The position numbers and the translations under genes were made by a program. Under the pieces are notes generated by a model. It was not told the origin of the DNA. It did no database searches and saw nothing but the letters and a program-made list of their open reading frames with translations. From Fimbriimonadaceae bacterium (lineage in GTDB: Bacteria > Armatimonadota > Fimbriimonadia > Fimbriimonadales > Fimbriimonadaceae), in assembly GCA_019638775.1 (NCBI GenBank), contig JAHBTD010000002.1, forward strand, positions 992,001-1,056,000: a stretch of DNA of 64,000 bases, read 5' to 3'. Below, piece after piece: positions 1-64,000 of this stretch; position 1 is the stretch's first letter, and each line of letters opens with the position of its first letter.

Positions 1-1320
1 GTTGCTGTTTGTGTAGGCGGAACCTATGCGAACGTTGCGTCCTGTCCACTCTACTCGGGTCGATTGAAGGAGGGGCGCTTCGAAGCTGCCGGACTCTCTA
101 TCGAGTCCAAAAGAGGTCGCGATCCGTGCGTTCAGGTCAGGCACTACTCCGAAGTAGATCGGGGCATCACCGCTCGGCATGGCACCCTTGGCGTATGCGG
201 GATCGACGGGGATCCAGCCTGCGTTTGGCAGATAAAACTCGGTCCAAACGTGCCACTGATTTTGGCCCTCGGTGAATCCAGCAACGGTTCGAGCGGGGAT
301 GCCGACGGTTCGAAGAAGGGCAACATAAGCTGCGCTGAGGCCACCGCAGTCGCCTTTCTTGCTTCGCAAAGTCTGCGAAGCGTCGGGGGCTTGGCCAGCA
401 CGACCATCGTAGCGCATGCCCTTGAGCAGAGCCCGATAAAGCGTTTCGGCGGTCTCGGCTGGAGTCATCATGCTTCGGTAGTTACGCGGCAGATTTCGGC
501 CAACAAAGGAGACGACATTGCGGTCGTTGAGGGGGATGTAGGTTTCAGAGCTGATCCACTCGGGCATCGTGCGAGCTTCTGCATCTACCGAACCCCAACC
601 GATTTGGTTGAGCATGTTCAGGTTCACTCGAACGGAGTGCGCTCGTGTGATCATCACTTGCTGCGTATTGATCGGTTCCAGGGTGGGCTGGGAGATCATG
701 TCCAGCAAGAACGGCTGTCCGTTCTGATCCGAAACTTGGGCCGCGTTCGGGGTCACTTGCCGCACAACTTCCTGGAAGCTCTCCGTGATCGGGACTGGGT
801 AGGCGATGGTCAGCGTTTGCGGAGTGGACGACCGGCGGTCGAAGTCCAAATGAAAATGCATTTGACCGCTGAGAAGTTGGCTACCGTAAGCTTCGCGGGC
901 GGACTGGGGCGACTGGGGCGTCATCGTGAAGCCGAAGACGTTGTTCTTCTCGTTCTTCTCACTGACTCTTCGTGCGGAGTCGAGGGTGACGGTCACCGGT
1001 ACGCTGCGATCCATGAGCGTGTCGATGGGACCCCATGTGATCTGATAATCGCCAGGAGCGCCGATTCCAAAAGTGAGATCGGGGGTAGTGAGATCGGCGT
1101 AAGAAGTTTGAATTCGAATTCTGTAGGCTCGGTTTACATAGCCTGTGACGCGGTACTTGACCGAAACGAAAAACGGCTTTCCGACCTCTGGCTGCATCGC
1201 ATAGCCTTGTGCATTGCTTGAGAATGCCGTGATCGGTTGTAGGTCGGTCTGGGAGAAGGCCATCGTGGCCCCTGCCAGCATTGCACTGAAGATTGCCGCC
1301 CTTCGAGTGCCGGTAGTCAT
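1..1320 (-). CDS. Secreted transglutaminase-like protein (C-terminus beyond window)
   Basis: The frame is open from an ATG at 1320 to the left edge, giving 440 codons without a stop, so the C-terminus is missing. Residues 1-23 look like a Sec signal peptide (MTTGTRRAAIFSAMLAGATM, then AFSQ). The following 100 or so residues have a CARDB-like beta-rich character. The transglutaminase core is clear: Cys325 in KKGDCGGLSAAYVALLRTVG, His357 in QWHVWTEFY and Asp373 in GWIPVDPAYA form the expected Cys-His-Asp triad. Such proteins act outside the cytoplasm as peptidases or crosslinking enzymes; the substrate cannot be told. It is transcribed divergently from hpd. Confidence 0.85.
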   Translation of the reverse strand, partial: MTTGTRRAAIFSAMLAGATMAFSQTDLQPITAFSSNAQGYAMQPEVGKPFFVSVKYRVTGYVNRAYRIRIQTSYADLTTPDLTFGIGAPGDYQITWGPIDTLMDRSVPVTVTLDSARRVSEKNEKNNVFGFTMTPQSPQSAREAYGSQLLSGQMHFHLDFDRRSSTPQTLTIAYPVPITESFQEVVRQVTPNAAQVSDQNGQPFLLDMISQPTLEPINTQQVMITRAHSVRVNLNMLNQIGWGSVDAEARTMPEWISSETYIPLNDRNVVSFVGRNLPRNYRSMMTPAETAETLYRALLKGMRYDGRAGQAPDASQTLRSKKGDCGGLSAAYVALLRTVGIPARTVAGFTEGQNQWHVWTEFYLPNAGWIPVDPAYAKGAMPSGDAPIYFGVVPDLNARIATSFGLDRESGSFEAPLLQSTRVEWTGRNVRIGSAYTNSN

Positions 1321-1472
1321 GGAGAAGAGTTGGGGCAAGAAGCGTGCCACCAATGCCTGAACCAGATAGCTCGTATATATCGAATAGGTCCTATTTGCAG
1401 GGCAGCACAGCCTATCACTTCGACGGCAATCCGTCTTTTCCCAGCTATAATTGAACTTACAAGAGGAAAAAT

Positions 1473-2561
1473 ATGAGCACCGACAGTTTCCCAATACGCA
1501 AAGTTGACCACGTTCGACACTATGTCAACAACGCGCGACAATCCGCATTCTTCTATCAGAACAGCTTTGGCTTCGGAATCACCGGCTATTACGGCCTCGA
1601 AACCGGTATTCAGGACGAAGCTGGCTATTTGCTGGAGCAGAACGACCTCCGGTTAGTTTTCAGTGCGCCGCTTCGCCCGGGCCACCCAATGGCTGACAAG
1701 ATTGCGTATCACGGCGACTTCGTTCAGGACATCGCATTCGATGTCGAGGACGTGGACTGGTCGTACAAAACGGCAACCGCACGAGGCGCCGTATCGGCCC
1801 GTGAGCCGTTCACCCTTGAAGATGATTTTGGCAAGGTCCGCATCGCGTCGATCTGCATCTACGGTGACACGATCCACAGCTTTATCAACCGGGACAATTA
1901 TAAGGGACACTTCTTACCCGGCTATCGCCAGGAGAATTTGCCCGGAGACCCCATCGGCCTCGTGGAAATCGACCACTGTGTTGGCAACGTCGAGCTTGGC
2001 AAGATGAACTACTGGGTGAAGTGGTACGAGGACGTTCTTGGATTCAAGAATCTCATCTCATTCGACGACAAAGACATCTCGACCGACTTCACGGCTCTGA
2101 TGTCCAAGGTGATGTCGAATGGAAACGGTCGTGTCAAGTTCCCCATCAATGAGCCAGCAGAAGGCAAAAAGAAAAGCCAGATCGACGAATATCTCGAGTT
2201 TTTCGGGGGCGCGGGAGTTCAGCACGTCGCCATGCGAACGGACGACATTATCTACACGGTCTCTCGACTGCGCGCCCGCGGAATCCAGTTCCTGTCCGTT
2301 CCGAAGACGTACTACGATATGCTTCCGGACCGTGTTGGAAGCATCGACGAGGATATCGCCGTTTTGGCCGATTTAGGAATTTTGGTAGACCGAGACGACG
2401 AGGGTTACCTGCTCCAAATCTTCACGAAGCCGATTACGGATCGACCGACTTTGTTCTACGAAATCATCCACCGCAAGGGTGCGAAGTCGTTTGGCAAGGG
2501 CAATTTTAAGGCGCTGTTCGAATCGATTGAGAGAGAGCAAGCGCTTCGCGGAACACTGTAG
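1473..2561 (+). CDS. hpd: 4-hydroxyphenylpyruvate dioxygenase
   Basis: This Fe(II) enzyme converts 4-hydroxyphenylpyruvate to homogentisate in tyrosine catabolism, or for tocopherol/pyomelanin-type products. The protein has 362 residues, the usual family length, with two vicinal-oxygen-chelate halves. The three iron ligands are visible: His168 (VEIDHCVGNV), His251 (GVQHVAMRTDD) and Glu330 (PTLFYEIIHRKG). A good ribosome-binding site (AAGAGGAAAA) precedes the ATG. No homogentisate dioxygenase is adjacent, so the rest of the pathway lies elsewhere. An Lrp-family regulator lies about 3.5 kb downstream, but a regulatory link is only a guess. Confidence 0.95.
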   Translation: MSTDSFPIRKVDHVRHYVNNARQSAFFYQNSFGFGITGYYGLETGIQDEAGYLLEQNDLRLVFSAPLRPGHPMADKIAYHGDFVQDIAFDVEDVDWSYKTATARGAVSAREPFTLEDDFGKVRIASICIYGDTIHSFINRDNYKGHFLPGYRQENLPGDPIGLVEIDHCVGNVELGKMNYWVKWYEDVLGFKNLISFDDKDISTDFTALMSKVMSNGNGRVKFPINEPAEGKKKSQIDEYLEFFGGAGVQHVAMRTDDIIYTVSRLRARGIQFLSVPKTYYDMLPDRVGSIDEDIAVLADLGILVDRDDEGYLLQIFTKPITDRPTLFYEIIHRKGAKSFGKGNFKALFESIEREQALRGTL

Positions 2562-2636
2562 ACATTTGTTTACAATTCATGTAGAATGAGGGAGCGTCCG
2601 ATGGGCGCCCCTTATCTTTTTCTGGAGGACATAAAA

Positions 2637-3128
2637 ATGAGTCAAGTAATGGAAGGAATTGACGCTCGCGGCTATCTGGCTGGTTGGGCACAAGCGTTGA
2701 AGCAGATGTATTCGGCAGACGTCAAGGCGATCCCCGCCGACAAGCTGAACGTCTCGCCGGGCGGCGTTGCCCGCTCTTCGAACGATCTTACGGCGGATAC
2801 CGTGCTGTTAATGAATTGGGTGACGGAAGCTCTTAAGGGCAACGAAACGAAGCTCGAAGAGGGTGATTATGCGGCCCTTGGCGCAAAGCTTACGACCGCT
2901 GATGCACAGATCGAAGCACTGTCTTCAAGCATTGACGCTTTCTGCGGCGCGCTTAGCGAGGCAAGCGACGAGAGGCTGAACTCCACGATCATGGCGCCTT
3001 GGGGCATGGAGACTCCGGTTTATATGCTCGCGCAGATCGCGGTCAGCCACATTTGGTATCACGACGGTCAGTTGAACTATATCCAGGCTTTGAACGGCGA
3101 CGGCGCTGTTCACTGGATGGATAGTTAG
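2637..3128 (+). CDS. DinB-superfamily protein, copy 1
   Basis: 163 residues from the ATG at 2637, chosen because TGGAGGAC lies just upstream; the in-frame ATG at 2586 has no such site. The protein has the four-helix DinB/YfiT-like character and a C-terminal metal-site motif, HIWYHDGQLNYIQ. A paralog at 3926 shares this motif, the N-terminal AGW..QL..MY pattern and the C-terminal GDG..HW pattern. DinB-fold proteins are often thiol-dependent transferases or unknown metalloproteins; no substrate can be assigned. An array of 7-bp repeats ending in a terminator follows the stop codon directly. Confidence 0.8.
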   Translation: MSQVMEGIDARGYLAGWAQALKQMYSADVKAIPADKLNVSPGGVARSSNDLTADTVLLMNWVTEALKGNETKLEEGDYAALGAKLTTADAQIEALSSSIDAFCGALSEASDERLNSTIMAPWGMETPVYMLAQIAVSHIWYHDGQLNYIQALNGDGAVHWMDS

Positions 3129-3133
3129 GGATC

Positions 3134-3205
3134 GGCTATCGGCTATCGGCTATCGGCTATCGGCTATCGGCTATCGGTCTTGACGGCCGATAGCCGTTTG
3201 TTTTT
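3134..3205 (+). terminator. Intrinsic terminator built from a 7-bp tandem repeat
   Basis: Six exact copies of GGCTATC occupy 3134-3175. The last copy (CGGCTATCGG, 3168-3177) pairs with CCGATAGCCG at 3187-3196, leaving a 9-nt loop, and TTTGTTTTT follows at 3197-3205. Because the repeat is tandem, the right arm can pair with any of several registers. It lies 5 bp after the stop of the first DinB gene, so it probably ends that transcript. Confidence 0.75.
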
Positions 3206-3268
3206 GGCTGTGCAAAACTTCCAACTTCGAGCACCTCAAGTTCGTATTACAATTGTGAGGGGTTTGAA

Positions 3269-3757
3269 ATGGGGCGACGCATCAATTACTGGGTTTATAT
3301 ATGGATGCCGGACCGGCGACACTTTGTCATCGACGTCTCGGACGGTCTGTATCATGACGCCTACAACCGCCACCTCCAGGCCGCGTTGGATAGGAAGACA
3401 AGGATTGGCCTTGTCTACAACCAGGTTTTCCGTTCACGCAACAAAGCACGTGCTGAAGCAAAGCGTCTGATGGCATTGAGTTCGGAAGAGCTTCTTGACA
3501 TCATCAAAACTTCGAACCCACTTCTCATTGATCAAACGCCATCATTGGTCGCTGCTCAGGCCGAACAAGACGCAATGGTGCGGTATGGAAGATGGACCCG
3601 TGACGATGATGCGGATGCAGGTGGTGGAGTTGGGGCACGGCTCCCACAAGGTCCGCGCGGGCCAAGAGCTCGTGCCTTTGAGGAGCCCTGGCCACCAGTG
3701 AATGAATCTGTCGTCACCGAAGTTCACTACGAGGACTCTCGCCTTGCTGGCGTCTAA
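3269..3757 (+). CDS. Degenerate GIY-YIG-like protein
   Basis: 162 residues with GTGAGGGG upstream of the ATG. The N-terminal 90 residues follow the layout of the small UvrC/YhbQ-type GIY-YIG family: YWVYI for the first motif, FVIDVSDGL where YIGxTxDL is expected, then GLVYNQVF and ARAEAKRLMALSSEELLDII for the LVYxExF...A..RE..LK..S segment. The second-motif Tyr-Ile-Gly and the catalytic Glu position are replaced, so nuclease activity is doubtful. The C-terminal part is Gly/Pro/Arg-rich and looks disordered. It sits between the two DinB paralogs. The fold assignment is inference. Confidence 0.55.
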   Translation: MGRRINYWVYIWMPDRRHFVIDVSDGLYHDAYNRHLQAALDRKTRIGLVYNQVFRSRNKARAEAKRLMALSSEELLDIIKTSNPLLIDQTPSLVAAQAEQDAMVRYGRWTRDDDADAGGGVGARLPQGPRGPRARAFEEPWPPVNESVVTEVHYEDSRLAGV

Positions 3758-3925
3758 GTCAGATTGTCCTGTCTCAATCTTTCGAAGATCTAGTCAGAAT
3801 TGTCGGGCGCCCATCCAATAACTACCCACACAGAAGGAACCCAAATCAACCTTTTGCGTTTAAGCTTTGTGACGACTTGCTCACGTTCCAACATCGCTTG
3901 GCGTAAGCAAACTTGGAGGGGAATT

Positions 3926-4417
3926 ATGAGCCAAACAGCCACAAAAATCGACCCGAAAACGCACCTTGCCGGATGGACCCGGCAGCTCACTGGCATGTAC
4001 GCCAACGACCTCAAAGCCATCGACGAAGCGAACTACGCGAACTGCCCAGGCGGATGCGCCCGGACCGTTCAGGATGTGACCGCCGAAGTCATCGGCTTCA
4101 ATTACATGATCGCAGCGATGCTCAAGGGGGAGTCACCCTCGATGCCGAGCGAAGAGGAGCGAGCCGCATTTACTGCAAAGTTTGCGACAACGGAAGCTTG
4201 CATTGGCGGCATCAAGGATAGCGGAGAAGCGCTTGCCAGCGCACTCGAAAGCGCCTCTGACGAGACTCTCGCAAGCGATGCGACGGCACCCTGGGGCGAC
4301 AAGATGCCCTTGTATTCCTTGGCGAATATCGCTGCAAATCACATTCTGTATCACGACGGACAGCTGAACTACATCCAGTCGCTCCACGGCGACGGGAAAA
4401 TGCACTGGTTTGAATAA
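3926..4417 (+). CDS. DinB-superfamily protein, copy 2
   Basis: 163 residues, with TTGGAGGGG upstream of the ATG at 3926. It is the same length as the copy at 2637 and clearly paralogous: AGWTRQL..MY near the N-terminus, GGCARTVQDVTAE, APWGDKMPLYSLANIAANHI, then LYHDGQLNYIQ and GDGKMHWFE at the end. The conserved HxxYHDGQ patch is the likely metal or active site. Unlike copy 1 it has Cys residues in NCPGGCARTV. The role is unknown. The two copies flank the GIY-YIG-like gene, consistent with local duplication. Confidence 0.8.
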   Translation: MSQTATKIDPKTHLAGWTRQLTGMYANDLKAIDEANYANCPGGCARTVQDVTAEVIGFNYMIAAMLKGESPSMPSEEERAAFTAKFATTEACIGGIKDSGEALASALESASDETLASDATAPWGDKMPLYSLANIAANHILYHDGQLNYIQSLHGDGKMHWFE

Positions 4418-4421
4418 GCCA

Positions 4422-4452
4422 CAGGGAGATCAGAGATCGGATATCCGATCTC
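4422..4452. repeat. Short RGNNATC-type repeat with a perfect 20-bp palindrome
   Basis: After the second DinB stop the sequence reads GGAGATC AGAGATC GGATATC. The bases 4433-4452 (GAGATCGGATATCCGATCTC) form a perfect palindrome. No T-run follows, so it is not a standard terminator. The 7-bp spacing matches the arrays at 3134, 27701 and 43631. Confidence 0.6.
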
Positions 4453-4472
4453 AATTCAAATAGAATATCAAT

Positions 4473-5036
4473 ATGCAGAGCGCTGAGTTGCGGGAACTGC
4501 TCAAGTGTGAGGACCCCTACGCAGAGGCGATTGGTATTGCGCCGGAGGAATTACCCTCCGGCGTTCGCTTTTCTCATTTGTGCCCCCTCAATGCTCGCGG
4601 TACCGTCACAGTCAAACGGCATCCAAGCTGGCTCGTCAACCTCCTCGTCGGAGTGGCTGGGCTCCCAAAGAGCGGAGAAAACGTACCGATTGTTCTTGTG
4701 ATCTCACGGAAGGAGAGGCAGCGGATTCGGTGGTACCGCCAGTTTGGCAAGCAGCCTGTTTTCACCACCCATCAAATCTTTGGCAAAGAAGTTCGGGAGC
4801 ATTTTGGCATTTGGTCGATGCGGTTTAGGCTTGAATGGATGAACGATGAACTGCGTTACATCCAGACCGGATTTCGAGCCTTAGGACTCCCGATCCCCCG
4901 GAAGTTGTCCCCCAGAACTTCAGCCGTTGTGAGAGCGGTCGAAGGTGAACCAGAGGGTTGGCATGTTCATGTAAGCATTGGCATTCCACCCTTCGGGGTA
5001 GTGTGCGAATACGAAGGGAAACTATGTCTTCAATGA
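4473..5036 (+). CDS. DUF4166 domain protein
   Basis: 187 residues matching the DUF4166 pattern: an N-terminal segment with GTVTVKRHPSWLVNLLVGVAG, then LPKSGENVPIVLVI, a central RIRWYRQFGKQPVFTT for the usual W.R.FG..F.S segment, FGIWSMRFRLEWMNDELRY, LGLPIPRKLSPRT and a C-terminal HVHVSIGIPPFGVVCEYEGKL. The biochemical role of the family is unknown. It overlaps the following membrane-protein gene by 13 bp, implying translational coupling. DUF4166 genes commonly sit beside such small integral membrane proteins in other bacteria. Confidence 0.75.
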   Translation: MQSAELRELLKCEDPYAEAIGIAPEELPSGVRFSHLCPLNARGTVTVKRHPSWLVNLLVGVAGLPKSGENVPIVLVISRKERQRIRWYRQFGKQPVFTTHQIFGKEVREHFGIWSMRFRLEWMNDELRYIQTGFRALGLPIPRKLSPRTSAVVRAVEGEPEGWHVHVSIGIPPFGVVCEYEGKLCLQ

Positions 5037-5554
5037 CCGTCGCGGTGTGGATTCTGATGGTGCAGGCGTGCCTGGGCGCGTTCGACACTCTCTACTACCA
5101 CGAATACAAGCTCAAGCTTGCTCACGGCGACCACACGCACACCGAACTCCGCCTCCATGCCGCCCGCGACTTTGCTTACGCGATCATCATAGGCACGCTC
5201 GGTTTCGTCACCTGGAACGGCGTCTTTGCCTACGTTCTCTTTGGGCTGCTGCTGATGGAGATCGTTATCACCCTTTGGGATTTCGTCGAAGAAGATAAAG
5301 TACGCAAGCTGCCTGCAGGAGAGCGGATCATGCACGCGCTGATGGGTATCGTCTACGGGTCTTTCTTGGCCTATCTGTTGCCTGAGCTTTGGAAGTGGAG
5401 GGCTGAACCTACGGGTTGGGGGGCGTCGTACCACGGCTTCCCTGCTTGGGTGCTGACGGCTGTCGCGGCAGGTGTTTTTGTTTCGGGTGTACGGGATGCA
5501 TTCGCGAGTTTTGGGATTGCACCTGACAAACGGCCAACGCCGAACAGCAATTAG
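5024..5554 (+). CDS. Integral membrane protein coupled to DUF4166
   Basis: 176 residues from the ATG at 5024, preceded by GAAGGGAA inside the end of the upstream gene. About four membrane spans are visible (near residues 5-20, 48-65, 67-85 and 108-128, with a further hydrophobic stretch near 143-160). Recognisable family patterns are FDTLYYHEY, ELRLHAARDFAYA, LLMEIVITLWDFVEEDKVR and GERIMHALMGIVYGS. The conserved acidic and His residues inside the membrane region suggest a catalytic or ion-binding role, but none is established. The overlap with the DUF4166 gene points to a joint function. Confidence 0.75.
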   Translation: MSSMTVAVWILMVQACLGAFDTLYYHEYKLKLAHGDHTHTELRLHAARDFAYAIIIGTLGFVTWNGVFAYVLFGLLLMEIVITLWDFVEEDKVRKLPAGERIMHALMGIVYGSFLAYLLPELWKWRAEPTGWGASYHGFPAWVLTAVAAGVFVSGVRDAFASFGIAPDKRPTPNSN

Positions 5555-5632
5555 GAATTGCAACGGCCTTTCACTGTACTCCAACGTTTCGCAACCTTCA
5601 CTATGCGTCCAACGTCATCGTTGTCAAGTCGT

Positions 5633-6121
5633 ATGAAACCACCTATGAACGCGGAATGGCTCGATTACCAGAGGCGGCAAGACCAAGAGCACCTGCGCCT
5701 CTTGAACCTATTCCACCGAATCTATGCCGGTATCGTGACGCTCTTCAGTTGTTTTGGACTACTCTACATCGCCTTCGGAGTGACTGTTTTGTCAGGCAAC
5801 ATGCCTGAGGGTAAGAATAGTCCAGGTGACGAACGGTTTATGGGCTTCATCATGACTTTCTTCGGCTCTGGATTCGTGGTTGTGGCGTTGGCCTACGCCA
5901 TCCTGAACTGGATCGCGTCCAATAGATATGTGGAACGTCGTGGCAAGACGTTTTTAATTGTCGTCGCGGCTATCAATTGCCTCAACGCACCCGTCGGTTT
6001 GTTGCTCGGCGTTTTTTCCTTGGTCGTACTGATGCGCCCCACAGTTGCGGAGCTGTTCGATCCGCAGTCTGTCGTCCCGACTCAAAGCGACGAACCCCCA
6101 GAAGCAGTCACCGACGTCTAA
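5633..6121 (+). CDS. Small integral membrane protein, unknown
   Basis: About 162 residues from the ATG at 5633; further ATGs at 5603 and 5645 are possible and none has a clear ribosome-binding site. A charged N-terminus (EWLDYQRRQDQEHLRLL) precedes spans near residues 30-55, 72-95 and 108-135. The tail is soluble and Pro/Glu-rich. Many environmental bacteria encode proteins of this layout with no known role. It is convergent with the Lrp gene, leaving only 3 bp between stops. Confidence 0.6.
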   Translation: MKPPMNAEWLDYQRRQDQEHLRLLNLFHRIYAGIVTLFSCFGLLYIAFGVTVLSGNMPEGKNSPGDERFMGFIMTFFGSGFVVVALAYAILNWIASNRYVERRGKTFLIVVAAINCLNAPVGLLLGVFSLVVLMRPTVAELFDPQSVVPTQSDEPPEAVTDV

Positions 6122-6124
6122 AGC

Positions 6125-6592
6125 TCACTCCACGTTGATCACAGTCGAGTGCTTGTTCGTGCCGAGCACAAACGAGCTGGTCAGCTTGCCGATGCCTTTG
6201 ATGTTCATCAGCTTTTCGCGCACGACAACCTCATAGGTGCGGATGTCGTCAACGAGAACCTTGATGAGGAAATCGTATTCTCCACTCACGTGATAGCACT
6301 CCATGACTTCGGGGATCTGTCGGATCGCCTTGATGAACCGTTCGATGGGTTGATCTTGATGAAGAGCAAGACTCACTTGCGCCCAGATCAGCACACGCTT
6401 GCCAAGCTTCTCGGGGTTCAGAAGTGCGGTGTATCCCCGAATGTAGCCGCTGTGCTCAAGCTGCCGGACGCGCTGGAGTACCGACGGGGCGGAAAGCCCG
6501 ACCTCTTTTGCAAGGTCAGCGTTGGTAATGCGTCCATCCCGCTGAAGGATGTTCAGGATGCGGATATCGGTTTCGTCCAGCAGGGTTTTCAT
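6125..6592 (-). CDS. Lrp/AsnC-family transcriptional regulator
   Basis: 155 residues. Residues 4-60 are the winged helix-turn-helix (LDETDIRILNILQRDGRITNADLAKEVGLSAPSVLQRVRQLE). Residues 70-150 form the RAM/AsnC ligand-binding domain (VMECYHVSGEYDFLIKVLVDD). Such proteins sense amino acids and control amino-acid or peptide metabolism as octamers. It is divergent from the M3 peptidase gene with about 100 bp between the starts, where an operator could lie. The link to peptide use is an inference from position. Confidence 0.9.
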   Translation of the reverse strand: MKTLLDETDIRILNILQRDGRITNADLAKEVGLSAPSVLQRVRQLEHSGYIRGYTALLNPEKLGKRVLIWAQVSLALHQDQPIERFIKAIRQIPEVMECYHVSGEYDFLIKVLVDDIRTYEVVVREKLMNIKGIGKLTSSFVLGTNKHSTVINVE

Positions 6593-6698
6593 CGCTCACC
6601 CCCATAGTACCGAGGTGATTATTCACCATTTTCTCCGATAGTCCCGCGGGGATTTTCTATGCCAGCCGCCTGCATGACAATTTGGGTAACGTGTGCCC

Positions 6699-8495
6699 AT
6701 GAGCGCGACCCTTTCTTTGCCCACTTGGGACATGACCCCGTTCTTTCCCGGCCTAGACTCCCCCGAATACGCCGATGCCTTTCAAGACTTTGTGAACGAC
6801 CTCGACACATTCGCTGAGTGGCTGAATGCTAAGGGGATCGACAGCCACGAGGGCGAAACCGATTCGACGACCGTGGCACTGTTCGATGAGGCGACCCATC
6901 GGCTGAACGATCTGCTCGACAAGGCGAACCTGCTGGACTCCTACATCTACGGCTTCGTCACCGTGGATTCGCGCGACGAGCTGGCTCTGGCAAAGCTGAG
7001 CGAGTTTGAGGCGGAGACGCCCAAGCTGCAGAACATCGGCACGCGCCTGACCGCGTGGGTTGGCAAGCTGGACGCGGATGCGCTGGTCGGAGCCTCTCAG
7101 ACCGCCCGCAATCACGAGTACCACGTCCGACGGAGCGGATTCTTGGCGAAAAGGCTAATGTCGGGGCTGGAAGAATCGCTCGCCTCGGAGCTTTCGGTCA
7201 CGGGAGGACAAGCCTGGGGCAAGCTCCATTCCCAGATCACGTCGCAGCTTGAGGTCGACGTCGAGCTGGACGGCGAGAAGAAGAGGCTTCCGATGAGCGC
7301 GGTGCGCAACCTCGCCAACGATCCCGACGAGGCCAAGCGCGCGGCGGCCTACCACGCCGAGCTTGCCGCATGGAAGACGGTCGAGGTCCCGCTTGCCGCG
7401 GCCATGAACTGCATCAAGGGCGAAAGCAACGCGCTGAGTCTGCGTCGAGGCTGGGGCGCGGTGCTGGATGTCTCGGTCTATCACGCCAACATCGACACCG
7501 ACACGCTTTGGGCGATGATGGGCGCGGCAGAGGCGGCGTTCCCGGTTTTCCGACGCTACATGCACGCCAAGGCGAAGCTCCTGGGCAAGCGAAGGATGGC
7601 GTTCTACGATATCTTTGCGCCGGTCGGGCAAGACCGCAGCTGGGCTTACGACGAGGGCGAGAAGTTCGTCGCCGACAAGTTCGGCGCGTATTCCGACAAG
7701 ATGCGCGAGTTCGCCCTGCGCAGCTATCGGGAGAGGTGGATCGACGCCGAGCCCCGCGCGGGCAAGGTGGACGGCGCGTTCTGCATGGGTGTGCGCGACG
7801 ACGTTTCCCGCATCCTGATGAACTACAACGCCTCGTTCCGGTCGGTCAGCACGCTGGCCCACGAGCTTGGGCACGGCTACCACAACCTCTGCCTGTATGG
7901 AAAAACCGCGCTCCAGCGCGAGACCCCCATGACCCTCGCCGAAACCGCGAGCATCTTCTGCGAGACGATCATCAAGCGGGCAGCGCTGCGCGAAGCCACT
8001 TCCGACGGCGAGCGGCTGGCGATCCTGGAAGGGTCGCTGCAAGGGGCAAACCAGACGGTTGTGGACATCACCAGCCGATTCCGGTTTGAAAAGGAGGTTC
8101 TGGAGCGAAGGCAGAAGCGGGAGCTGTCTCCCCGCGAGCTGTGCGAGATCATGCTCGACGCCCAGCGCCAGACCTACGGCGACGGCCTGGACGACAATTA
8201 CCTGCATGGCTATATGTGGGCCGCCAAGCCGCACTACTATTCGGGCAGAGCGTTCTACAACTTCCCCTACATGTTCGGCCTGCTCTTCTCGCTTGGACTT
8301 TATGCCAAGTACGAGGCCGACCCCGAGCCGTTCAAGGCGATGTACGACGACCTGCTGGGCTCAACGGGTATGGCGGACGCGGCAACGCTGGGCGACCGTT
8401 TTGGGCTGAATATCCGCGACCGCGCATTCTGGGAAGGCAGCCTGAGCGTGGTCGAGGCGGACGTTGTGGAGTTTGAAAAGCTGGCGAACGGGTAG
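6699..8495 (+). CDS. pepF: M3-family oligoendopeptidase (PepF-like)
   Basis: 598 residues from the ATG at 6699; a GTG two codons upstream is an alternative. It is a cytoplasmic zinc metallopeptidase that cuts oligopeptides. The zinc site is HELGHGYHN (HExxH) in STLAHELGHGYH, and the downstream Glu is in LAETASIFCE. The C-terminal GYMWAAKPHYYSGRAFYNFPYMFGLLFSLGLY matches the M3B oligoendopeptidase F group. It is transcribed divergently from the Lrp gene and followed by a long repeat region. Confidence 0.93.
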   Translation: MSATLSLPTWDMTPFFPGLDSPEYADAFQDFVNDLDTFAEWLNAKGIDSHEGETDSTTVALFDEATHRLNDLLDKANLLDSYIYGFVTVDSRDELALAKLSEFEAETPKLQNIGTRLTAWVGKLDADALVGASQTARNHEYHVRRSGFLAKRLMSGLEESLASELSVTGGQAWGKLHSQITSQLEVDVELDGEKKRLPMSAVRNLANDPDEAKRAAAYHAELAAWKTVEVPLAAAMNCIKGESNALSLRRGWGAVLDVSVYHANIDTDTLWAMMGAAEAAFPVFRRYMHAKAKLLGKRRMAFYDIFAPVGQDRSWAYDEGEKFVADKFGAYSDKMREFALRSYRERWIDAEPRAGKVDGAFCMGVRDDVSRILMNYNASFRSVSTLAHELGHGYHNLCLYGKTALQRETPMTLAETASIFCETIIKRAALREATSDGERLAILEGSLQGANQTVVDITSRFRFEKEVLERRQKRELSPRELCEIMLDAQRQTYGDGLDDNYLHGYMWAAKPHYYSGRAFYNFPYMFGLLFSLGLYAKYEADPEPFKAMYDDLLGSTGMADAATLGDRFGLNIRDRAFWEGSLSVVEADVVEFEKLANG

Positions 8496-8520
8496 TGCGT
8501 GATTGTTGGGGACCGTCGAG

Positions 8521-8901
8521 CCTATGTTTCGGTTGAACCGAGAGACCCTCCACCGCGAGCGGATGGAGGGATGAAAAAATCGGTACAAGACCCTCCGCCG
8601 CAAGCGGTTGGAGGGATGAAACGCTGGAGGGACATTATCCTCAATGTCCAAGCAAACGGTCACTGAGGACAGTGACCCTCCAGGGACCTCGTCGAACCTC
8701 TGTTTCGGTTAGATTGGGAGACCCTCCACCGCGAGCGGATGGAGGGATGAAAAAATCGGTACAAGACCCTCCGCCGCAAGCGGTTGGAGGGATATGTCCT
8801 GAATTCGGTTGAACCGGGAGACCCTTCACCGCAAGTGGATGGAGGGACATTGTCCACAATGTCCAAGCAAACGGTCACTGAGGACAGTGACCCTCCAGGG
8901 A
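8521..8901. repeat. Mosaic of hairpin (REP-like) repeats
   Basis: There is no gene from 8496 to 8975. The region is built of repeated hairpins with CCCTCC...GGAGGG outer arms: 8546-8570, 8591-8615, 8722-8746 and 8767-8791 (loops GCGAGC or GCAAGC). Two other hairpins are also present: GGACATT...AATGTCC at 8630-8649 and 8845-8863, and GGTCACTG...CAGTGACC at 8658-8677 and 8873-8892. A segment of about 97 bp at 8521-8617 is repeated at 8697-8793, and about 55 bp at 8632-8686 is repeated near 8847-8901. Small ORFs here are artefacts of the repeats. Confidence 0.85.
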
Positions 8902-8975
8902 AAGAAGGCATGATGCCTGCACCCTAATAGGACCCTCCGGGTACCCTTTTTGCAGCTCTCAAGAAGTGAAATCCT

Positions 8976-10157
8976 ATGCAAGACGTTGTTATTCTTTCCG
9001 GTGTCCGCACTCCCGTCGGCGCTTATCTCGGCTCCCTTTCGACCCTGCCCGCAACGAGACTCGGCGCAGCCGCCATTAAGGAGGCTCTAGTTCGTGCAGG
9101 CGTCACGCCCGAGCAGGTCGATGAAGTTCTCATGGGCATGGTTCTTCAGGGCGGAGTTGGGCAAGCCCCGGCTCGCCAAGCCGCACTTTATGCCGGACTG
9201 CCGCAGAGCGTCCCTTGCACAACCGTGAACAAGGTCTGCGGATCGGGCATGAAGACCGTGATGATGGCTGCGCAGGCGATCAAGGCCGGCGACGCGGAGA
9301 TCGTGGTTGCGGGCGGCATGGAGTCAATGAGCATGGCCCCTTACGTCCTGGACAAGGCTCGCACAGGCTACCGGATGGGCAACGGCACCCTGATCGATAT
9401 GATGATCCATGACGGCTTGTGGGACCCCTACAACAACGTTCACATGGGGAGTTGCGGCGACCTTTGTGCGAAGGAGGAGAATTTCAGCCGGGATGAACTT
9501 GACGACTTCGCCGCAGAGAGCTTCCGAAGAGCGCAAGAAGCGCAGAAGTCTGGGAAGCTGGCGGAAGAGATCGTCGCCGTGGAGATTCCTCAGCGCAAGG
9601 GCGACCCGGTCGTGGTGAAGGACGACGAAGGCCCGGGCAAGGGTGGCGACCGCGAGAAGATGCGCGGTCTGCGAGCGGCATTTGACAAAGAGGGCGTCAC
9701 GACAGCCGCTAATGCCAGCTCGATCAACGACGGTGGCGCGGCGATGATTTTGTCTTCTGCGTCCAAGGCGGCGGAGTTGGGCTTGAAGCCGATTGGAAAG
9801 GTTGTCGCCTATGCCCAGCACGCCCAAGACCCGCAGTGGTTTACGACGGCACCCGCCGAAGCGGTCAATAAGCTGCTCGCCAAGGCCGGATTAAGCGTCG
9901 GCGATATCGACCTTTTTGAGGTCAACGAGGCGTTCGCCGTCGTGGCGATGGTGGTCGCTCGCAAGTGCGGAATTCCGCACGAGAAGCTGAACGTGAACGG
10001 CGGTGCTGTGGCGCTGGGGCACCCGATTGGCATGACGGGCACACGGTTGACGATGACGGCCCTGCATGAGCTTCGTCGTCGGGGTGGGAAGTATGCGGTG
10101 GCGACGCCCTGTATCGGTGGTGGTGAAGCGACGGCGATTTTGATTGAAGCGCTCTAG
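8976..10157 (+). CDS. Acetyl-CoA C-acyltransferase (thiolase)
   Basis: 393 residues, full length for a biosynthetic or degradative thiolase. It condenses or cleaves acetoacetyl-CoA and 3-ketoacyl-CoA. The active residues are Cys88 (VNKVCGSGMKT), His349 (VALGHPIGMTG) and Cys379 (TPCIGGGEA). The closest known type is acetyl-CoA acetyltransferase (AtoB/PhaA), but chain-length preference cannot be read. It is a single gene, isolated by repeat regions on both sides. Confidence 0.93.
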   Translation: MQDVVILSGVRTPVGAYLGSLSTLPATRLGAAAIKEALVRAGVTPEQVDEVLMGMVLQGGVGQAPARQAALYAGLPQSVPCTTVNKVCGSGMKTVMMAAQAIKAGDAEIVVAGGMESMSMAPYVLDKARTGYRMGNGTLIDMMIHDGLWDPYNNVHMGSCGDLCAKEENFSRDELDDFAAESFRRAQEAQKSGKLAEEIVAVEIPQRKGDPVVVKDDEGPGKGGDREKMRGLRAAFDKEGVTTAANASSINDGGAAMILSSASKAAELGLKPIGKVVAYAQHAQDPQWFTTAPAEAVNKLLAKAGLSVGDIDLFEVNEAFAVVAMVVARKCGIPHEKLNVNGGAVALGHPIGMTGTRLTMTALHELRRRGGKYAVATPCIGGGEATAILIEAL

Positions 10158-10163
10158 GGGCGC

Positions 10164-10387
10164 GTCGGCAAGTAGTCGGCAGGTTGTTGGTGAAGTCTTT
10201 CTACACCCTCACCCTCTGCCCCCTCTCCCTCGGTCATTAGGGAGAGGGGAAAGTCGGGTCGTTGGCAAGTAGCATCCGACTCTATGTTCTAAACGAGGGG
10301 TGAAAGTACCCCCCATAACGGCAGTTAAGGAGGGATCGGTGACCACTTGCCGACAATTTGCCAACCACCTGCCAACCACCTGCCGAC
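10164..10387. repeat. Inverted pair of 11-bp GTYGGCARGTG arrays
   Basis: After the thiolase stop, 11-bp units run at 10164-10196 (GTCGGCAAGTA, GTCGGCAGGTT, GTTGGTGAAGT). Four units lie in the opposite orientation at 10344-10387 (reading GTCGGCAGGTG, GTTGGCAGGTG, GTTGGCAAATT, GTCGGCAAGTG on the minus strand). The arms could fold into a long imperfect stem between two convergent genes. The middle holds CCCTCTCCCT...AGGGAGAGGG (about 10221-10249), another hairpin. Confidence 0.75.
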
Positions 10388-10397
10388 GTGCCCTTAA

Positions 10398-10751
10398 CTA
10401 CTTCGAATACAGCGGCTGATACAACATCACCTTAAAGTCGCCGGGGACTTTCATATAGGTGATCAGGCCGAAGCCCGCGTTCACAATCCCTTGTGTGAAC
10501 TCCACGCCCTTCTCTTTCAATTCCTCGACCGTCGCTTCAATATCATCGCAATAGAAGGAGATATCGCAAGTGCCGGATGGCGGCGATTCGGCTTCATCGG
10601 TGGGGTGGCAGCCCATGTCGGCTTCGGGGAGATTGAAGATCAGCCAGCCGTCGCCGACATCGGTTGCCGAAAAGCCGATCTTGTCTCGCAGGAAGGCCCT
10701 CAGTTCATCGGCCTTCGAACTGTAAAACATCGTGTGAACACCGCGAATCAT
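10398..10751 (-). CDS. VOC/glyoxalase-fold protein
   Basis: 117 residues, one vicinal-oxygen-chelate domain: MFYSSKADELRAFLRDKIGF at the start, LPEADMGCHP, DISFYCDDIEATVEELKEKGVEF and a C-terminal GLITYMKVPGDFKVMLYQP. The predicted metal ligands (His near GCHP and Glu/Asp in the second half) are only partly conserved, so it may be a binding protein rather than an enzyme. No substrate can be assigned. Confidence 0.8.
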   Translation of the reverse strand: MIRGVHTMFYSSKADELRAFLRDKIGFSATDVGDGWLIFNLPEADMGCHPTDEAESPPSGTCDISFYCDDIEATVEELKEKGVEFTQGIVNAGFGLITYMKVPGDFKVMLYQPLYSK

Positions 10752-10836
10752 AGTAAGCGGAGCTTACCTGCGAGGCCGGGACCTCCCTCCCTGAGCCCCT
10801 CCCTCCTCCGGACTTCGTGCGCAGGAGGGAGGGGAA

Positions 10837-11832
10837 TCAGAACCACTTTTTCTTGCGGAAGTACCACAGCTCGACTGCGGCAATCGATAGCATCAATGCC
10901 CACGCAAAGGCATAGCCCCAAGGCCAACTCAACTCCGGCATGTTTGGGAAGTTCATCCCATAAATTCCGGCAATCAAGGAGACCGACATCAGAACTGTCG
11001 CGACGACCGTTAGAAGTTGAGTTGTGTATCCAAGACGATTGCTGATAACGGCAAGATGGGCGTCGATCAGTGTGGATAGCAGGTCCAAATCGAGGTCGAT
11101 CTGATCGAGTATCCGCAGAGTGTGGTCGTAGACATCTTGCAGGTCGTTTCGGGTCTGTGTCGAGATGTTGGGGACATCCCTTCGTAGCAGGCCATTCAGT
11201 ACATCCCTTGTCGGCCCCACATGACGTCGAGTTTCGAGAAGCCTGCGTTTAAGGCGCAAGATGTCTTTATTTCGCACGGGGGTTTGGGCAAGCACCAAGT
11301 CTTCAAGCTGATCTAGCTGCCTTCCCAACTCGTCCATCATCGGGAAGTACTCATCCACAACCGCATCAAGCAATGCTGCCAACACCTGCCCCGGCTCAGA
11401 ACCAATACTTAGTCCACGCTTATCGCAACGCTCGTACCAGTGGTCCAACAGCGAAGTCTGCTTGAACTCAATGCTGATCAGCGATCTCCCACGTAGAAAG
11501 AAGGCGAGACGGTCAAAGTAGACCTTTTTTCGATGATAGCGCGGGACATGAGTGACCAAGAGCAAGACATCTTGGACTTCTCTCAGCCGTGGTCTTTCGA
11601 GCGGTGTTGTGGCGTAGTCGATGCCATCCGAAGGGAGTTTGAGTTGCTGAGTGAGGAGGCTGCGAACAGCCTCAATATCGTGCATGATGATCCGCACCCA
11701 AACAAAAGAGGCTGCTTCACCCTCAGTAAAGGCCTCCTCGACAGGAATCTCGCACACTTCACCGCCCGCAGATGGCCATCGCAACGCCGTTAGCTGATAC
11801 GGCTGCGAGGAAGCAACAACAGAGGTCTCCAT
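10837..11832 (-). CDS. corA: CorA-family divalent cation transporter
   Basis: 331 residues. A large cytoplasmic N-terminal domain (to about residue 265) ends in a long stalk helix, followed by two C-terminal membrane spans. The signature GMN motif is in IYGMNFPNMPEL after the first span. CorA pentamers import Mg2+ (or Co2+/Ni2+). The ATG is directly adjacent to the mgtE stop (TAA then ATG with no gap), so the two transporters are translated from one mRNA. Confidence 0.92.
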   Translation of the reverse strand: METSVVASSQPYQLTALRWPSAGGEVCEIPVEEAFTEGEAASFVWVRIIMHDIEAVRSLLTQQLKLPSDGIDYATTPLERPRLREVQDVLLLVTHVPRYHRKKVYFDRLAFFLRGRSLISIEFKQTSLLDHWYERCDKRGLSIGSEPGQVLAALLDAVVDEYFPMMDELGRQLDQLEDLVLAQTPVRNKDILRLKRRLLETRRHVGPTRDVLNGLLRRDVPNISTQTRNDLQDVYDHTLRILDQIDLDLDLLSTLIDAHLAVISNRLGYTTQLLTVVATVLMSVSLIAGIYGMNFPNMPELSWPWGYAFAWALMLSIAAVELWYFRKKKWF

Positions 11833-13224
11833 TTATCCATAGGTTAGCCCAAGAATGTGCCGGGCGATCTCAAAGAAAATGACCAATCCTGTAGCATCGA
11901 CAAATGTAGAGATAAACGGAGCGCTCATCACCGCAGGATCGATGCCAAGCCTTTTCGCTCCAAGGGGCAGGACAGAGCCCACGATGGACGACCAGAAAAT
12001 GATGGCGGGCAAAGCCAAACCAATGACGAGCGAAATCCGAAAGTCGGAGCCCCACCACCAAAGCGCGCGTAAAAACCCGATCCCACCCAGGATGAGGCCC
12101 ATTAGAATCGAGGTGGCGACCTCTCTGCGCAGAATCGTCATCGCGTCGGATGTCTTTACTTCGCCAACGGCAAGGGCTCGTGTAACCATCGTTGTCACCT
12201 GAGCGCCTGCATTTCCGCCCGCGCCGATGAGCAGAGGAATGAAGACCGTGAGCTGGGCGATCAGCGCCAACTCGCCGGTCTGTGCCTCACCCTGTGCGTG
12301 CACATAGTTGCGCATTACTGAGCCAGTAAAGCTCTCGGCGACAAACAAGAACAACAGCCACCAGAACCGACGCTTGAAGAGCTGCCACACGTTAAGGGAC
12401 AGATAGGCCTCGACATCGCCGGAGACCGCACCAAGCTTTAGGACGTCCTCAGTTTCCGCTTCGCGAAGGATCTCTTGGGCGTCGTCGCCGGTAAATATCC
12501 CGACCATGCGCCCACGGTCGTCGATGACGGGAAGGGAGTAGAAACCGTAGCGCGCCATTTGACGAGCGGCATCCTCTGCGTCATCGGATGCACGAGCGCT
12601 GATAACATCCGTTCGCATGAGTTCGCGAGCGGTCGTGTCCGGGGAGGCTCTAAGAACTTTGCGGAGGCTGAATACGCCAAGCAGGTGACGGCCCTCATCA
12701 AGAACATAGAGGTCGTTGATGGTCTCATACTTCTCTTCTCCGGCATGACGAATGTCGCGAAGGATCTCGGCAACCGTCAGATCGGGGCTTACCTCGAAGA
12801 ACGCTTCGGTCATCAAGCGTCCCGCGCTGTCTTCGGGATAGGAGAGCAGACGCCTAATCTCTTGGGCATCCTCAAACGGGATGACCTCCAGCAAAGCATC
12901 GAACCGGTCGTCGTCTATCTCCTCGCGAAGCTCAAGGGCGTCGTCCATCGGAAGGATGTCGACGTAGTGTGCGAGGACGGTATCGGGCAACTCCTGAACA
13001 AGCCGACGCGCCGTCTCTGTGGGGAGATCGACCAGAACCTCGGCGGCCATCATGGCGTCGAGCTGGCTTAGTATCGTGAGGGCTTCGTCTGTTTCGAGGC
13101 GCTGAAACGCCTCGGCAAGGTCTTCAGAACGTACGTTCTGAAGCTCCTCCCGAATCACATCCGCGTTTTCGATACGCGAAAGCGAGCGGAGTTGCTCGAC
13201 GAATGTGGTTTCATCCATCCTCAT
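11833..13224 (-). CDS. mgtE: MgtE magnesium channel
   Basis: 463 residues from the ATG at 13224, which has GAGG at good spacing; ATGs at 13230 and 13218 are alternatives. Domain order: MgtE N domain (residues about 30-130, with LVQELPDTVLAHYVDILP), two CBS domains (about 135-260, LYVLDEGRHLLGVFSLRKVL and GFYSLPVIDDRGRMVGIFT), a plug helix, then five membrane spans with the pore pattern GGNAGAQVTTMVTRALA. The protein senses cytoplasmic Mg2+ and gates uptake. No M-box-like leader could be recognised upstream. It is first in an operon with corA. Confidence 0.94.
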   Translation of the reverse strand: MRMDETTFVEQLRSLSRIENADVIREELQNVRSEDLAEAFQRLETDEALTILSQLDAMMAAEVLVDLPTETARRLVQELPDTVLAHYVDILPMDDALELREEIDDDRFDALLEVIPFEDAQEIRRLLSYPEDSAGRLMTEAFFEVSPDLTVAEILRDIRHAGEEKYETINDLYVLDEGRHLLGVFSLRKVLRASPDTTARELMRTDVISARASDDAEDAARQMARYGFYSLPVIDDRGRMVGIFTGDDAQEILREAETEDVLKLGAVSGDVEAYLSLNVWQLFKRRFWWLLFLFVAESFTGSVMRNYVHAQGEAQTGELALIAQLTVFIPLLIGAGGNAGAQVTTMVTRALAVGEVKTSDAMTILRREVATSILMGLILGGIGFLRALWWWGSDFRISLVIGLALPAIIFWSSIVGSVLPLGAKRLGIDPAVMSAPFISTFVDATGLVIFFEIARHILGLTYG

Positions 13225-13483
13225 GGGCATGCCTCGTTATCGTTCGCTGGCGGCCTCGTGGATGGGCTGCCGGGGTTTAGCTCCCGGCGCATCTGGTCTC
13301 TTAGGAGAGAAGATTGGCCGTGCAGATTGTACTGTCCGTGTCCATTTTAGTGTTGCTCGGTGAGCGTTAAAGGATTGTAGCTTGGCTGCGCTCCGTAAGA
13401 ATAGGCCCTGACTTGCGCCTTAACACTCCTAAGGATTGGCAAGATGCCTGGGTTCAGTTCTTCCGTGCCGGTATCATCCTGCC

Positions 13484-14863
13484 GTGTTCGATAGGTTCCG
13501 CAGCCATCTTGAACAAAGTGATCTCATCCCTCAAGGCTCTCGTGTCTTGGTCGGCTACAGTGGTGGCCCCGATTCCACTTGCCTTCTCCACCTGCTCCAT
13601 CGGTGCGGAGTCGAGATTGTAGGCGGGTATCTGCATCATAGCCAGCGTGACGAAGCGGATAAAGAGCTCAAACTCTGCGAGGCATTTTGCACCGACTTGG
13701 GTGTGCCGTTTTTGAGCGGGAAGGCGAATGTGCCCCGCATGGCTACTGACCTTAAAATCGGCCTTGAGGAGGCGGGACGGAGAGCCAGGTATGCCTTCTT
13801 CGAGCAGGCAAGCAAGCAGGTGGACTGCAGCCTTGTCGCTACCGCCCACAATCGCACCGATCATGTCGAAACCGTTCTCCTGAACCTGACTCGTGGGTCT
13901 GGCCTGGCTGGGCTTGCTGGAATTCCCGATCAGCGAGGCAACATCATTCGCCCGCTCCTTCCCTTCAGTCGCGAGGAGATTCGGGAGTATTGCAAGGAGC
14001 AGGGGCTTTGGACAGCGGAAGACCCATCCAACACGGACATCTCCTTTGCGAGAGCGCGGATGCGCCTGCGCGTCTTGCCGGAGCTATCCGCAATCAACGC
14101 GGGAGTTGAAGGCACGATTAGTCGCCTTTCCGAAATCGCGGAAGAAGAGGACACCTTTCTCGATTCGATGGCTGCTGCCGCGCTTGAGCAGTGCGAAAGC
14201 GAACTCAATGGTGACCTCAGGTTTTTGACGATGGACTGCGAAGTAGCCCTCAATAGGGCCAAGATCTCGCAATACCCGCCCGTTCTTTTTAAGCGCGCGA
14301 TGAGGCTGATTGCCGAAGTCTTGGGCTCAAGTTTGAACTTTGAACAAACCGTTGCGCTCTTGCACGGCGTACAGGTCGACGAAAAGGGTTCTATCACAAC
14401 CGAAGGGGGCGAAGTGGCTTTTGATTGGTCGTCCGATCTGATCCATGCCCGGCAGCTTCAGCCGGTCGTTCCGTTCCGATATCCGGTCACCATGCCAGGC
14501 GAAACCGTGAGTGAAGAGTTTGGTTGGACGATCACCTGCCAAGAAGAGATCAGCCCGGAAATGAACCAGACACGAGCGTCGATGAGTGTCCTGATTGACT
14601 CTTTGCAGATGAAAGGCGCTTTACACTTTCGATCTGCCCAGTCGGGGGACGAAATGATCCCGTTTGGGTTCGACCGGGCTCGCAAGTTAGCGGATATACT
14701 AAGCGAGGCAAAACTGACCCAAGCCGCCCGCCAAAGGTTGCCGATAATCTGTGATATGATCGGCCCGTTGTGGGCACCCGGCGTCTGTTTGTCGGAACGC
14801 GCGCGTTTGACCGCCAATTCCCAGCGTGCAGTCCGAATAAAGTTTGAGCCAAGCCAGGCCTAA
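13484..14863 (+). CDS. tilS: tRNA(Ile)-lysidine synthase
   Basis: 459 residues from a GTG at 13484 (VFDRFRSHLEQSDLIPQGSRV, typical of the family); an in-frame TTG at 13436 would add 16 atypical residues. TilS makes lysidine at position 34 of tRNA-Ile(CAU) so that it reads AUA. The ATP-binding PP-loop is SGGPDST, and ATAHNRTDHVETVLLNLTRG is the conserved second motif. A C-terminal TilS domain is present (SGDEMIPFG, KLADILSEAKL). ftsH follows 72 bp downstream, a gene order conserved in many bacteria. Confidence 0.92.
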   Translation: MFDRFRSHLEQSDLIPQGSRVLVGYSGGPDSTCLLHLLHRCGVEIVGGYLHHSQRDEADKELKLCEAFCTDLGVPFLSGKANVPRMATDLKIGLEEAGRRARYAFFEQASKQVDCSLVATAHNRTDHVETVLLNLTRGSGLAGLAGIPDQRGNIIRPLLPFSREEIREYCKEQGLWTAEDPSNTDISFARARMRLRVLPELSAINAGVEGTISRLSEIAEEEDTFLDSMAAAALEQCESELNGDLRFLTMDCEVALNRAKISQYPPVLFKRAMRLIAEVLGSSLNFEQTVALLHGVQVDEKGSITTEGGEVAFDWSSDLIHARQLQPVVPFRYPVTMPGETVSEEFGWTITCQEEISPEMNQTRASMSVLIDSLQMKGALHFRSAQSGDEMIPFGFDRARKLADILSEAKLTQAARQRLPIICDMIGPLWAPGVCLSERARLTANSQRAVRIKFEPSQA

Positions 14864-14935
14864 ACGATCAGGCATTGGAAACGCACGAGCCTGAGCAGAC
14901 GTAACGGTAACATAGACTCTAACTTCGGTGACGCA

Positions 14936-16867
14936 TTGAACAATAAAGCTGCGCGAACATTTATTTTCTCTTTCCTGATCGTAGTTGTAGCGATTTTCCT
15001 ACTCCAATCGATGGGTAGTTCTTCGGGACTTCTCTCAGGCAAGAAAACCATCGAGATGGACATCTCCCGCTTTAAGCAGGAGATTCTTTCAAAGAACGTT
15101 AAGACGGCAGAGTGGCAGGGCTCTCAGATTGAGGGAACTCTCGTTGACACCTCCAACTACCGCACGAGCGCCTTTGAGGCCGGAAGTCCGGCGGGTATCG
15201 ATCTCCAAAAGCAGATGGATACGGCGGGCGTCAACTATAAGGTTGTCGGGCCCGGACCGGGCGCGACGATCATGACGGTCTTGTCGATTATCGGCTTCCC
15301 CATTGTCTTCTTGCTTCTCCTTTGGTTCTTCATCATCAAACCCGCTCAAATGGGCGGAAACCAAGCGATGAACTTTGGCAGGAGCAAGGCCAAGAGGGTT
15401 GGTGAGAACGCTCCCAAGGTCACTTTTGAAGACGTGGCTGGCATTGACGAAGCCAAGCAAGAGCTTTTTGAGATCGTGGACTTCCTGAAGAACACGAAGA
15501 AGTACACGGCGCTCGGGGCGAAGATCCCCAAGGGCGTTCTGCTTACCGGCCCTCCCGGAGTTGGAAAAACCCACCTTGCCCGTGCTATCGCCGGCGAAGC
15601 TGGTGTTCCCTTCTTCCATATCAGCGGTTCCGATTTTGTTGAGATGTTCGTCGGTGTAGGCGCTGCCCGAGTCCGCGATCTTTTTGAGACGGCAAAAGCC
15701 CACCGCCCGAGTGTTATCTTCGTGGATGAAATCGACGCTGTGGGACGTCAGCGTGGCGCAGGTCTTGGCGGAGGTCACGACGAGCGCGAGCAGACACTAA
15801 ACCAGCTTCTGGTTGAGATGGACGGTTTCGATGTCAACAGCGGCGTCATCATGATCGCGGCGACAAACCGCCCCGACGTTCTTGACCCCGCGCTCCTTCG
15901 TCCCGGACGATTCGATAGAAACATCGTCGTTGATGTGCCGGATGCAAACGGTCGCGAGTCAATCCTCAAGGTTCACGCCAAGGGTAAGCCTTTTGAAGCT
16001 GACATCGACCTTCGCAGAGTTGCCAAGCGTACTCCAGGATTCACTGGCGCAGACCTTGCCAATACCTTGAACGAATCGGCGCTTCTGGCGGCTCGCCGGA
16101 ACCACACAAAGATTCGTCAGTCGGACATCGAAGAGGCTCTGGATCGTGTCGTGGCAGGTCCTCAGCGCCTTAGCCGTGTGATCGACTCGCGAGAGCGAGA
16201 GATCATCGCCTACCATGAGGCTGGACACGCGGTTGTGGGCGAACTCTTAGAGCACAGCGATCCTGTTCATAAGGTCACGATTTTGCCACGCGGCATGTCG
16301 TTGGGTTCGACGTGGCAGATGCCCGAAGACGACAAGCATCTGGTCACCGAGCAGGAGTTGATTGACGATATCACATCTTTGCTGGGTGGACGCGTTGCCG
16401 AAGAGTTGGTTTACGATGAGGTCACGACTGGAGCAAGCAATGACCTTCAGCGTGTGACAGCGATCGCCCGAGCCATGGTCTGTGACTACGGCATGAGCGA
16501 GAAGCTCGGAACCCTTGCCATCGGCAGACGGGGACACAATCCGTTCCTCGGTCGAGACTATGCGATGGATGAGCGCAACTACTCGGAAGAGGTTGCGCGT
16601 ATGATCGACGAAGAGGTTCGCAACATCGTCGAGACTTGCCGTCAGCGCGCGATGGACCTTCTCACTCAGCATCGAGACAAGCTTGATCGAGTGGTGCAGG
16701 CTCTGCTCAGCCGAGAGACACTTGATCGCGAAGAGTTCACGGCCGTTATGGACGGACGCCCGATTCCTGAGAAAGAGGAAACGCCAGCGGCTCCTCCGGC
16801 CTCCACGGAGTCTGAGAAGGACTCGGAACCTGGAACAAAGACTTTGCCTAGATTTGAACCTGCATAA
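14936..16867 (+). CDS. ftsH: ATP-dependent zinc metalloprotease FtsH
   Basis: 643 residues starting at a TTG ([13 protein letters not shown]); no better start is in frame. It is a membrane-anchored AAA+ hexamer that degrades misfolded membrane proteins and regulatory substrates. Membrane spans lie at about residues 9-25 and 110-134. Walker A is GPPGVGKT (205-212), Walker B is VIFVDEIDA, and the second region of homology is [17 protein letters not shown]. The zinc motif HEAGH lies near residue 427. The C-terminal tail after residue 615 is Pro/Glu/Ser-rich. A strong terminator follows. Confidence 0.95.
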
Positions 16868-16884
16868 GGCAACCTGACGAAAGA

Positions 16885-16924
16885 GAAAAGCACTCCCGCT
16901 ATCACGGCAGGAGTGCTTTTTTGT
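16885..16924 (+). terminator. Intrinsic terminator of ftsH
   Basis: The stem AAAAGCACTCC (16887-16897) pairs with GGAGTGCTTTT. It is followed by further T residues and lies 18 bp after the ftsH stop. Confidence 0.9.
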
Positions 16925-17008
16925 TGCCCCTGCCTCCATCAAACCGAATCACGCCTCCGTGGACTGCCCACAGGCATGTCAATCGGCTAACATAAGGCTT
17001 ATAGCCCC

Positions 17009-17986
17009 ATGGCAAAGCCCTTCAACCCTGCTCCGCGCCCTAGCATCTCCAAAACAAGCATTTCTGTCTTCGACGAGTGCGAGCGCAAGTGGGCGTTGAT
17101 GTATGAGAAGTTCAAGACTCCACGAAGCATCCGGCGCGATGTCATCCTCCAGGCTAAGCTCATGCCCTTTAATGCCCTGGTCGGGCAAGTTGTCGATGAC
17201 ACTATTGGCTATGCTCTGAAGTACTACAAGAAGGAGCGGGCGTGGCGGACCGATCTTCATGAGGGTGCGCGCAAGCTTCTGCAGCAGTATTTCGACATTA
17301 CAGAAGAATGGATACGGTTCGCTGAGCTCAAGATTGAGCCCACCGAACATGCTCGGAATCATCCCCGACAGCCTATCGACGAGATCTTCTACAACGGCGA
17401 ACTCACGGAAGCCAAATACGATGCGCTGCTTGAGCAGGTCGATCGGTGTATTGACAACTTCATGGGATCTGAAGTTCCAGGGATCATCACCCAGTACGAT
17501 CCTAAGTTATGGGTGGATAACAAGGGTGAAACGCCTTGGTTTATGCACGGCGACGTGCCAGTGTATGCTAAGTTCGACCTTGCCATTCCTACTCCAGAAG
17601 CGGTGCTAATTTTCGATTGGAAGACTGGAAAAGTGAGCCCAGTTGCCGAAGAAGGCGTTCGGGATCAGTTGCACACCTACAGCGCCTACGCCATGTCCAC
17701 ATGGAGCGCAACGCCTGAGAGTTTAAAACTTGCAGCCGTTTGGCTTTCTACCGGAACAAACTGCATCGACTGGGTTAAATATGAACCCGAACGAACTGAA
17801 ACACTGCAAAACAAGTGGATCGAAAGGCACACGCTACTCAAAGAACGTGCAGGAGTTTATGAAAAAGATTGGGATTCTCTCTTTGGAATGTTCGACCTTA
17901 CCCAAGACATAAGACGTTGCAAGTACTGTCAATTTCATATATGTGAAGGATATAAGAGAGTTGTCAAGAATACCGAAGAGTATTAA
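17009..17986 (+). CDS. Stand-alone PD-(D/E)XK nuclease-like protein with Cys cluster
   Basis: 325 residues. The nuclease core is FDLAIPTPEAVLIFDWKTGK (Asp near 189, D-W-K near 202-204), matching motifs II and III of the RecB/Cas4 family, followed by QLHTYSAYA. One Cys near the N-terminus (Cys24 in FDECERKW) and three near the end (Cys304, Cys307, Cys312 in RRCKYCQFHICEGY) match the layout that holds a 4Fe-4S cluster in Cas4 and AddB. No helicase or cas gene is adjacent, so it acts alone or with distant partners. The last 80 codons and the downstream 150 bp are AT-rich compared with neighbours. Confidence 0.75.
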   Translation: MAKPFNPAPRPSISKTSISVFDECERKWALMYEKFKTPRSIRRDVILQAKLMPFNALVGQVVDDTIGYALKYYKKERAWRTDLHEGARKLLQQYFDITEEWIRFAELKIEPTEHARNHPRQPIDEIFYNGELTEAKYDALLEQVDRCIDNFMGSEVPGIITQYDPKLWVDNKGETPWFMHGDVPVYAKFDLAIPTPEAVLIFDWKTGKVSPVAEEGVRDQLHTYSAYAMSTWSATPESLKLAAVWLSTGTNCIDWVKYEPERTETLQNKWIERHTLLKERAGVYEKDWDSLFGMFDLTQDIRRCKYCQFHICEGYKRVVKNTEEY

Positions 17987-18143
17987 ATTATAAAACAACC
18001 TTCGAATGTATCTTTCCTAATCGTATTTCACCAAGTGATTTTGCCAGGATTCACTTATTGCGCAAAAAATGTTTAGAACACTATCCTCCATGTGGAACAA
18101 CCCATACAGAAGTCTCATTTTCGAGCCTTGAGGGGTTTATTCA

Positions 18144-19295
18144 ATGGAAGGTTATGGTGGTTACGATTTGGCGCCAACACGGGAGGCATTGGCGGTGGTA
18201 CCGAAACGGCTAGCGCAGGAAACGAAGCTCTTGCCGTTACGGTTAGAGGGCAATGTTCTGATTTGTGCCTCGTGTTCTTCAATCAATTTATGGGATGTTG
18301 CACGGCTGCGCCAGGAACTCGGGCGTGACGTACGCGTCGAAGTTGCCGACGAGATCGACATCCAGATGGCGCTGGACCGCGTCTACAAAGCGGAGCAGTA
18401 CTGCGAGACCGACCTACTTATCGAGTCCGTCAGTGAAAAGCCCGCCAAGTTCAAAATGCCAGAGGCTGGAGACACCGCTTTTAACCATCCAGCCGCGACA
18501 ATGCGGGTCTTGGCCGTATCCGGCGGTAAGGGTGGAGTCGGTAAAACGACAGTCGCAGCCAACCTTGCTGTATCGCTCGCTAAGCTTGGCTATAAGATTG
18601 GCATTATTGACTGCGATTTTGGCTTGTCAAACCTCCACGTTATGCTTGGGCTAAAGCCCAAACACCACATCGGACACGTGCTGAAAGGCGAACAAGGGCT
18701 TTTTCAGGCAATGACCGAAGGGCCAATCGGAATCCGAGTCCTTGCGGGCGTAAACGGCGCCTCCGATCTGGTAGACATCACCTACGAGAATTTTGAAAGC
18801 GTCAACGCCGGGTTTGAGAATGTGGTCGGCCTCTTCGACTACCTCATCCTCGACACAGCGGCTGGCATCCACTCTGGAGTTCTATCAATGCTCGAGGCGG
18901 CGGACGAAGTCATCCTCGTCCTCACGCCCGAGCCTGCCAGCGTTCAAGATGCATACGTTACGGCACGCGTCCTTGGTGAAAGGCGCCCCGAAGCCAAGGT
19001 GAGCTGTATCGTCAACGAAGTCAAGACTGACGCTCAGGCACGCGAGGTCTACGCGAAGTTCCATACTTTCGTGAGCCTGTATGTAGGCGGAAAGCCGAAG
19101 CTCCTTGGCAGTATTGCCAAAGATGAATCGGTTCAGCGAGCCACGGCAAGCCGAGTCCCGTACGTATTGTCTGAGGCAAACTCGAAGGCGGCACGAAACA
19201 TGGACGGCATCGCCCGAAAAATCGCGAACCTTCCTCCTGCGCCCGAAATCGACGGCGGTTGGTTCAAGCGGCTGTTTGCGCGCGATGCGGCGTAG
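18144..19295 (+). CDS. MinD/FlhG-like ATPase fused to a T2SS-E N-terminal domain
   Basis: 383 residues. Residues about 8-85 match the GspE/MshE N-terminal fold (LLPLRLEGNVLICASCS, LRQELGRDVRVEVADEIDIQMALDRVY). From residue 120 a ParA/MinD ATPase follows, with the deviant Walker A SGGKGGVGKTT (126-136), IIDCDFGLSNLHVMLGL for A', and LILDTAAG as Walker B. No C-terminal amphipathic MinD helix is obvious. MshEN domains bind c-di-GMP in some secretion ATPases. The fusion suggests a cell-position ATPase for pili, flagella or secretion machines. The start has GAGGGG upstream. Confidence 0.85.
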   Translation: MEGYGGYDLAPTREALAVVPKRLAQETKLLPLRLEGNVLICASCSSINLWDVARLRQELGRDVRVEVADEIDIQMALDRVYKAEQYCETDLLIESVSEKPAKFKMPEAGDTAFNHPAATMRVLAVSGGKGGVGKTTVAANLAVSLAKLGYKIGIIDCDFGLSNLHVMLGLKPKHHIGHVLKGEQGLFQAMTEGPIGIRVLAGVNGASDLVDITYENFESVNAGFENVVGLFDYLILDTAAGIHSGVLSMLEAADEVILVLTPEPASVQDAYVTARVLGERRPEAKVSCIVNEVKTDAQAREVYAKFHTFVSLYVGGKPKLLGSIAKDESVQRATASRVPYVLSEANSKAARNMDGIARKIANLPPAPEIDGGWFKRLFARDAA

Positions 19296-19441
19296 TGAGT
19301 AGAAAGTCGTGAGTCGTGGGCGTTTGCAACACGGGTTCACTCAAGATCTTAAATACCGAACTGGGTGGGCAACTTCTGGTTGCCCACCCAGTTTTCTTGA
19401 GTCGCGTTCCGACTTACTCTTCGCGGCTCACGATTTGCCGC
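19295..19441. repeat. Degenerate 7-bp units flanking a terminator
   Basis: Right after the MinD-like gene come units GTGAGTA, GAAAGTC, GTGAGTC, GTGGGCG (19295-19322). On the other side of the terminator, related units lie in the opposite orientation (about 19397-19440). The phase is 7 bp. The match between units is weak, so this assignment is tentative. Confidence 0.4.
19359..19397 (+). terminator. Strong intrinsic terminator
   Basis: A 15-bp perfect stem AACTGGGTGGGCAAC (19359-19373) pairs with GTTGCCCACCCAGTT (19379-19393), with loop TTCTG and a short T-run. It separates the MinD-like gene from the convergent cyclophilin gene. Confidence 0.9.
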
Positions 19442-20140
19442 TTACTTCAGAGGCCACTTCTCGATCTTTGCCGACTTCAAAGTAACCGGGTTCACTGGCA
19501 CGGAGTTCTCGCCTGAAGGGCTGCGCGTCACAGCAGCTTCGGCAATCTTATCGACAGTGTCCATCCCCTCAATGACATACCCAAACGCCGAGTATTGGCC
19601 GTTTAAGTTTGCGTTCTCGCCGTGCATGATGAAGAACTGGCTGCCTGCCGAATTTGCCTCAGGGCCCCGCGCCATGCTCAAAATGCCACGCTTGTGCTCG
19701 ACATCGTTGAACTCAGCATTCACTCGCTCGGAAGGTCCGCCAGTGCCCCAAGTGGAAGGATCGCCGTTCTTTGTATTTGGGTCGCCGCCCTGGATCATGA
19801 ATCCGGACATGACACGGTGAAATTTCGTTCCATCGTAGTAGCCCTTCTTGGCGAGCTTGATAAAATTCTCGACGTGCTTCGGAGCTTTGTCGCGCAGGAA
19901 ACCAAGAACGATTCTGCCCTCATCAGTCTCGACGATGGCGACTTCTTCCCCGTCCTTTGGCGTTGCGATGGGAGTGTAGGGGGCTGCAGCCGGCTTTTGT
20001 TCCGGCTCGTCCTTATCTTGCGAGCTTGTATTCATTGACGTTGAGCTTGAGGCGCTCTCTGGATAGAGAGAGCTGTTGTCTGCTGGCTGGCACCCAACGA
20101 GGGCCAGACTGAGAATTGATAGTGTTAGCAATGCTTTCAT
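19442..20140 (-). CDS. Cyclophilin-type peptidyl-prolyl isomerase lipoprotein
   Basis: 232 residues. The N-terminus is a lipoprotein signal with lipobox LVGC (Cys17), followed by a Ser/Pro/Glu-rich linker to about residue 60. The cyclophilin domain shows KFHRVMSGFMIQGGDP with the catalytic Arg, a Gly-Ser-Gln-Phe-Phe segment (AGSQFFIMHG), and NGQYSAFGYVIEGMDTVDKI. It catalyses proline isomerisation for proteins outside the cytoplasm. purM lies upstream on the same strand with a 25-bp gap. Confidence 0.93.
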   Translation of the reverse strand: MKALLTLSILSLALVGCQPADNSSLYPESASSSTSMNTSSQDKDEPEQKPAAAPYTPIATPKDGEEVAIVETDEGRIVLGFLRDKAPKHVENFIKLAKKGYYDGTKFHRVMSGFMIQGGDPNTKNGDPSTWGTGGPSERVNAEFNDVEHKRGILSMARGPEANSAGSQFFIMHGENANLNGQYSAFGYVIEGMDTVDKIAEAAVTRSPSGENSVPVNPVTLKSAKIEKWPLK

Positions 20141-20165
20141 AGTTACAGAACCTATACGTAATAAC

Positions 20166-21206
20166 TTAAATCACTTGCACATCGTGCGCCCCATTTTGCA
20201 AAGTTCCGATTACTGCAGCCGCTTCACCGGCCTGCGTCAATCGTTGGACGACAGCCGCGCCGTGGTCTTTGTCCACCAGCAGCACCATGCCAATCCCCAT
20301 GTTGAAAATCCTATACATCTCCGGCTCTGGCACATTGCCAAGCTCGCGAATGAGGCTGAAAATGGGCTGAGGCGTCCAGGCACGCTTGTCGATCAACACC
20401 TGCATATCTGAAGACAGAACACGTGGGATGTTGTCGAAAAAGCCTCCGCCGGTGATGTGGGCGGCGGCATTGATAGCCGCTCCCTCCTCAATCAACGGTA
20501 GAAGCGCTTTGAGATAGCACTTGTGAGGGCGCAGCAGCTCTTCGCCGATCGTTGTGTTCAGACCAGGGACCAAATCCTTCGTGGACATACCGCCCATCTC
20601 AAAGAGCGCACGGCGAGCAAGAGAATAACCGTTCGTGTGCAGGCCGTTGCTTGCAAGGCCGATCACGACGTCGCCAACTTGCACTTTCTGGCGTGGCAGC
20701 TTCTTTTCGGCATCGACAATGCCAACGACCGTTCCAACGATATCGATCTCATCGTCGTGATAGACGTCGGGCATCTCGGCGGTTTCACCGCCAATCAGGG
20801 CAACATCGGTCTCTTTGCATGCGGCGGCCATGCCTCGCAGCACCTGCTCAAAAACCTCCCCTCTGAGCCGTGACGTCCCGTAGTAATCGAGGAAGAAGAG
20901 TGGTTTTGCTCCTTGGCAAAGGATGTCGTTGATACAATGATTGACGATATCGTGGCCGAGGCCTTCGAACTCACCAACCATCGCGGCGACCTTCGTTTTG
21001 GTGCCGATGCCGTCGATGCTGCTGACCAGGATTGGGCGTTCATAGTCGCCGAAGGAAGCTCGGTACAAAGCTCCAAAACCGCCAACTCCACCGAGAACGT
21101 TTTCGTTGTGCGTATCCTGAATCTCACCGACAACCGCCCGGAGCGCTCGCTGTGCCTCGTCGATATCGACTCCGGCGGAGCGATACGTCATCTGCTGGTC
21201 GGACAT
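20166..21206 (-). CDS. purM: Phosphoribosylformylglycinamidine cyclo-ligase (AIR synthetase)
   Basis: 346 residues, the usual length. It closes the imidazole ring in purine synthesis, using ATP. Family landmarks are YRSAGVDIDEAQRAL at the start, LVSSIDGIGTKTKVA, HDIVNHCINDILCQGAKPLFFLDY, ALIGGETAEMPDVY, IGLASNGLHTNGYSLAR and AHITGGGFFDNIPRVL. Both N- and C-terminal AIRS domains are complete. No other pur genes are nearby. Confidence 0.96.
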   Translation of the reverse strand: MSDQQMTYRSAGVDIDEAQRALRAVVGEIQDTHNENVLGGVGGFGALYRASFGDYERPILVSSIDGIGTKTKVAAMVGEFEGLGHDIVNHCINDILCQGAKPLFFLDYYGTSRLRGEVFEQVLRGMAAACKETDVALIGGETAEMPDVYHDDEIDIVGTVVGIVDAEKKLPRQKVQVGDVVIGLASNGLHTNGYSLARRALFEMGGMSTKDLVPGLNTTIGEELLRPHKCYLKALLPLIEEGAAINAAAHITGGGFFDNIPRVLSSDMQVLIDKRAWTPQPIFSLIRELGNVPEPEMYRIFNMGIGMVLLVDKDHGAAVVQRLTQAGEAAAVIGTLQNGAHDVQVI

Positions 21207-21304
21207 GGTTCAGACTTTACCCGTCGGGGCTTGGTTTCAAACCAAAAACCGGATAGAAGACCCGCCAGTGAGGGTTAGCCTTCGCCCAGTACAATAGCAA
21301 TAAG

Positions 21305-21628
21305 ATGCCGACACCTGAGATAACCCCGATTGCGCTCAAAGCCGAGCTTGATGCGGGCAAGAAACTCTACTTGCTGGATGTTCGCGAAGCCCACGAATTG
21401 CAGATATCGAGGCTTGAAATCGATACGCATATCCCGATGGGCGAAATCGCTGACAGGGTTGGCGAGCTCGATGCGGATGCGGATATCGTCGTCATTTGCC
21501 GCTCTGGGGCGCGGTCACAGCGTGTCACCCAGTTTCTCCTTGCGAGCGGGTTTCGAAACGTTCGAAATCTTGCATCTGGGATGAATGGTTGGGCGGAAAC
21601 CGTCGATCCCAGCCTTGAGCAATATTAA
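21305..21628 (+). CDS. Rhodanese-like sulfurtransferase
   Basis: 107 residues, one rhodanese domain. LLDVREAHELQISRL is the conserved N-terminal strand, and the active Cys is in VVICRSGARSQRVTQFL. The loop CRSGAR is typical of GlpE/YgaP-type single-domain enzymes that carry persulfide sulfur. The C-terminal NVRNLASGMNGWAE is the family ending. The gene stands alone between purM (divergent) and the diguanylate cyclase (convergent). Confidence 0.92.
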   Translation: MPTPEITPIALKAELDAGKKLYLLDVREAHELQISRLEIDTHIPMGEIADRVGELDADADIVVICRSGARSQRVTQFLLASGFRNVRNLASGMNGWAETVDPSLEQY

Positions 21629-21630
21629 GC

Positions 21631-21673
21631 CCCTTCATCGACAACGTTGAAGATGTGCCGACGAAGGGGTAGG
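21631..21673. terminator. Hairpin between convergent genes
   Basis: CCCCTTCATCG at about 21631-21641 pairs, with one mismatch, to CGACGAAGGGG near 21660-21670. It is not followed by a clear T-run. Its place between the rhodanese and GGDEF stops suggests a shared terminator. Confidence 0.5.
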
Positions 21674-21699
21674 TGGAGTCTATTCTTGAACTGCGGCTG

Positions 21700-22833
21700 C
21701 TACAGACACGCCGTTTCCGGCTTTGCCATGATTACGGCTTGAATCTGCCCGGTCGATCTCTTGCGCTCATACAACCGTTCGTCGGCTTTGCGCAACAGGG
21801 TCTCGAAGTCGCGCCCGTCCTGATGTAGTTCGGCGATGCCGTAGGTCATCGTTCGTTCCCAACCGAAGTACAGCATATGCCGCAGGAACCGGTCAGATCC
21901 TCGATCAAGCATCTTCGTGGCCTCTTCGGCGGTGGCGTCGGTAAAGATCGCGACGAACTCGTCTCCGCCAAGCCGTGCGACTGCTCCTTTGTCTCCAATC
22001 GAAGCCTCCAGCTTTCTCGCCAGAGTTCGCAGGGCCATGTCGCCGAAGGCGTGACCGAACGAGTCGTTAAGGAGCTTGAAACGGTCGCAGTCGATGACGG
22101 CGACGATAATGTCGCCCTTTTCGGCGGTCGCCCGACTGATCTCTTCCGTAGCAAATTCGACGATTGCCGCACGGTTTTTCAGGCCCGTCAGTGAGTCTGT
22201 GCTCGCCCGCTGCTCAGCGCGCTTGAGCCGCGTTTCAATGTGGGCGATGAAGAACATAATGACGGTGAGCGTTGACAGGCGCACGATGGTTGTGTGGCTG
22301 AACCCACCGCCGTCGAGGGTTCCTCGCAGCGAATCGGCATGGTTCATCGCGATGGTGGTGAGCGCCACCGACAATAGCCCGGAGAGCGGTCCTCCCAACC
22401 GCGTGGCGAGCCAAATCGGGACTACATAAGCCATCGTCAGGCCGTCGGACAGTCCCATGGCGCTGTGAATCAGCATCAACAGTCCGAGGGCGATCACGGA
22501 AACAAGAGTTGCACGCGCTGATGCGTGGGCGAGCAGCCAGCGGTACACCGCAGTGAGGCTGCTCACAAGATACCGCGTGGGCGCAAATTGTCGAAGTGGA
22601 CAGCGTCGAATTGCTTTCGGCGCTATCCATAAGTCGGTGTCCTTGCTTGCCGCACTTCGAAGCGCTTTGGGACGGAACTTCCGAGGAAGTCCTGCAAACC
22701 AATAGTAAACGCTCTCCGCACGATCGCAAAGTCGATCAAACCAAAAGCCAGCGCGCGGGCCGAGGTCCGCCAGCCGGTCAAGCCGCCCTTTGACCCCGCC
22801 GACTCCATTTTTATGGGGCATCAAAGGTTTCAT
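21700..22833 (-). CDS. Membrane-anchored diguanylate cyclase (GGDEF)
   Basis: 377 residues. Residues about 100-210 hold four to five membrane spans (from TLVSVIALGLLMLIHSAMGL onward). A cytoplasmic GGDEF domain covers residues 218-375: STDSLTGLKNRAAIVEF, VAVIDCDRFKLLNDSFGHAFGD and the active loop RLGGDEFVAIF. It makes c-di-GMP from two GTP. No RxxD inhibitory site could be found before the GGDEF loop. The first 95 residues are basic and soluble. The start has AAAAGGGG upstream. Confidence 0.9.
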   Translation of the reverse strand: MKPLMPHKNGVGGVKGRLDRLADLGPRAGFWFDRLCDRAESVYYWFAGLPRKFRPKALRSAASKDTDLWIAPKAIRRCPLRQFAPTRYLVSSLTAVYRWLLAHASARATLVSVIALGLLMLIHSAMGLSDGLTMAYVVPIWLATRLGGPLSGLLSVALTTIAMNHADSLRGTLDGGGFSHTTIVRLSTLTVIMFFIAHIETRLKRAEQRASTDSLTGLKNRAAIVEFATEEISRATAEKGDIIVAVIDCDRFKLLNDSFGHAFGDMALRTLARKLEASIGDKGAVARLGGDEFVAIFTDATAEEATKMLDRGSDRFLRHMLYFGWERTMTYGIAELHQDGRDFETLLRKADERLYERKRSTGQIQAVIMAKPETACL

Positions 22834-22975
22834 ACACCCCTTTTATCGGTATTCCTCAGGTTTTACTTGAGGTTTTCACCTTGCGAAAGTTAGAGCAACT
22901 TTTCAACATTTCCACATTCTTGGGGGAAACCTTGTTCTCTCTTTTGCCCGTGTTGAAGTCTCTGGGGTGGGTTGT

Positions 22976-23440
22976 TTAAGAATGGGAGCCTGTGCTTTCA
23001 AGATTTTGATGAGGCTGTGGAAAGGATTGCAGCCGAATCAAACAGTAGAGCGCGATGAGTGCGCAGATTCCAACGACAACAAGCCTTTGTAATAGATCTT
23101 CCAGACTCTTGGCTGGGTGGTGTCTGCCATGATCTACAGAGTCCCAAACGACTGTAGAGAATAGATAGAGCGCGGTACCGGCCCACACATATTTCGACGC
23201 CAGCAATCCCCAACGTTTACTTAAGAGGACTCCAAAAAGAGGAATGAGGGGCAAGGAGACGAGCAGAAGGAGTCCACCGTCGTGGGTGTGCGTGGACTGC
23301 ATCCGGAATTTGACAACTTCCGCGAGGAGTCGGCAAAGGAACACAATCAATGGTCCAGCAATCAGGATGTCCAGCCAATAGAGACGACTTGGCGACCCAA
23401 TCTGCCGAGCCCTGCTTTCCGACACAGATTCCGGCCCCAT
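22976..23440 (-). CDS. Small membrane protein, unknown (copy A)
   Basis: 154 residues with four predicted spans (about 22-40, 56-75, 82-100 and 120-138). The pattern DILIAGPLIVFLCRL...LIPLFGVLLSKRWGLLASKYVWAGTALY resembles the protein at 24010 (LAIAGPIALFHLCR...TIPLFWVIAGQRWALIMSAVLWSVRL), so the two may be diverged paralogs. A His-rich loop HGRHHP lies before the last span. It is not recognised as a known family. Confidence 0.55.
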   Translation of the reverse strand: MGPESVSESRARQIGSPSRLYWLDILIAGPLIVFLCRLLAEVVKFRMQSTHTHDGGLLLLVSLPLIPLFGVLLSKRWGLLASKYVWAGTALYLFSTVVWDSVDHGRHHPAKSLEDLLQRLVVVGICALIALYCLIRLQSFPQPHQNLESTGSHS

Positions 23441-23529
23441 AAACTCTATGATATCAAACGTTTTGTCGTTGCCTAGCAGAGTGATGTCGTTGGACTAAAC
23501 TGACTCTCAACTCTACAGTTTGCGACAAG

Positions 23530-23970
23530 CTATTTGTCCTTGGTCTTTCGCCAAGCTGAACGAACTTGTGTATGCTTGCGGAGCTTTCGAAACTCGGTGA
23601 CGCCCATACTTGGTGGCCCGCTGCTCTGAGAATAAGGGAATGTAATATGAATCTTCCCGTCCTCATCGACTTTTGCAAACCGATCTGATTCAAACACAAC
23701 ACAACTAAGCAAGCGCATGTTGGTCTGTAGGTCTAAGACTAGCGATCCGCCCCCAATGTACGGAGAGAGTTCAAGAGCGTGGATCATTCCATCTTCAAGA
23801 TCAGCAAGATCACATTGGGCAAGCTTCTTGAATCGCGAGATTAGTAAGTTTGCCGACTTCGTGTCATTCTCTTTGATCTCTGTTGCCCAAGGTCCTTCAC
23901 GCAGCAAGCTGCTGATCTCTTCAACAGTCAAGGGTTTAGTAAGGACTACCCCAACTAGAAACGCAAGCAT
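23530..23970 (-). CDS. Hypothetical protein
   Basis: 146 residues. The N-terminus MLAFLVGVVLTKPLTVEEI is hydrophobic enough for a signal or anchor. The rest is soluble with mixed alpha/beta character (RFKKLAQCDLADLEDGMIHAL, GGGSLVLDLQTNMRLLSCVVFES, KIHITFPYSQSSG). The C-terminus is basic. It lies between two small membrane-protein genes on the same strand. No family was recognised. Confidence 0.5.
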   Translation of the reverse strand: MLAFLVGVVLTKPLTVEEISSLLREGPWATEIKENDTKSANLLISRFKKLAQCDLADLEDGMIHALELSPYIGGGSLVLDLQTNMRLLSCVVFESDRFAKVDEDGKIHITFPYSQSSGPPSMGVTEFRKLRKHTQVRSAWRKTKDK

Positions 23971-24009
23971 TTGATTTCACCTCAAAGAAAGTAAAACAGC
24001 GAGCACGAA

Positions 24010-24411
24010 CTATGGCTGACTGTCTAACGTAACTGTTCTGAACGTATATATGCAAAGGGCAACAAGCAGGAAAACGGATACTGACCATGCCCAGAAGGGC
24101 CAGCCGGTCTGTAAAACGCGAGCTGCATATGTATCCTGAGACACGGAGGTAACTACGGCAACCAAAAGCCCTGCGAACAAGCGAACACTCCACAGTACTG
24201 CCGACATGATCAATGCCCATCGCTGCCCGGCGATCACCCAAAAAAGTGGAATCGTGCAGATAAGCTCTAGGAAGACAAACCACCAGAGATTAGGATCAAT
24301 TGGGGTTGCAGAAATTAGAAAGACAGCTCTACAGAGATGAAAAAGGGCGATAGGCCCAGCTATGGCGAGCCGAGCCCAAGCAGTTTTCAGCCACCCATTC
24401 TTATCGATCAT
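24010..24411 (-). CDS. Small membrane protein, unknown (copy B)
   Basis: 133 residues with four spans. It resembles the protein at 22976 in the IAGP....CR and PLF.V....RWAL..S..LW segments. Its ATG overlaps the stop of the upstream gene (24408-24411, ATGA), so it is translationally coupled to it. Function unknown. Confidence 0.55.
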   Translation of the reverse strand: MIDKNGWLKTAWARLAIAGPIALFHLCRAVFLISATPIDPNLWWFVFLELICTIPLFWVIAGQRWALIMSAVLWSVRLFAGLLVAVVTSVSQDTYAARVLQTGWPFWAWSVSVFLLVALCIYTFRTVTLDSQP

Positions 24412-24725
24412 CCCATGCCCACGGTCACGCCCTCAATCCCCTTCTCTGTACAAATCTCTTCAACCATCGCTGAAACGCCAGCATGGATTTGGCTTTTGTC
24501 TTGTCCTTCGAACCAGGCCACCCGCAGGATGTGGGAGACGTTTTCAGGGTCGGGGCCGTTGATCTCACGGTAGTCAATGTCGACCGTCATGCGGATCGGA
24601 CCGGAGGCTCGCTCCTGAAGCTCGTCGATCATGCTGTCCAGGCAAGGTCGCAGAGCCTCAAGGCTCTCGGCGTCGGAGATGCCTTCGTAAAGGTTGCCAA
24701 ACTGATCGGTCGGGGTCCATTGCAT
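24408..24725 (-). CDS. Hypothetical soluble protein
   Basis: 105 residues from the ATG at 24725 (MQWTPTDQFGNLYEG); an ATG at 24746 is an alternative. It is acidic, with an alpha/beta pattern: CLDSMIDELQERASGPIRMTVDIDYREI, then HILRVAWFEGQDKSQIHAGVSAMVEEI. It overlaps the downstream membrane-protein gene by 4 bp. No family was recognised. Confidence 0.5.
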   Translation of the reverse strand: MQWTPTDQFGNLYEGISDAESLEALRPCLDSMIDELQERASGPIRMTVDIDYREINGPDPENVSHILRVAWFEGQDKSQIHAGVSAMVEEICTEKGIEGVTVGMG

Positions 24726-24800
24726 AGCCCTATTGTGAAGCATCATGCTTCCGCGTTGGTGAATCGTGCGGATTCGTCAGCTCAATGAATTGAAAGCGGA

Positions 24801-25280
24801 TTAGTGCTGAGGGGCCATCGACACGCGCAGTTCGGTCATGAGTGTGTTTGGCAATGGGTTCGTGACTAATACGGTCACCCAGCGTGGGTCTCGGTTGTAC
24901 ACTTCGTATTGATCGAGACCGCTGATTTGCCCTCGTGCAATCGAAACGGAAGCCCCAATGCGGGACTCAAAAATAACGTTGTCCGCTTCTTGATGAGTGA
25001 TGCTGTACCCAAGAGGAGCCAACTCTTTTTGCGCTGCAACCTTCACCCATTCAAATTTACGCTCCCAACAGTAAGAGCGGGTTACTCTTGCGCCAGCGCC
25101 CCCGTAAGACTCTATTTGACCGTGAACTCTGCCATCCACCGGATACTGTCCTTCTAGGAAGCTGAATGAATCACAACTGCCGGTCCTTGCGAGTACGAAC
25201 CCGGATGCAAGCATAAAAACGAGATAGCTGGTCAGTGTCCACGAAACAATCTGCAGTCCGGTTGAGCGCTTCTTTGCCAT
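24801..25280 (-). CDS. Hypothetical protein with one N-terminal membrane anchor
   Basis: 159 residues. Residues about 10-30 form a signal or anchor (WTLTSYLVFMLASGFVLA), after which the protein is predicted to lie outside the cytoplasm. Cys residues in GSCDSFSF and RSYCWERKF could form a disulfide. No domain was recognised. It lies in a run of small unknown genes on the minus strand. Confidence 0.5.
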   Translation of the reverse strand: MAKKRSTGLQIVSWTLTSYLVFMLASGFVLARTGSCDSFSFLEGQYPVDGRVHGQIESYGGAGARVTRSYCWERKFEWVKVAAQKELAPLGYSITHQEADNVIFESRIGASVSIARGQISGLDQYEVYNRDPRWVTVLVTNPLPNTLMTELRVSMAPQH

Positions 25281-25316
25281 TCAATTGACGGACGCAAGTG
25301 ACAACTGCCTTCGTTC

Positions 25317-26087
25317 TCAGCGCTTTGCCGGGCAGAACACCTGCAATGTCCCGATCTCACGATAGCCAAGGTGCGGATACAGTCTTGCACCTGCGGCGCT
25401 TGCCATAAGCACGCTCTGCTCAATGCCGTACCTTCTGTCTTCGAGCAACAGATGGCTCATTAGCGCTCTTCCGAGGCCTTTGCCGCGCTGTTCTGGAGTC
25501 ACAAACAGATTCGACACCCAAGACTGCTTTCCAACAGGCACGCTGCTGACCCAGCCATAGGCGCTGCTGCCCTCAATGGCAGCATACAGCCTTTGCGGAG
25601 CATCGTCTATAGGCAAGTCCTCAAGCCGCATCGGCCAGCGGCGCATCGCTCGTTTGATGCTTAACAGCTCGGACATCTCAGTGACTCTGCGAATTGGGGG
25701 GACGGATTCGACGACGGGAATGTCGTCAAGGCTATGGACAAACATCCATTCGGTTGCGAGTTTGCGGTAGCCAAAGCCTCTAAACGCATCCCGAATCTCG
25801 TCTTCACGTGCCCCGACCGAGCCGATATAACAAAGGAAGTGCCAGCCTAAGCCTGCCGCCTGGACCTGCCGGATAATCTCCTCGGGCGGCAGAGAGTGGG
25901 CGAGCACTTCGGTTTTGCGTGGGTATTTGACGGGCTGTCCCGACCGGGAGGTTGCCGCATCTATCAGAACCCAAATGTCGCCAACTTTCTGGGCTGGGTA
26001 AGGCTTGGTGTAGCTTCGCACAAAGCTGAAGCCATGGGCGAACACTTCGACCGCCGTGTCGAGTTCTGCGATGGCGGCTGTGTTCAT
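25317..26087 (-). CDS. GNAT-family N-acetyltransferase with N-terminal extension
   Basis: 256 residues. The C-terminal half is the GNAT fold with the acetyl-CoA loop in VSNLFVTPEQRGKGLGRALMSHLLLEDRR (RGKGLGRAL). It ends ARLYPHLGYREIGTLQVF. The N-terminal 110 residues hold a second weak GNAT-like region (HFLCYIGSVGAREDEIRDAFRGFGYR), so it may be a double-GNAT protein. Small-molecule or protein acetylation is expected; the substrate is unknown. Confidence 0.85.
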   Translation of the reverse strand: MNTAAIAELDTAVEVFAHGFSFVRSYTKPYPAQKVGDIWVLIDAATSRSGQPVKYPRKTEVLAHSLPPEEIIRQVQAAGLGWHFLCYIGSVGAREDEIRDAFRGFGYRKLATEWMFVHSLDDIPVVESVPPIRRVTEMSELLSIKRAMRRWPMRLEDLPIDDAPQRLYAAIEGSSAYGWVSSVPVGKQSWVSNLFVTPEQRGKGLGRALMSHLLLEDRRYGIEQSVLMASAAGARLYPHLGYREIGTLQVFCPAKR

Positions 26088-26289
26088 ATGGCTATTTTAG
26101 CAAGCAGCTTGTCGAAATCGGTGGCGATGGTGTGGACTGGCGAGTTGGGGACGATCCCGCACGTCCGACCAATGGCCCAGACCAAACGTCCCCGAGCGGA
26201 CCCAATGCCCCAGTACCCCTCGTAGAGCCCTCGTAATAATGCTCTGGAGTAACGCCGAATCTCTACCTCGGCGTGACATGCAGGGGAAT

Positions 26290-27690
26290 ATGGAAACTAC
26301 AACTATTGTTGATTTGAGCGAACAGATTTCGCAGTTAAAGGAGCAGATCTCGGGCAAGGTTTACTTGCCAGAGGAGGATACATTCGACATCGCCAGAATG
26401 GGATGGAATCTCACGGTCGATCATCGGCCTGAACTGGTTGTTGAAGTGGCAAACGAAGCGGACGTTCAGACCGTGGTCAGGTTCTGTCAGGACAACAGGT
26501 TGGCTCTGACCATTCAGGCGACAGGGCATGGGCAACCTCGCAACTCGCAAGGTGGCGTTCTCATGATCCTTCGAGGTCTCAATTCTGTCAGCATTGACGC
26601 AGAGTCGAAGACTGCCCGCATCGGTGGCAGCACGCTCTGGCAAGAGGTCATTGAGGCCGCGCATCCATACGGTTTGGCCCCCATCTCGGGGTCTTCACCC
26701 ACGGTTGGCGTTGTTGGCTATACCATCGGAGGAGGCTACGGGCTGATGTCGCGCAAGTATGGTCTTGCGGTGGACAATGTGCGATCTCTTCGCATCGTAA
26801 CGCCGAACGGCGACATCACAACGGCGAGCCCCGACGAGAACAGCGAGCTTTTTTGGGCAGCGTTGGGCGGCGGCGGAGCCTTTGGCGTCATCACAGAGAT
26901 TGAGGTCAATCTTGTCCCACATGCCGAATTCTTCGGCGGTTCGGTAATGTACGACGCTTCGCTCGCGCCGACAGTCGTACCTGCGTTTGTCGAATGGACG
27001 AAGACGGTTCCCGATGAGGTCGGTGCGGCGCTGATCATGATCACCTTCCCACCGGTACCGTTTGTTCCGGAGTTTCTGCACGGGCGCTCGATGGTCATCC
27101 TCGCGGCTTCAGTCATCACAGACTTCGCGCAAGCCGAAGAGCTTTTGAGGCCTATCCGAACGATGGAAGGCGCCGTGTTTGACTCCTTCCGGCCTCTTCA
27201 ATTCACGGAGAGCGCTGCCGTATACAACGATCCTGTTGATCCACTGCCTGCGAACGGTAAAGGAATCCTCATCAGCGATTTGGATGGCGATTCGGTTGCG
27301 GCGATGTTGGAGGCAATCGGACCGGTGAACGAGTCGCCGAACCTGATGATTCAGCTTCGACACTATGGCGGGGCAATCGCCCGGAACACGGGCGCCACGT
27401 CGGCAAGCAACCGCAATGCGAACTACTTGCTGTATCTTCTCGGCATCCCGATGGGGCCGGTCACGCCACAGATGATGTCGGATCACGCCGAAGGGGTCTT
27501 TGCGGCGCTCAAAGATCAAACCCTAAGCCGAGGTCCGCTCAACTTCCTGGGTGAGTCGGATGTAAGTGGCGAGCATATCGAGCAGCTGTACTCCAGCGCT
27601 GACTTTGAGAAGTTGGTGGGGATTAAGCAGTCGGTTGATCCCAACAACATCTTCCGCAACGCGAGCATCGGGTTTGCGATGGGCCAGTAG
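26290..27690 (+). CDS. FAD-linked oxidoreductase, berberine-bridge (BBE) type
   Basis: 466 residues from the ATG at 26290, preceded by CAGGGGAAT. The FAD-binding PP-loop region shows LALTIQATGHGQPRNSQGG (candidate covalent His in TGHGQ), LQEVIEAAHPYGLAPISGSS-type segments and VGVVGYTIGGGYGLMSRKYGL. The C-terminal BBE segment is QSVDPNNIFRNASIGF. These enzymes oxidise sugars or alcohols using FAD and O2. Codon use is ordinary for the window. A short RGNNATC repeat and a tRNA follow. Confidence 0.9.
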   Translation: METTTIVDLSEQISQLKEQISGKVYLPEEDTFDIARMGWNLTVDHRPELVVEVANEADVQTVVRFCQDNRLALTIQATGHGQPRNSQGGVLMILRGLNSVSIDAESKTARIGGSTLWQEVIEAAHPYGLAPISGSSPTVGVVGYTIGGGYGLMSRKYGLAVDNVRSLRIVTPNGDITTASPDENSELFWAALGGGGAFGVITEIEVNLVPHAEFFGGSVMYDASLAPTVVPAFVEWTKTVPDEVGAALIMITFPPVPFVPEFLHGRSMVILAASVITDFAQAEELLRPIRTMEGAVFDSFRPLQFTESAAVYNDPVDPLPANGKGILISDLDGDSVAAMLEAIGPVNESPNLMIQLRHYGGAIARNTGATSASNRNANYLLYLLGIPMGPVTPQMMSDHAEGVFAALKDQTLSRGPLNFLGESDVSGEHIEQLYSSADFEKLVGIKQSVDPNNIFRNASIGFAMGQ

Positions 27691-27700
27691 GGGGAGGGAT

Positions 27701-27716
27701 AGCTATCGGCTATCGG
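27701..27716. repeat. Two-unit RGNNATC repeat
   Basis: AGCTATC GGCTATC GG lies 10 bp after the oxidoreductase stop. It has the same 7-bp unit as the arrays at 3134 and 43631, but here it is only two copies with no hairpin arm. Confidence 0.6.
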
Positions 27717-27736
27717 AGGCCATCAATCTGTGGGGA

Positions 27737-27812
27737 TGGTGGGCGATGAGGGACTTGAACCCCCGACATCCTCTTTGTAAGAGAGGCGCTCTACCAACTG
27801 AGCTAATCGCCC
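27737..27812 (-). tRNA. tRNA-Val (anticodon TAC)
   Basis: On the minus strand the 76-nt sequence folds into a full cloverleaf. The acceptor is GGGCGAT/ATCGCCC, the D arm GCTC..GAGC and the anticodon stem CCTCT/AGAGG with loop CTTACAA. The T arm is GGGGG TTCAAGT CCCTC. The discriminator A and CCA are encoded (27737-27740). Anticodon TAC reads GTA/GTG valine codons. Confidence 0.95.
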
Positions 27813-27846
27813 GCCTTTGGACAGAAAAGGATACCCGGAACGACTT

Positions 27847-28018
27847 GGAGTGCGGGGCTTACGCCCCGCTTTGAGTTCGGGCGGCTATTGCAGCGTGAAC
27901 TCTCTGTATCCGGCACTCAATCTGGCGGCTGATTACTGGTGGCTTAGCAGACCAAAAACAAGGGCGGCGATAAATCGCCGCCCTTGAAAGCGCGAATAAA
28001 TTCGCGCACTCCCAAAAT
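27847..28018. repeat. GGAGTGCG-type palindrome cluster
   Basis: Three hairpins lie between the tRNA and the 28025 gene. The first is GGAGTGCGGGGC-TTAC-GCCCCGC followed by TTTGAG (27847-27873). The second is AAGGGCGGCGAT-AA-ATCGCCGCCCTT (about 27960-27986). The third is GCGCGAATAAATTCGCGC followed by ACTCCC (about 27993-28014), which is the same element in reverse. The last two may end transcription of the 28025 gene. Related elements lie at 35755-35834 and 53048-53076. Confidence 0.75.
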
Positions 28019-28024
28019 AGAGGG

Positions 28025-28894
28025 TTAGACTTTCAGCTTCATCGACGATTTGGACTTTCCGGGCGACTCAAGGGTCATGCCTGCGCTAGGGATCTCAAGG
28101 CGAGTCTTCATATCCATAGCACTTTCGATGGAAAGCACCTTGCCGGTCGCCTTCTCAAAGAGTGCGGTTCCGGTGACAATGATGTTGCCGCGCATCATCG
28201 GCTGCATAGAGTCGAGCATGCCGCCCGTTGGGTCTTCGCTACCCATCTGCTTCATCATCTCGGCGACGTTGACGTCCATCGGGATCGTGCCCGTCAGGCT
28301 GATCTTCATCGCTTTCTTGTCGAAGGCTACTTCGTCGCCAACGTACTTGGCGGTCAGCTTATGCTCTTTGTTACCGAATTGAGGAACCTTCGGGGTCATA
28401 ACCGTCCAAGTCTCACCAATCTTCACCGCCTTCTCGGGGAAGGTGAAGAAGGATTCGCCAGCAGCCGTTGCGGCCCCCATGACCATCAACATCTCACCCG
28501 TAACGCCCTTCATCTTCATTTCAGACTGGCGTCCCAGGTTGTCGATCTTTCCAACGACTACGATGTCTTTCGGGGGTGCGGCATCTTCTCCGCCCGACAT
28601 CGGACCTTCTAGCTTGAGCTTGATGTCCGACATGATCGTTTCCAGGTCAGCCAATCCCTTCTCAGGATCGACCTTGCCGATCTTCACTGTATAGGTGGAA
28701 GACATGTCGGCTTTGAGTTCGGTGACACCCTGCCCAGGGATATCGAGGGTGGAGTTCATCGACGAGACCACCGTGTAGACGTCGCTCGTGCCTTCGGTCA
28801 ACTGCCGACGCAGTAGAACGCCGTCTTGGGTCGTTGCAGCAAATGAAAGGGCCATTAGGCCAATGAATGAGATTCCAATGGATCGCTTCAGCAT
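28025..28894 (-). CDS. Secreted hypothetical protein (DUF6263-like)
   Basis: 289 residues with a signal peptide (residues 1-21, GISFIGLMALSFAATTQ). The rest is beta-rich with the layout of the DUF6263/lipocalin-like group: YTVVSSMNSTLDIPGQG, ADMSSTYTVKIGKVD, KIDNLGRQSEM, FFTFPEKAVKIGETWTVMTP and a final MDMKTRLEIPSAGM. Phrases such as PEKAVKIGETW are typical of that family. The function is unknown and the assignment is by pattern only. Confidence 0.65.
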   Translation of the reverse strand: MLKRSIGISFIGLMALSFAATTQDGVLLRRQLTEGTSDVYTVVSSMNSTLDIPGQGVTELKADMSSTYTVKIGKVDPEKGLADLETIMSDIKLKLEGPMSGGEDAAPPKDIVVVGKIDNLGRQSEMKMKGVTGEMLMVMGAATAAGESFFTFPEKAVKIGETWTVMTPKVPQFGNKEHKLTAKYVGDEVAFDKKAMKISLTGTIPMDVNVAEMMKQMGSEDPTGGMLDSMQPMMRGNIIVTGTALFEKATGKVLSIESAMDMKTRLEIPSAGMTLESPGKSKSSMKLKV

Positions 28895-29013
28895 GAAAAT
28901 TTCCTCGCGCCGCTTTCGCGGACCGTACTATTTCGTCACCTACATTGTACGAATCAACAGTCGCTGAATTTCATACAATCTATCGCGGCTATGATCGAAT
29001 TAGGACTCCTTTG

Positions 29014-30078
29014 ATGATTTTGTTCGCATTGCTCGCAAGCGCCACTCTTGCCCAGCCCAAAGTATGGACTCTGGGTGTGGGCGGAGACATCATGCTGAAC
29101 GGCATTAGCGCCAAAACAAACCCCTTTGTGGAGATCAGCCCCTACACCGTTGGATGCGATGTTTTCATCGGCAATCTTGAGATTCCACTTACCGATCGCA
29201 CGACGCCTACTTCGCGCAAATCTGCTGAGGACGTCAAAGCGAAAAGGCAGTTCATCCTCAAGGCAGACCCAGGCCATGCCACTCACCTTAAAGCTACGGG
29301 ATTCGATCTTGTTACATTGGGAAACAACCATAGCATGGATTACGGCCCCACCGGCTTGATTCAGATGCTCAAGGGTTTGGATTCAAATCGCATCGCCTAC
29401 GCAGGCGCGGGTATCAATCGAGATCTTGCCTGGGAACCGGCAGCTCGGGAAGACAAGACGCATCCTAAGCTCAGCTTGACATCTATGCTTGCTTTTATGG
29501 GCGATGGAGCGCTCAACACGTGTTGGCCAGCCGGACCTAAGAGTGCGGGCCTTGCTGCTTTGAAGCTTGGCGGAGTGGTGAATGACAAGACGCTGCCAAC
29601 GATCCAGGTAATTGTGGATCGGGCGAAGAAGTCGGGCGGCTTTGCGATTATTGCCCTGCACTGGGGGCTCGAGAAACAGACCACCCCGACTCCCTACCAA
29701 GTCGCTTTGGGCCGCGCATTCATCGACGCGGGGGCAGATGTTGTGTTGGGGCATCATCCGCATGTCTTGCAGGGAGCAGAGCTTTATAAAGGAAAACCGA
29801 TCTTCTATTCCCTCGGCAACTTGATTAGCCCGAGACCGGGATCGACTGCGATTTTTCAACTACGGTTCCAGGGCAACGACATTGAACAAGTGTCTGTACT
29901 TCCCTGCTCCATCTCGGGTGGATCGGTTTCACCAATTCGTGATGCTAAAGCTATGCAATCCGAGTTAGCCCGCTTCGACAAGCTCTGTGATGCCGTTCGT
30001 TCTAGATATCCTAGCAAGGAGTCGAAGAAACCGAAGTTAATGCTTTGGGAAGGTGCATCTGCCCAGGCGTCCAAATAG
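29014..30078 (+). CDS. CapA-family metallophosphatase-like protein
   Basis: 354 residues from the ATG at 29014, with an in-frame TTG just before it. A signal peptide (MILFALLASATLAQP) is followed by the PGA_cap fold: LGVGGDIMLNG (metal site), FIGNLEIPLTDR, FDLVTLGNNHSMDYGPTGL, FAIIALHWGLE and ADVVLGHHPHVLQGAELYKG. The family includes CapA of poly-gamma-glutamate capsule export. Without capB/capC nearby the substrate is uncertain. It is convergent with the sulfatase gene, with a 17-bp gap. Confidence 0.9.
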   Translation: MILFALLASATLAQPKVWTLGVGGDIMLNGISAKTNPFVEISPYTVGCDVFIGNLEIPLTDRTTPTSRKSAEDVKAKRQFILKADPGHATHLKATGFDLVTLGNNHSMDYGPTGLIQMLKGLDSNRIAYAGAGINRDLAWEPAAREDKTHPKLSLTSMLAFMGDGALNTCWPAGPKSAGLAALKLGGVVNDKTLPTIQVIVDRAKKSGGFAIIALHWGLEKQTTPTPYQVALGRAFIDAGADVVLGHHPHVLQGAELYKGKPIFYSLGNLISPRPGSTAIFQLRFQGNDIEQVSVLPCSISGGSVSPIRDAKAMQSELARFDKLCDAVRSRYPSKESKKPKLMLWEGASAQASK

Positions 30079-30095
30079 TCCGCTGAGAGGTTCTC

Positions 30096-31499
30096 CTACC
30101 TGGGCACGGGCATCTGCGCCCCAACCTCTTTTAGCCAAAGATCAAGCCTCGCGCTGAGCTTCTTGCGGACATCCGCCTTGGCGTTAGCAAGATCGTGTCG
30201 CTCAGAGCCATCACTAGCAAGGTTATAGAGCTCCTCCGTTCCCGACTCATAGAATCGAATGAGTTTGTAATCTCCCACCCGAGCGATGCTGTAGGGAGAA
30301 ACGACTCCGCCGTTCCAGTAGTGTGGGTAATGCCAGAACAACTCGTCTCGCTTCAACGCCTTAGCCCCTTTGAGGAGTGGCACCAGACTGAGCCCATCCA
30401 CTGAGTCAGCCTTTGGCAATTTACAAAGATCGAGCAGCGTGGGATAAAAGTCGTTGCTGATTACTGGAGTGTTCACGGTCTGCCCGCCGGTCAATCCAGG
30501 CGCTCGAATGATGAGCGGAACCCGCAACCCACCCTCATATGCGAATCCTTTCCCAAGCCTTAACGGAGCGTTTGAGGTTGCCGGTGGTTTACCAAAGTGA
30601 ACTGCTCCGCCATTGTCCGAGGTAAAGATCACGACTGTGTTGTCGGCAAGGCCGAGCCTGTCCAGCCTTTCAAGAATCCTGCCCACTCCGTCGTCGACGC
30701 TCTTGACCATCGCCGCATAACGCGGGTTACCCTGTCCGCCGGAGGGTGTGCGTTCGCCAGCCTCGGAAACAAGCTCCGGCTTGCCCATCAATGGCGCGTG
30801 CACCGCATAGAATGGCAAATAGAGAAAGAAAGGCTTGTCCCTACTGCTATCCATGAATCGCAGCGCCTCGTCGGTCAATCGGTCGGTCAAGAACTCGCCC
30901 TTCTGTCCGCCGGTCTCGGCTATACCAGGGACACGGTGCGAGTTACCAGGAGCGCCATAGGGCCAGAAAAAGGAGGCAGGATGACCAATGTGTCCTCCGG
31001 CGATATTGAGGTCAAAACCGTGCTTCTCGGGCGAAGAATCGGGGCCACCAAGATGCCATTTTCCGATGCTTGCCGTGGCATAACCTTGTCTCTTCAGCGC
31101 TTCGGGGAGAGTTGTCTCGGAGAGCGGCAGACTCTGCTGCCACTTCGGAATTGTAAACTTGCTATTCTTGGGCGCTCCTTCCCCCGAAATCCAGTCGGTG
31201 AGGTGCAAGCGGGCTGGATATTTTCCCGTTAGGATAGATGCCCTTGTTGGAGAGCATACGGCTGCGGCGGCGTAGGCCTGAGTGAACCTTGCGCTTGTCT
31301 TGGCAAGCCGGTCGATATTGGGCGTTTGGTAGTATCTGCTCCCGTAACAACCCACATCTTTCCATCCCATATCGTCGACGAGGATGAACACGATGTTTGG
31401 CTTTGGTCGTTGGGTCGTGCCCGACGGCAAATCTGAAGCGCCGCTCCTGAACGCAAGTACACAAAGAATCGCGACTCCTATTGCATGTGTGCTCCTCAT
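30096..31499 (-). CDS. Secreted type I sulfatase
   Basis: 467 residues from the ATG at 31499, chosen because a signal peptide (AIGVAILCVLAFRSGASD) follows; a longer frame upstream overlaps the divergent aminotransferase. The formylglycine motif is CSPTRASILTG (Cys82, C-x-P-x-R). Metal and substrate landmarks are NIVFILVDDMGWKDVGCYG, GKWHLGG and VVIFTSDNGG. The Cys type needs a formylglycine-generating enzyme, not seen here. It probably desulfates polysaccharides in the periplasm. Confidence 0.94.
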   Translation of the reverse strand: MRSTHAIGVAILCVLAFRSGASDLPSGTTQRPKPNIVFILVDDMGWKDVGCYGSRYYQTPNIDRLAKTSARFTQAYAAAAVCSPTRASILTGKYPARLHLTDWISGEGAPKNSKFTIPKWQQSLPLSETTLPEALKRQGYATASIGKWHLGGPDSSPEKHGFDLNIAGGHIGHPASFFWPYGAPGNSHRVPGIAETGGQKGEFLTDRLTDEALRFMDSSRDKPFFLYLPFYAVHAPLMGKPELVSEAGERTPSGGQGNPRYAAMVKSVDDGVGRILERLDRLGLADNTVVIFTSDNGGAVHFGKPPATSNAPLRLGKGFAYEGGLRVPLIIRAPGLTGGQTVNTPVISNDFYPTLLDLCKLPKADSVDGLSLVPLLKGAKALKRDELFWHYPHYWNGGVVSPYSIARVGDYKLIRFYESGTEELYNLASDGSERHDLANAKADVRKKLSARLDLWLKEVGAQMPVPR

Positions 31500-31610
31500 C
31501 GCTAAACCCGAGTCTACTGGTTCATCTCTGCACACGCCAGACATGGCTCTAAATTCTGCCGAAGGCCCACGTCTCAGTGAGTCGGATAATGTCCGCGATA
31601 TACTCACACC

Positions 31611-32870
31611 ATGGACGCCGATGCGCTGTATGCCGAAGTCGTCGACAAGTACGCCGAGTACGTCAACCCTGGCCTTGCCCGCCTGATGTCTTTCGCCGGA
31701 TTCGGCGTCGAAATGCGCGGAGAGGGCTGCTACATCTTTGACCAAGAGGGGCGTAAGTACCTCGATTGTCTCGGGGGCTATGGAGTGTTCTCGTTGGGAC
31801 ACCGCCATCCGAAGATTATCGAGGCTGTGAAAAATCAGCTCGATATCATGCCCCTGAGCGGGAAGGCGTTCTTCAACAAGAATCAAGCCGATCTTGCCGA
31901 GAAGCTGGCTCAAGTCTCGCCTGAAGGTCTTCAGTTCACGTTCTTTAGCAACTCAGGCGCGGAGGCGGTTGAGGCAGCTTTGAAGTTTGCGAAGGGCACA
32001 ACAGGCCGCAGCAAGATTGTCAGCACAAACGGTGGGTACCACGGCAAGACCATCGGCGCACTGTCCATCACCGGGCGAGAGAAGTACCAAACCAAATTCC
32101 TGCCCCTCATGCCCGGAGTTTCCTTCGTCAACTACGGCGATACGGAAGCAATGCTTTCCGCCATTGACGAATCCACGGCTGCTTTTATCGTCGAGACGAT
32201 CCAGGGCGAAGGTGGCATTATCATCGCGCCGGAAGGATATCTTACGGCTGCGCGCAAGCGTTGCACCGAGGTTGGAGCGATGCTGATTGTGGACGAAGTG
32301 CAGACCGGACTTGCCCGGACCGGACGCATGTTTGGCTGCGATCATGAAGGGATTAAGCCCGACATCATGACGATGGCCAAGTGCCTTAGCGGCGGCATCA
32401 TTCCGATTGGGGCGACTATGGGTACTCCTGAGGTGTGGGAAGCGATCTTTGGCTCAAATCCATTGATGCACACCTCCACGTTTGGTGGCAATCCTCTGGC
32501 TTGTGCCGCGGGCTTGGCTGCTCTTCAACTGGTCGAAGATGAAGGTTTGGTCGAGCGTTCTCGTGCAATGGGAGAGAAGCTGAAAGCCGGGCTAGCACAG
32601 GTTCAGCAGAAGCACGGCGACATGATTTGCAACGTGCGAGGCGTAGGCTTGATGATCGGGGTTGAGTTTGCGATGGACGAAGTTGGAGAATTGACTATCG
32701 CCCAGATGCTCAAGCGCAATATGGTTGCTGCGTACACGCTCAACAATCCGCGAGTGATGCGATTTGAGCCTCCTCTCATCATCAGCGAAGAGCAGATTCA
32801 GTTCGCAGTTGAAACGTTTGATGCGGCGCTCACAGAAACAAAGGAGCTACTCAAAGAGCTTGTTGGCTAG
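31611..32870 (+). CDS. Class III (PLP) aminotransferase
   Basis: 419 residues, full length for the acetylornithine/putrescine aminotransferase group. Landmarks are YLDCLGGYGVFSLGHRHP, FFSNSGAEAVEAALKFA (PLP phosphate site), NGGYHGKTIGALSITG, MLIVDEVQTGLARTG and the PLP-binding Lys in MTMAKCLSGGIIPIGA. GYGVFSLGHRHPKI most resembles putrescine aminotransferases, but ornithine or beta-alanine substrates are possible. It is transcribed divergently from the sulfatase. Confidence 0.92.
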   Translation: MDADALYAEVVDKYAEYVNPGLARLMSFAGFGVEMRGEGCYIFDQEGRKYLDCLGGYGVFSLGHRHPKIIEAVKNQLDIMPLSGKAFFNKNQADLAEKLAQVSPEGLQFTFFSNSGAEAVEAALKFAKGTTGRSKIVSTNGGYHGKTIGALSITGREKYQTKFLPLMPGVSFVNYGDTEAMLSAIDESTAAFIVETIQGEGGIIIAPEGYLTAARKRCTEVGAMLIVDEVQTGLARTGRMFGCDHEGIKPDIMTMAKCLSGGIIPIGATMGTPEVWEAIFGSNPLMHTSTFGGNPLACAAGLAALQLVEDEGLVERSRAMGEKLKAGLAQVQQKHGDMICNVRGVGLMIGVEFAMDEVGELTIAQMLKRNMVAAYTLNNPRVMRFEPPLIISEEQIQFAVETFDAALTETKELLKELVG

Positions 32871-33028
32871 CGATGCCGTAGAACCGCAGCAGTGCACGAG
32901 TTCTCAGCGTCACTTAGTCAGGTTGGCGTTTCATGAAACCACTTACCTAGCTTCGATTGTTTTGATAGGCATAACAAACAAGGTAAGGGGGTTTTGCCTT
33001 CGTCAAGCTGTTATGATGGGGAGTATTG

Positions 33029-34123
33029 ATGAGACCGTTGATCTGCGTACTTAGCCTTCTCGCTTTGACTCTATCGGGATGTGGCAATCAAAGCGAGAAC
33101 GGCGACTCACGGGAGGGCGCTCCTTCTGCGTCCTCGGGCTTTGAACCAGCCTCGCCAAGGCCTACGAATACATCCACAGGCAACACACCAGCGAATACTC
33201 CTCCGGCAAAGCCTGACATCACCGTGGAGGGGACTTACAAGAACGCAGAAGGGGCTCAAGCCGAGATTGTTGGCGTCTGTCAGATGAACGAAGCCGACAT
33301 AGCCTGCTGGACTTATGACGGTGAGCCGGACAAGGATCTGCGCGAAAGGATGCTCGCAGCTCTCAAAGCGCCCCAGTGGGCAAGTGCGAACGTTCCAACG
33401 ATGAGCTTCAAGTTTGGAAGGAAGAATCGAATCATCATCATGAAGATCACAAGCCCACCTGTTCAGCAGGGCAAACCGTTGGCAAACATAAATGTCGGTG
33501 GTGTTGGTTCGGGCGAACTGCGAGGCGGTGTAACCCTTGGTATTGGCCCCTTAACCGGCTACAAATCTGCGGGTACCGGTTCGTACAGCCGTATTGAGTA
33601 CCGCGTTGTAAGCGAAACCAACGATAAGTCCACGACAAGTATCCGCCTGCTGCAAAACGATCCGATTCAGGAGACCAAAGAGCTAGTTTGCCAAGCTGGT
33701 GAAACAGTCAATCTCGCAGGACAAATTTACAAGATTTCGGCGATCTACCCCGGTGTACGAGATCAGTACCTTCAAAGCTTTAACACACGACGTGGGGCAG
33801 CATGGACCGTCGCAATCGACCGTAGCAGCATTGACGGGCCACCCGTGATCGCAAGCTTATCGCTGAAGGACACAGAAGGAAACGCGCTCTTATACTCGGA
33901 TGAGGAGGGCAAACCTTATTCAACCGAGATGTACGTGCGCTCATTTGAACAAAACGGACGTGTTCGGGGCGCAGGGTTAGCGATGAGCACTGTGCACAAC
34001 ACACCTAGACATGTGAGCGTGATCCTTTATGTGGACCCTACAAAAGTTGGAAAGTTGGTGTTGGCGGGGACGCGGACAAAGATCGTTGAGATCGTCGGCA
34101 TCCCGCTTGACCCGAAACGGTGA
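33029..34123 (+). CDS. Lipoprotein, unknown
   Basis: 364 residues from the ATG at 33029 (a TTG lies one codon upstream). Lipobox LSGC (Cys18-19 region) is followed by a Ser/Thr/Pro/Asn-rich linker to about residue 65. The rest is beta-rich, with Gly-rich GGVGSGELRGGVTLGIGPL. No domain was recognised. It is convergent with rplE. Confidence 0.75.
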   Translation: MRPLICVLSLLALTLSGCGNQSENGDSREGAPSASSGFEPASPRPTNTSTGNTPANTPPAKPDITVEGTYKNAEGAQAEIVGVCQMNEADIACWTYDGEPDKDLRERMLAALKAPQWASANVPTMSFKFGRKNRIIIMKITSPPVQQGKPLANINVGGVGSGELRGGVTLGIGPLTGYKSAGTGSYSRIEYRVVSETNDKSTTSIRLLQNDPIQETKELVCQAGETVNLAGQIYKISAIYPGVRDQYLQSFNTRRGAAWTVAIDRSSIDGPPVIASLSLKDTEGNALLYSDEEGKPYSTEMYVRSFEQNGRVRGAGLAMSTVHNTPRHVSVILYVDPTKVGKLVLAGTRTKIVEIVGIPLDPKR

Positions 34124-34147
34124 CGACACACAATCCGATTTTGAAGT

Positions 34148-34184
34148 AAAGAACCCCGTCGGCAGAGTGCCGACGGGGTTCTTG
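34148..34184. terminator. Bidirectional intrinsic terminator
   Basis: AAAGAACCCCGTCGGCA (about 34148-34164) pairs with TGCCGACGGGGTTCTT, loop GAG. A T-rich stretch lies on both strands. It ends both the lipoprotein gene (plus) and the ribosomal operon after rplE (minus). Confidence 0.88.
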
Positions 34185-34203
34185 CTCAAGTTCCAAAGTG
34201 GAC

Positions 34204-34785
34204 TTAGTTCTCGCGAAGCGGCAGACCCATCAGCTTTAGGAAGCTGCGAGCCTCATCGTCGGTTGCTGCTGTGGTGCAGATGACGATATCCATTCCGCGA
34301 ATTCGGTCGAACGAATCGTAAGGGATTTCGGGGAAAACCAACTGCTCTTTCAGTCCGAGAGCGTAGTTACCACGTCCATCGAACGACTTTGAGCTAAGGC
34401 CCTGAAAGTCACGAATTCGGGGGAGAACTACGGTCGCCAGCTTGTCGAGGAAGTGATACATTCGATCGCCGCGCAGAGTGACTTTGCATCCGATCTTCAT
34501 TCCCTCGCGGACCTTAAAGTTCGCGATCGAGTTCTTTGCGACGGTGACGACGGGCTTTTGACCAGCGATGAGGATCAGGTCACGCACTGAGTTCTCAAGG
34601 TGCTTCTCGTCGATGCCAGTACCCATGTTGATCACGATCTTCTGCAATCGTGGGATCTGCATAGACGACTTATAGCTGAACTGCTCTTGGAGCTTGGGTA
34701 CAACCGTCTCTTTATAAACCTTTTTGAGCCGTGGTGCAGGGAGCTTATCTACGGCGATGCCTTCGTTTTTGTCTTTTCTTGCCAT
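34204..34785 (-). CDS. rplE: 50S ribosomal protein L5
   Basis: 193 residues, slightly longer than usual (about 180) because of a basic N-terminus ([20 protein letters not shown]). Landmarks are [39 protein letters not shown] and [28 protein letters not shown]. It binds 5S rRNA. It is the last gene of the cluster: rpsN, rpsH and rplF, which normally follow, are absent and a terminator is present instead. Confidence 0.97.
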
Positions 34786-34875
34786 TATCGATCTCCTACC
34801 GCTTGATTTCTGGCCAAGCGTGCGAGGTCACTTCTTCTTGAGTGAAGGCAGGGATGCCCGCACCACAAAATCCAA

Positions 34876-35283
34876 TTAGTCTTTGACGATGTTGGGCTTG
34901 TCTTCGAAAGTCGTTCCCGACTTCTTTGCAAACCGAACGATCTTGTCGCCTTCTTTACGTCTTCCAACCCGAGTCGGCTCGTTTGTCTTGGGATCAAGAA
35001 CCATAAGGTTGCTCAGGTGGATTGCCTTTGCCATCAGGAAGCGTGAAGACTTCTCTGCGGTCGTGCGAGCCTTCTGGTGCTTGACAGCGGCGTTCAAAGG
35101 AATCGGCTGGTCTGCGTTCTCCTCGTTCTCCTTTAGAACGACGGCGCGCATCTTCTTGGGGAAGACGGCGGCAACGAATCCGATTTCGCCCTTGTCCTTG
35201 CCGGCGATGATCTTGACCTTGTCGCCAGTTCGAATCTTGAGCTTGACGTTGGATGCGCGAGCGATGATTTCAGCTTTAGTCAT
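34876..35283 (-). CDS. rplX: 50S ribosomal protein L24
   Basis: 135 residues with the KOW motif IRTGDKVKIIAGKDKGEIGFV. It is longer than the usual 100-105 residues, with an insertion in the middle (QKARTTAEKSSRFLMAKAIH). It starts a 50S assembly step on 23S rRNA. Its ATG overlaps the rplN stop (TAATG). A 90-bp gap separates it from rplE. Confidence 0.95.
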   Translation of the reverse strand: MTKAEIIARASNVKLKIRTGDKVKIIAGKDKGEIGFVAAVFPKKMRAVVLKENEENADQPIPLNAAVKHQKARTTAEKSSRFLMAKAIHLSNLMVLDPKTNEPTRVGRRKEGDKIVRFAKKSGTTFEDKPNIVKD

Positions 35284-35654
35284 TACAGCACCTCCGGAGC
35301 GAGCGAAACGATCTTCATAAAGTTGTGATCGCGAAGTTCGCGAGCGACCGGGCCAAAGATGCGTGTGCCACGCGGCTCAAGGTTGGCCGGGTTGATCACG
35401 ACGCATGCATTGTCGTCGAATCGAAGTGTGGAGCCGTCTTGTCGGCGGATCGCTTTTTTCGTTCGCACGATGACCGCCTTGATAACGTCTCCCTTCTTGA
35501 TCGGCATATTCGGCGTCGCGATCTTGACAGACGCCACGATGATGTCGCCGACGCCTCCATATCGGGGCTGCGAACCCTTCAGGACGCGGATGCACATGAC
35601 ATCTCGCGCGCCCGAATTATCGGCAACCTTTAATCTCGTAAATTGCTGAACCAT
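35283..35654 (-). CDS. rplN: 50S ribosomal protein L14
   Basis: 123 residues, standard length: [28 protein letters not shown] at the start, with [28 protein letters not shown] and [12 protein letters not shown] 180-bp gap with hairpin repeats separates it from rpsQ, unusual for this operon. Confidence 0.97.
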
Positions 35655-35835
35655 TGCTGTCTTCCCTTGTGGCGCCGGCTTTCTATTGGCCTGCGGTCCA
35701 ACTCAAAACTCTCTTCCTGCTCGGGCTCATGGCCCTTACAAATTCTCTTCGATTAAGCAACGACTGCACGTTGCTTAATTTGTTGCGACGATAAATCGCG
35801 CAACAAAAGCGGGGCTGAAGCCCCGCACTCCAAAA
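35655..35835. repeat. Hairpin repeats between rpsQ and rplN
   Basis: Reading on the minus strand, a GGAGTGCGGGGCTTCAGCCCC hairpin (about 35807-35830) is followed by TTGTTGCG-CGATTTATCG-TCGCAACAA (about 35781-35806). The hairpin AAGCAACG...CGTTGCTT follows (about 35755-35779). The order GGAGTGCG stem-loop, then a loop with GATTTATC, is the same as at 27960-28018. Confidence 0.7.
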
Positions 35836-36180
35836 CTATCGGACCTTTTCGATGATCCGAGTGACGCGCCAGCGCTTCTCTCGGCTAATCGGTCTGGTCT
35901 CCATGATCTCCACGGTATCTCCGATGTCGCAACCGACCTCGTCGTGTGCCTTAAACTTCTCCGTACGCTTAACGACCTTGCCATACAGCGGGTGCTGCAC
36001 GCGTCGCTCTACCTTAACGACAACCGTCTTCGACATGCGGTTGCTGCTGACGACGCCCTGTCGAAGCTTGCGCCGACCTCGATCCTGGCTCCCAGCCTCA
36101 ACGGCTTCCTTGGGGGCCTTGGTCTTGGCGGCTTTGGGGGCTGCCTTCTTTGTTGACTTCTTCTCGGTAGCTTCGGGCAT
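35836..36180 (-). CDS. rpsQ: 30S ribosomal protein S17 with N-terminal extension
   Basis: 114 residues; the S17 core (about residues 38-114, [20 protein letters not shown]) is preceded by a Lys/Ala-rich extension of about 37 residues ([20 protein letters not shown]). It binds 16S rRNA. The ATG overlaps the rpmC stop by one base (TAATG). Confidence 0.96.
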
Positions 36181-36395
36181 TAGTCGTTTCCTCGTTTCTT
36201 CTCGGCAATCAGCGTAAGGATGCGCGCGATATTATGCCTTCGGGCCTTCAACTGGGCCGTGTCAGTGATCTGGCGAAACACGAGGTCTCGTCGGGCTTTG
36301 TAAAGCGCCGCTCTCTCTTTTGCCGCGAGCTCTTCAAGCTCGGGGACCGATTTGTCTCGCAATTCTGCAGCTTTTAATTCCTTCATCTCAATCAC
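36180..36395 (-). CDS. rpmC: 50S ribosomal protein L29
   Basis: 71 residues from a GTG at 36395, or 68 from the ATG at 36386. The typical two-helix protein reads [20 protein letters not shown] then ARRDLVFRQ and [18 protein letters not shown]. It lies close behind rplP and overlaps rpsQ by one base. Confidence 0.95.
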
Positions 36396-36401
36396 AGCGA
36401 C

Positions 36402-36992
36402 CTATTCGGTGCTCTCCTCTGCAGGCTCACCGGCAACCTCTTCACCAATCGTTGGCACGTCAGCCGATGCCTCATCGGTTGCGGCAGTTACGGCCTCATC
36501 CAGGGCAGCAAGCTCTGCAGCCTGTCGCCGAAGGGCTTTTGCGGTCATCACGAACGGCGTCTTCGGACCGGGTGAATCCGGGAAGTCGCGCAAAGTGACG
36601 AACTTGCAGCGCATCGGCATTTTGAAAATCGCCAGTCGCATAGCCTCTTTCGCCATCTCTTCAGAGACGCCTGCCATTTCAAACATCACACGGCCCGGCT
36701 TGACGACGGCTACCCATCCTTCGATGGCGGCCTTACCCTTACCCATACGAGTTTCGAGCGGCTTCTTTGTATAAGACTTCTGCGGGAAGATACGAATCCA
36801 GACCTTACCGCCACGACGTACGTGTCGCGTCATGGCGATACGAGCGGCTTCGATTTGTCTGCTCGTAATCCATGCCGGCTCCATAGCCATGATCCCGTAT
36901 TCGCCGAAGGCGATGAAGTTGCCGCGAGTCTCCTGACCCTTCATGCGGCCGCGCATCATCTTTCTATATTTGACCCTTTTTGGCATCAACAT
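36402..36992 (-). CDS. rplP: 50S ribosomal protein L16 with acidic tail
   Basis: 196 residues against about 137 usual. The core ([58 protein letters not shown]) is complete. Residues about 150-196 are an Ala/Glu-rich acidic tail. Start ATG 36992 has GAGGAG inside the end of rpsC; ATG 36986 is an alternative. L16 lies near the peptidyl-transferase centre. Confidence 0.96.
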
Positions 36993-36998
36993 GATGTG

Positions 36999-37820
36999 TT
37001 ACTCCTCACTCCCAGCGGGGTTTGTCGTCTCCGCAGGCGCAGCCTTGGGCTCCGCCTCAGATTTGAGTACGGGTACTTCGGGAGCTGCTTCAGCGGCGGC
37101 AGGAGCGGACTCCTTCTTCGCCTTTACAGGCGCTTCGGCTTCGGCGTCGCGAGCTCGATTCTTATCGATTCGCTTTTCGGGAAGAACCTCTCCTCGATAA
37201 ATCCAAACTTTAACGCCCACCGAACCGTAGATCGTGTGGGCAAATGTGACTCCGTAATCGATGTCTGCGCGGAGCGTATGAAGCGGAATCTTTCCGACTT
37301 TGTCTTGCTCGTTGCGGGCGATTTCGGCGCCGTTCAATCTTCCTGAAACGTGTACCTTAATGCCACGACCGTTCATGCGTACGGCGCGGGTCATCGCCTG
37401 TCGCATGGCACGTCGGTGGGATACACGTTTTTCGAGCTGGACCGCAATATTCTCGGCAACGAGTTGCGCGTCAAGCTCGGGCTGGCGGACTTCGGTGACG
37501 TTCACTTGAACGGCCATCGTCTTGTCCAACTTGCGCACCTTTCGGTTCAGGGTGTCTGAAAGCTCATTGATGCCTTCGCCCTTCTTACCAATGACAGCGC
37601 CCGGTCGGGACGTAAAGATCGTCGCCTTGATCCGGTTCGCTGCGCGCTCAATCTCGATACGGGAGATGATTCCCTTACCGATCTTGTTCTTGATGTATTC
37701 GCGAATCTGGTGATCCTGAAGAAGAGACTTATGGTAGTTCTTCTTGTTCTCGTACCAGTGGCTGTCAAAGCCACGGATAACACCTACGCGAAAACCGACT
37801 GGATGGATTTTTTGACCCAA
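36999..37820 (-). CDS. rpsC: 30S ribosomal protein S3 with acidic tail
   Basis: 273 residues against about 210-235 usual. It starts at a TTG at 37820 (GQKIHPVGFRVGVIRGFDSH); no ATG fits. KH domain: GAVIGKKGEGINELSD. The C-terminal S3 domain ends with VKVWIYRGEVLPEKR. From about residue 225 an Ala/Glu/Pro/Lys-rich tail follows. The rplV stop lies 2 bp before the start. Confidence 0.96.
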   Translation of the reverse strand: MGQKIHPVGFRVGVIRGFDSHWYENKKNYHKSLLQDHQIREYIKNKIGKGIISRIEIERAANRIKATIFTSRPGAVIGKKGEGINELSDTLNRKVRKLDKTMAVQVNVTEVRQPELDAQLVAENIAVQLEKRVSHRRAMRQAMTRAVRMNGRGIKVHVSGRLNGAEIARNEQDKVGKIPLHTLRADIDYGVTFAHTIYGSVGVKVWIYRGEVLPEKRIDKNRARDAEAEAPVKAKKESAPAAAEAAPEVPVLKSEAEPKAAPAETTNPAGSEE

Positions 37821-37822
37821 AT

Positions 37823-38479
37823 TTACTCCGCTCCCTCTTTGTTCTCTGAATCGCCTTCGGTTGTCTCAGGCGTCTCTGCCGCTTCCTCGACCGGGGCTGA
37901 TTCTTCAGCGGCGGCTTCGGCAACGGTTTCTTCAACAACTTCCTCAACCGGCGCTTCAGCAGTGGTCTCTTCGACCGGCGCCGCTGCGGTGGCTGTTTCT
38001 TCTACGACATCTTCGACGGCGACCGGAGCTTCAGCAACGACCTCTGCGGGGGCTGCCTTCTTCTCTTTTGCCTTGGCCTTCTTAGCATCAGCGAATGACG
38101 GCCTCGGCTTTGGCTTGGTGCCATGAGGCTTAATCTTTGCTGGCGGCTCTGCATCTTCGACGACCACAGTGATATGGCTGGTCTTCTTCACGATGCGGAA
38201 AGCACGGCCCATCGCTCGAGCCTGAATGCGCTTCATTCTTGGGCCTTCGTCGATCATGATGGTCGCGATACGAAGATTGCCCGGAGACATCCCATGATTC
38301 TCCTGCGCGTTGGCCATTGCGCTAATCAGCACGTTTCGCAAAGCCTTTGCCGACTTGCTCGGGTGATAGCGCAGAAGAGAGACAACGTGCTCGGCGTACT
38401 TGCCACGGACTTCATCCGCGACGATGCGCACCTTGCGTGGCTGCACTCTCACATATTTTGCAACTGCTCGAACTTCCAT
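37823..38479 (-). CDS. rplV: 50S ribosomal protein L22 with long acidic tail
   Basis: 218 residues, about twice the usual 110-120. Residues 1-110 are the L22 core (VRVQPRKVRIVADEVRGKYA, ALRNVLISAMANAQENHGM, RAFRIVKKTSHITVVVED). The rest is a Lys/Ala/Pro stretch followed by about 75 residues rich in Glu, Ala, Val and Thr. L22 lines the exit tunnel, so the tail would lie at or outside the tunnel mouth. Confidence 0.96.
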   Translation of the reverse strand: MEVRAVAKYVRVQPRKVRIVADEVRGKYAEHVVSLLRYHPSKSAKALRNVLISAMANAQENHGMSPGNLRIATIMIDEGPRMKRIQARAMGRAFRIVKKTSHITVVVEDAEPPAKIKPHGTKPKPRPSFADAKKAKAKEKKAAPAEVVAEAPVAVEDVVEETATAAAPVEETTAEAPVEEVVEETVAEAAAEESAPVEEAAETPETTEGDSENKEGAE

Positions 38480-38656
38480 TCCGTCTTATCCATAAGCCGA
38501 TTTTCTCGGCGTGTAGGACGCTGCCTCCTCCGAGGCAAAATAGCGTCAAATTGTACCTTTTTCCACGAGCACCCCTTCAACCTGGGGCCTAGTGTGGCTA
38601 TTCGATCTCAGCAATCTGCGACCCGGCTTTGTGGCTGATCGCGATTCGCCGTTCGC

Positions 38657-38944
38657 TTATCTGAGCCTCACCCCTCGATCCGGCATGCTGCCACCGTGTC
38701 CGCGATAGGTGCGGGTCGGGGCGAACTCGCCAAGTTTGTGTCCGATCATGTTTTCCGTGACGAACACGGCTACGTGCTTTCGTCCGTCGTGTACGGCGAT
38801 CGTGTGTCCGACCATGTCCGGCGTAATTGTCGAACGGCGAGACCACGTCTTGATGATCTTCTTTTCTCCAGAGGCGTTCATTCTGTTGACCTTCTTCATC
38901 AGATGGTCATCAACAAAGAACCCTTTCTTTAAACTTCTTGCCAT
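38657..38944 (-). CDS. rpsS: 30S ribosomal protein S19
   Basis: 95 residues: [48 protein letters not shown], and [15 protein letters not shown]. The ribosome-binding site AGGAG precedes the start. It is separated from rplV by 177 bp and from rplB by 129 bp, both longer than usual. Confidence 0.97.
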
Positions 38945-39016
38945 TTTTCTCCTGTGTTAACCCTCGCCCTTTTGGGCGGGCAGTGCACTTCTTTTTGGGG
39001 CCTTGTGGCTTTGGGT

Positions 39017-39074
39017 GTTCAGGCGTTCGGTTAGGAAAAGTTCCTTATGCCAAACGCCTTAATGCCCGAATGCC
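39017..39074. repeat. 8-bp degenerate repeat with inverted arm after rplB
   Basis: GTTCAGGC GTTCGG at 39017-39030 is followed by an inverted stretch (AAACGCC TTAATGCC CGAATGCC, 39052-39074). The units match the GTTCAGGC/ATTCGGGC arrays at 41861 and 53146. It lies in the gap between rplB and rpsS. Confidence 0.55.
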
Positions 39075-39907
39075 TACTTGCTCCCCCTCCGTCGAACGAT
39101 AAATTTGTCTGTACGCTTGTTGTGTCGCGTACGCTCGCCAAGAGCCTTGTTGCCCCAACGGTCCACAGGCCCCTTCTTTCGGCCAACCGGCGATTTGGCT
39201 TCACCACCACCGTGTGGGTGATCGCGTGGGGACTTGACAACACCACGAACCTTTGGCTTGCGGCCTCGGCCTCGGTTGATACCGGCCTTGCCCATGCGCT
39301 CGTTTTCGTGTTGAGCGTTGCCGACTTCGCCAACGGTTGCGCGACAGTCGATGTGGACCATCCGCATTTCGCCGCTGGGCAGTCGAAGCGTGACGTAATT
39401 CCCTTCCTTGGCCATGATCTGAGCGGCAGCGCCCGCCGAACGGACCATCTGTCCGCCCTTGCCAGGCTGAAGCTCAATGTTATGGACGAAGTTACCGACA
39501 GGGATATTTCTCATCGGCAAACAGTTGCCGGGGAGGATGTCCGCATCGGGTCCGCTCTGAACATAGCTGCCAACTTCCAGGCCCTTGGGGGCAAGGATGT
39601 AGCGCTTTTCGCCATCGCGGTAGTGCAGCAAAGCGATTCGGCAGGTTCGGTTCGGATCGTATTCGATCGCGGCGACCTTGGCCGTGTAAGCGTCTTTATC
39701 GCGCTTGAAGTCCACGATTCGATAGCGGCGCTTGTTTCCACCGCCGCGCTGGAACATCGTGATGCGACCGGTGTGGTTTCGACCACCGCTCTTCGACATT
39801 TTGCCGAGAAGACCCTTCTCCGGTGGCTTCTTAGTGACCTCTTTATAGTCCGAGACGATCTTAAAGCGAACGCCTGGCGAGGTCGGTTTCATCTTGCGAG
39901 TGGCCAT
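39074..39907 (-). CDS. rplB: 50S ribosomal protein L2
   Basis: 277 residues, standard length: [59 protein letters not shown] and the C-terminal [21 protein letters not shown] with the conserved His near the peptidyl-transferase centre. It is 2 bp from rplW. Confidence 0.98.
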
Positions 39908-39909
39908 TT

Positions 39910-40272
39910 TTAGACTCCGTACTCCTCAAGCAGCTGGCCCTTCTTCAGGGTGATAACCGCCTTCTTTCGCACGGATGTTTTTCCGGCGATGGGGAAGGCG
40001 CGCGCTTTGGTGCGAACCTTTTTCGTCTTGCCATGGATCGTGATCGTTCGGACCTTTTCGACGACGAGCTTGTCGGCATCCTTGCGTCCGATGTTGTAGA
40101 TCGACTCGAAAGCCGATTTGATCTGGATCTTGTTGGCGTCCGTTGCGACGATAAAAGTGTATTGCCGCTGGATATCCTCTTCCTTTTCGATGCGATGATC
40201 GCCATAGGAGAGGGATACCGACCGCTCGGTGATGAACGGCTTGATGATGATGGTATGCGGATCTCTAATCAT
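39910..40272 (-). CDS. rplW: 50S ribosomal protein L23
   Basis: 120 residues from the ATG at 40272 ([21 protein letters not shown]), which overlaps the rplD stop by one base (TAATG). It has [30 protein letters not shown], slightly longer than many L23 proteins. It binds near the exit tunnel and docks trigger factor and SRP. Confidence 0.96.
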
Positions 40273-40931
40273 TAGCCCCAAACCTCCTCTACCTTTGCCA
40301 GCGCGTCCTTGGCGATCACGATCTTGTGAGCGATCACCACATCGCGGGTGGAAAAGGCGACGGTTTTGGTTCCTTCGCCAGCCTTCGCCGGAGCCGTTCT
40401 GACTTCGACGTTGGGCAGATTCCGGAAACTTTTGTAGGTGGTTTCGTCGTAGCTGGGCAGAATAATCAGAACGCGCTTGACCTTATCAGCTCCTAAGGCT
40501 GCGAGGAACGCCTGCGCAGCCTTAGTTTTGGACTCTTTAAATGCGATCGCGTCGGCGACGATAACGTCACCGGCGTTGATGCGCGCGGCCAAAGAACCAA
40601 GGATCGCGGCTCTGCGCTCGCGCTTGTTCACTTTCTTATCGTAATCGCGCGGGGTGATCGCGAGCGCCATACCACCGTGGGCATAGTGCGGAGCACGGAT
40701 CGTACCCTGTCGAGCGTTACCTGTCTTCTTCTGCTTGTATGGCTTTCGACCGCCACCTCGAACTTCCGACCGGGTCTTCGTCTTTTGGGTGCCCTGTCGA
40801 GAGTTCGACTCTTCTGCAACAACTGTGCGGTGGACGACGTGAACGCTAACCTCGGCTGAAGCAAGCGCTTTGCCAAGATCGACTGTGCCGACCTTTTTAC
40901 CGTCTTTACCTTTGACTTCTAAACTCGCCAT
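40272..40931 (-). CDS. rplD: 50S ribosomal protein L4
   Basis: 219 residues. Landmarks are HVVHRTVVAEESNSRQGTQKTKTRSEVRGGGRKPYKQKKTG with RQGTIRAPHYAHGG (the extended loop reaching the exit tunnel), and the globular end VLIILPSYDETTYKSFRNL. The rplC stop is 5 bp upstream. Confidence 0.97.
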   Translation of the reverse strand: MASLEVKGKDGKKVGTVDLGKALASAEVSVHVVHRTVVAEESNSRQGTQKTKTRSEVRGGGRKPYKQKKTGNARQGTIRAPHYAHGGMALAITPRDYDKKVNKRERRAAILGSLAARINAGDVIVADAIAFKESKTKAAQAFLAALGADKVKRVLIILPSYDETTYKSFRNLPNVEVRTAPAKAGEGTKTVAFSTRDVVIAHKIVIAKDALAKVEEVWG

Positions 40932-40936
40932 GGCTG

Positions 40937-41557
40937 TTACCTCTTCTTGATCACAACGAACGCGCCGTTCGGACCGGGGACCGATCCATCGACGAGAATA
41001 AGGTTTCGTTCGGTGTCGACCTTCACCACCTTCAATCCAACTTGGGTGACCTGCTCTGCGCCCATGTGTCCGGGCTTGCGGGTTCCCTTAAAAACGCGCT
41101 GCGGTCCAGTGGCACCGCTTGAGTTCGGCCGTCGGTGCGTCATAAAACCGTGGGTCATGTGCTGGCCCTTAAAGTGGTATCGCTTCACGCCACCGGCGAA
41201 ACCGCGACCCTTGCTCTTTCCGGTTACGACGATCACATCGCCCTCGTTGAAGATATCCACTCCAATCTGCTGTCCGAGCTCAAACGCGCTTGTGTCGTCC
41301 ACGCGGAACTCGCGCATGGTGCGCAGATTGGTGCCGACTCCGGCCTTCTTCAAATGGCCGTACTTCGGAAAAGTGAGCCTCTTATCGCTCATTTCGCCAA
41401 AACCGACCTGTACGGCTTTATAGCCGTCTGTATCTTCCGTCTTGATCTGGGTGACGTAAACCGGTCCGGCCTGAATGACCGTTACCGGGATCATCTTCCC
41501 TTCATCCGTAAAGATGTGCGTCATGCCAACTTTTGTGCCGAGTATTCCTGGCAGCAT
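40937..41557 (-). CDS. rplC: 50S ribosomal protein L3
   Basis: 206 residues from the ATG at 41557, which has AAGGAG seven bases upstream; an ATG at 41575 would include that site in the coding region. Landmarks are GILGTKVGMTHIFTDEG, GRGFAGGVKRYHFKGQHMTHG and KPGHMGAEQVTQVGLKV. It starts the rplC-rplE part of the cluster. Confidence 0.97.
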   Translation of the reverse strand: MLPGILGTKVGMTHIFTDEGKMIPVTVIQAGPVYVTQIKTEDTDGYKAVQVGFGEMSDKRLTFPKYGHLKKAGVGTNLRTMREFRVDDTSAFELGQQIGVDIFNEGDVIVVTGKSKGRGFAGGVKRYHFKGQHMTHGFMTHRRPNSSGATGPQRVFKGTRKPGHMGAEQVTQVGLKVVKVDTERNLILVDGSVPGPNGAFVVIKKR

Positions 41558-41785
41558 CAAACACTCCTTGGGCACCCCGAACCATCGGGATACAAGTTAA
41601 GTTCTTTCGTTCAGCTTCTTCTGCTCTTGGGCGATTCTTTTAGAACCGTTGCCCGGGTCAACTTGCTCGGGTCGGCATCGCCGCCAGCTTGAAGCCGTAC
41701 GATTTCGTTCTCCGATTGCTCGGAGCGCGGGTCAGAGTTATACCCAATTGGAACAGGAAAAGGGAAACAGGGCCTATTGGGGGAC
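41558..41785 (-). other. Upstream region of the rplC cluster
   Basis: No gene is seen. On the minus strand the segment holds short potential stems, for example CCCGAGCAAGTTGACCCGGG near 41652-41671 and CCGAGCAATCGG near 41717-41728. It may hold the promoter and untranslated leader of the rplC operon, but no promoter motif can be named with confidence. Confidence 0.35.
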
Positions 41786-41892
41786 GTTGGCAAGTTTTTG
41801 TCAGGTGGTCGGCAGGTGGTTGGCAAGTTGTCGGCAAATGGTTGGCAGGTGGCGTTGAGTGTTCAGGCATTCGGGCGTTTAGGCGTTCAGGT
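41786..41892. repeat. 11-bp array joined to an 8-bp array
   Basis: Six in-phase 11-bp units lie at 41786-41851 (GTTGGCAAGTT, TTTGTCAGGTG, GTCGGCAGGTG and so on). They are followed at 41861-41892 by four 8-bp units (GTTCAGGC, ATTCGGGC, GTTTAGGC, GTTCAGGT). The first family also occurs at 10164-10387, the second at 39017 and 53146. The array is between the VOC-GNAT gene 3' end and the rplC leader. Confidence 0.8.
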
Positions 41893-42038
41893 CCAAGAGT
41901 CGAATCTTTCGTCCTTGCTTCCATCGGGGAGCATCCAGGCTCGTTTCTCGTTCATTCAAACAAGTATTGCGTCTTTGCGACTTTGAGAGAAACAAAGTCG
42001 GCGGCGCAAATGCAGTCTTCTCTGGATAGGATAAATCT

Positions 42039-42800
42039 TTAAACTTTCAACATATGGACGCTGCCCTTGGAAAATCCAAGCCGTTCATAGAAGCCGTGTT
42101 TGAACGTGAAGAGAAATACAAAGGCCCCTGGCGCTTCTTCTCGGACAATTTCTATAGCCTCCTCCATCATCGCCGTCCCGATCCTCTTGCCCTGCCAATC
42201 GGGCAGCACGGCTACGTCCCAAATGCTGAACCAGCCGGGGGCATCGTACATGATTCGCGTCGTCCCGATCACTTCACCATCAGGGTTTATTGCCACGATG
42301 CCTTGCCAGGTGCGATCAAGAACTCCCTCCGGCGCGCCATCTTTATAGAAAGCGCTGCCTGCAACCGTGTCATATTCTTGCTGAGTTGGCATCCGGCGCA
42401 CGATCTTCACTCCGTGGGGGAACTCGCCCGGTCCTTGCGAGAAATGCGAGGGGTCGCCGGCAAAGCGAAGATGGTATCCGCTCGGATCGCGGACGGTGTA
42501 CTCCCGTCGGCCCCAAGGCTTGTCTTCAATCGCCGAGACGATCAACGCTCCGTTTTCAAGATGCTTGGCATAAAGTGAATCCACATCCTCGACGCTGATC
42601 CACTGCTCTTGGCCCTCGCTGCGCTCAGCCAGCTCCGGGTTGAGACTGAACATGAAGCTGACGTTGCCCCAGTTGGCTCCGCCGAAGTCGGGCGTATCAC
42701 CCCACGTCCAGCTTGAGGTGAAGCCGAGGACGTCGGTGTAAAACTTAACCGTGGCCTGAATATCGGCAGTGGCCAGAATCGGCGATAGGCTAGTGATCAC
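42039..42800 (-). CDS. VOC domain-GNAT acetyltransferase fusion
   Basis: 253 residues. Residues 1-118 are a glyoxalase/bleomycin-resistance (VOC) domain (ILATADIQATVKFYTDVLGF, WISVEDVDSLYAKH, EYTVRDPSGYHLRFAG). Residues about 128-253 are a GNAT domain (WDVAVLPDWQGKRIGTAMMEEAIEI, ending HGFYERLGFSKG). It lies inside the ribosomal cluster between rpsJ and rplC, on the same strand. A resistance or detoxification role is plausible but unproven. Confidence 0.85.
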   Translation of the reverse strand: MITSLSPILATADIQATVKFYTDVLGFTSSWTWGDTPDFGGANWGNVSFMFSLNPELAERSEGQEQWISVEDVDSLYAKHLENGALIVSAIEDKPWGRREYTVRDPSGYHLRFAGDPSHFSQGPGEFPHGVKIVRRMPTQQEYDTVAGSAFYKDGAPEGVLDRTWQGIVAINPDGEVIGTTRIMYDAPGWFSIWDVAVLPDWQGKRIGTAMMEEAIEIVREEAPGAFVFLFTFKHGFYERLGFSKGSVHMLKV

Positions 42801-42859
42801 TTAGAAATCGTACCAGCCGAGACACGACTAGATTGGCGAGGCTTCGCTTGATTCGAGCT

Positions 42860-43552
42860 CTACCCCGACAAGGCAAATTCGGAGGCCGCCATTGCGTGGA
42901 TCAAGGTTGTATCGAACGTGGGTATAGACACATCTTCGGCGCTGATGAGCATGGGAATCTCGGTGCATCCCAGGATCGCGCCCTCCGCCCCTTGATCTTT
43001 TAGGCTCTCGATGATTTGCACGTACCGGGCACGCGTTGCGTCAGAAAAAACGCCGAGCCCCATCTCCTCAAAAATCGATTTGTTGATGAAGTCGCGGTCT
43101 GCTGCATTGGGGATGAGCCACTCAATGCCCGACGCGCTGAGCTTGTCGCGATAGAAGTCCATCTCCATCGTATATTTCGTGCCAAGAAGCGCAACTCGGC
43201 TCAGGTTTTGTGCCTTGATGGCATCGGCTGTGGCCTCGGCTATGTGGATCACCGGAAGCGAGACTTTTTCCGTCACTTTGTCGGCGAAGAAGTGCATCGT
43301 ATTGGCGCAAAGCATGATCCCCTCTGCTCCGGCCGACTTGAGCCGTACTGCTGCGTCAAGAATGAGGCTCTCGTTCTGAGACAGATCTCCCCCGCTTTGG
43401 TTCTGGACGACCTCTTGAAAGTCGAGTGAGACGAGGATGCACTTGGCGCTGCTCACACCGCCAAGCTTCGCGCTCGCAAGTTCGTTGAGGTGCCGATAAT
43501 AAATGGCCGTCGAATGCCAAGTTGTGCCACCGATCAGACCCAGCCATTTCAT
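42860..43552 (-). CDS. Aspartate/glutamate racemase-family protein
   Basis: 230 residues. The two active Cys are in GIMLCANTMHFFADKV and EGAILGCTEIPMLIS, with LIGGTTWHSTAIYYRHLNE at the start as in PLP-independent aspartate racemases (YgeA/RacD group). D-Aspartate or D-glutamate production for the cell wall is possible. It lies between rpsJ and rplC. Confidence 0.9.
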   Translation of the reverse strand: MKWLGLIGGTTWHSTAIYYRHLNELASAKLGGVSSAKCILVSLDFQEVVQNQSGGDLSQNESLILDAAVRLKSAGAEGIMLCANTMHFFADKVTEKVSLPVIHIAEATADAIKAQNLSRVALLGTKYTMEMDFYRDKLSASGIEWLIPNAADRDFINKSIFEEMGLGVFSDATRARYVQIIESLKDQGAEGAILGCTEIPMLISAEDVSIPTFDTTLIHAMAASEFALSG

Positions 43553-43630
43553 AGTCAGAAGGATACCGGCGTCAGTCTTGACCGTGGCTTATGAATAGGC
43601 CGGAGAGTAAGGATTGTAAGGGGAAGTACG

Positions 43631-43819
43631 AGCTATCAGCGAACAGCTATCAGCTATCAGCTATCTGCAATCAGAGATCAGTTATCAGTTATTAGCGATC
43701 TGCCATCAGCGATCAGTTATCAGCAATCAGCAATCAGCAATCAGCAATCGGCAATCAGCAATCAGCAATCAGAAATCAGCAATCAGAGATCAGTTATCAG
43801 CGATCTGCCATCAGCGATC
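43631..43819. repeat. 27-unit degenerate 7-bp tandem array (AGNNATC)
   Basis: Twenty-seven heptamers run without any insertion or deletion. Most read AG-NN-ATC, with the middle pair varying (CT, CG, CA, AG, TT, AA; a few begin TG or GG). Examples are AGCTATC, AGCAATC, AGAGATC, AGTTATC and TGCCATC. A sub-block of about five units (AGAGATC to AGCGATC) is itself repeated at the two ends. The gap 43553-43909 holds no gene. Confidence 0.9.
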
Positions 43820-43834
43820 TAATAATCAAAAAAT

Positions 43835-43900
43835 CGGAGATTGGACGAGCATCTTGTGCCCTTCCGATCTCCGATCTCAGATTTCTGATTTCTGATTTAT
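43835..43900 (-). terminator. Terminator of rpsJ made of the same heptamers
   Basis: On the minus strand ATCGGAGATCGG (about 43862-43873) pairs with CCAATCTCCGAT and is followed by TTTTTTG (43833-43838). The flanking bases are heptamers of the array family in opposite orientation (AGAAATC, AGAAATC, TGAGATC, GGAGATC at about 43869-43900). It lies about 10-75 bp after the rpsJ stop. Confidence 0.75.
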
Positions 43901-43909
43901 TGTATCGAA

Positions 43910-44209
43910 CTAGCTCTTGATCTCGATATCCACGCCGCTGGGAAGGTCGAGGCGCATCAGCGCGTCGATCGTCTTGTTGGTGGGCTCAAGGATGTCGATC
44001 AGACGGTTGTGGGTGCGAAGCTCGAAGTGCTCCATCGACTCCTTGTCGATGTGCGGCCCGCGAATCACGCAGAACTTGCGGATGTTGGTGGGAAGAGGAA
44101 CCGGTCCGCAAACTCTTGCGCCGGTGCGCTTGGCGGTCTCAGTGATCTTCTCTGCAGAGGCGTCGATCAAGCGGTGATCGTACGCGCGAAGTCGTATTCT
44201 AACTTTCAT
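43910..44209 (-). CDS. rpsJ: 30S ribosomal protein S10
   Basis: 99 residues: [81 protein letters not shown]. It has its own terminator and is separated from rplC by about 2.3 kb holding two non-ribosomal genes, so it is not co-transcribed in the usual way. Confidence 0.98.
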
Positions 44210-44229
44210 TTGCCTTTGATACTCCTGTG

Positions 44230-44257
44230 TTTGCCGAAAAAACAGCCGTCCGGCAAA
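44230..44257 (-). promoter_or_regulatory. Hairpin just upstream of rpsJ
   Basis: TTTGCCG (minus strand, 44257-44251) pairs with CGGCAAA (44236-44230) around a T-rich loop, ending about 20 bp before the rpsJ start and next to its GGAG site. It could be a leader control element or chance. Confidence 0.35.
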
Positions 44258-44428
44258 GACGACTCAACCTCCCGGCTCGGAGATAATACCACCAACCGGG
44301 TTGAACCTGATAAACCCTCGCAGTTAGTCCCATCTCAGACCATTGCAACGAAGAAGCCGCGTGGCCTGTTCTGCAAGTTGCCAAGACACAACGCATGCCC
44401 GTTTGGTGGCAGATCAGGAAGGGATCAG

Positions 44429-45436
44429 CTACCCCTGCATCGTTGCGACGCGGGGGTCGAAACGTCCGGTATCGGAAAAGTGTTTGAGCCTTGTTTCGGT
44501 CACCTTTGCGTACTTGGGTGCGAGCTCCGAAAACCCAGCCGTGTTGTTCTTATAGAATTCGTTCACAAGCAAAGGCGCTCGGGATGCGACTAGCCATTCA
44601 AACTCCTCGGGCGTCACACCAAGCTCCGCAGGAGCCGAGCCAAGCCCCCGCCAGTACGCCTCTTCGATCTCCTCGGCATTGGGGCTGATTCGGATGTAAA
44701 AGAGGGTGACGTACGCATCCATAACGGGAGTCCCCAGGATCGTATCGTCAAAATCGAAAACCGATAGCTTCCCTCGCATCCACTTTACGTTCCACATGTG
44801 CAGGTCGTAGTGGATGGGGATGAGCGCTGCTGAGTTTAGCTTCTTGACGAGCCTGTTCCCTTCGTTCACAACCTTGTGAAAGAGCGAATGATCCAGGTCA
44901 GGCATGTGCCGGTCGATCTGGTATTCATAGCCAAACATCACGTCTTTGATGGGCTTTAAACCGGCTCCAGCCGGCATTTGAAAGCCTGCTGCGTGCTCGT
45001 GCATTGTTCTGGTGGCCCTGCCCATCGCCTCGGCGGTTGCCGGCGCAAGGGGGATTCCCGCGTTCTTTCCTGGCAGCCACGAGTACAAGACCCCTCGGGC
45101 TTTACGGTTGAGTGGCTCTGACCACGCTTCGGCGATCTGAGCGCCTCCCTTGGTCGTTTGGGGAGTTGGCACGCGCAGATCGGTCTCGGCGCTCAGGGCG
45201 CTTACCCAAGCCACTTCGGCATTCATCTCCGCCTCGTCTCGAAGGGAGTTGGTGTTGATGCGCAGCGCGTACTTGCTGCCGTCGCTTGCCGAGACAGCGA
45301 AGGTGGTGTTAAAGCCGTGATTGATGAGTTTCAATTCTCGGATGTCGACGGGATACTGAGCAAGCAGATCCAACGCTGTTGACTTCAGGCGGCTGACCTG
45401 ACCACGCTTTCCTAACTCATCAAAACTCTTTGCCAT
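44429..45436 (-). CDS. Aminoglycoside phosphotransferase/homoserine-kinase-like protein
   Basis: 335 residues, protein-kinase-like fold. The catalytic loop is IPIHYDLHMWNVKW (H-x-D-x4-N type) and the metal site is LSVFDFDDTILG. The N-terminal lobe shows LINHGFNTTFAVSASDGSKYALRI. It probably phosphorylates a small hydroxyl compound. Its place between tuf and rpsJ is unusual. It starts about 160 bp beyond the tuf stop, past a strong terminator. Confidence 0.85.
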   Translation of the reverse strand: MAKSFDELGKRGQVSRLKSTALDLLAQYPVDIRELKLINHGFNTTFAVSASDGSKYALRINTNSLRDEAEMNAEVAWVSALSAETDLRVPTPQTTKGGAQIAEAWSEPLNRKARGVLYSWLPGKNAGIPLAPATAEAMGRATRTMHEHAAGFQMPAGAGLKPIKDVMFGYEYQIDRHMPDLDHSLFHKVVNEGNRLVKKLNSAALIPIHYDLHMWNVKWMRGKLSVFDFDDTILGTPVMDAYVTLFYIRISPNAEEIEEAYWRGLGSAPAELGVTPEEFEWLVASRAPLLVNEFYKNNTAGFSELAPKYAKVTETRLKHFSDTGRFDPRVATMQG

Positions 45437-45544
45437 TCCATCCTTCCTTGCTTTCCAATTGAACTGTCAAAACGGTGTACCGAAACTGCAAGTTTTGTAA
45501 CCGGGTCCAAGGGCTTGGATAGGATACAGCAGCCTCTCAAAAAA

Positions 45545-45579
45545 AGAGAACCCCAATGCACATGCATTGGGGTTCTTTT
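45545..45579. terminator. Terminator after tuf
   Basis: AGAACCCCAATGCA (45546-45559) pairs with TGCATTGGGGTTCT, loop CA. T-runs lie on both strands (TTTT after the right arm, and TTTTTTT on the minus strand). It lies about 20 bp after the tuf stop on the minus strand. Confidence 0.9.
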
Positions 45580-45599
45580 ACACTTTCCAGAAGTCTTAC

Positions 45600-46808
45600 T
45601 TATTCGTAAACCTTCGAGATGGTGCCAGCGCCAACGGTTCGACCACCCTCACGGATAGCGAACTTGGAGCCGATTTCCATAGCAATCGGCGAGATAAGCT
45701 CGATCGTCATGGTGATGTTGTCTCCGGGCATAACCATTTCGACGCCCGTCGGAAGGTTCAGCGTACCGGTAACGTCCGTCGTGCGGAAGTAGAACTGCGG
45801 TCGGTAACCCGTTACGAACGGGGTGTGGCGTCCGCCCTCTTCCTTCGACAGAACGTAAACCTCGGAGTCGAACTTGGTGTGCGGCTTGATCGAGCCTGGC
45901 TTACATACAACCATGCCTCGCTCAATGTCCTTTCGGTCTACACCGCGAAGGAGCAGACCAACGTTGTCGCCCGCCTGAGCCGAATCCAGAAGTTTGCGGA
46001 ACATTTCAATTCCTGTACAAACCGTCTTCTTGGGCGCTTCCATAAGGCCGACGATTTCAACTTCTGTGTTGACCAAGAGCGAACCGCGCTCGACACGGCC
46101 GGTGGCAACCGTACCGCGACCCGTGATCGTGAAAACGTCCTCGACAGCCATAAGGAACGGCTTCTCGGTTTCGCGCTGCGGGGTCGGGATGTAGCTGTCG
46201 ACAGCTTCCATCAAGTCGAAAACCGGCTTGAACGCAGGATCGTCAACGCCAGCGCCCTTCTCAAGCGCGTCGATGGCCTTAACCGCCGAACCCTTGATGA
46301 TGGGGGTGTCGTCGCCTGGGAATCCGTACTTGCTCAGCAGATCTCGAACTTCCATCTCGACGAGTTCGATCAGCTCTTCGTCGTCAACGAGGTCAACCTT
46401 GTTGATGAAAACAACGATGTAAGGAACGCCAACCTGACGGGCAAGCAGGATGTGCTCGCGTGTCTGGGGCATCGGACCGTCGGTAGCCGAAACGACGAGG
46501 ATCGCGCCGTCCATCTGAGCCGCGCCGGTGATCATGTTCTTGATAAAGTCGGCGTGTCCCGGACAGTCAACGTGCGCATAGTGGCGGGTATCGGTCTCGT
46601 ACTCCTGGTGGGAGATGTTGATCGTGATACCTCGTGCCTTCTCTTCCGGCGCGTTGTCGATCTCTGCGTACGCAACCTTCTTGGCGAAGCCCTTGAATGC
46701 GAGGGCGCCGGTAATAGCTGCGGTCAGCGATGTCTTGCCGTGGTCGACGTGGCCGATTGTGCCGATGTTGACGTGCGGCTTATTTCTCTCAAATTTAGCT
46801 CGTGCCAT
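45600..46808 (-). CDS. tuf: Elongation factor Tu
   Basis: 402 residues. GTPase motifs are GHVDHGKT (G1), the switch-I segment [15 protein letters not shown] (G3) and the NKVD (G4) in [14 protein letters not shown]. Domains II and III are complete, ending [14 protein letters not shown]. It brings aminoacyl-tRNA to the ribosome. A 290-bp gap separates it from fusA, so it may have its own promoter. Confidence 0.98.
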
Positions 46809-47050
46809 TTATTTCCTTGTTCCTTTGTGGTTTGGGAGGGCGACCCGTCGCCCGACTTCGGTCTCACCCCAACCACACGGAGGGGTTAACGACAATCGGG
46901 TATTTTACCGGCTCACCCCTGCTAACCGCAACGTCATAGGCCTTCTAAGGGCGAATGTCCCCTTCAACCGAGTCTATCGTCAAAAAAAGTGCGTGCGATA
47001 TGCTCGCGCGAAGTCGGTTGAGCACACTAAGAGGCATCGCACAAAGGAAT

Positions 47051-47075
47051 ACCTCCAAGCGTAACACTTGGAGGT
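47051..47075. terminator. Hairpin between fusA and tuf
   Basis: ACCTCCAAG (47051-47059) pairs with CTTGGAGGT (47067-47075). On the minus strand it follows the fusA stop by 23 bp but has only a weak T-run, so it may attenuate or protect the mRNA end. The remaining 46809-47050 gap holds no gene. Confidence 0.5.
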
Positions 47076-47098
47076 TTTATGGTGATAACGGGGTGTTG

Positions 47099-49228
47099 TT
47101 ACCGACCGCCCTGAGCCTTCGCCATGATTTCGTTCGCAATTCCTTGCGGAACCTCTTCATAGTGCGACGGCGTGACGTTCGGCATTGCTCGGCCTTGCGT
47201 AAGCGAACGCAGGGTCGTCACGTAGCCAAACATTTCTGACAGCGGAACGTGTGCATTCACGATGCTCGTGCCACCGAGCGCGGATTCCATGCCTTCGATG
47301 CGTCCGCGTCGTCCGTTGATGTCGCCAACCACGTCGCCGACGTTGCCTTCCGGCGTCGTGACTTCGACGTGCATAATCGGCTCTTTGATCACCGGATTGG
47401 CCTTTCTCATGGCCTCTTTGAAACCGATGACCGCCGCCTGCTTAAAGGCGTTCTCGTTCGAGTCAACTTCGTGGTAGCTGCCTTCCAAGACTGTGACCTT
47501 CACATCTACGACCGGATAGCCCGCCATAACGCCTGCGAGCAATCCTTCCCGGACGCCCTTTTCGATTGCGGGGATGTACTCCTTGGGGATTGATCCGCCG
47601 ACAACCTTGTTCTCGAAGACAAAGCCACCGCCTGCGGGCAAAGGCTCAATCTCCAGCCAGCAGTGACCGTACTGGCCTGAACCGCCAGTCTGACGGATGA
47701 ACCGGCCTTCGGCCTTCGCCTTCACGCGAACCGTCTCGCGGTAGGCAACCTGCGGCTTGCCCTGGTTTGCCTGAACACCGAACTCTCGGTTGAGACGGTC
47801 GACGATGATCTCAAGGTGAAGCTCACCCATTCCTGAGATGATCGTTTGACCGCTCTCCGCGTCGGTGTACATTCGGAAAGTCGGGTCCTCTTGGGCAAGT
47901 CGAATCAACGAAGTCGAAAGCTTCTCTTGGTCGGCCTTGCTCTTTGGCTCAATCGCGATCTGGATAACCGGTTCGGGGAACTTGATGCTCTCCAAAGCGA
48001 TCAGATCGTTCTCGGCACAAACCGTATAGCCCGTACTGACATCACCAAGACCGATGACGCCTACGATTTCGCCGGCACACACCTCATCGAGGTCGTTGCG
48101 GCTGTTGGCATGCATCTCAAGGATACGGCCGATGCGCTCGTTGCGGATTCGGAATTCATTGGTTTGCGGGTCGCGATACGCGATGGCAACCGGTGATCCC
48201 TTCTTGAGGGTTCCCGAATACACGCGGATGTAGCTAAGACGTCCTACGTGCTTGTCGCTCATGATCTTAAAGACCAGAGCTGAGAACGGCTCTTTATCGT
48301 CGGCCTGGCGGACGAGCACTTCTTCCGATCGCGGATGAACGCCCTTCACTTCGCCAACGTCAACCGGCGACGGGAGAAACTCGACAACAGCGTCGAGCAT
48401 TGCCTGGACGCCCTTGTTCTTGAACGCTGAGCCCGAAAGAATGGGGACGACTTTGTTCGCCAGTGTGCCCGTTCGCAAGGCTGTGCGAATATCCGCTTCC
48501 GAAATCTCTTCACCTTCGAGGAAGCGCTCCATGATGGAGTCGTCGAAATCGGAGATCGACTCAATCATCTTCTCGCGCCATTCGACCGCCGAGGCACGGA
48601 GGTCGTCAGGGATCTCCACGATCTCAGAGGTCTTGCCGTCATCGGACATATACATCGTCGCCTTCATCGTAATGAGGTCGATGTAGCCTTTGTACTGGCT
48701 CTCTGCGCCGATGGGAATCTGAATTGGGGCGGCGTTTGCGCCAAGGCGTGCCCGGAGCTTCTCCACAACCTGGAAGAAGTCAGCGCCGAGACGGTCCATC
48801 TTGTTGACGAAAGCGATTCGGGGAACCTTATACTTATTCGCCTGACGCCAGACCGTTTCGGACTGCGGCTGAACGCCACCGACCGCACAATAGACAGCTA
48901 CAAGCCCATCGAGGACGCGGAGCGAACGCTCGACTTCAACGGTGAAGTCAACGTGTCCGGGTGTGTCGATGATGTTGATCTTATGCTCGGGCTTGTCCTT
49001 GTCGGAGCCTGACCAGAAACATGAGGTTGCCGCCGAGGTGATGGTAATCCCTCGCTCCTGCTCCTGAACCATCCAGTCCATGGTTGCCGCACCGTCGTGC
49101 ACCTCGCCGATCTTGTGGGATCGCCCAGTGTAATAGAGGATGCGTTCGGTTGTGGTCGTCTTGCCCGCATCAATATGCGCGGCGATACCGATGTTGCGAA
49201 CCAGATTTAAAGGGTGGCTTCGAGGCAT
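47099..49228 (-). CDS. fusA: Elongation factor G
   Basis: 709 residues. G domain: [20 protein letters not shown], switch-[18 protein letters not shown] and NKMD. Domains II-V are complete ([26 protein letters not shown]). It drives translocation of the ribosome. It lies 34 bp after rpsG in the rpsL-rpsG-fusA order typical of the str operon. Confidence 0.98.
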
Positions 49229-49262
49229 AGTAACTCTTTTTCAAAAAACAAAAAATGAAAAC

Positions 49263-49733
49263 TTAGAATCGGTAGTGGGAGAACGCCTTGTTCGCGTCTG
49301 CCATGCGGTGCGTATCCTCACGCTTCTTGACCGAGCTTCCCTGCCCGTTCGAGGCATCTATAAGCTCTCCGGCCAATTTTTCAACCATGGTTTTGCCAGC
49401 GCGCTTTCGCGTGTTTTGGACGAGCCAACGCAGAGCGAGGGTTCGGCGACGGTCCGGGCGGACCTCCATCGGAACCTGATACGTCTGTCCACCAACACGT
49501 CGGGGACGTACTTCGACAGTCGGCATCACATTGTGCAAAGCCTTCTCGAACACGTCGATTCCGGACGCACCCGTGCGCTCCTCGACGAGGCTGAGCGCGC
49601 CGTAGAAAATCTTCTCGGCGACGGTTTTCTTACCACCCAGCATCATGCGGTTGATAAAGCGTTGGGCCATCTCCGACCCGTAAACGGGATCGGGGAGGAC
49701 GATTCTCTTAGGAACTGCACCTTTTCTCGGCAT
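49263..49733 (-). CDS. rpsG: 30S ribosomal protein S7
   Basis: 156 residues, standard length: [61 protein letters not shown] and the final AFSHYRF. It nucleates the 30S head and often represses the str operon. It starts 11 bp after the rpsL stop. Confidence 0.98.
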
Positions 49734-49744
49734 AACTTAAATCC

Positions 49745-50131
49745 TTACTTCTTCGCTCCGGCCTTGGGTCGTTTCGTGCCGTACTTGGATCGGCCCTGCA
49801 TACGGTTGTTCGTTCCCGCTGTCTGCTGGGTTCCACGGACGATATGGTAGCGAACGCCGGGAAGGTCCTTGACGCGGCCACCGCGAACGAGCACCACAGA
49901 GTGCTCTTGCAGGTTGTGTCCAACACCGGGAATATATGCCGTGACCTCGATACCGTTCACCAAGCGAACACGGGCAACCTTCCGCAGAGCCGAGTTCGGC
50001 TTCTTCGGGGTCATCGTTCGCACAACGGTGCACACTCCGCGCTTCTGCGGATTTGATTTCAATGCCGGGGATTTACTCTTGACCTTCGGCACTCTTCGTC
50101 CTTTTCGGACCAATTGGTTTACTGTCGGCAT
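49745..50131 (-). CDS. rpsL: 30S ribosomal protein S12
   Basis: 128 residues: [80 protein letters not shown]. Both loops tied to streptomycin response ([11 protein letters not shown] and GGRVKDLPG) have the wild-type Lys residues. It is the first gene of the str operon. Confidence 0.98.
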
Positions 50132-50190
50132 AATTCACTTAACCGTTCCGTCACGACCCATCTGGAGAATCAGGGCTCTGTTTTGGCAAC

Positions 50191-50226
50191 AAAAAAGGTC
50201 CCTATCGTTTGCGCCGGACAGGGGCC
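50191..50226 (-). terminator. Hairpin plus T-run in the 50132-50527 gap
   Basis: On the minus strand GGCCCCT (50226-50220) pairs, with one mismatch, to AGGGACC (50203-50197) and is followed by TTTTTT (50196-50191). It lies about 60 bp before rpsL and 300 bp after the M1 peptidase stop. That position suits a leader attenuator of the str operon more than a terminator of the peptidase gene. Another small hairpin, CCGCCTTTGCGG, lies at about 50313-50324. No gene is seen in the gap. Confidence 0.55.
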
Positions 50227-50527
50227 TCAGGCTCGTTTTTGCTCGTTTTCGAACTCGTTCCGCAACCTTTGGCGACTCGCCATGCGCCTCCTTAGACGTG
50301 ACTATTATCTTTCCGCAAAGGCGGAAAAATCCAGGGGGAAGTATGCCCCAGCAGACTCGGGCGTGTCAAGTGGACGGACCCAAATGGAGGGTCCTTCGGC
50401 CTGATAACAGGACGCATTGCGTCCGACCGTTGCAGTTGTTCCCTTGTCAGTACGGACCAATCGCGCAGGAAGATGCGCAAAAGATACCGATTGTCAGGCG
50501 CTGAATGTCAGCCCTACACAGGGGCTT

Positions 50528-52954
50528 CTATCCTTTCAAATCTCGGAGCGTTCTGTCCACGAGCTGCTGCATGTTGGCAGGCAGTTTTTGTTTGCTGAGA
50601 GCTTCGACGTCACCAATCATCTCCTTGTCGGAATAGGTTCTTATCGCCCCAAGCGCCGCTGAAACGGCATCCCACTCCTTGAGTTTCAGAGTGGCACGGA
50701 GGATGCCTCTGATTTCGCCATTCAGTTTCAGACTCGCCATGGCCCGAATTCCGACGACCCGCACGGCGGGATTGGCGCTCTTGGCGGCGTTCATGACGGC
50801 GGCTGTTGCCTCTGGCTTGTCTACCGTCGTCAAGGCGCCCAGCGCCCGCGCACGAATCTGCTCTCTTAGGCTTGACATCGCCGCAGCCTTCAGGAATGTC
50901 TGGGTGTCCTCCTTCGGGTCGAGTACCCCAAGCGCCGCAAGAACAACGCTGTACGGCTGGGCATCCGAAACCAACGCACGAATAGCGCTACGGTCCGATA
51001 CCGGCATTCCAGGTTGTCCTAACACTCGCACCGCTTCCGTTCTCCTTCCGAAGTCGGGATGGGTGAGTTCGCTTCGGAAGAACAACAGGGTCGCAGGGGC
51101 CGCCGCTTTGGCGAGCGCGGAAGTAGAATTGAACACTGGAAACTGCCCCCGGTCCGACTCCAAAAGTCTAAGCGCAGCGCTGATCATTGTCGCATCGGGG
51201 GAGTCGGCGAGCATCAAGTTCAGCGCAGCACGGCGATCGATTGGATTAGGCGCATAGCGAGCAATGGACTCAGCCTCATCGGCGGCGAAGGAATGCTTCA
51301 TCTCGCGGAGGAAGTCGTGATCGGGGTCCAGAATAACCGCGTCCGGTTTTTGCGTGGTTTTGAACTTGAACTCCTGTTCTGCATCGGATAACGTGAGCGC
51401 CTGACTCGTCACTTTTGAGCCGGAAATGAAGCCAACCTTGGTCGGAATGCGATAGATCGGCGTTCCGTCTTCGGTGCCCTGCATCTGTCTGACTTTCAGA
51501 ACCACTTCGTTCGTATCGTTGTAGCTCCACTCGTATTCGATTACGGGATGTCCTGGCTTGTAAACCCATTGATCCCAGAACCATTCCAGGCTGAACCCGC
51601 AAGCATCCGTCATGGCCTGGCAAAGATCGTCGCTGACGACCGGCTGGTTGGCGTGCTTGAGCAGATAGGCTTTAATCCCAACGAAGAAAGCTTGATCGCC
51701 GATCATTCGCCTCAGGGTATGCAGAACCGACGCTCCTTTGGGATAGGCGTGGCTGTCGAAGACTGAATCGGGATTGGCGTACATCTTCGTGACCAACGGG
51801 CGCTTGTAGCGTCTCGCCTCGTTGAAGTAGCCCTGCATATTCCCTTCGACCGACTCGGCGTAACCCACCGCACCCCGAGCATGTTCAAAGTAGAGCGCTT
51901 GGAAGAAGGTGGCAAAGCTCTCGTTCAGCCAGATGTGCGACCAGTCTTTGCACGTCACATAATCGCCAAACCACTGATGCGCGAGTTCGTGGGCGTTGAG
52001 GCCAGACATGGTCATGAAGCCGGCTCTCGGATCGGTCAGCGCACCCTCGCCCAGGGTCGTCGCGCTCACGTTCTCCATGCCTCCGCCAAAGTCGTACATC
52101 GCGTTCTGTGCATATTTGGGCCACGGATATTTCAGCCCAGTCACCTTGGAGAAGAAGCTGAGCATGTCCTTTGTGTCGTCGAACGAGCCGGGGATGAGAT
52201 GCCCCTTCCCTTTCGGCACGACGTACCAAAGGTCGATCCCTTGCCAAGTGTCGCGCCCGATATCGAACGGACCGCCGACCAGTGAAATCAGATAGGTGGC
52301 ATGCGGCTGGCTCATCTTCCAGTGCCACGTCCGCCGCCCGCTCTTGACCGTGTCGCTCACCAGACTGCCGTTCCCGATCACCGACCAGCCCGCATCCACC
52401 GTCACTACCGATTCCGAAGTTGCAAAGTCGTTGGGATAGTCCCAGGTGGGGCACCACTGGCGGTTGGTCAGCGTCTCGCCCTGCGTCCAAAAGCCGACAT
52501 GGCTAGGGTGCGAGTCGTTCGGCTCGATCCAATGCCACCCGCCCCCTTCGGCAAAGTGGCCTCCCTTCTGATCCTTCGACGAGTACTTGATGACGATCGT
52601 GCTTGCCTTGCCGCGTACCGTCGGTGGGCACGAGACATGTAGATCGTCCTTGTCGCGGCGGTAGTTGACGGTCGCCCCGTCTAGCGTGACCGAGCTGATC
52701 GTCAGCCCCTCCCACGCATGGAGCATCACCGACGTGAGCCCGCTCCTCAGCGGCGCGTATGTGTTCTTGACCACGCCGCTGTACACCCGGTTCGGATAGT
52801 CGATATCCAGTGTGACGGCGACATGCTTGAGGTCGAACGTGCGGTCCGGGGCGTAGTGGATCTTCGCTGTCGGAGGCTGGAAGGGGTTTCTCTGGGCAGC
52901 GCTTATTGCACAGACGCAAAGACAGGCAAGAATGGCGACGGGAGTTCGGAACAT
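50528..52954 (-). CDS. Secreted M1-family aminopeptidase
   Basis: 808 residues from the ATG at 52954, followed by a signal peptide (MFRTPVAILACLCVCAISAA); an ATG at 53008 would add unrelated residues. The zinc site is HELAHQWFGDYV with the second Glu in WLNESFATFF (HExxH-x18-E). The exopeptidase GAMEN-type motif reads GGGMENVSA, and the N-terminal beta domain is complete. The last 200 residues look like HEAT-type helical repeats. It removes N-terminal residues from peptides in the envelope. Confidence 0.93.
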   Translation of the reverse strand: MFRTPVAILACLCVCAISAAQRNPFQPPTAKIHYAPDRTFDLKHVAVTLDIDYPNRVYSGVVKNTYAPLRSGLTSVMLHAWEGLTISSVTLDGATVNYRRDKDDLHVSCPPTVRGKASTIVIKYSSKDQKGGHFAEGGGWHWIEPNDSHPSHVGFWTQGETLTNRQWCPTWDYPNDFATSESVVTVDAGWSVIGNGSLVSDTVKSGRRTWHWKMSQPHATYLISLVGGPFDIGRDTWQGIDLWYVVPKGKGHLIPGSFDDTKDMLSFFSKVTGLKYPWPKYAQNAMYDFGGGMENVSATTLGEGALTDPRAGFMTMSGLNAHELAHQWFGDYVTCKDWSHIWLNESFATFFQALYFEHARGAVGYAESVEGNMQGYFNEARRYKRPLVTKMYANPDSVFDSHAYPKGASVLHTLRRMIGDQAFFVGIKAYLLKHANQPVVSDDLCQAMTDACGFSLEWFWDQWVYKPGHPVIEYEWSYNDTNEVVLKVRQMQGTEDGTPIYRIPTKVGFISGSKVTSQALTLSDAEQEFKFKTTQKPDAVILDPDHDFLREMKHSFAADEAESIARYAPNPIDRRAALNLMLADSPDATMISAALRLLESDRGQFPVFNSTSALAKAAAPATLLFFRSELTHPDFGRRTEAVRVLGQPGMPVSDRSAIRALVSDAQPYSVVLAALGVLDPKEDTQTFLKAAAMSSLREQIRARALGALTTVDKPEATAAVMNAAKSANPAVRVVGIRAMASLKLNGEIRGILRATLKLKEWDAVSAALGAIRTYSDKEMIGDVEALSKQKLPANMQQLVDRTLRDLKG

Positions 52955-53047
52955 ACCGAATGGAGTATAGCCACACACCAGCTTGAATCTGTACAAGCTC
53001 TCACACACTTTACACAGGCTGGAGGAACCGCTCTCTCGGTTCCGGTG

Positions 53048-53076
53048 TGGAGTGCGGCACCTCAGTGCCGCTTTGT
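53048..53076 (+). repeat. GGAGTGCG-type hairpin
   Basis: GGAGTGCGGCACCTCAGTGC, then CGCTTTG, at 53049-53076 has stem GCGGCA/TGCCGC. The start GGAGTGCG and end CGCTTTG match the element at 27847. A second hairpin (GGAACCG...CGGTTCC) lies just upstream at about 53025-53044. Confidence 0.7.
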
Positions 53077-53145
53077 CCTGCCAAGATTCGTCCGAGGTGT
53101 CTAATACGACCTATAGGACATCTAAGACCTATTCAAAGGGCCCCC

Positions 53146-53240
53146 CACGCCCGAATGCCTGAACGCCTGAACGCCCCAATGCCTCACGCCCAACGCCCAA
53201 CGCCCAACGCCCCACGCCTCACGCCTCACGCCTCACGCCC
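53146..53240 (-). repeat. 7/8-bp GTNNGGC array
   Basis: Read on the minus strand, the gap before lysS holds about thirteen units: several GTGAGGC, several GTTGGGC (both 7 bp), then GTTCAGGC, GTTCAGGC and ATTCGGGC (8 bp). The last three match the units at 41861-41892 exactly. The array lies between two divergent starts. Confidence 0.8.
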
Positions 53241-53261
53241 AAGTACAATCAACTCCCTATC

Positions 53262-54827
53262 ATGTCAGAAGAGCTATCCCTGCGCGAATTGCGACTCCAA
53301 AAGCTCGCCCGAATGCGCGAGCTGGGCCACGATCCGTACGCGATTGAGAAATTTGAGCGCACGGATTCGGCCCAAGGTCTTCTCGAAAACTTCGAGGAGA
53401 ACAAACAGGTCGCCTTTGCAGGTCGTGTGGTGAGCTACCGTTTGATGGGTAAGGCGGGGTTTGCTCACCTCAGCGACGGAGACGGCAAGATTCAGATCTA
53501 CTGCCGAAAGGACGACGTCGGCGAAGTGGGCTGGGAGCTTTATCACCTGCTGGACATCGGCGATCACGTTGGCGTGAAGGGTTATCTTTTCGTCACGAAG
53601 ACGGGCGAGAAGTCGATCCACGTCAGCGAGCTGATCCCCCTCAGCAAGTCGTTGCAGGTGCTCCCGCTCGGCAAGACGCAGGAGGTCAAGGACGACGAAG
53701 GCAACGTCATCGGCACGAAGACTTGGTACGAGCTTGAAGACGTTGAGCAGCGATACCGCCATCGGCATCTCGACCTCATCGTCAATCCCGATGCACGTAA
53801 GGCGCTGATCAACCGTGCCCGTATCGTCTCGGCGGTGCGCCGATACTTCGATCAGAACGGCTATCTGGAGGTGGAGACTCCCTTGTTGCAGGTTGTGGCG
53901 GGTGGCGCTGCCGCACGTCCGTTCAAGACGCACTACAACGCCTACGATCTGGAAGTCAAGCTTCGTATCTCGCTTGAGCTGTATCTAAAGAGGCTCATCT
54001 GCGGCGATATTCCGGCGGTCTATGAGATCGGGCGCGTGTTTAGAAATGAGGGCGTGTCGAACCGCCACAACCCGGAGTTCACGCTGCTGGAGTTTTACGA
54101 GTCGTACACGAACCTCGAAGGGATGATGCGGCGGGTCGAGGAGCTGTTTGCGTTTGTCGCGATAGAGGTTTATGGTTCGGCACACGTTCAACTCGGACAC
54201 GAGGACGAACCCTGCTCCGAGTTCACATACGACTTTTCGAAGCCCTGGAAGCGGGTCAGCCTGCTCGAAGAGATCGAACGTCACACCGACCTCACGGCGG
54301 AAGAGCTTTCCGATCTGGAGCTAGCCAAGAAGGCGATGGTCGCCAAGAGCGTGGTGGACAAGGCCCACGAAGTCGGCGGGCACATCAGCCTGGAGAAAGA
54401 GGACAACTTAGGCGGCTTGATTGAGAAGCTGCTTGAGGTCTTCGTTGAGCCAACTCTTCAGGAGCCGACCTTCGTCGTCGGCTATCCCATCGAGACTTCG
54501 CCCCTTGCCAAGAAGGAGCCCGGCAATCCACGCATGACCCGGCGGTTCGAGGGCTACGTTTTAGGACGTGAGATCTGCAACGCTTTTAGCGAGATCAACG
54601 ACCCGGTCGATCAGAAGGAGCGGTTTGAGCAGCAAGGCAAGGAGCTGGCCAAGGGCGACGAAGAGGCACACCCCTACGATGAGGAGTTCCTTTATGCCTT
54701 GGAAGGTGGCATGCCTCCGACAGGCGGTTGCGGGATCGGAATGGAGCGATTAGCGATGATCCTCACCGGCGCCGACCACATCCGGGAAGTGATGTTCTTC
54801 CCGATGATGAAGCCGAAGGAGGAGTGA
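53262..54827 (+). CDS. lysS: Lysyl-tRNA synthetase, class II
   Basis: 521 residues. N-terminal OB fold (QVAFAGRVVSYRLMGKAGFAHL). The catalytic core shows motif 1 (ALINRARIVSAVRRYFDQNGYLEVETP), motif 2 (VYEIGRVFRNEGVSNRHNPEFTLLE) and motif 3 (PPTGGCGIGMERLAMILTG). It charges tRNA-Lys. The ATG stands just after the repeat array with no clear ribosome-binding site. Confidence 0.97.
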   Translation: MSEELSLRELRLQKLARMRELGHDPYAIEKFERTDSAQGLLENFEENKQVAFAGRVVSYRLMGKAGFAHLSDGDGKIQIYCRKDDVGEVGWELYHLLDIGDHVGVKGYLFVTKTGEKSIHVSELIPLSKSLQVLPLGKTQEVKDDEGNVIGTKTWYELEDVEQRYRHRHLDLIVNPDARKALINRARIVSAVRRYFDQNGYLEVETPLLQVVAGGAAARPFKTHYNAYDLEVKLRISLELYLKRLICGDIPAVYEIGRVFRNEGVSNRHNPEFTLLEFYESYTNLEGMMRRVEELFAFVAIEVYGSAHVQLGHEDEPCSEFTYDFSKPWKRVSLLEEIERHTDLTAEELSDLELAKKAMVAKSVVDKAHEVGGHISLEKEDNLGGLIEKLLEVFVEPTLQEPTFVVGYPIETSPLAKKEPGNPRMTRRFEGYVLGREICNAFSEINDPVDQKERFEQQGKELAKGDEEAHPYDEEFLYALEGGMPPTGGCGIGMERLAMILTGADHIREVMFFPMMKPKEE

Positions 54828-54860
54828 GCGGGCGTTGGGGCGTTGGGGCGTCGGGCGATC
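54828..54860 (+). repeat. Short 8-bp GTTGGGGC repeat after lysS
   Basis: Directly after the lysS stop: GGGC GTTGGGGC GTTGGGGC GTCGGGC. It is the same family as the array at 53146, so lysS is bracketed by it. The rest of the gap to 55215 has weak TTTAGATTGACGA-type and GCAGAG-type repeats (54895-54970) and no gene. Confidence 0.65.
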
Positions 54861-55215
54861 CATTTCTCCAACCGCTTGCCGTGGAGGGTCAATAGATTTT
54901 AGATTGACGATTTTGGATTGGCGATTGCAGAGTCTATTTCGCGCAGAGTTCGCAGAGGATGCAGAGTTTTGGAATGCGCCTATGTAAACTTTGTGTCTCT
55001 GCACGAGAGTTGTTCGTTTTTCGCCAAGGTGCAAAGCTATAGCAGAAAACCTCGATGGCAGTTAGTCCTGCCTACGCATCAACCGGAATCATGAATCCGC
55101 TACTTCGGGAGATGGATCGTTAACGGCAGAAATCCACCTTCTACCCTCGACACCATGACCTGCAGACATGCAAAATGGCACAGAGTCTCGGGAACAGCTG
55201 ATTCTAGGAGTTTTA

Positions 55216-55695
55216 ATGCAGTACTACGTTAAAGGCACAGATGGGCAGGACTACGGCCCTGTGAGCATTGACCAGCTCAAGCAATGGGTCACCGAGAACC
55301 GGGTTCATCCCGACACCCAACTTAGGGACTACCATACCAACGAAATCAAGCCCGCCCGCAACATCCCCACCCTCTTCCCTAATGCCGCGCCGACTTCACA
55401 GATCCCGGGCACGACGTACGGACCAAATCTTCAATCGGGCCAAGCCTACAAGTATCCGACCGAGGAATCGGTCTGGCCGTTCTTGTGGGTGATCGGTGAG
55501 GCCATTCTCGGCATTGTTTTCTTCTTTGTCTTGCACAGGCTTGGAATCATCTTCGCCGGGTTTGCCATGTACAACGCTGTGCGTCTGCAATCCAGGGGCA
55601 GCAAGTACGGCGTGTTTGGGCTTGTTTTTGCCGGGGTCTGCTTGCTTGCAGTTGTGGCGGGTTGGATACTTCGGCTGAGCGGCGCGGGGCTGTAG
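55216..55695 (+). CDS. GYF_2-domain membrane protein
   Basis: 159 residues from the ATG at 55216, preceded by TAGGAG. Residues 1-50 form a GYF_2 (DUF4339) domain (MQYYVKGTDGQDYGPVSIDQ, then LKQWVTENRVHPDTQLRD). A Pro/Thr-rich linker and two to three C-terminal membrane spans (about 88-108, 112-125 and 132-152) follow. Such domains probably bind peptides; the role is unknown. Confidence 0.8.
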   Translation: MQYYVKGTDGQDYGPVSIDQLKQWVTENRVHPDTQLRDYHTNEIKPARNIPTLFPNAAPTSQIPGTTYGPNLQSGQAYKYPTEESVWPFLWVIGEAILGIVFFFVLHRLGIIFAGFAMYNAVRLQSRGSKYGVFGLVFAGVCLLAVVAGWILRLSGAGL

Positions 55696-55738
55696 ACGAT
55701 TTTACAGCTGCTGAAACAGCCAGTTTCCAAAGCCATAA

Positions 55739-55782
55739 GTAAATAGAAAGGCGCAGGCATATGCCTGCGCCTTTCTATTTAC
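55739..55782. terminator. 44-bp perfect palindrome
   Basis: The arms GTAAATAGAAAGGCGCAGGC and the complement meet at the centre CATATG (55758-55763) with no mismatch over 44 bp. It lies between the convergent genes at 55216 and 55803 and can end transcription both ways; T-rich bases lie in the right arm (TTTCTATTTAC). Confidence 0.85.
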
Positions 55783-55802
55783 CCATAACCCTTACGGCCT
55801 TT

Positions 55803-56210
55803 TTAAATCGCGATAACCGCGTGGGTGGGTCGGGGCATTGCCCCGGTAGGTGATGCCCGGCGTGTGAGTTCGATCAGACTTCCCGTCTCATCGACCCATC
55901 GGAGCTTGAGATGCCACATATCGACCTCTTCAAGCTTGAGCGCCCAAATCTCACCGCCTTGAGTGTCTAGCGTCAGATAGTATGCGCCGTTCACGGGTAC
56001 CACCGCGTACCTGCCCTTCAGCGCCAGATTCTTCTCGAAGCAGACCAGTTTGAATCCGCCGTCAAGATCGATGGTCAGTTCAAAGCCCTTATGCTCGTCT
56101 TGGACCACCCACGTACCAGCGAGGGCTTTCCTGAGCGGTGCATATGTGCGGTGCCAGATTGTTTTATATTTTTCTTGCTCGCCTAAAATCATGTGTAGTG
56201 CCGAGTTCAT
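55803..56210 (-). CDS. Hypothetical protein
   Basis: 135 residues. No membrane span or signal. It is beta-rich with repeating strands (GTWVVQDEHKGFELTIDLDG, YYLTLDTQGGEIWALKLEEVD, HLKLRWVDETGSLIELTRR), suggesting a small beta-barrel or lipocalin-like fold. No family was recognised. The ATG follows GGAAGACCC. The gap 56211-56438 holds no gene. Confidence 0.55.
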   Translation of the reverse strand: MNSALHMILGEQEKYKTIWHRTYAPLRKALAGTWVVQDEHKGFELTIDLDGGFKLVCFEKNLALKGRYAVVPVNGAYYLTLDTQGGEIWALKLEEVDMWHLKLRWVDETGSLIELTRRASPTGAMPRPTHAVIAI

Positions 56211-56438
56211 GGGTCTTCCTCCACTTTCACTCGCTTAAACGCATCTATTGGTATGCAGGGTCACCAACTTTTGAGAAATAGGCGCATTGTCCTGGAAAGA
56301 TTCTTAACAATGTGGGACATCGTGCACATCGCTGGGGCTTATGATCCCCCTTAGTTGCGATGGGAACTAATACAGCCCCTACTTTGCGTACAGTTGTGAA
56401 TAGGACAGGTGTCTTAATGACATCTTAATGTGTCGTCC

Positions 56439-57551
56439 TCAGATCATCTGCGGACCGTCTCGCAGGATTGTTCCACCCATCGCCACGCTCTGGCCCCGAT
56501 ACGCCACTGCGATCTGTCCGGGGCTTACCGCTCGGACCGGCTTATCAAACACCAACTTAGGCACAGGTCCTGTGACCAGCGTCGCGGGCTGCGGGTCCAT
56601 GTTGTAGCGAATCTTCGCCACCACCCTGAGGGATTCGCCGTCAGGATCGGCTACGCCCCAGTAAGGCTCGCCAACGAGAACGTCGGTCTGCAAGAGCATT
56701 CTGTCGTCGTCGGAGACCGTTACTCGGTTCGAGGCAGGATCAACGCCCAGGACATAGAGCGGCTTGCCCGAACGCACGGTCAACCCCAGCCCTTTGCGCT
56801 GGCCCACGGTGTAATCGGCAACGCCCTCATGCTTGCCAAGCACCTTTCCATCGGCATCGACAATCTCACCCTCTTTGAACGTGTCAGGACGGTTCTTGCG
56901 CAAGAACTCCCGATAGCCCCCGGCCTCGCTTACAAAACAGATCTCCTGCGAATCCGGCTTCCCTGCCACGTGCAAGCCAAGCTCTGCCGCCATCGCCCGC
57001 GTCACGGACTTGTCGGGAAGCTCGCCCAGCGGGAACCAGCTCTGGCTCAGCTCCTCCTGCCCAAGCATATAAAGCACGTAGCTCTGGTCCTTCTCGCTGC
57101 CCCGCGCCTTCATCAGCCGATACCGGCCCGAAGCCGCATCGCGCCGGATTCGCGCATAGTGCCCGGTCACCAAAGTCTTGCACCCCAGCTCGTGCATCTT
57201 CTCCATCAGCGAATGGAACTTCACCTTCTTGTTGCACTGCACGCAGGGGTTCGGGGTTCGTCCCTCGGCATATTCGTCCATGAAGTTCTTGATGACGGCC
57301 TGCTTGAACTCCTCCTTGAAGTTGATGACGTAATGGGGGATGCCGAGCATCCGCGCCACGCGACGGGCGTCTTCGACGGCCCCGAGAGAGCAGCATCCCG
57401 CGTGACGGGGATCGGTCTGGCTCTCCTGCCAGATCTGCATCGTCATGCCGACAACGTCATAGCCACGCTTCACCATGAGCGCAGCGGCAACGCTGCTGTC
57501 CACCCCGCCGCTCATCGCAACGAGGATCGGTCCTTTGTTCTTGAGGTTCAC
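56439..57551 (-). CDS. mnmA: tRNA-specific 2-thiouridylase
   Basis: 370 residues. It makes s2U34 in tRNA Lys, Glu and Gln. The PP-loop is AMSGGVDSSVAA, the first catalytic Cys is in NPCVQCNKKVKF, and the second is in GKPDSQEICFV. GHYARI and KDQSYVLYML are present. Its ATG overlaps the stop of the VKOR-DsbA gene region by 4 bp (57548-57551). Confidence 0.96.
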   Translation of the reverse strand: MNLKNKGPILVAMSGGVDSSVAAALMVKRGYDVVGMTMQIWQESQTDPRHAGCCSLGAVEDARRVARMLGIPHYVINFKEEFKQAVIKNFMDEYAEGRTPNPCVQCNKKVKFHSLMEKMHELGCKTLVTGHYARIRRDAASGRYRLMKARGSEKDQSYVLYMLGQEELSQSWFPLGELPDKSVTRAMAAELGLHVAGKPDSQEICFVSEAGGYREFLRKNRPDTFKEGEIVDADGKVLGKHEGVADYTVGQRKGLGLTVRSGKPLYVLGVDPASNRVTVSDDDRMLLQTDVLVGEPYWGVADPDGESLRVVAKIRYNMDPQPATLVTGPVPKLVFDKPVRAVSPGQIAVAYRGQSVAMGGTILRDGPQMI

Positions 57552-58660
57552 TTACCCCCTAAGATATCCTGCCACTTCTTACTTTCGACGAGGGTGTCTA
57601 GGTCTGCCTGCCCAAGAACGACGATTTTTCCGTCTGGCCAGATCACAAAATACGTCGGCGTGGCGTTCAATCCAAGCTTGTCTGCATCATTTCTGTCGGA
57701 CCAAACCTTATCAAACCACGGGCCCTGATCGCCGTTCATTGCCTGAGTGATGAGGGAATCCTTGAGCCCGACTAAACCGGCGGCTGCAGTGATTTGCTCG
57801 TCAGCAACAAGCTTCTTCGATGGGTCCATGATGATATCCATGAACTCCCAGAACTTCCCTTCTCCTGCGGCAACCTCGCTCACGAGTGCGGCAGGGAGCC
57901 CCTTCTCGTGACCCGGCATTTCCCAGAGTGGATAGTGTCTGAAGACGAATTTTAACTGCGGGTATTTCTTGGTCAGGCCCTTCATCTTCGGATAGCTTCG
58001 GCGACAACTTGGACACGAGAGGTCGGCAAACTCGACGAGGGTGACGATGCCATTGGGATTGCCGGCAACGTGGGGGTTTTGACCGATGATCGTGGGCAAT
58101 AGACTCGGTTCGATATCGCGCATCATCGACTTTGGCTTCATCATCGAGCCAACCATCATAACCGAGATGGCTGCCGCAAATAGGGAACCGCCTATGATCC
58201 CAATGTCAGGCATACTTGCGCCCTTGGTTTCTGGAGCCTCCGCACCCATGAGCAGATAGTGCGTCACGAACAGGAAGAACATTATAAACGCAGAGCCGAC
58301 GCACCATTCACACATGGCCTCAACAATGACCCTCGAATAAATGATGAGGCCGAGGCTTGTGAGTGCACCAAACGCCGCCATGCCGAACGTGAGCTTTGTA
58401 TAGGCTTGGCTTTCCTTAAAGCCGACAAAGATCCGAGCGACGGCAAACGCCAAGAAAACGATGTAAGCCAGCAGACCGATCGCGGCGAGGGGCACTGGGC
58501 CGATCATTGCCACTACAGAGTCAGTCACTTTGGCGCAACTTACAGTCATTGAGCATGGGGCAAGGGCGTTCGAATAGTGCGCCAGCGTTAGAACGCCAGC
58601 GATGAACATGCCGATACTCGACAGGATGATGATTGCTTGGTTAAGACGGATCGCCTTCAC
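57548..58660 (-). CDS. VKOR-DsbA fusion thiol oxidase
   Basis: 370 residues. The N-terminal 150 residues form a VKOR domain with four to five membrane spans: a loop Cys pair in PCSMTVSCAKVTD and the active CxxC in EAMCEWCVGSAFI. After one more span (about 165-185), a thioredoxin/DsbA-like domain has CPSC (VEFADLSCPSCRRSYPKM). VKOR passes electrons from the oxidising domain to quinone, so the fusion makes disulfides in exported proteins. It precedes mnmA with a 4-bp overlap. Confidence 0.92.
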   Translation of the reverse strand: MKAIRLNQAIIILSSIGMFIAGVLTLAHYSNALAPCSMTVSCAKVTDSVVAMIGPVPLAAIGLLAYIVFLAFAVARIFVGFKESQAYTKLTFGMAAFGALTSLGLIIYSRVIVEAMCEWCVGSAFIMFFLFVTHYLLMGAEAPETKGASMPDIGIIGGSLFAAAISVMMVGSMMKPKSMMRDIEPSLLPTIIGQNPHVAGNPNGIVTLVEFADLSCPSCRRSYPKMKGLTKKYPQLKFVFRHYPLWEMPGHEKGLPAALVSEVAAGEGKFWEFMDIIMDPSKKLVADEQITAAAGLVGLKDSLITQAMNGDQGPWFDKVWSDRNDADKLGLNATPTYFVIWPDGKIVVLGQADLDTLVESKKWQDILGGK

Positions 58661-58821
58661 GACAGAGAAGTATAACGAGTTCTTGCCCTATTAAGTTCGC
58701 GCTCAAGGGAAACCCCGCCGTCTTGACGGCATGAAACCGTCCAAAAGGTCAGGATTTGCCGGTCCTATCGTGCGGAACAAATCGATCCCAACCGAAGACT
58801 TAACTGTCAGGACACGATGAA

Positions 58822-59136
58822 ATGAAACTTGGGCAGCGAATCCACAATATGACCGATATCGGACGCCGAATCTCTCTCGGGCACCTCAAGCGTTGCCCGG
58901 TGTGCGGCACCGTCAATTCAACACAGACTCACGAGTGTGTGATGTGTCGCTGGCATGGAGAATTCGATCACGACCATGAGTCGATTGAAATGGGCCTGAC
59001 CGAACTCTTTGACAAGTGTCCAGACCTCGCCGAGGTTGTGCTAACGATCCCAACAAAGCGCAAAAGGCGCGGCCTTGTCAGTTGGTTTGGGATGCTCCGG
59101 TGGATCCTGCGAGGCAGAATCGACCTCAAAGTTTAA
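58822..59136 (+). CDS. Small zinc-ribbon protein
   Basis: 104 residues with two CxxC pairs (RCPVCGTVN and ECVMCRWHG) forming a likely zinc ribbon near residues 25-43, followed by HGEFDHDHES and an amphipathic basic tail (SWFGMLRWILRGRIDLKV). No family was recognised. Its 3' end overlaps the convergent HD-GYP gene by 11 bp. Confidence 0.6.
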   Translation: MKLGQRIHNMTDIGRRISLGHLKRCPVCGTVNSTQTHECVMCRWHGEFDHDHESIEMGLTELFDKCPDLAEVVLTIPTKRKRRGLVSWFGMLRWILRGRIDLKV

Positions 59137-59746
59137 CGAGCGGCTGGATCAGCGGTTGGACTTGTCGAAAAGCGGTGACAACTGCGGGGTCGAACTGTGT
59201 TCCCGAGCATCGCTCAAGTTCATCAAGCGCTTCGCTGTCCGATTTTCGATTGGGCCCGACAAAGCACATCACATCAAAGGCTTCCGAAACCGCGATGATG
59301 CGAGCGCCCAACGGAATGTCTTCGCCTTTGAGTGAATCGGGATATCCCCCGCCATCCCAGCGCTCATGGTGATGTTTGATCATCGGCACACACGGAGCGA
59401 GATACTCGAAAGACTCAATCACACGGAGAGCCAAGATCGAATGTAGGTGAAGGGTCGCAATCTCTTCTTCGGTCAGCTTTCCGGCTTTATCGAGAAGCGC
59501 CGAGTCGATGTGAACCTTGCCCACGTCGTGGAGTTCGGAAGCTCGTCGAACGTTGATGAGTTCTTCATCGCTCATCCCCATCTTCTCTGCCGTCGCTGTC
59601 GCGTAAACGGAAACACGCTCGGCGTGATCGCCCTCTCCAGACGAGTGCATATCCAGCGCCCGCAGCAGGCTGCGAATGGCGTCGTTCTGAGACTTCTGCA
59701 TCGCGTCTGTAATCAGACGATCAATATCTTGAGAATCAGGGGTCAC
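59126..59746 (-). CDS. HD-GYP domain phosphodiesterase-like protein
   Basis: 206 residues. The HD-GYP domain covers about residues 28-200: HAERVSVYATATAEKMG, the HD pair in ASELHDVGKVHI, HHHERWDGGGYPDSLKGEDIP (HHE and GYP) and LGARIIAVSEAFDVM. Such proteins usually cleave c-di-GMP, which would oppose the GGDEF protein encoded at 21700. Its start overlaps the selA stop by 4 bp. Confidence 0.9.
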   Translation of the reverse strand: MTPDSQDIDRLITDAMQKSQNDAIRSLLRALDMHSSGEGDHAERVSVYATATAEKMGMSDEELINVRRASELHDVGKVHIDSALLDKAGKLTEEEIATLHLHSILALRVIESFEYLAPCVPMIKHHHERWDGGGYPDSLKGEDIPLGARIIAVSEAFDVMCFVGPNRKSDSEALDELERCSGTQFDPAVVTAFRQVQPLIQPLVKL

Positions 59747-61077
59747 AAAAGGGATAACGCTTTTTCGACCCTCAAAAGTTCACTACGATCTATCGTTCGA
59801 GGGTCAAGCCAGACGATATCGCGTTCGATTCGGGTTAAAATTGCAGGTCTTCCCGTTCTCAATTTGCGAGCCGTTGCAATAGGATCGGCGGTTTTGAGAC
59901 CGAGCCTCCACGTCGGGATTCCCGCTCCGGGTGCAGAGCCACCGCCGACTTCGGTGAAACCCTGTGAAACTAGGCTCTCACCCTTGAAAGCCCTTTTAAG
60001 CCGCTGAGCATCTCGTTTGACGGAATCGAGGGGTTTTGAAAGGTAAGCAAGTGTGGGAATCTCATTCTGTCGTCCTGTTGAATAGAGCCGAAGCGTCTCC
60101 TCAAGGGCGGTAAGCGTGAGCTTGTCGACGCGAACTGCTCGCGCCAACGGGTGCTTGCGAATCTTTGCGATGGCTTCTTTCCGTCCAAGGATGATTCCGG
60201 CCTGTGGGCCGCCCAAAAGCTTATCGGCGCTCGCCGTGACGACATCAGCTCCTGCAGCCACCGCTTCTGGCAAAGTCGTTTCGTGCGGCAGCCCATACTC
60301 GGCGATATCGATGAGGCAACCGTTGCCCATATCGTCTATGATGAGAAGCCCTTTTTCGTCAGCGATCTTCCGCAAACTCTCTGCGGAAACCCCTTGCGTA
60401 AAACCTACGACGCGGTAGTTGCTGGGATGACAGCGTAGAATGGCGGCGGTTTCTTCGGTGATCGCATCTTCGTAGTCAAAGACATGAGTCTTGTTTGTGC
60501 AGCCAACCTCCACAAGTCTGCAACCGCTCTGCCGCACAATGTCCGGCATACGAAACGATCCGCCTATCTCGATCATCTGCCCACGGCTCAAGATCACCTC
60601 TTTTTGCGCACACAGCGCGCATAGAGCGAGGAGGACTGCGGCGGCGCAATTGTTGACCACATGAGCATCCTCCGCGCTTGTAAGGGCCAATAAGAGGGCT
60701 CGAACGTGGTCTTGGCGGTCACCTCTCTCCCCAGAGGCAAGGTCAATCTCGGTGGCGACGTGGCTCCCGGCAACTTCGGAGAGCCTTCTCTGAACGCTGG
60801 GTGCAAGTCGGGCACGTCCGATCCCTGTGTGCAAGATCACCCCGGATGCGTTGATAACTTCGACCAGTGAGGATGCGACCAGCGATTCGGCTTCGTTGAC
60901 CGCGAGTTCGATAGCTACTCCGTTTTGGGGGCTTTTTCCTGCCTGCACCATCGCTCGCATTTTTGCGACGGCTCCGCGAGCCGCGGCCGTGCGAACGGCA
61001 ACAGGGTAACCGCTCAAGGCGGATTCCCGGCTGAGGGCATCAACTTTAGGTAAGTCGCGAAGTTCCATACGCGACAT
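59743..61077 (-). CDS. selA: L-seryl-tRNA(Sec) selenium transferase
   Basis: 444 residues. PLP enzyme that turns Ser-tRNA(Sec) into Sec-tRNA(Sec). Family landmarks: VINASGVILHTGIGRARLAP, LSRGQMIEIGGSFRMPDI, RLVEVGCTNKTHVFDYEDAI, CHPSNYRVVGFTQG, the PLP Lys in ASADKLLGGPQAGI, and HPLARAVRVDKLTLTALEETL. The DLGSG box reads DDMGNG, a small deviation. No selB, selD or tRNA-Sec is nearby. If they are absent from the genome, this would be an orphan SelA-like enzyme. Confidence 0.92.
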   Translation of the reverse strand: MSRMELRDLPKVDALSRESALSGYPVAVRTAAARGAVAKMRAMVQAGKSPQNGVAIELAVNEAESLVASSLVEVINASGVILHTGIGRARLAPSVQRRLSEVAGSHVATEIDLASGERGDRQDHVRALLLALTSAEDAHVVNNCAAAVLLALCALCAQKEVILSRGQMIEIGGSFRMPDIVRQSGCRLVEVGCTNKTHVFDYEDAITEETAAILRCHPSNYRVVGFTQGVSAESLRKIADEKGLLIIDDMGNGCLIDIAEYGLPHETTLPEAVAAGADVVTASADKLLGGPQAGIILGRKEAIAKIRKHPLARAVRVDKLTLTALEETLRLYSTGRQNEIPTLAYLSKPLDSVKRDAQRLKRAFKGESLVSQGFTEVGGGSAPGAGIPTWRLGLKTADPIATARKLRTGRPAILTRIERDIVWLDPRTIDRSELLRVEKALSLL

Positions 61078-61091
61078 TTAGTTTAGCAATG

Positions 61092-62111
61092 TTATTCGCC
61101 GTAACGAGCCAATTCGGGCGGGCGTCCGGGGCTTCCAGGCCCTGAGCGGGTTATCACCACGGTCTGATTTCGCTCTTGGCGTGTGTTGCTGTCATAGATT
61201 GTGAGCAGGGCGGTCACGTTAAGCTGTGTGTCTACTCGGAAGGTCGATTTCGCCCAAACCACCGACCTTGGATCGATCTGTACTGCTCCGGTTGGTGGTG
61301 CGCCTGGGCTGGGTTTATCTTGCTGTTGAATGCGAAGCCAGGCCACAAATGCAGCCGCAGCCTGATTTTTGCTGACCATCGAAAAGTCGCGTTTCTTGCT
61401 GGCGGGATCAAGCGCCTCTAGCAGTTCGGGTTCGGTCAACTCTTTGATGAGAGCGATCCTGGTCTCCACCGCCTGTACAAAAGAGGCCTGCTTTTGTTTA
61501 TCAACGTTCGCTATCGTCATTCGAAGCGTCCGCTCCGCCCGCTTGCCAAACTCGGGACCGTAGGGCAAGATGGTGGACTCTTTGAGTGTTGTCTTTAGGT
61601 GTCCGCCAACCAGTTTGGCAAGCTTCACGAGGAAATCACGTTCAGGCATCTCCTCAATTCTCAAAGAAAGTCGGAGCGAGCCTAACACTGGGTGGATCAC
61701 GAGCTTCTTGGAGAACGGTAACGACGTCAGCGATTCCAGCTTAACGGTCTGAGTGTCAAGCATCTTTATCGTGACTTTCCCATCCTGTACCGTTTCAGCG
61801 GGAAGGCGTATATCGGAAATAGGATAGGTGGTCTTCAACTGAACATACACGCTCAAGGCCTCGGGCTGAATCATGCTGTCGAGGAAAGTCATCTCTACCC
61901 CAGGCATCTTCAGCATCGTTTCCGACGACCGGAAAGCAGAGACAATCGTGTTAATGTCAGCAGGGTCAAATTCGACTTTTGGAATTCTCGCAGGCGTGGC
62001 TTGGCAGACCATCACAGCTTGCTTTGTTTCGTCGAAAAGCTTATTCGCAAAGGCGTTGGGAGCGCCCCCCGAAAAAGTAAAAGCGGCGAGCGCCGCAGTG
62101 GCAACAATCAT
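61092..62111 (-). CDS. Secreted hypothetical protein, copy 1 of a tandem pair
   Basis: 339 residues. A short hydrophobic N-terminus (MIVATAALAAFTFSGGAP) is followed by FANKLFDETKQAVMVCQA, RIPKVEFDPADINTIVSAFRSS, a layout like a secretin N-terminal (STN) domain. It is paralogous to the protein at 62195 along its whole length, for example IHPVLGSLRLSLRIEEMPER against IHPVLGNLQLAIRVEEMEER, and LPYGPEFGKRAERTLRM against MPYVAEFGKRAETTLRT. The STN link is inference. Confidence 0.7.
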   Translation of the reverse strand: MIVATAALAAFTFSGGAPNAFANKLFDETKQAVMVCQATPARIPKVEFDPADINTIVSAFRSSETMLKMPGVEMTFLDSMIQPEALSVYVQLKTTYPISDIRLPAETVQDGKVTIKMLDTQTVKLESLTSLPFSKKLVIHPVLGSLRLSLRIEEMPERDFLVKLAKLVGGHLKTTLKESTILPYGPEFGKRAERTLRMTIANVDKQKQASFVQAVETRIALIKELTEPELLEALDPASKKRDFSMVSKNQAAAAFVAWLRIQQQDKPSPGAPPTGAVQIDPRSVVWAKSTFRVDTQLNVTALLTIYDSNTRQERNQTVVITRSGPGSPGRPPELARYGE

Positions 62112-62194
62112 AGTGTCCTCGATGGCATCTGTGCTTTAGACGAAGACAGATGCCATGAGTTATGACAAAGGCTTAGAATCCTCTCAGAGGGCGA

Positions 62195-63184
62195 CTATCC
62201 TCGCCCACGACGCGACGTTCGGGACTGCGTCACGGTGTAGCGCACTTCGTTTTCGCGCCGTGAAACCGGATCGACGAGCACAAGTTCAGCCGAAAGATTC
62301 AGCCGACTGTCCACTCGGAAGGTTGAGCGCTGCCAATCGACATACCGGAGATCAACGATTCGCGTTCGGCTGCGTCTGCCCGAAGTTTGCGCCTCTTGCA
62401 TAGCCATCTGAACCCATCGTACAAACACTGAGGCGGTTCTTTGCTTCGTCGATATCCAGAACTCGGTTCTAACTGATCCGTCGAGTGCGTGAAGTAGTTC
62501 TTGGGGATTCATTTCTCGAATCATCGCGATGCGCGCCTCGACTCCTTGGAGCATCAGTTCGTTGCCGTTTGGATTAATGTCTCGAACTGATGTGCGAAGT
62601 GTGGTTTCCGCTCGCTTGCCGAACTCGGCAACATAGGGCATGATCGTCAACTGTTGCTCAGTGGAGAGAAGGTGCCCTCCAATCAACTTGGCTACCTTGA
62701 TTAGAAACTCCCGTTCCTCCATCTCTTCAACACGAATTGCAAGCTGTAGGTTGCCAAGGACGGGATGGATACGGAGCGGGCGTGACAGTTCAAGATTTGC
62801 AAGGTCTTCGACGCGGATGACCTCATTCTCTTTCAGTTGGATCGTGATCTTGCCATCGTTTACGGCATCCGCATCCAGTCTGGCGGTACGTGCCGAGTAC
62901 GAGCCTGGCAGACGAAGGTTGAGTCCCAATACCTCGGGCGGGATCATGCCGTCTGTATAGGTCATTTCAACGCCCGGTGTTTTCGTCATGGTTGGCGACG
63001 ACCTGAAGGCAGCATAAATGGAGTTGACATCAGTGGCGTCAAACTCCATTGCGGGCAATCGAACACTGACAGCCTGAGACACCATAACGGGCTGCTTAGA
63101 CTCCTCAAAAAGCTGATTGGCGAACTCGCTTGGAGAACCGCCTGAAAACGTAAAGATTGCCGCTACTGCCGTCCAAATAGTCAT
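62195..63184 (-). CDS. Secreted hypothetical protein, copy 2 of a tandem pair
   Basis: 329 residues, paralog of the protein at 61092, with the N-terminus MTIWTAVAAIFTFSGGSPSE. Shared segments are VMVSQAVSVRLPAMEFDATD, KTPGVEMTYTDGMIPPE and STFRVDSRLNLSAELVLVD. The C-terminal 20 residues are Arg/Ser-rich. No known domain beyond the possible STN-like start. The copies are separated by 83 bp and may be co-transcribed. Confidence 0.7.
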   Translation of the reverse strand: MTIWTAVAAIFTFSGGSPSEFANQLFEESKQPVMVSQAVSVRLPAMEFDATDVNSIYAAFRSSPTMTKTPGVEMTYTDGMIPPEVLGLNLRLPGSYSARTARLDADAVNDGKITIQLKENEVIRVEDLANLELSRPLRIHPVLGNLQLAIRVEEMEEREFLIKVAKLIGGHLLSTEQQLTIMPYVAEFGKRAETTLRTSVRDINPNGNELMLQGVEARIAMIREMNPQELLHALDGSVRTEFWISTKQRTASVFVRWVQMAMQEAQTSGRRSRTRIVDLRYVDWQRSTFRVDSRLNLSAELVLVDPVSRRENEVRYTVTQSRTSRRGRG

Positions 63185-63295
63185 AGGATCACCTACGCGT
63201 AGAGACGCCTTTGGACAGCAATTGTTCGATTAATTACATTTTTTGGAGCATTGTCCCGATTGACGATCGCGGCATCTGCGTCGTCATCGTAGAGG

Positions 63296-64000
63296 CTAAC
63301 TCAACTTCGTAAGGTCGAAAAGTTTAGCCGTGCCGTCATCGCACCCAACGGCGAGCGCCGTGCCGTCTTCGGAGGCGCTGATGCAGATCGTTCGACGGTC
63401 ACCAAGTTCACACTGGGCGATCGGATTGCCTGTGTAATCGTACAGCCTAATTCGGTGCTCTTCCGACACCGCCAAGAGCTTGCGGAGTCCGGTAAAGGCC
63501 ATACACGGAAGACCAATCCCGACGGGAATTCGGGCGATTGGAGAACCGGTATCCAGGGCCCAAATGGTCACACTGTCGAAGGTTCGGGTGGCGCAAAGAC
63601 CATCCGATGCGGAGCCGGCAAATCCAAAAATCCTCTCCCCTGTGTGGAGCTTGCCCACCTTGGCTTGAGTCTGTGGGTCCCAGATCGTGACGGAGAAACC
63701 GTCAGTACCGATGATCGCATCGTCGCGATGAAGTTGGATGAGCTTGGTTGGGACGTCGTTATCGTGAAACCTGAATAGACGCTTTCCATCGGGTGTCCAA
63801 ATCTCCATTGCCCCGTCGTCGAATGCGGCGACAAGATTGCCGTCATCGCGGATCATCATTGACACAGGCGAGGTGATGAGGAAGCAGAAGGCATAAGGAG
63901 GAGCATAGATCCATCTCCGAACTCCTGTCTCCAGGTCGAGAGCGTGCAAACGTCCGCCAGCGGCGACGTAGAGCATATTGCGCATGTCGTCGATGGCAAT
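63296..64000 (-). CDS. Beta-propeller (WD40/PQQ-like) protein, N-terminus beyond window
   Basis: The frame stays open to the right edge, so the N-terminus is missing; an internal ATG at 63985 is not likely to be the true start. 234 residues are visible, with about five repeat blades: GGRLHALDLETGVRRW, GAMEIWTPDGKRLFRF, FSVTIWDPQTQAKVG, DSVTIWALDTGSPIAR, HRIRLYDYTGNPIAQC and GTAKLFDLTKLS at the end. The role is unknown; such proteins bind partners. Confidence 0.8.
   Translation of the reverse strand: MAIDDMRNMLYVAAGGRLHALDLETGVRRWIYAPPYAFCFLITSPVSMMIRDDGNLVAAFDDGAMEIWTPDGKRLFRFHDNDVPTKLIQLHRDDAIIGTDGFSVTIWDPQTQAKVGKLHTGERIFGFAGSASDGLCATRTFDSVTIWALDTGSPIARIPVGIGLPCMAFTGLRKLLAVSEEHRIRLYDYTGNPIAQCELGDRRTICISASEDGTALAVGCDDGTAKLFDLTKLS

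Follow-up and report, generated by a model that had tools for sequence, protein, structure and literature searches.

The 11-bp repeat in the thiolase-VOC spacer

The window, the whole stretch of 64,000 nucleotides that was analysed, covers positions 992001-1056000 of contig C2 in a genome of 4.3 Mb. In this window, a thiolase gene and a gene for a glyoxalase/VOC family protein converge on a spacer that carries 11-bp units in two opposed arms (Table 1). The initial annotation had reported these units both in this spacer and in a distant array, and they were confirmed at both places. The left arm starts 6 nt past the thiolase stop codon (10155-10157), and the right arm starts 10 nt past the stop codon of the VOC gene (10398-10400). 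The distant array is built from the same 11-bp unit in phase. A hairpin located between the arms is a second G/C-rich stem, unrelated to the arms themselves. Exact matches to GTYGGCARRT were found 12 times in the window, all of them inside these two regions. Allowing one mismatch resulted in 54 matches compared to a mean of 29.03 in shuffled sequences, and at least 54 matches were obtained in 0 of 100 shuffles.

Table 1. Coordinates of the 11-bp arrays and of neighbouring features (window positions unless a stretch label is given)
Feature	Position	Strand	Remarks
Thiolase gene	8976..10157	+	flanking gene; Pfam C-terminal domain match to residue 391 of 393
Left-arm leader	10158..10163	+	immediately 3′ of the thiolase TAG stop (TAG GGGCGC)
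Left arm	10164..10185	+	two perfect units GTCGGCAAGTA GTCGGCAGGTT, then a decayed third GTTGGTGAAGT
Separate C-rich/G-rich hairpin CCCCCTCTCCC...GGGAGAGGGG	10219..10249	.	within the inter-arm loop
Lone unit GTTGGCAAGTA	10261..10271	+	between the arms; 11-bp phase of the left arm not kept
Right arm, four units	10344..10387	-	GTCGGCAGGTG GTTGGCAGGTG GTTGGCAAATT GTCGGCAAGTG
Right-arm leader TTAAGGGCAC (letters of the - strand)	10388..10397	-	past the stop codon of the VOC gene
Glyoxalase/VOC family protein gene	10398..10751	-	flanking gene; convergent with thiolase
Stop-to-stop spacer	10155..10400	+	RNA predicted as one long stem-loop through both arms; -128.6 kcal/mol, z -9.03
Distant-array leader TTGGGGGAC	41777..41785	+	
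Distant array	41786..41851	+	six units, the second decayed; opposite strand to both flanking genes
Distant array to called start of ribosomal protein L3-like ORF	228 bp		ORF named from reading its translation
7-/8-bp arrays, window examples	43631-43819, 3131-3177, 53143-53242, 41861-41891		
Two-armed spacers (by eye)	window locus, L061, L062, L064:17950, L066, L067, L076		one arm often decayed

Genome-wide occurrence and phase

A genome-wide search for GTYGGCARRTN at 11-bp spacing yielded 107 phased pairs, compared to 0 for the reversed control pattern. The single word GTYGGCARRT occurs 306 times in the genome and its reversed form 53 times. Counted from the list of phased pairs, only about 30 loci are present in the 4.3 Mb. 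The unit length was also checked elsewhere, in 1.65 Mb of sequence: among 136 same-strand GTYGGCAR neighbours at most 60 bp apart, 114 were spaced by 11 bp and 129 by multiples of it. The earlier proposal of a separate repeat family, defined by an 11-bp unit and strictly phased, is thus borne out, and the phased pairs, the shuffles and the 129 in-phase neighbours rule out a chance origin. Beyond this initial observation, the arrays were found to have a leader, to abut stop codons, to be polar with respect to gene edges and to show a strand bias as well as site-specific variation of the unit.

In addition to the window, 80 stretches were read, giving 1.651 Mb in total. Twenty of them represent C2 1-400 kb regardless of arrays, 20 were placed mostly around known arrays and 40 were read for neighbourhoods and spread. 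This sequence contains 35 array pieces with 206 units, a density that is not to be equated with the genome average because many stretches were chosen around arrays or neighbourhoods. The commonest unit number is four, yet it accounts for only 7 of the 35 pieces; 15 pieces have four units or fewer. On contig C3 (569,942 bases) no phased pair was found. No 11-mer array was found there, and 7-bp arrays are present on this contig (TRF: L179, L181 and L182).

Anatomy of the unit and its leader

The consensus of 183 units from 32 array pieces is GTYGGCARGTD. Position 3 is C in 93 and T in 88 units, position 8 is G in 90 and A in 86, and position 11 is G in 97, T in 45, A in 40 and C in one. The remaining positions are 94-99% fixed, values that are inflated by the pattern-based choice of units, and the pattern already permits variation at positions 3, 8, 9 and 11. 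The same positions vary in 74 units that have perfect units on either side, 62 of which are perfect. Positions 3, 8 and 11 are mutually independent (p = 0.91, 0.89 and 0.50). Adjacent units are identical at positions 3, 8 and 11 with frequencies of 0.49, 0.45 and 0.30, compared to expected values of 0.51, 0.50 and 0.38. For units two slots apart, identity slightly exceeds expectation (0.54, 0.58 and 0.45), which fits a few arrays with a higher-order period of 22 or 44 bp. Independent variation at three positions per unit is hard to obtain by ordinary tandem duplication and needs an explanation of its own.

The arrays are often preceded on their 5′ side by a leader with a consensus of about TTGGGGGC, which takes the form of T or TAG, a G-run and then C. 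Runs of at least four G within 14 nt of the 5′ end were observed in 15 of 32 pieces, compared to 3% of random intergenic 14-mers. For runs of at least three G in 14 nt, the numbers are 21 of 32 on the 5′ side and 7 of 32 on the 3′ side, with 15% in random 14-mers. In L177 (before 9869) and at L074:8676-8686, a T-run precedes the G-run of the leader (TTTTTTGGGGGGC and CTTTTTTGGGC), soon past a stop codon. A decayed unit with at most three mismatches follows one slot past the last perfect unit in 16 of 32 pieces and stands before the first in 9 of 32 (p = 0.047); slots 2, 3 and 5 showed no difference, and slot 4 pointed in the opposite direction (p = 0.03). The array strand contains 44.7% G and 14.3% C, so that the opposite strand contains 44.7% C and 14.3% G.

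Siting relative to genes

Genes were called with our own simple gene finder, and no annotation was used. According to these calls, all 35 pieces are intergenic at a coding fraction of 87%, and 0 of 35 lies mostly inside a predicted gene, which rules out coding repeats. A CRISPR array is likewise ruled out, as the 11-bp units are contiguous and have no unique spacers between them. A gene is nearer to the leader (5′) end in 28 of the 35 pieces and to the far (3′) end in six, with one tie; the 3′ end of the array is usually not near a gene. Of the 20 pieces located 3′ of a same-strand gene, 16 start at most 11 nt from the stop codon or overlap it, compared to 16% for random placement. TAG serves as the stop codon in 12 of the 16 near-stop cases among the first 32 pieces, compared to 246 of 726 other genes (p = 0.0009). 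In 15 pieces, the leader faces a gene on the opposite strand, and the array begins 17-245 bp away from it. At L063:9607-9694, a glycosyltransferase gene enters the array by three codons, and its TAG stop is located at a unit-unit junction. In the thiolase and in a prolyl-tRNA synthetase, the match to the C-terminal Pfam domain extends to the end of the protein or nearly so (residue 391 of 393 and 504 of 504, respectively), indicating that these two genes are not truncated.

The initial annotation had tied the repeats to convergent genes. This association is not supported for the family, since 32 pieces fall into 7 convergent, 6 divergent and 19 tandem spacers, compared to 78, 112 and 347 spacers longer than 30 bp; in convergent spacers there is at most a slight excess of arrays. 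Twenty proteins encoded by the 55 flanking genes were scanned. A Pfam domain was found in 19 of the 20, mostly of metabolic or housekeeping type and without a common theme, and no transposase domain was found in these 20 of 55 proteins. Inspection of the two-armed spacers by eye revealed no target duplication of the IS type.

Distribution among genomes

Among 291 genomes of the phylum, of which 194 are at least 90% complete with little contamination, exact phased pairs occur in three: the genome of the window (107), G161 (Chthonomonas sp. UBA2387; 15) and G162 (Fimbriimonadaceae bacterium BROCD034; 8). Both relatives belong to the same family as the window genome, which places the organism in or near the Fimbriimonadaceae (Armatimonadota). 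Since 288 of the 291 genomes have no exact phased pair, no indispensable job can be assigned to the repeat family. In 44 units from G161 and G162, which are members of genus g27, positions 3, 8 and 11 were again the most variable, and some sites have a similar leader (TTTGGGGGC and CTTGGGAC). One orthologous site carries four units in G162 and three in G161, with differing variants. G026, the third member of g27 examined, has no phased pair; at the orthologous site the flanking gene is present and the array is absent, but the neighbour is a shorter predicted gene, so this was not taken as a clean empty site. In g27 (L079-L083 and L087), many 11-mers form composite blocks together with 7-bp repeats of the GTGAATC family, and in L031 the larger repeating unit made up in this way measures 70-81 bp.

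A scan of genomes across phyla matched eight contigs, two of which lie within the family (G161 and G162). In the genomes of the other six, exact phased pairs occur at one place each, and for this reason we treat these matches as chance or independent arrays. L035, L037 and L038 are single arrays of near-identical 11-mers in rumen Clostridia and a Prevotellaceae genome, at one place each, and position 11 is variable in L035 and L038. Viral contigs gave 0 matches, and one control pattern gave 1. Our data define a family of polar arrays in intergenic DNA that is dispersed over the whole genome and restricted in lineage. These arrays often begin with a leader, continue with n copies of GTYGGCARGTD and usually have their leader end on the side of a gene.

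Orientation relative to replication

As a proxy for the leading strand we used D, the difference in third-position G-C skew between genes on the + strand and genes on the - strand within 40 kb. The G-rich strand of the array is on the inferred leading strand in 24 of 35 pieces without any filter (p = 0.04). Restricting the comparison to pieces with at least four units and |D|>0.1, with called two-armed loci and split arrays kept, resulted in 19 of 22 in agreement; for single-orientation arrays of at least four units the agreement was 17 of 18 with |D|>0.1 and 18 of 20 without the D threshold, all of these filters having been picked after the data were seen. C4:37022/37108 is one array that was called as two pieces of the same orientation, and it was counted against the rule. 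Among array-free intergenic 45-mers of equal skew, 68 of 101 (67%) follow the leading strand. The strand bias is therefore partly an effect of composition and the excess over background is modest (Fisher p = 0.02 for 17 of 18 and 0.057 for 18 of 20). Among pieces with at least four units and |D|>0.1, those in tandem spacers lie on the leading strand in 12 of 12 cases regardless of gene direction, and those in convergent and divergent spacers in 7 of 10.

Arrays of period 7, 8, 14, 21 and 28 with a clear G-C skew agree in 43 of 55 cases, compared to 807 of 1279 control 45-mers (p = 0.02). By other measures, the same non-11 arrays gave 17 of 21 (purine content) and 29 of 46 (GAT versus ATC, p = 0.10). 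In the second genus (G161, weak skew) the leading-strand rule was not seen, with 4 of 12 pieces in agreement and 1 of 3 with |D|>0.1. No phased pair was found at C2 334-624 kb, where D turns from + to - and the terminus is inferred.

Comparison with known repeat families

Rehm et al. (2015; PMC4692102) describe GGGAATC/(GGGANTN)n heptamers in Xanthomonas and GGGGA(C/T)T in Nostoc, and in the sections of their paper drawn on here they treat the heptamers as G-quadruplex formers and leave their function open. The 11-mer belongs to the same kind of element as the G-rich heptamers of Xanthomonas, although its unit differs in length and has no G3 tract. Like the heptamers, as far as these sections describe them, the 11-mer arrays are dispersed over the genome, are intergenic and consist of heterogeneous units with fixed variable positions; they lie nearer to the 5′ neighbouring ORF (28 versus 6, with one tie, in our set); those on the sense strand are close to a stop codon or overlap it, and those on the antisense strand are located upstream of an ORF (PMC4692102). 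Convergent pairs, neighbouring genes of general metabolism, no visible link to mobile elements and changes of array length between relatives are further shared features in the same sections (PMC4692102). On the other hand, the unit is 11 bp instead of 7 bp, a TTGGGGGC-like leader is present, 0 of 35 arrays has four GGG runs and 0 of 35 is mostly intragenic, compared to 7-11% intragenic in Xanthomonas (PMC4692102). The leading-strand bias observed here (17 of 18 selected, 24 of 35 unfiltered) has no counterpart reported for Xanthomonas in these sections, which also state that the heptamers prefer four units (PMC4692102). With no piece carrying four GGG runs, the 11-mers are not of the G3 quadruplex type, and such a quadruplex is ruled out. 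A second, unrelated word of 11 bp in the Armatimonadota follows the same siting rules (gene-side 5′ end, flush with the stop codon, convergent pairs). This suggests that such rules are a property of this type of element as such rather than of G3 quadruplexes, by which the heptamers had been characterized.

The TAACTGA direct repeats of marine Beggiatoaceae are, in the portion of the report used here, also short intergenic direct repeats with many sets per genome and a patchy taxonomic spread; unlike the 11-mers, which often lie past stops, they are a fixed 7-bp word found mostly just upstream of starts (PMC4679880). No earlier report of the 11-mer family was found in the set of open-access papers searched, including those on tandem repeats in Fimbriimonas/Armatimonadetes. 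The heptanucleotide STRR repeats of heterocystous cyanobacteria resemble the repeats described here in forming tandem short intergenic arrays with several word families per genome. They differ in using 7-bp words, and we know of no stop-codon or leader rule for them. REP/BIME elements have a palindromic unit of 20-40 bp with a GTAG/CGTC tag and are extragenic, often as opposed pairs near gene ends. The 11-mer arrays share the extragenic location, the frequent opposed pairs and the position near gene ends. However, GTYGGCARGTD measures 11 bp, is not self-complementary and has no GTAG/CGTC tag.

A possible one-way transcription boundary

The siting rules, by which mostly the C-rich strand is read on entry into a gene and the G-rich strand on exit, lead us to propose that the arrays may be one-way transcription boundaries with a Rho-site-like C-rich strand. 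We put forward this reading tentatively, giving it somewhat less than an even chance. RNA that leaves a gene, more often co-directionally with the fork, would read the G-rich strand and pass. RNA that enters a gene from upstream, or antisense via its 3′ end, more often against the fork, would read the C-rich strand. Being C-rich and G-poor with cytosines every 11 nt, this strand resembles a Rho loading site, and the transcript would be ended. Two opposed arms would form a boundary that works both ways; between convergent genes, each transcript would exit via a G-rich arm and then encounter a C-rich one ahead of the next gene. Changes at position 3, 8 or 11 might be tolerated because the C-rich strand stays G-poor or because a free linker position is affected. 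If the arrays are directional boundaries, their orientation and periodicity would allow a simple inversion test.

The genome encodes Rho, with a score over the family cut-off. According to the part of PMC6407284 used here, a Rho site is defined by C > G and cytosines every 11-13 nt over 78 nt. We applied a simplified RhoTermPredict-like criterion that ignores the pause site (78 nt, six C at an 11-13 nt period, C/G >2). The C-rich strand scored in 35 of 35 pieces, the G-rich strand in 1 of 35 and controls in 126 of 1354; in a variant with 11-13 bases between cytosines the numbers were 33 of 35, 1 of 35 and 132 of 1354, results that largely follow from the composition of the arrays itself. The 15 pieces with four units or fewer are shorter than a classical rut site of 70-80 nt. 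In RNA-seq of Xac, as given in the sections of PMC4692102 drawn on here, transcripts more frequently began or ended at G4-forming heptamers than at control repeats, and this was true of transcripts with the G-rich strand as well as of those with the C-rich strand. Such independence of strand argues against one-way gating by the Xac heptamers, which are related in kind to the 11-mers. To our knowledge Nostoc is without Rho, yet it has a similar heptamer family, which counts against a Rho boundary as well.

Neutral repeats and other alternatives

It is as likely as a one-way boundary that the arrays are neutral or selfish short tandem repeats without function, which arise in intergenic DNA and expand there, either by slippage of whole units or by insertion into single-stranded DNA at the fork. 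Spacers would then be filled up to the gene edge because selection removes arrays that go further. Such an origin agrees with the lack of a theme in the flanking proteins (19 of 20 with Pfam domains, mostly metabolic or housekeeping), the many 7-bp families with different words in the same genome (126 intergenic period-7 rows), the difference between three units in G161 and four in G162 at an orthologous site, the patchy spread over 3 of 291 phylum genomes and the 22- and 44-bp higher-order repeats in single arrays. However, neutral growth does not account well for a recurring leader and one-sided abutment, with the 5′ end flush with stop codons and the 3′ end usually distant from genes. Simple duplication of units also fails to predict that, at positions 3, 8 and 11, adjacent units resemble each other no more than randomly paired ones do, and the leading-strand orientation is somewhat above background.

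A reading that joins the one-way boundary to replication and to the variation of the units appears unlikely to us. The arrays would be gates set by replication, at which the C-rich strand stops head-on or gene-invading transcription via Rho and co-directional transcription passes; their units would be written independently from a degenerate template instead of being copied from a neighbour, and the gates could be installed at many gene ends.

A role as target of a guide RNA or of a protein that binds DNA or RNA seems similarly improbable. The site-specific degeneracy, with other positions 94-99% fixed and with positions 3, 8 and 11 also most variable in g27, would suit such a function, and C/T at position 3 and A/G at position 8 would permit G-U wobble pairing. 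On the other hand, position 11 (G/T/A) misfits wobble, and the unit pattern already allowed variation at positions 3, 8, 9 and 11.

The opposed arms described for the window locus recur elsewhere in the genome: seven two-armed spacers were recognized by eye (Table 1), and in four of them both arms passed the array caller. The arms might pair in the transcript and act as a bidirectional terminator or a 3′ end protector in the manner of REP/BIME, which we also regard as improbable. Low folding z values were obtained for the window spacer (Table 1), L061 (-9.05) and L062 (-4.77), and the first two are predicted to form long RNA stems. The five lowest + strand z values among 22 array spacers all belong to two-armed loci, and the variants of the two outermost units are the same in both arms of L061. 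As a group, however, array spacers of 70-420 bp fold no better than controls, with z < -3 in 8 of 22 compared to 25 of 80 (p = 0.6) and median z values of -1.4 and -1.2, so that the hairpin is a trait of some two-armed loci and not of the family. A general hairpin function is not supported as a rule by these numbers. In addition, three of the eight loci with z < -3 look one-armed, the two-armed L076 folds poorly (z -1.4), most loci have a single called arm, and no T-run was seen by eye 3′ of the arms.

It is very unlikely that the arrays are polar chromosome signals that are maintained on the leading strand and read by a DNA translocase or a recombination enzyme (KOPS/AIMS or Chi-like): the motif is G-rich and 17 of 18 selected arrays have the leading-strand orientation, but units are clustered in arrays instead of being scattered, only about 30 loci are found in 4.3 Mb, and phased pairs are lacking on the 570-kb C3 and at C2 334-624 kb around the inferred terminus, toward which KOPS/AIMS- or Chi-like signals are expected to increase.

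Helical phase and the 7-bp arrays

The initial annotation had also suggested that a period of 11 bp, close to one helical turn, would place all units on the same face of the DNA. This idea proved weak because an 11-bp unit drifts by about 17 degrees per unit relative to 10.5 bp per turn and because arrays with a 7-bp period, which lack such a phase, are commoner here (126 intergenic rows versus 35). In 1.65 Mb, 138 period-7 rows were found, the 126 intergenic ones included, compared to 3 in 20 stretches (0.39 Mb) of 17 relatives. Intergenic 7- and 8-bp arrays of other words (AATCAGC, AGCTATC, AACGCCC, AAAATCC and GTGAATC types) are abundant in the genome, and four examples lie in the window (Table 1). 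In several of 13 such arrays examined, variation is found mainly at fixed positions.
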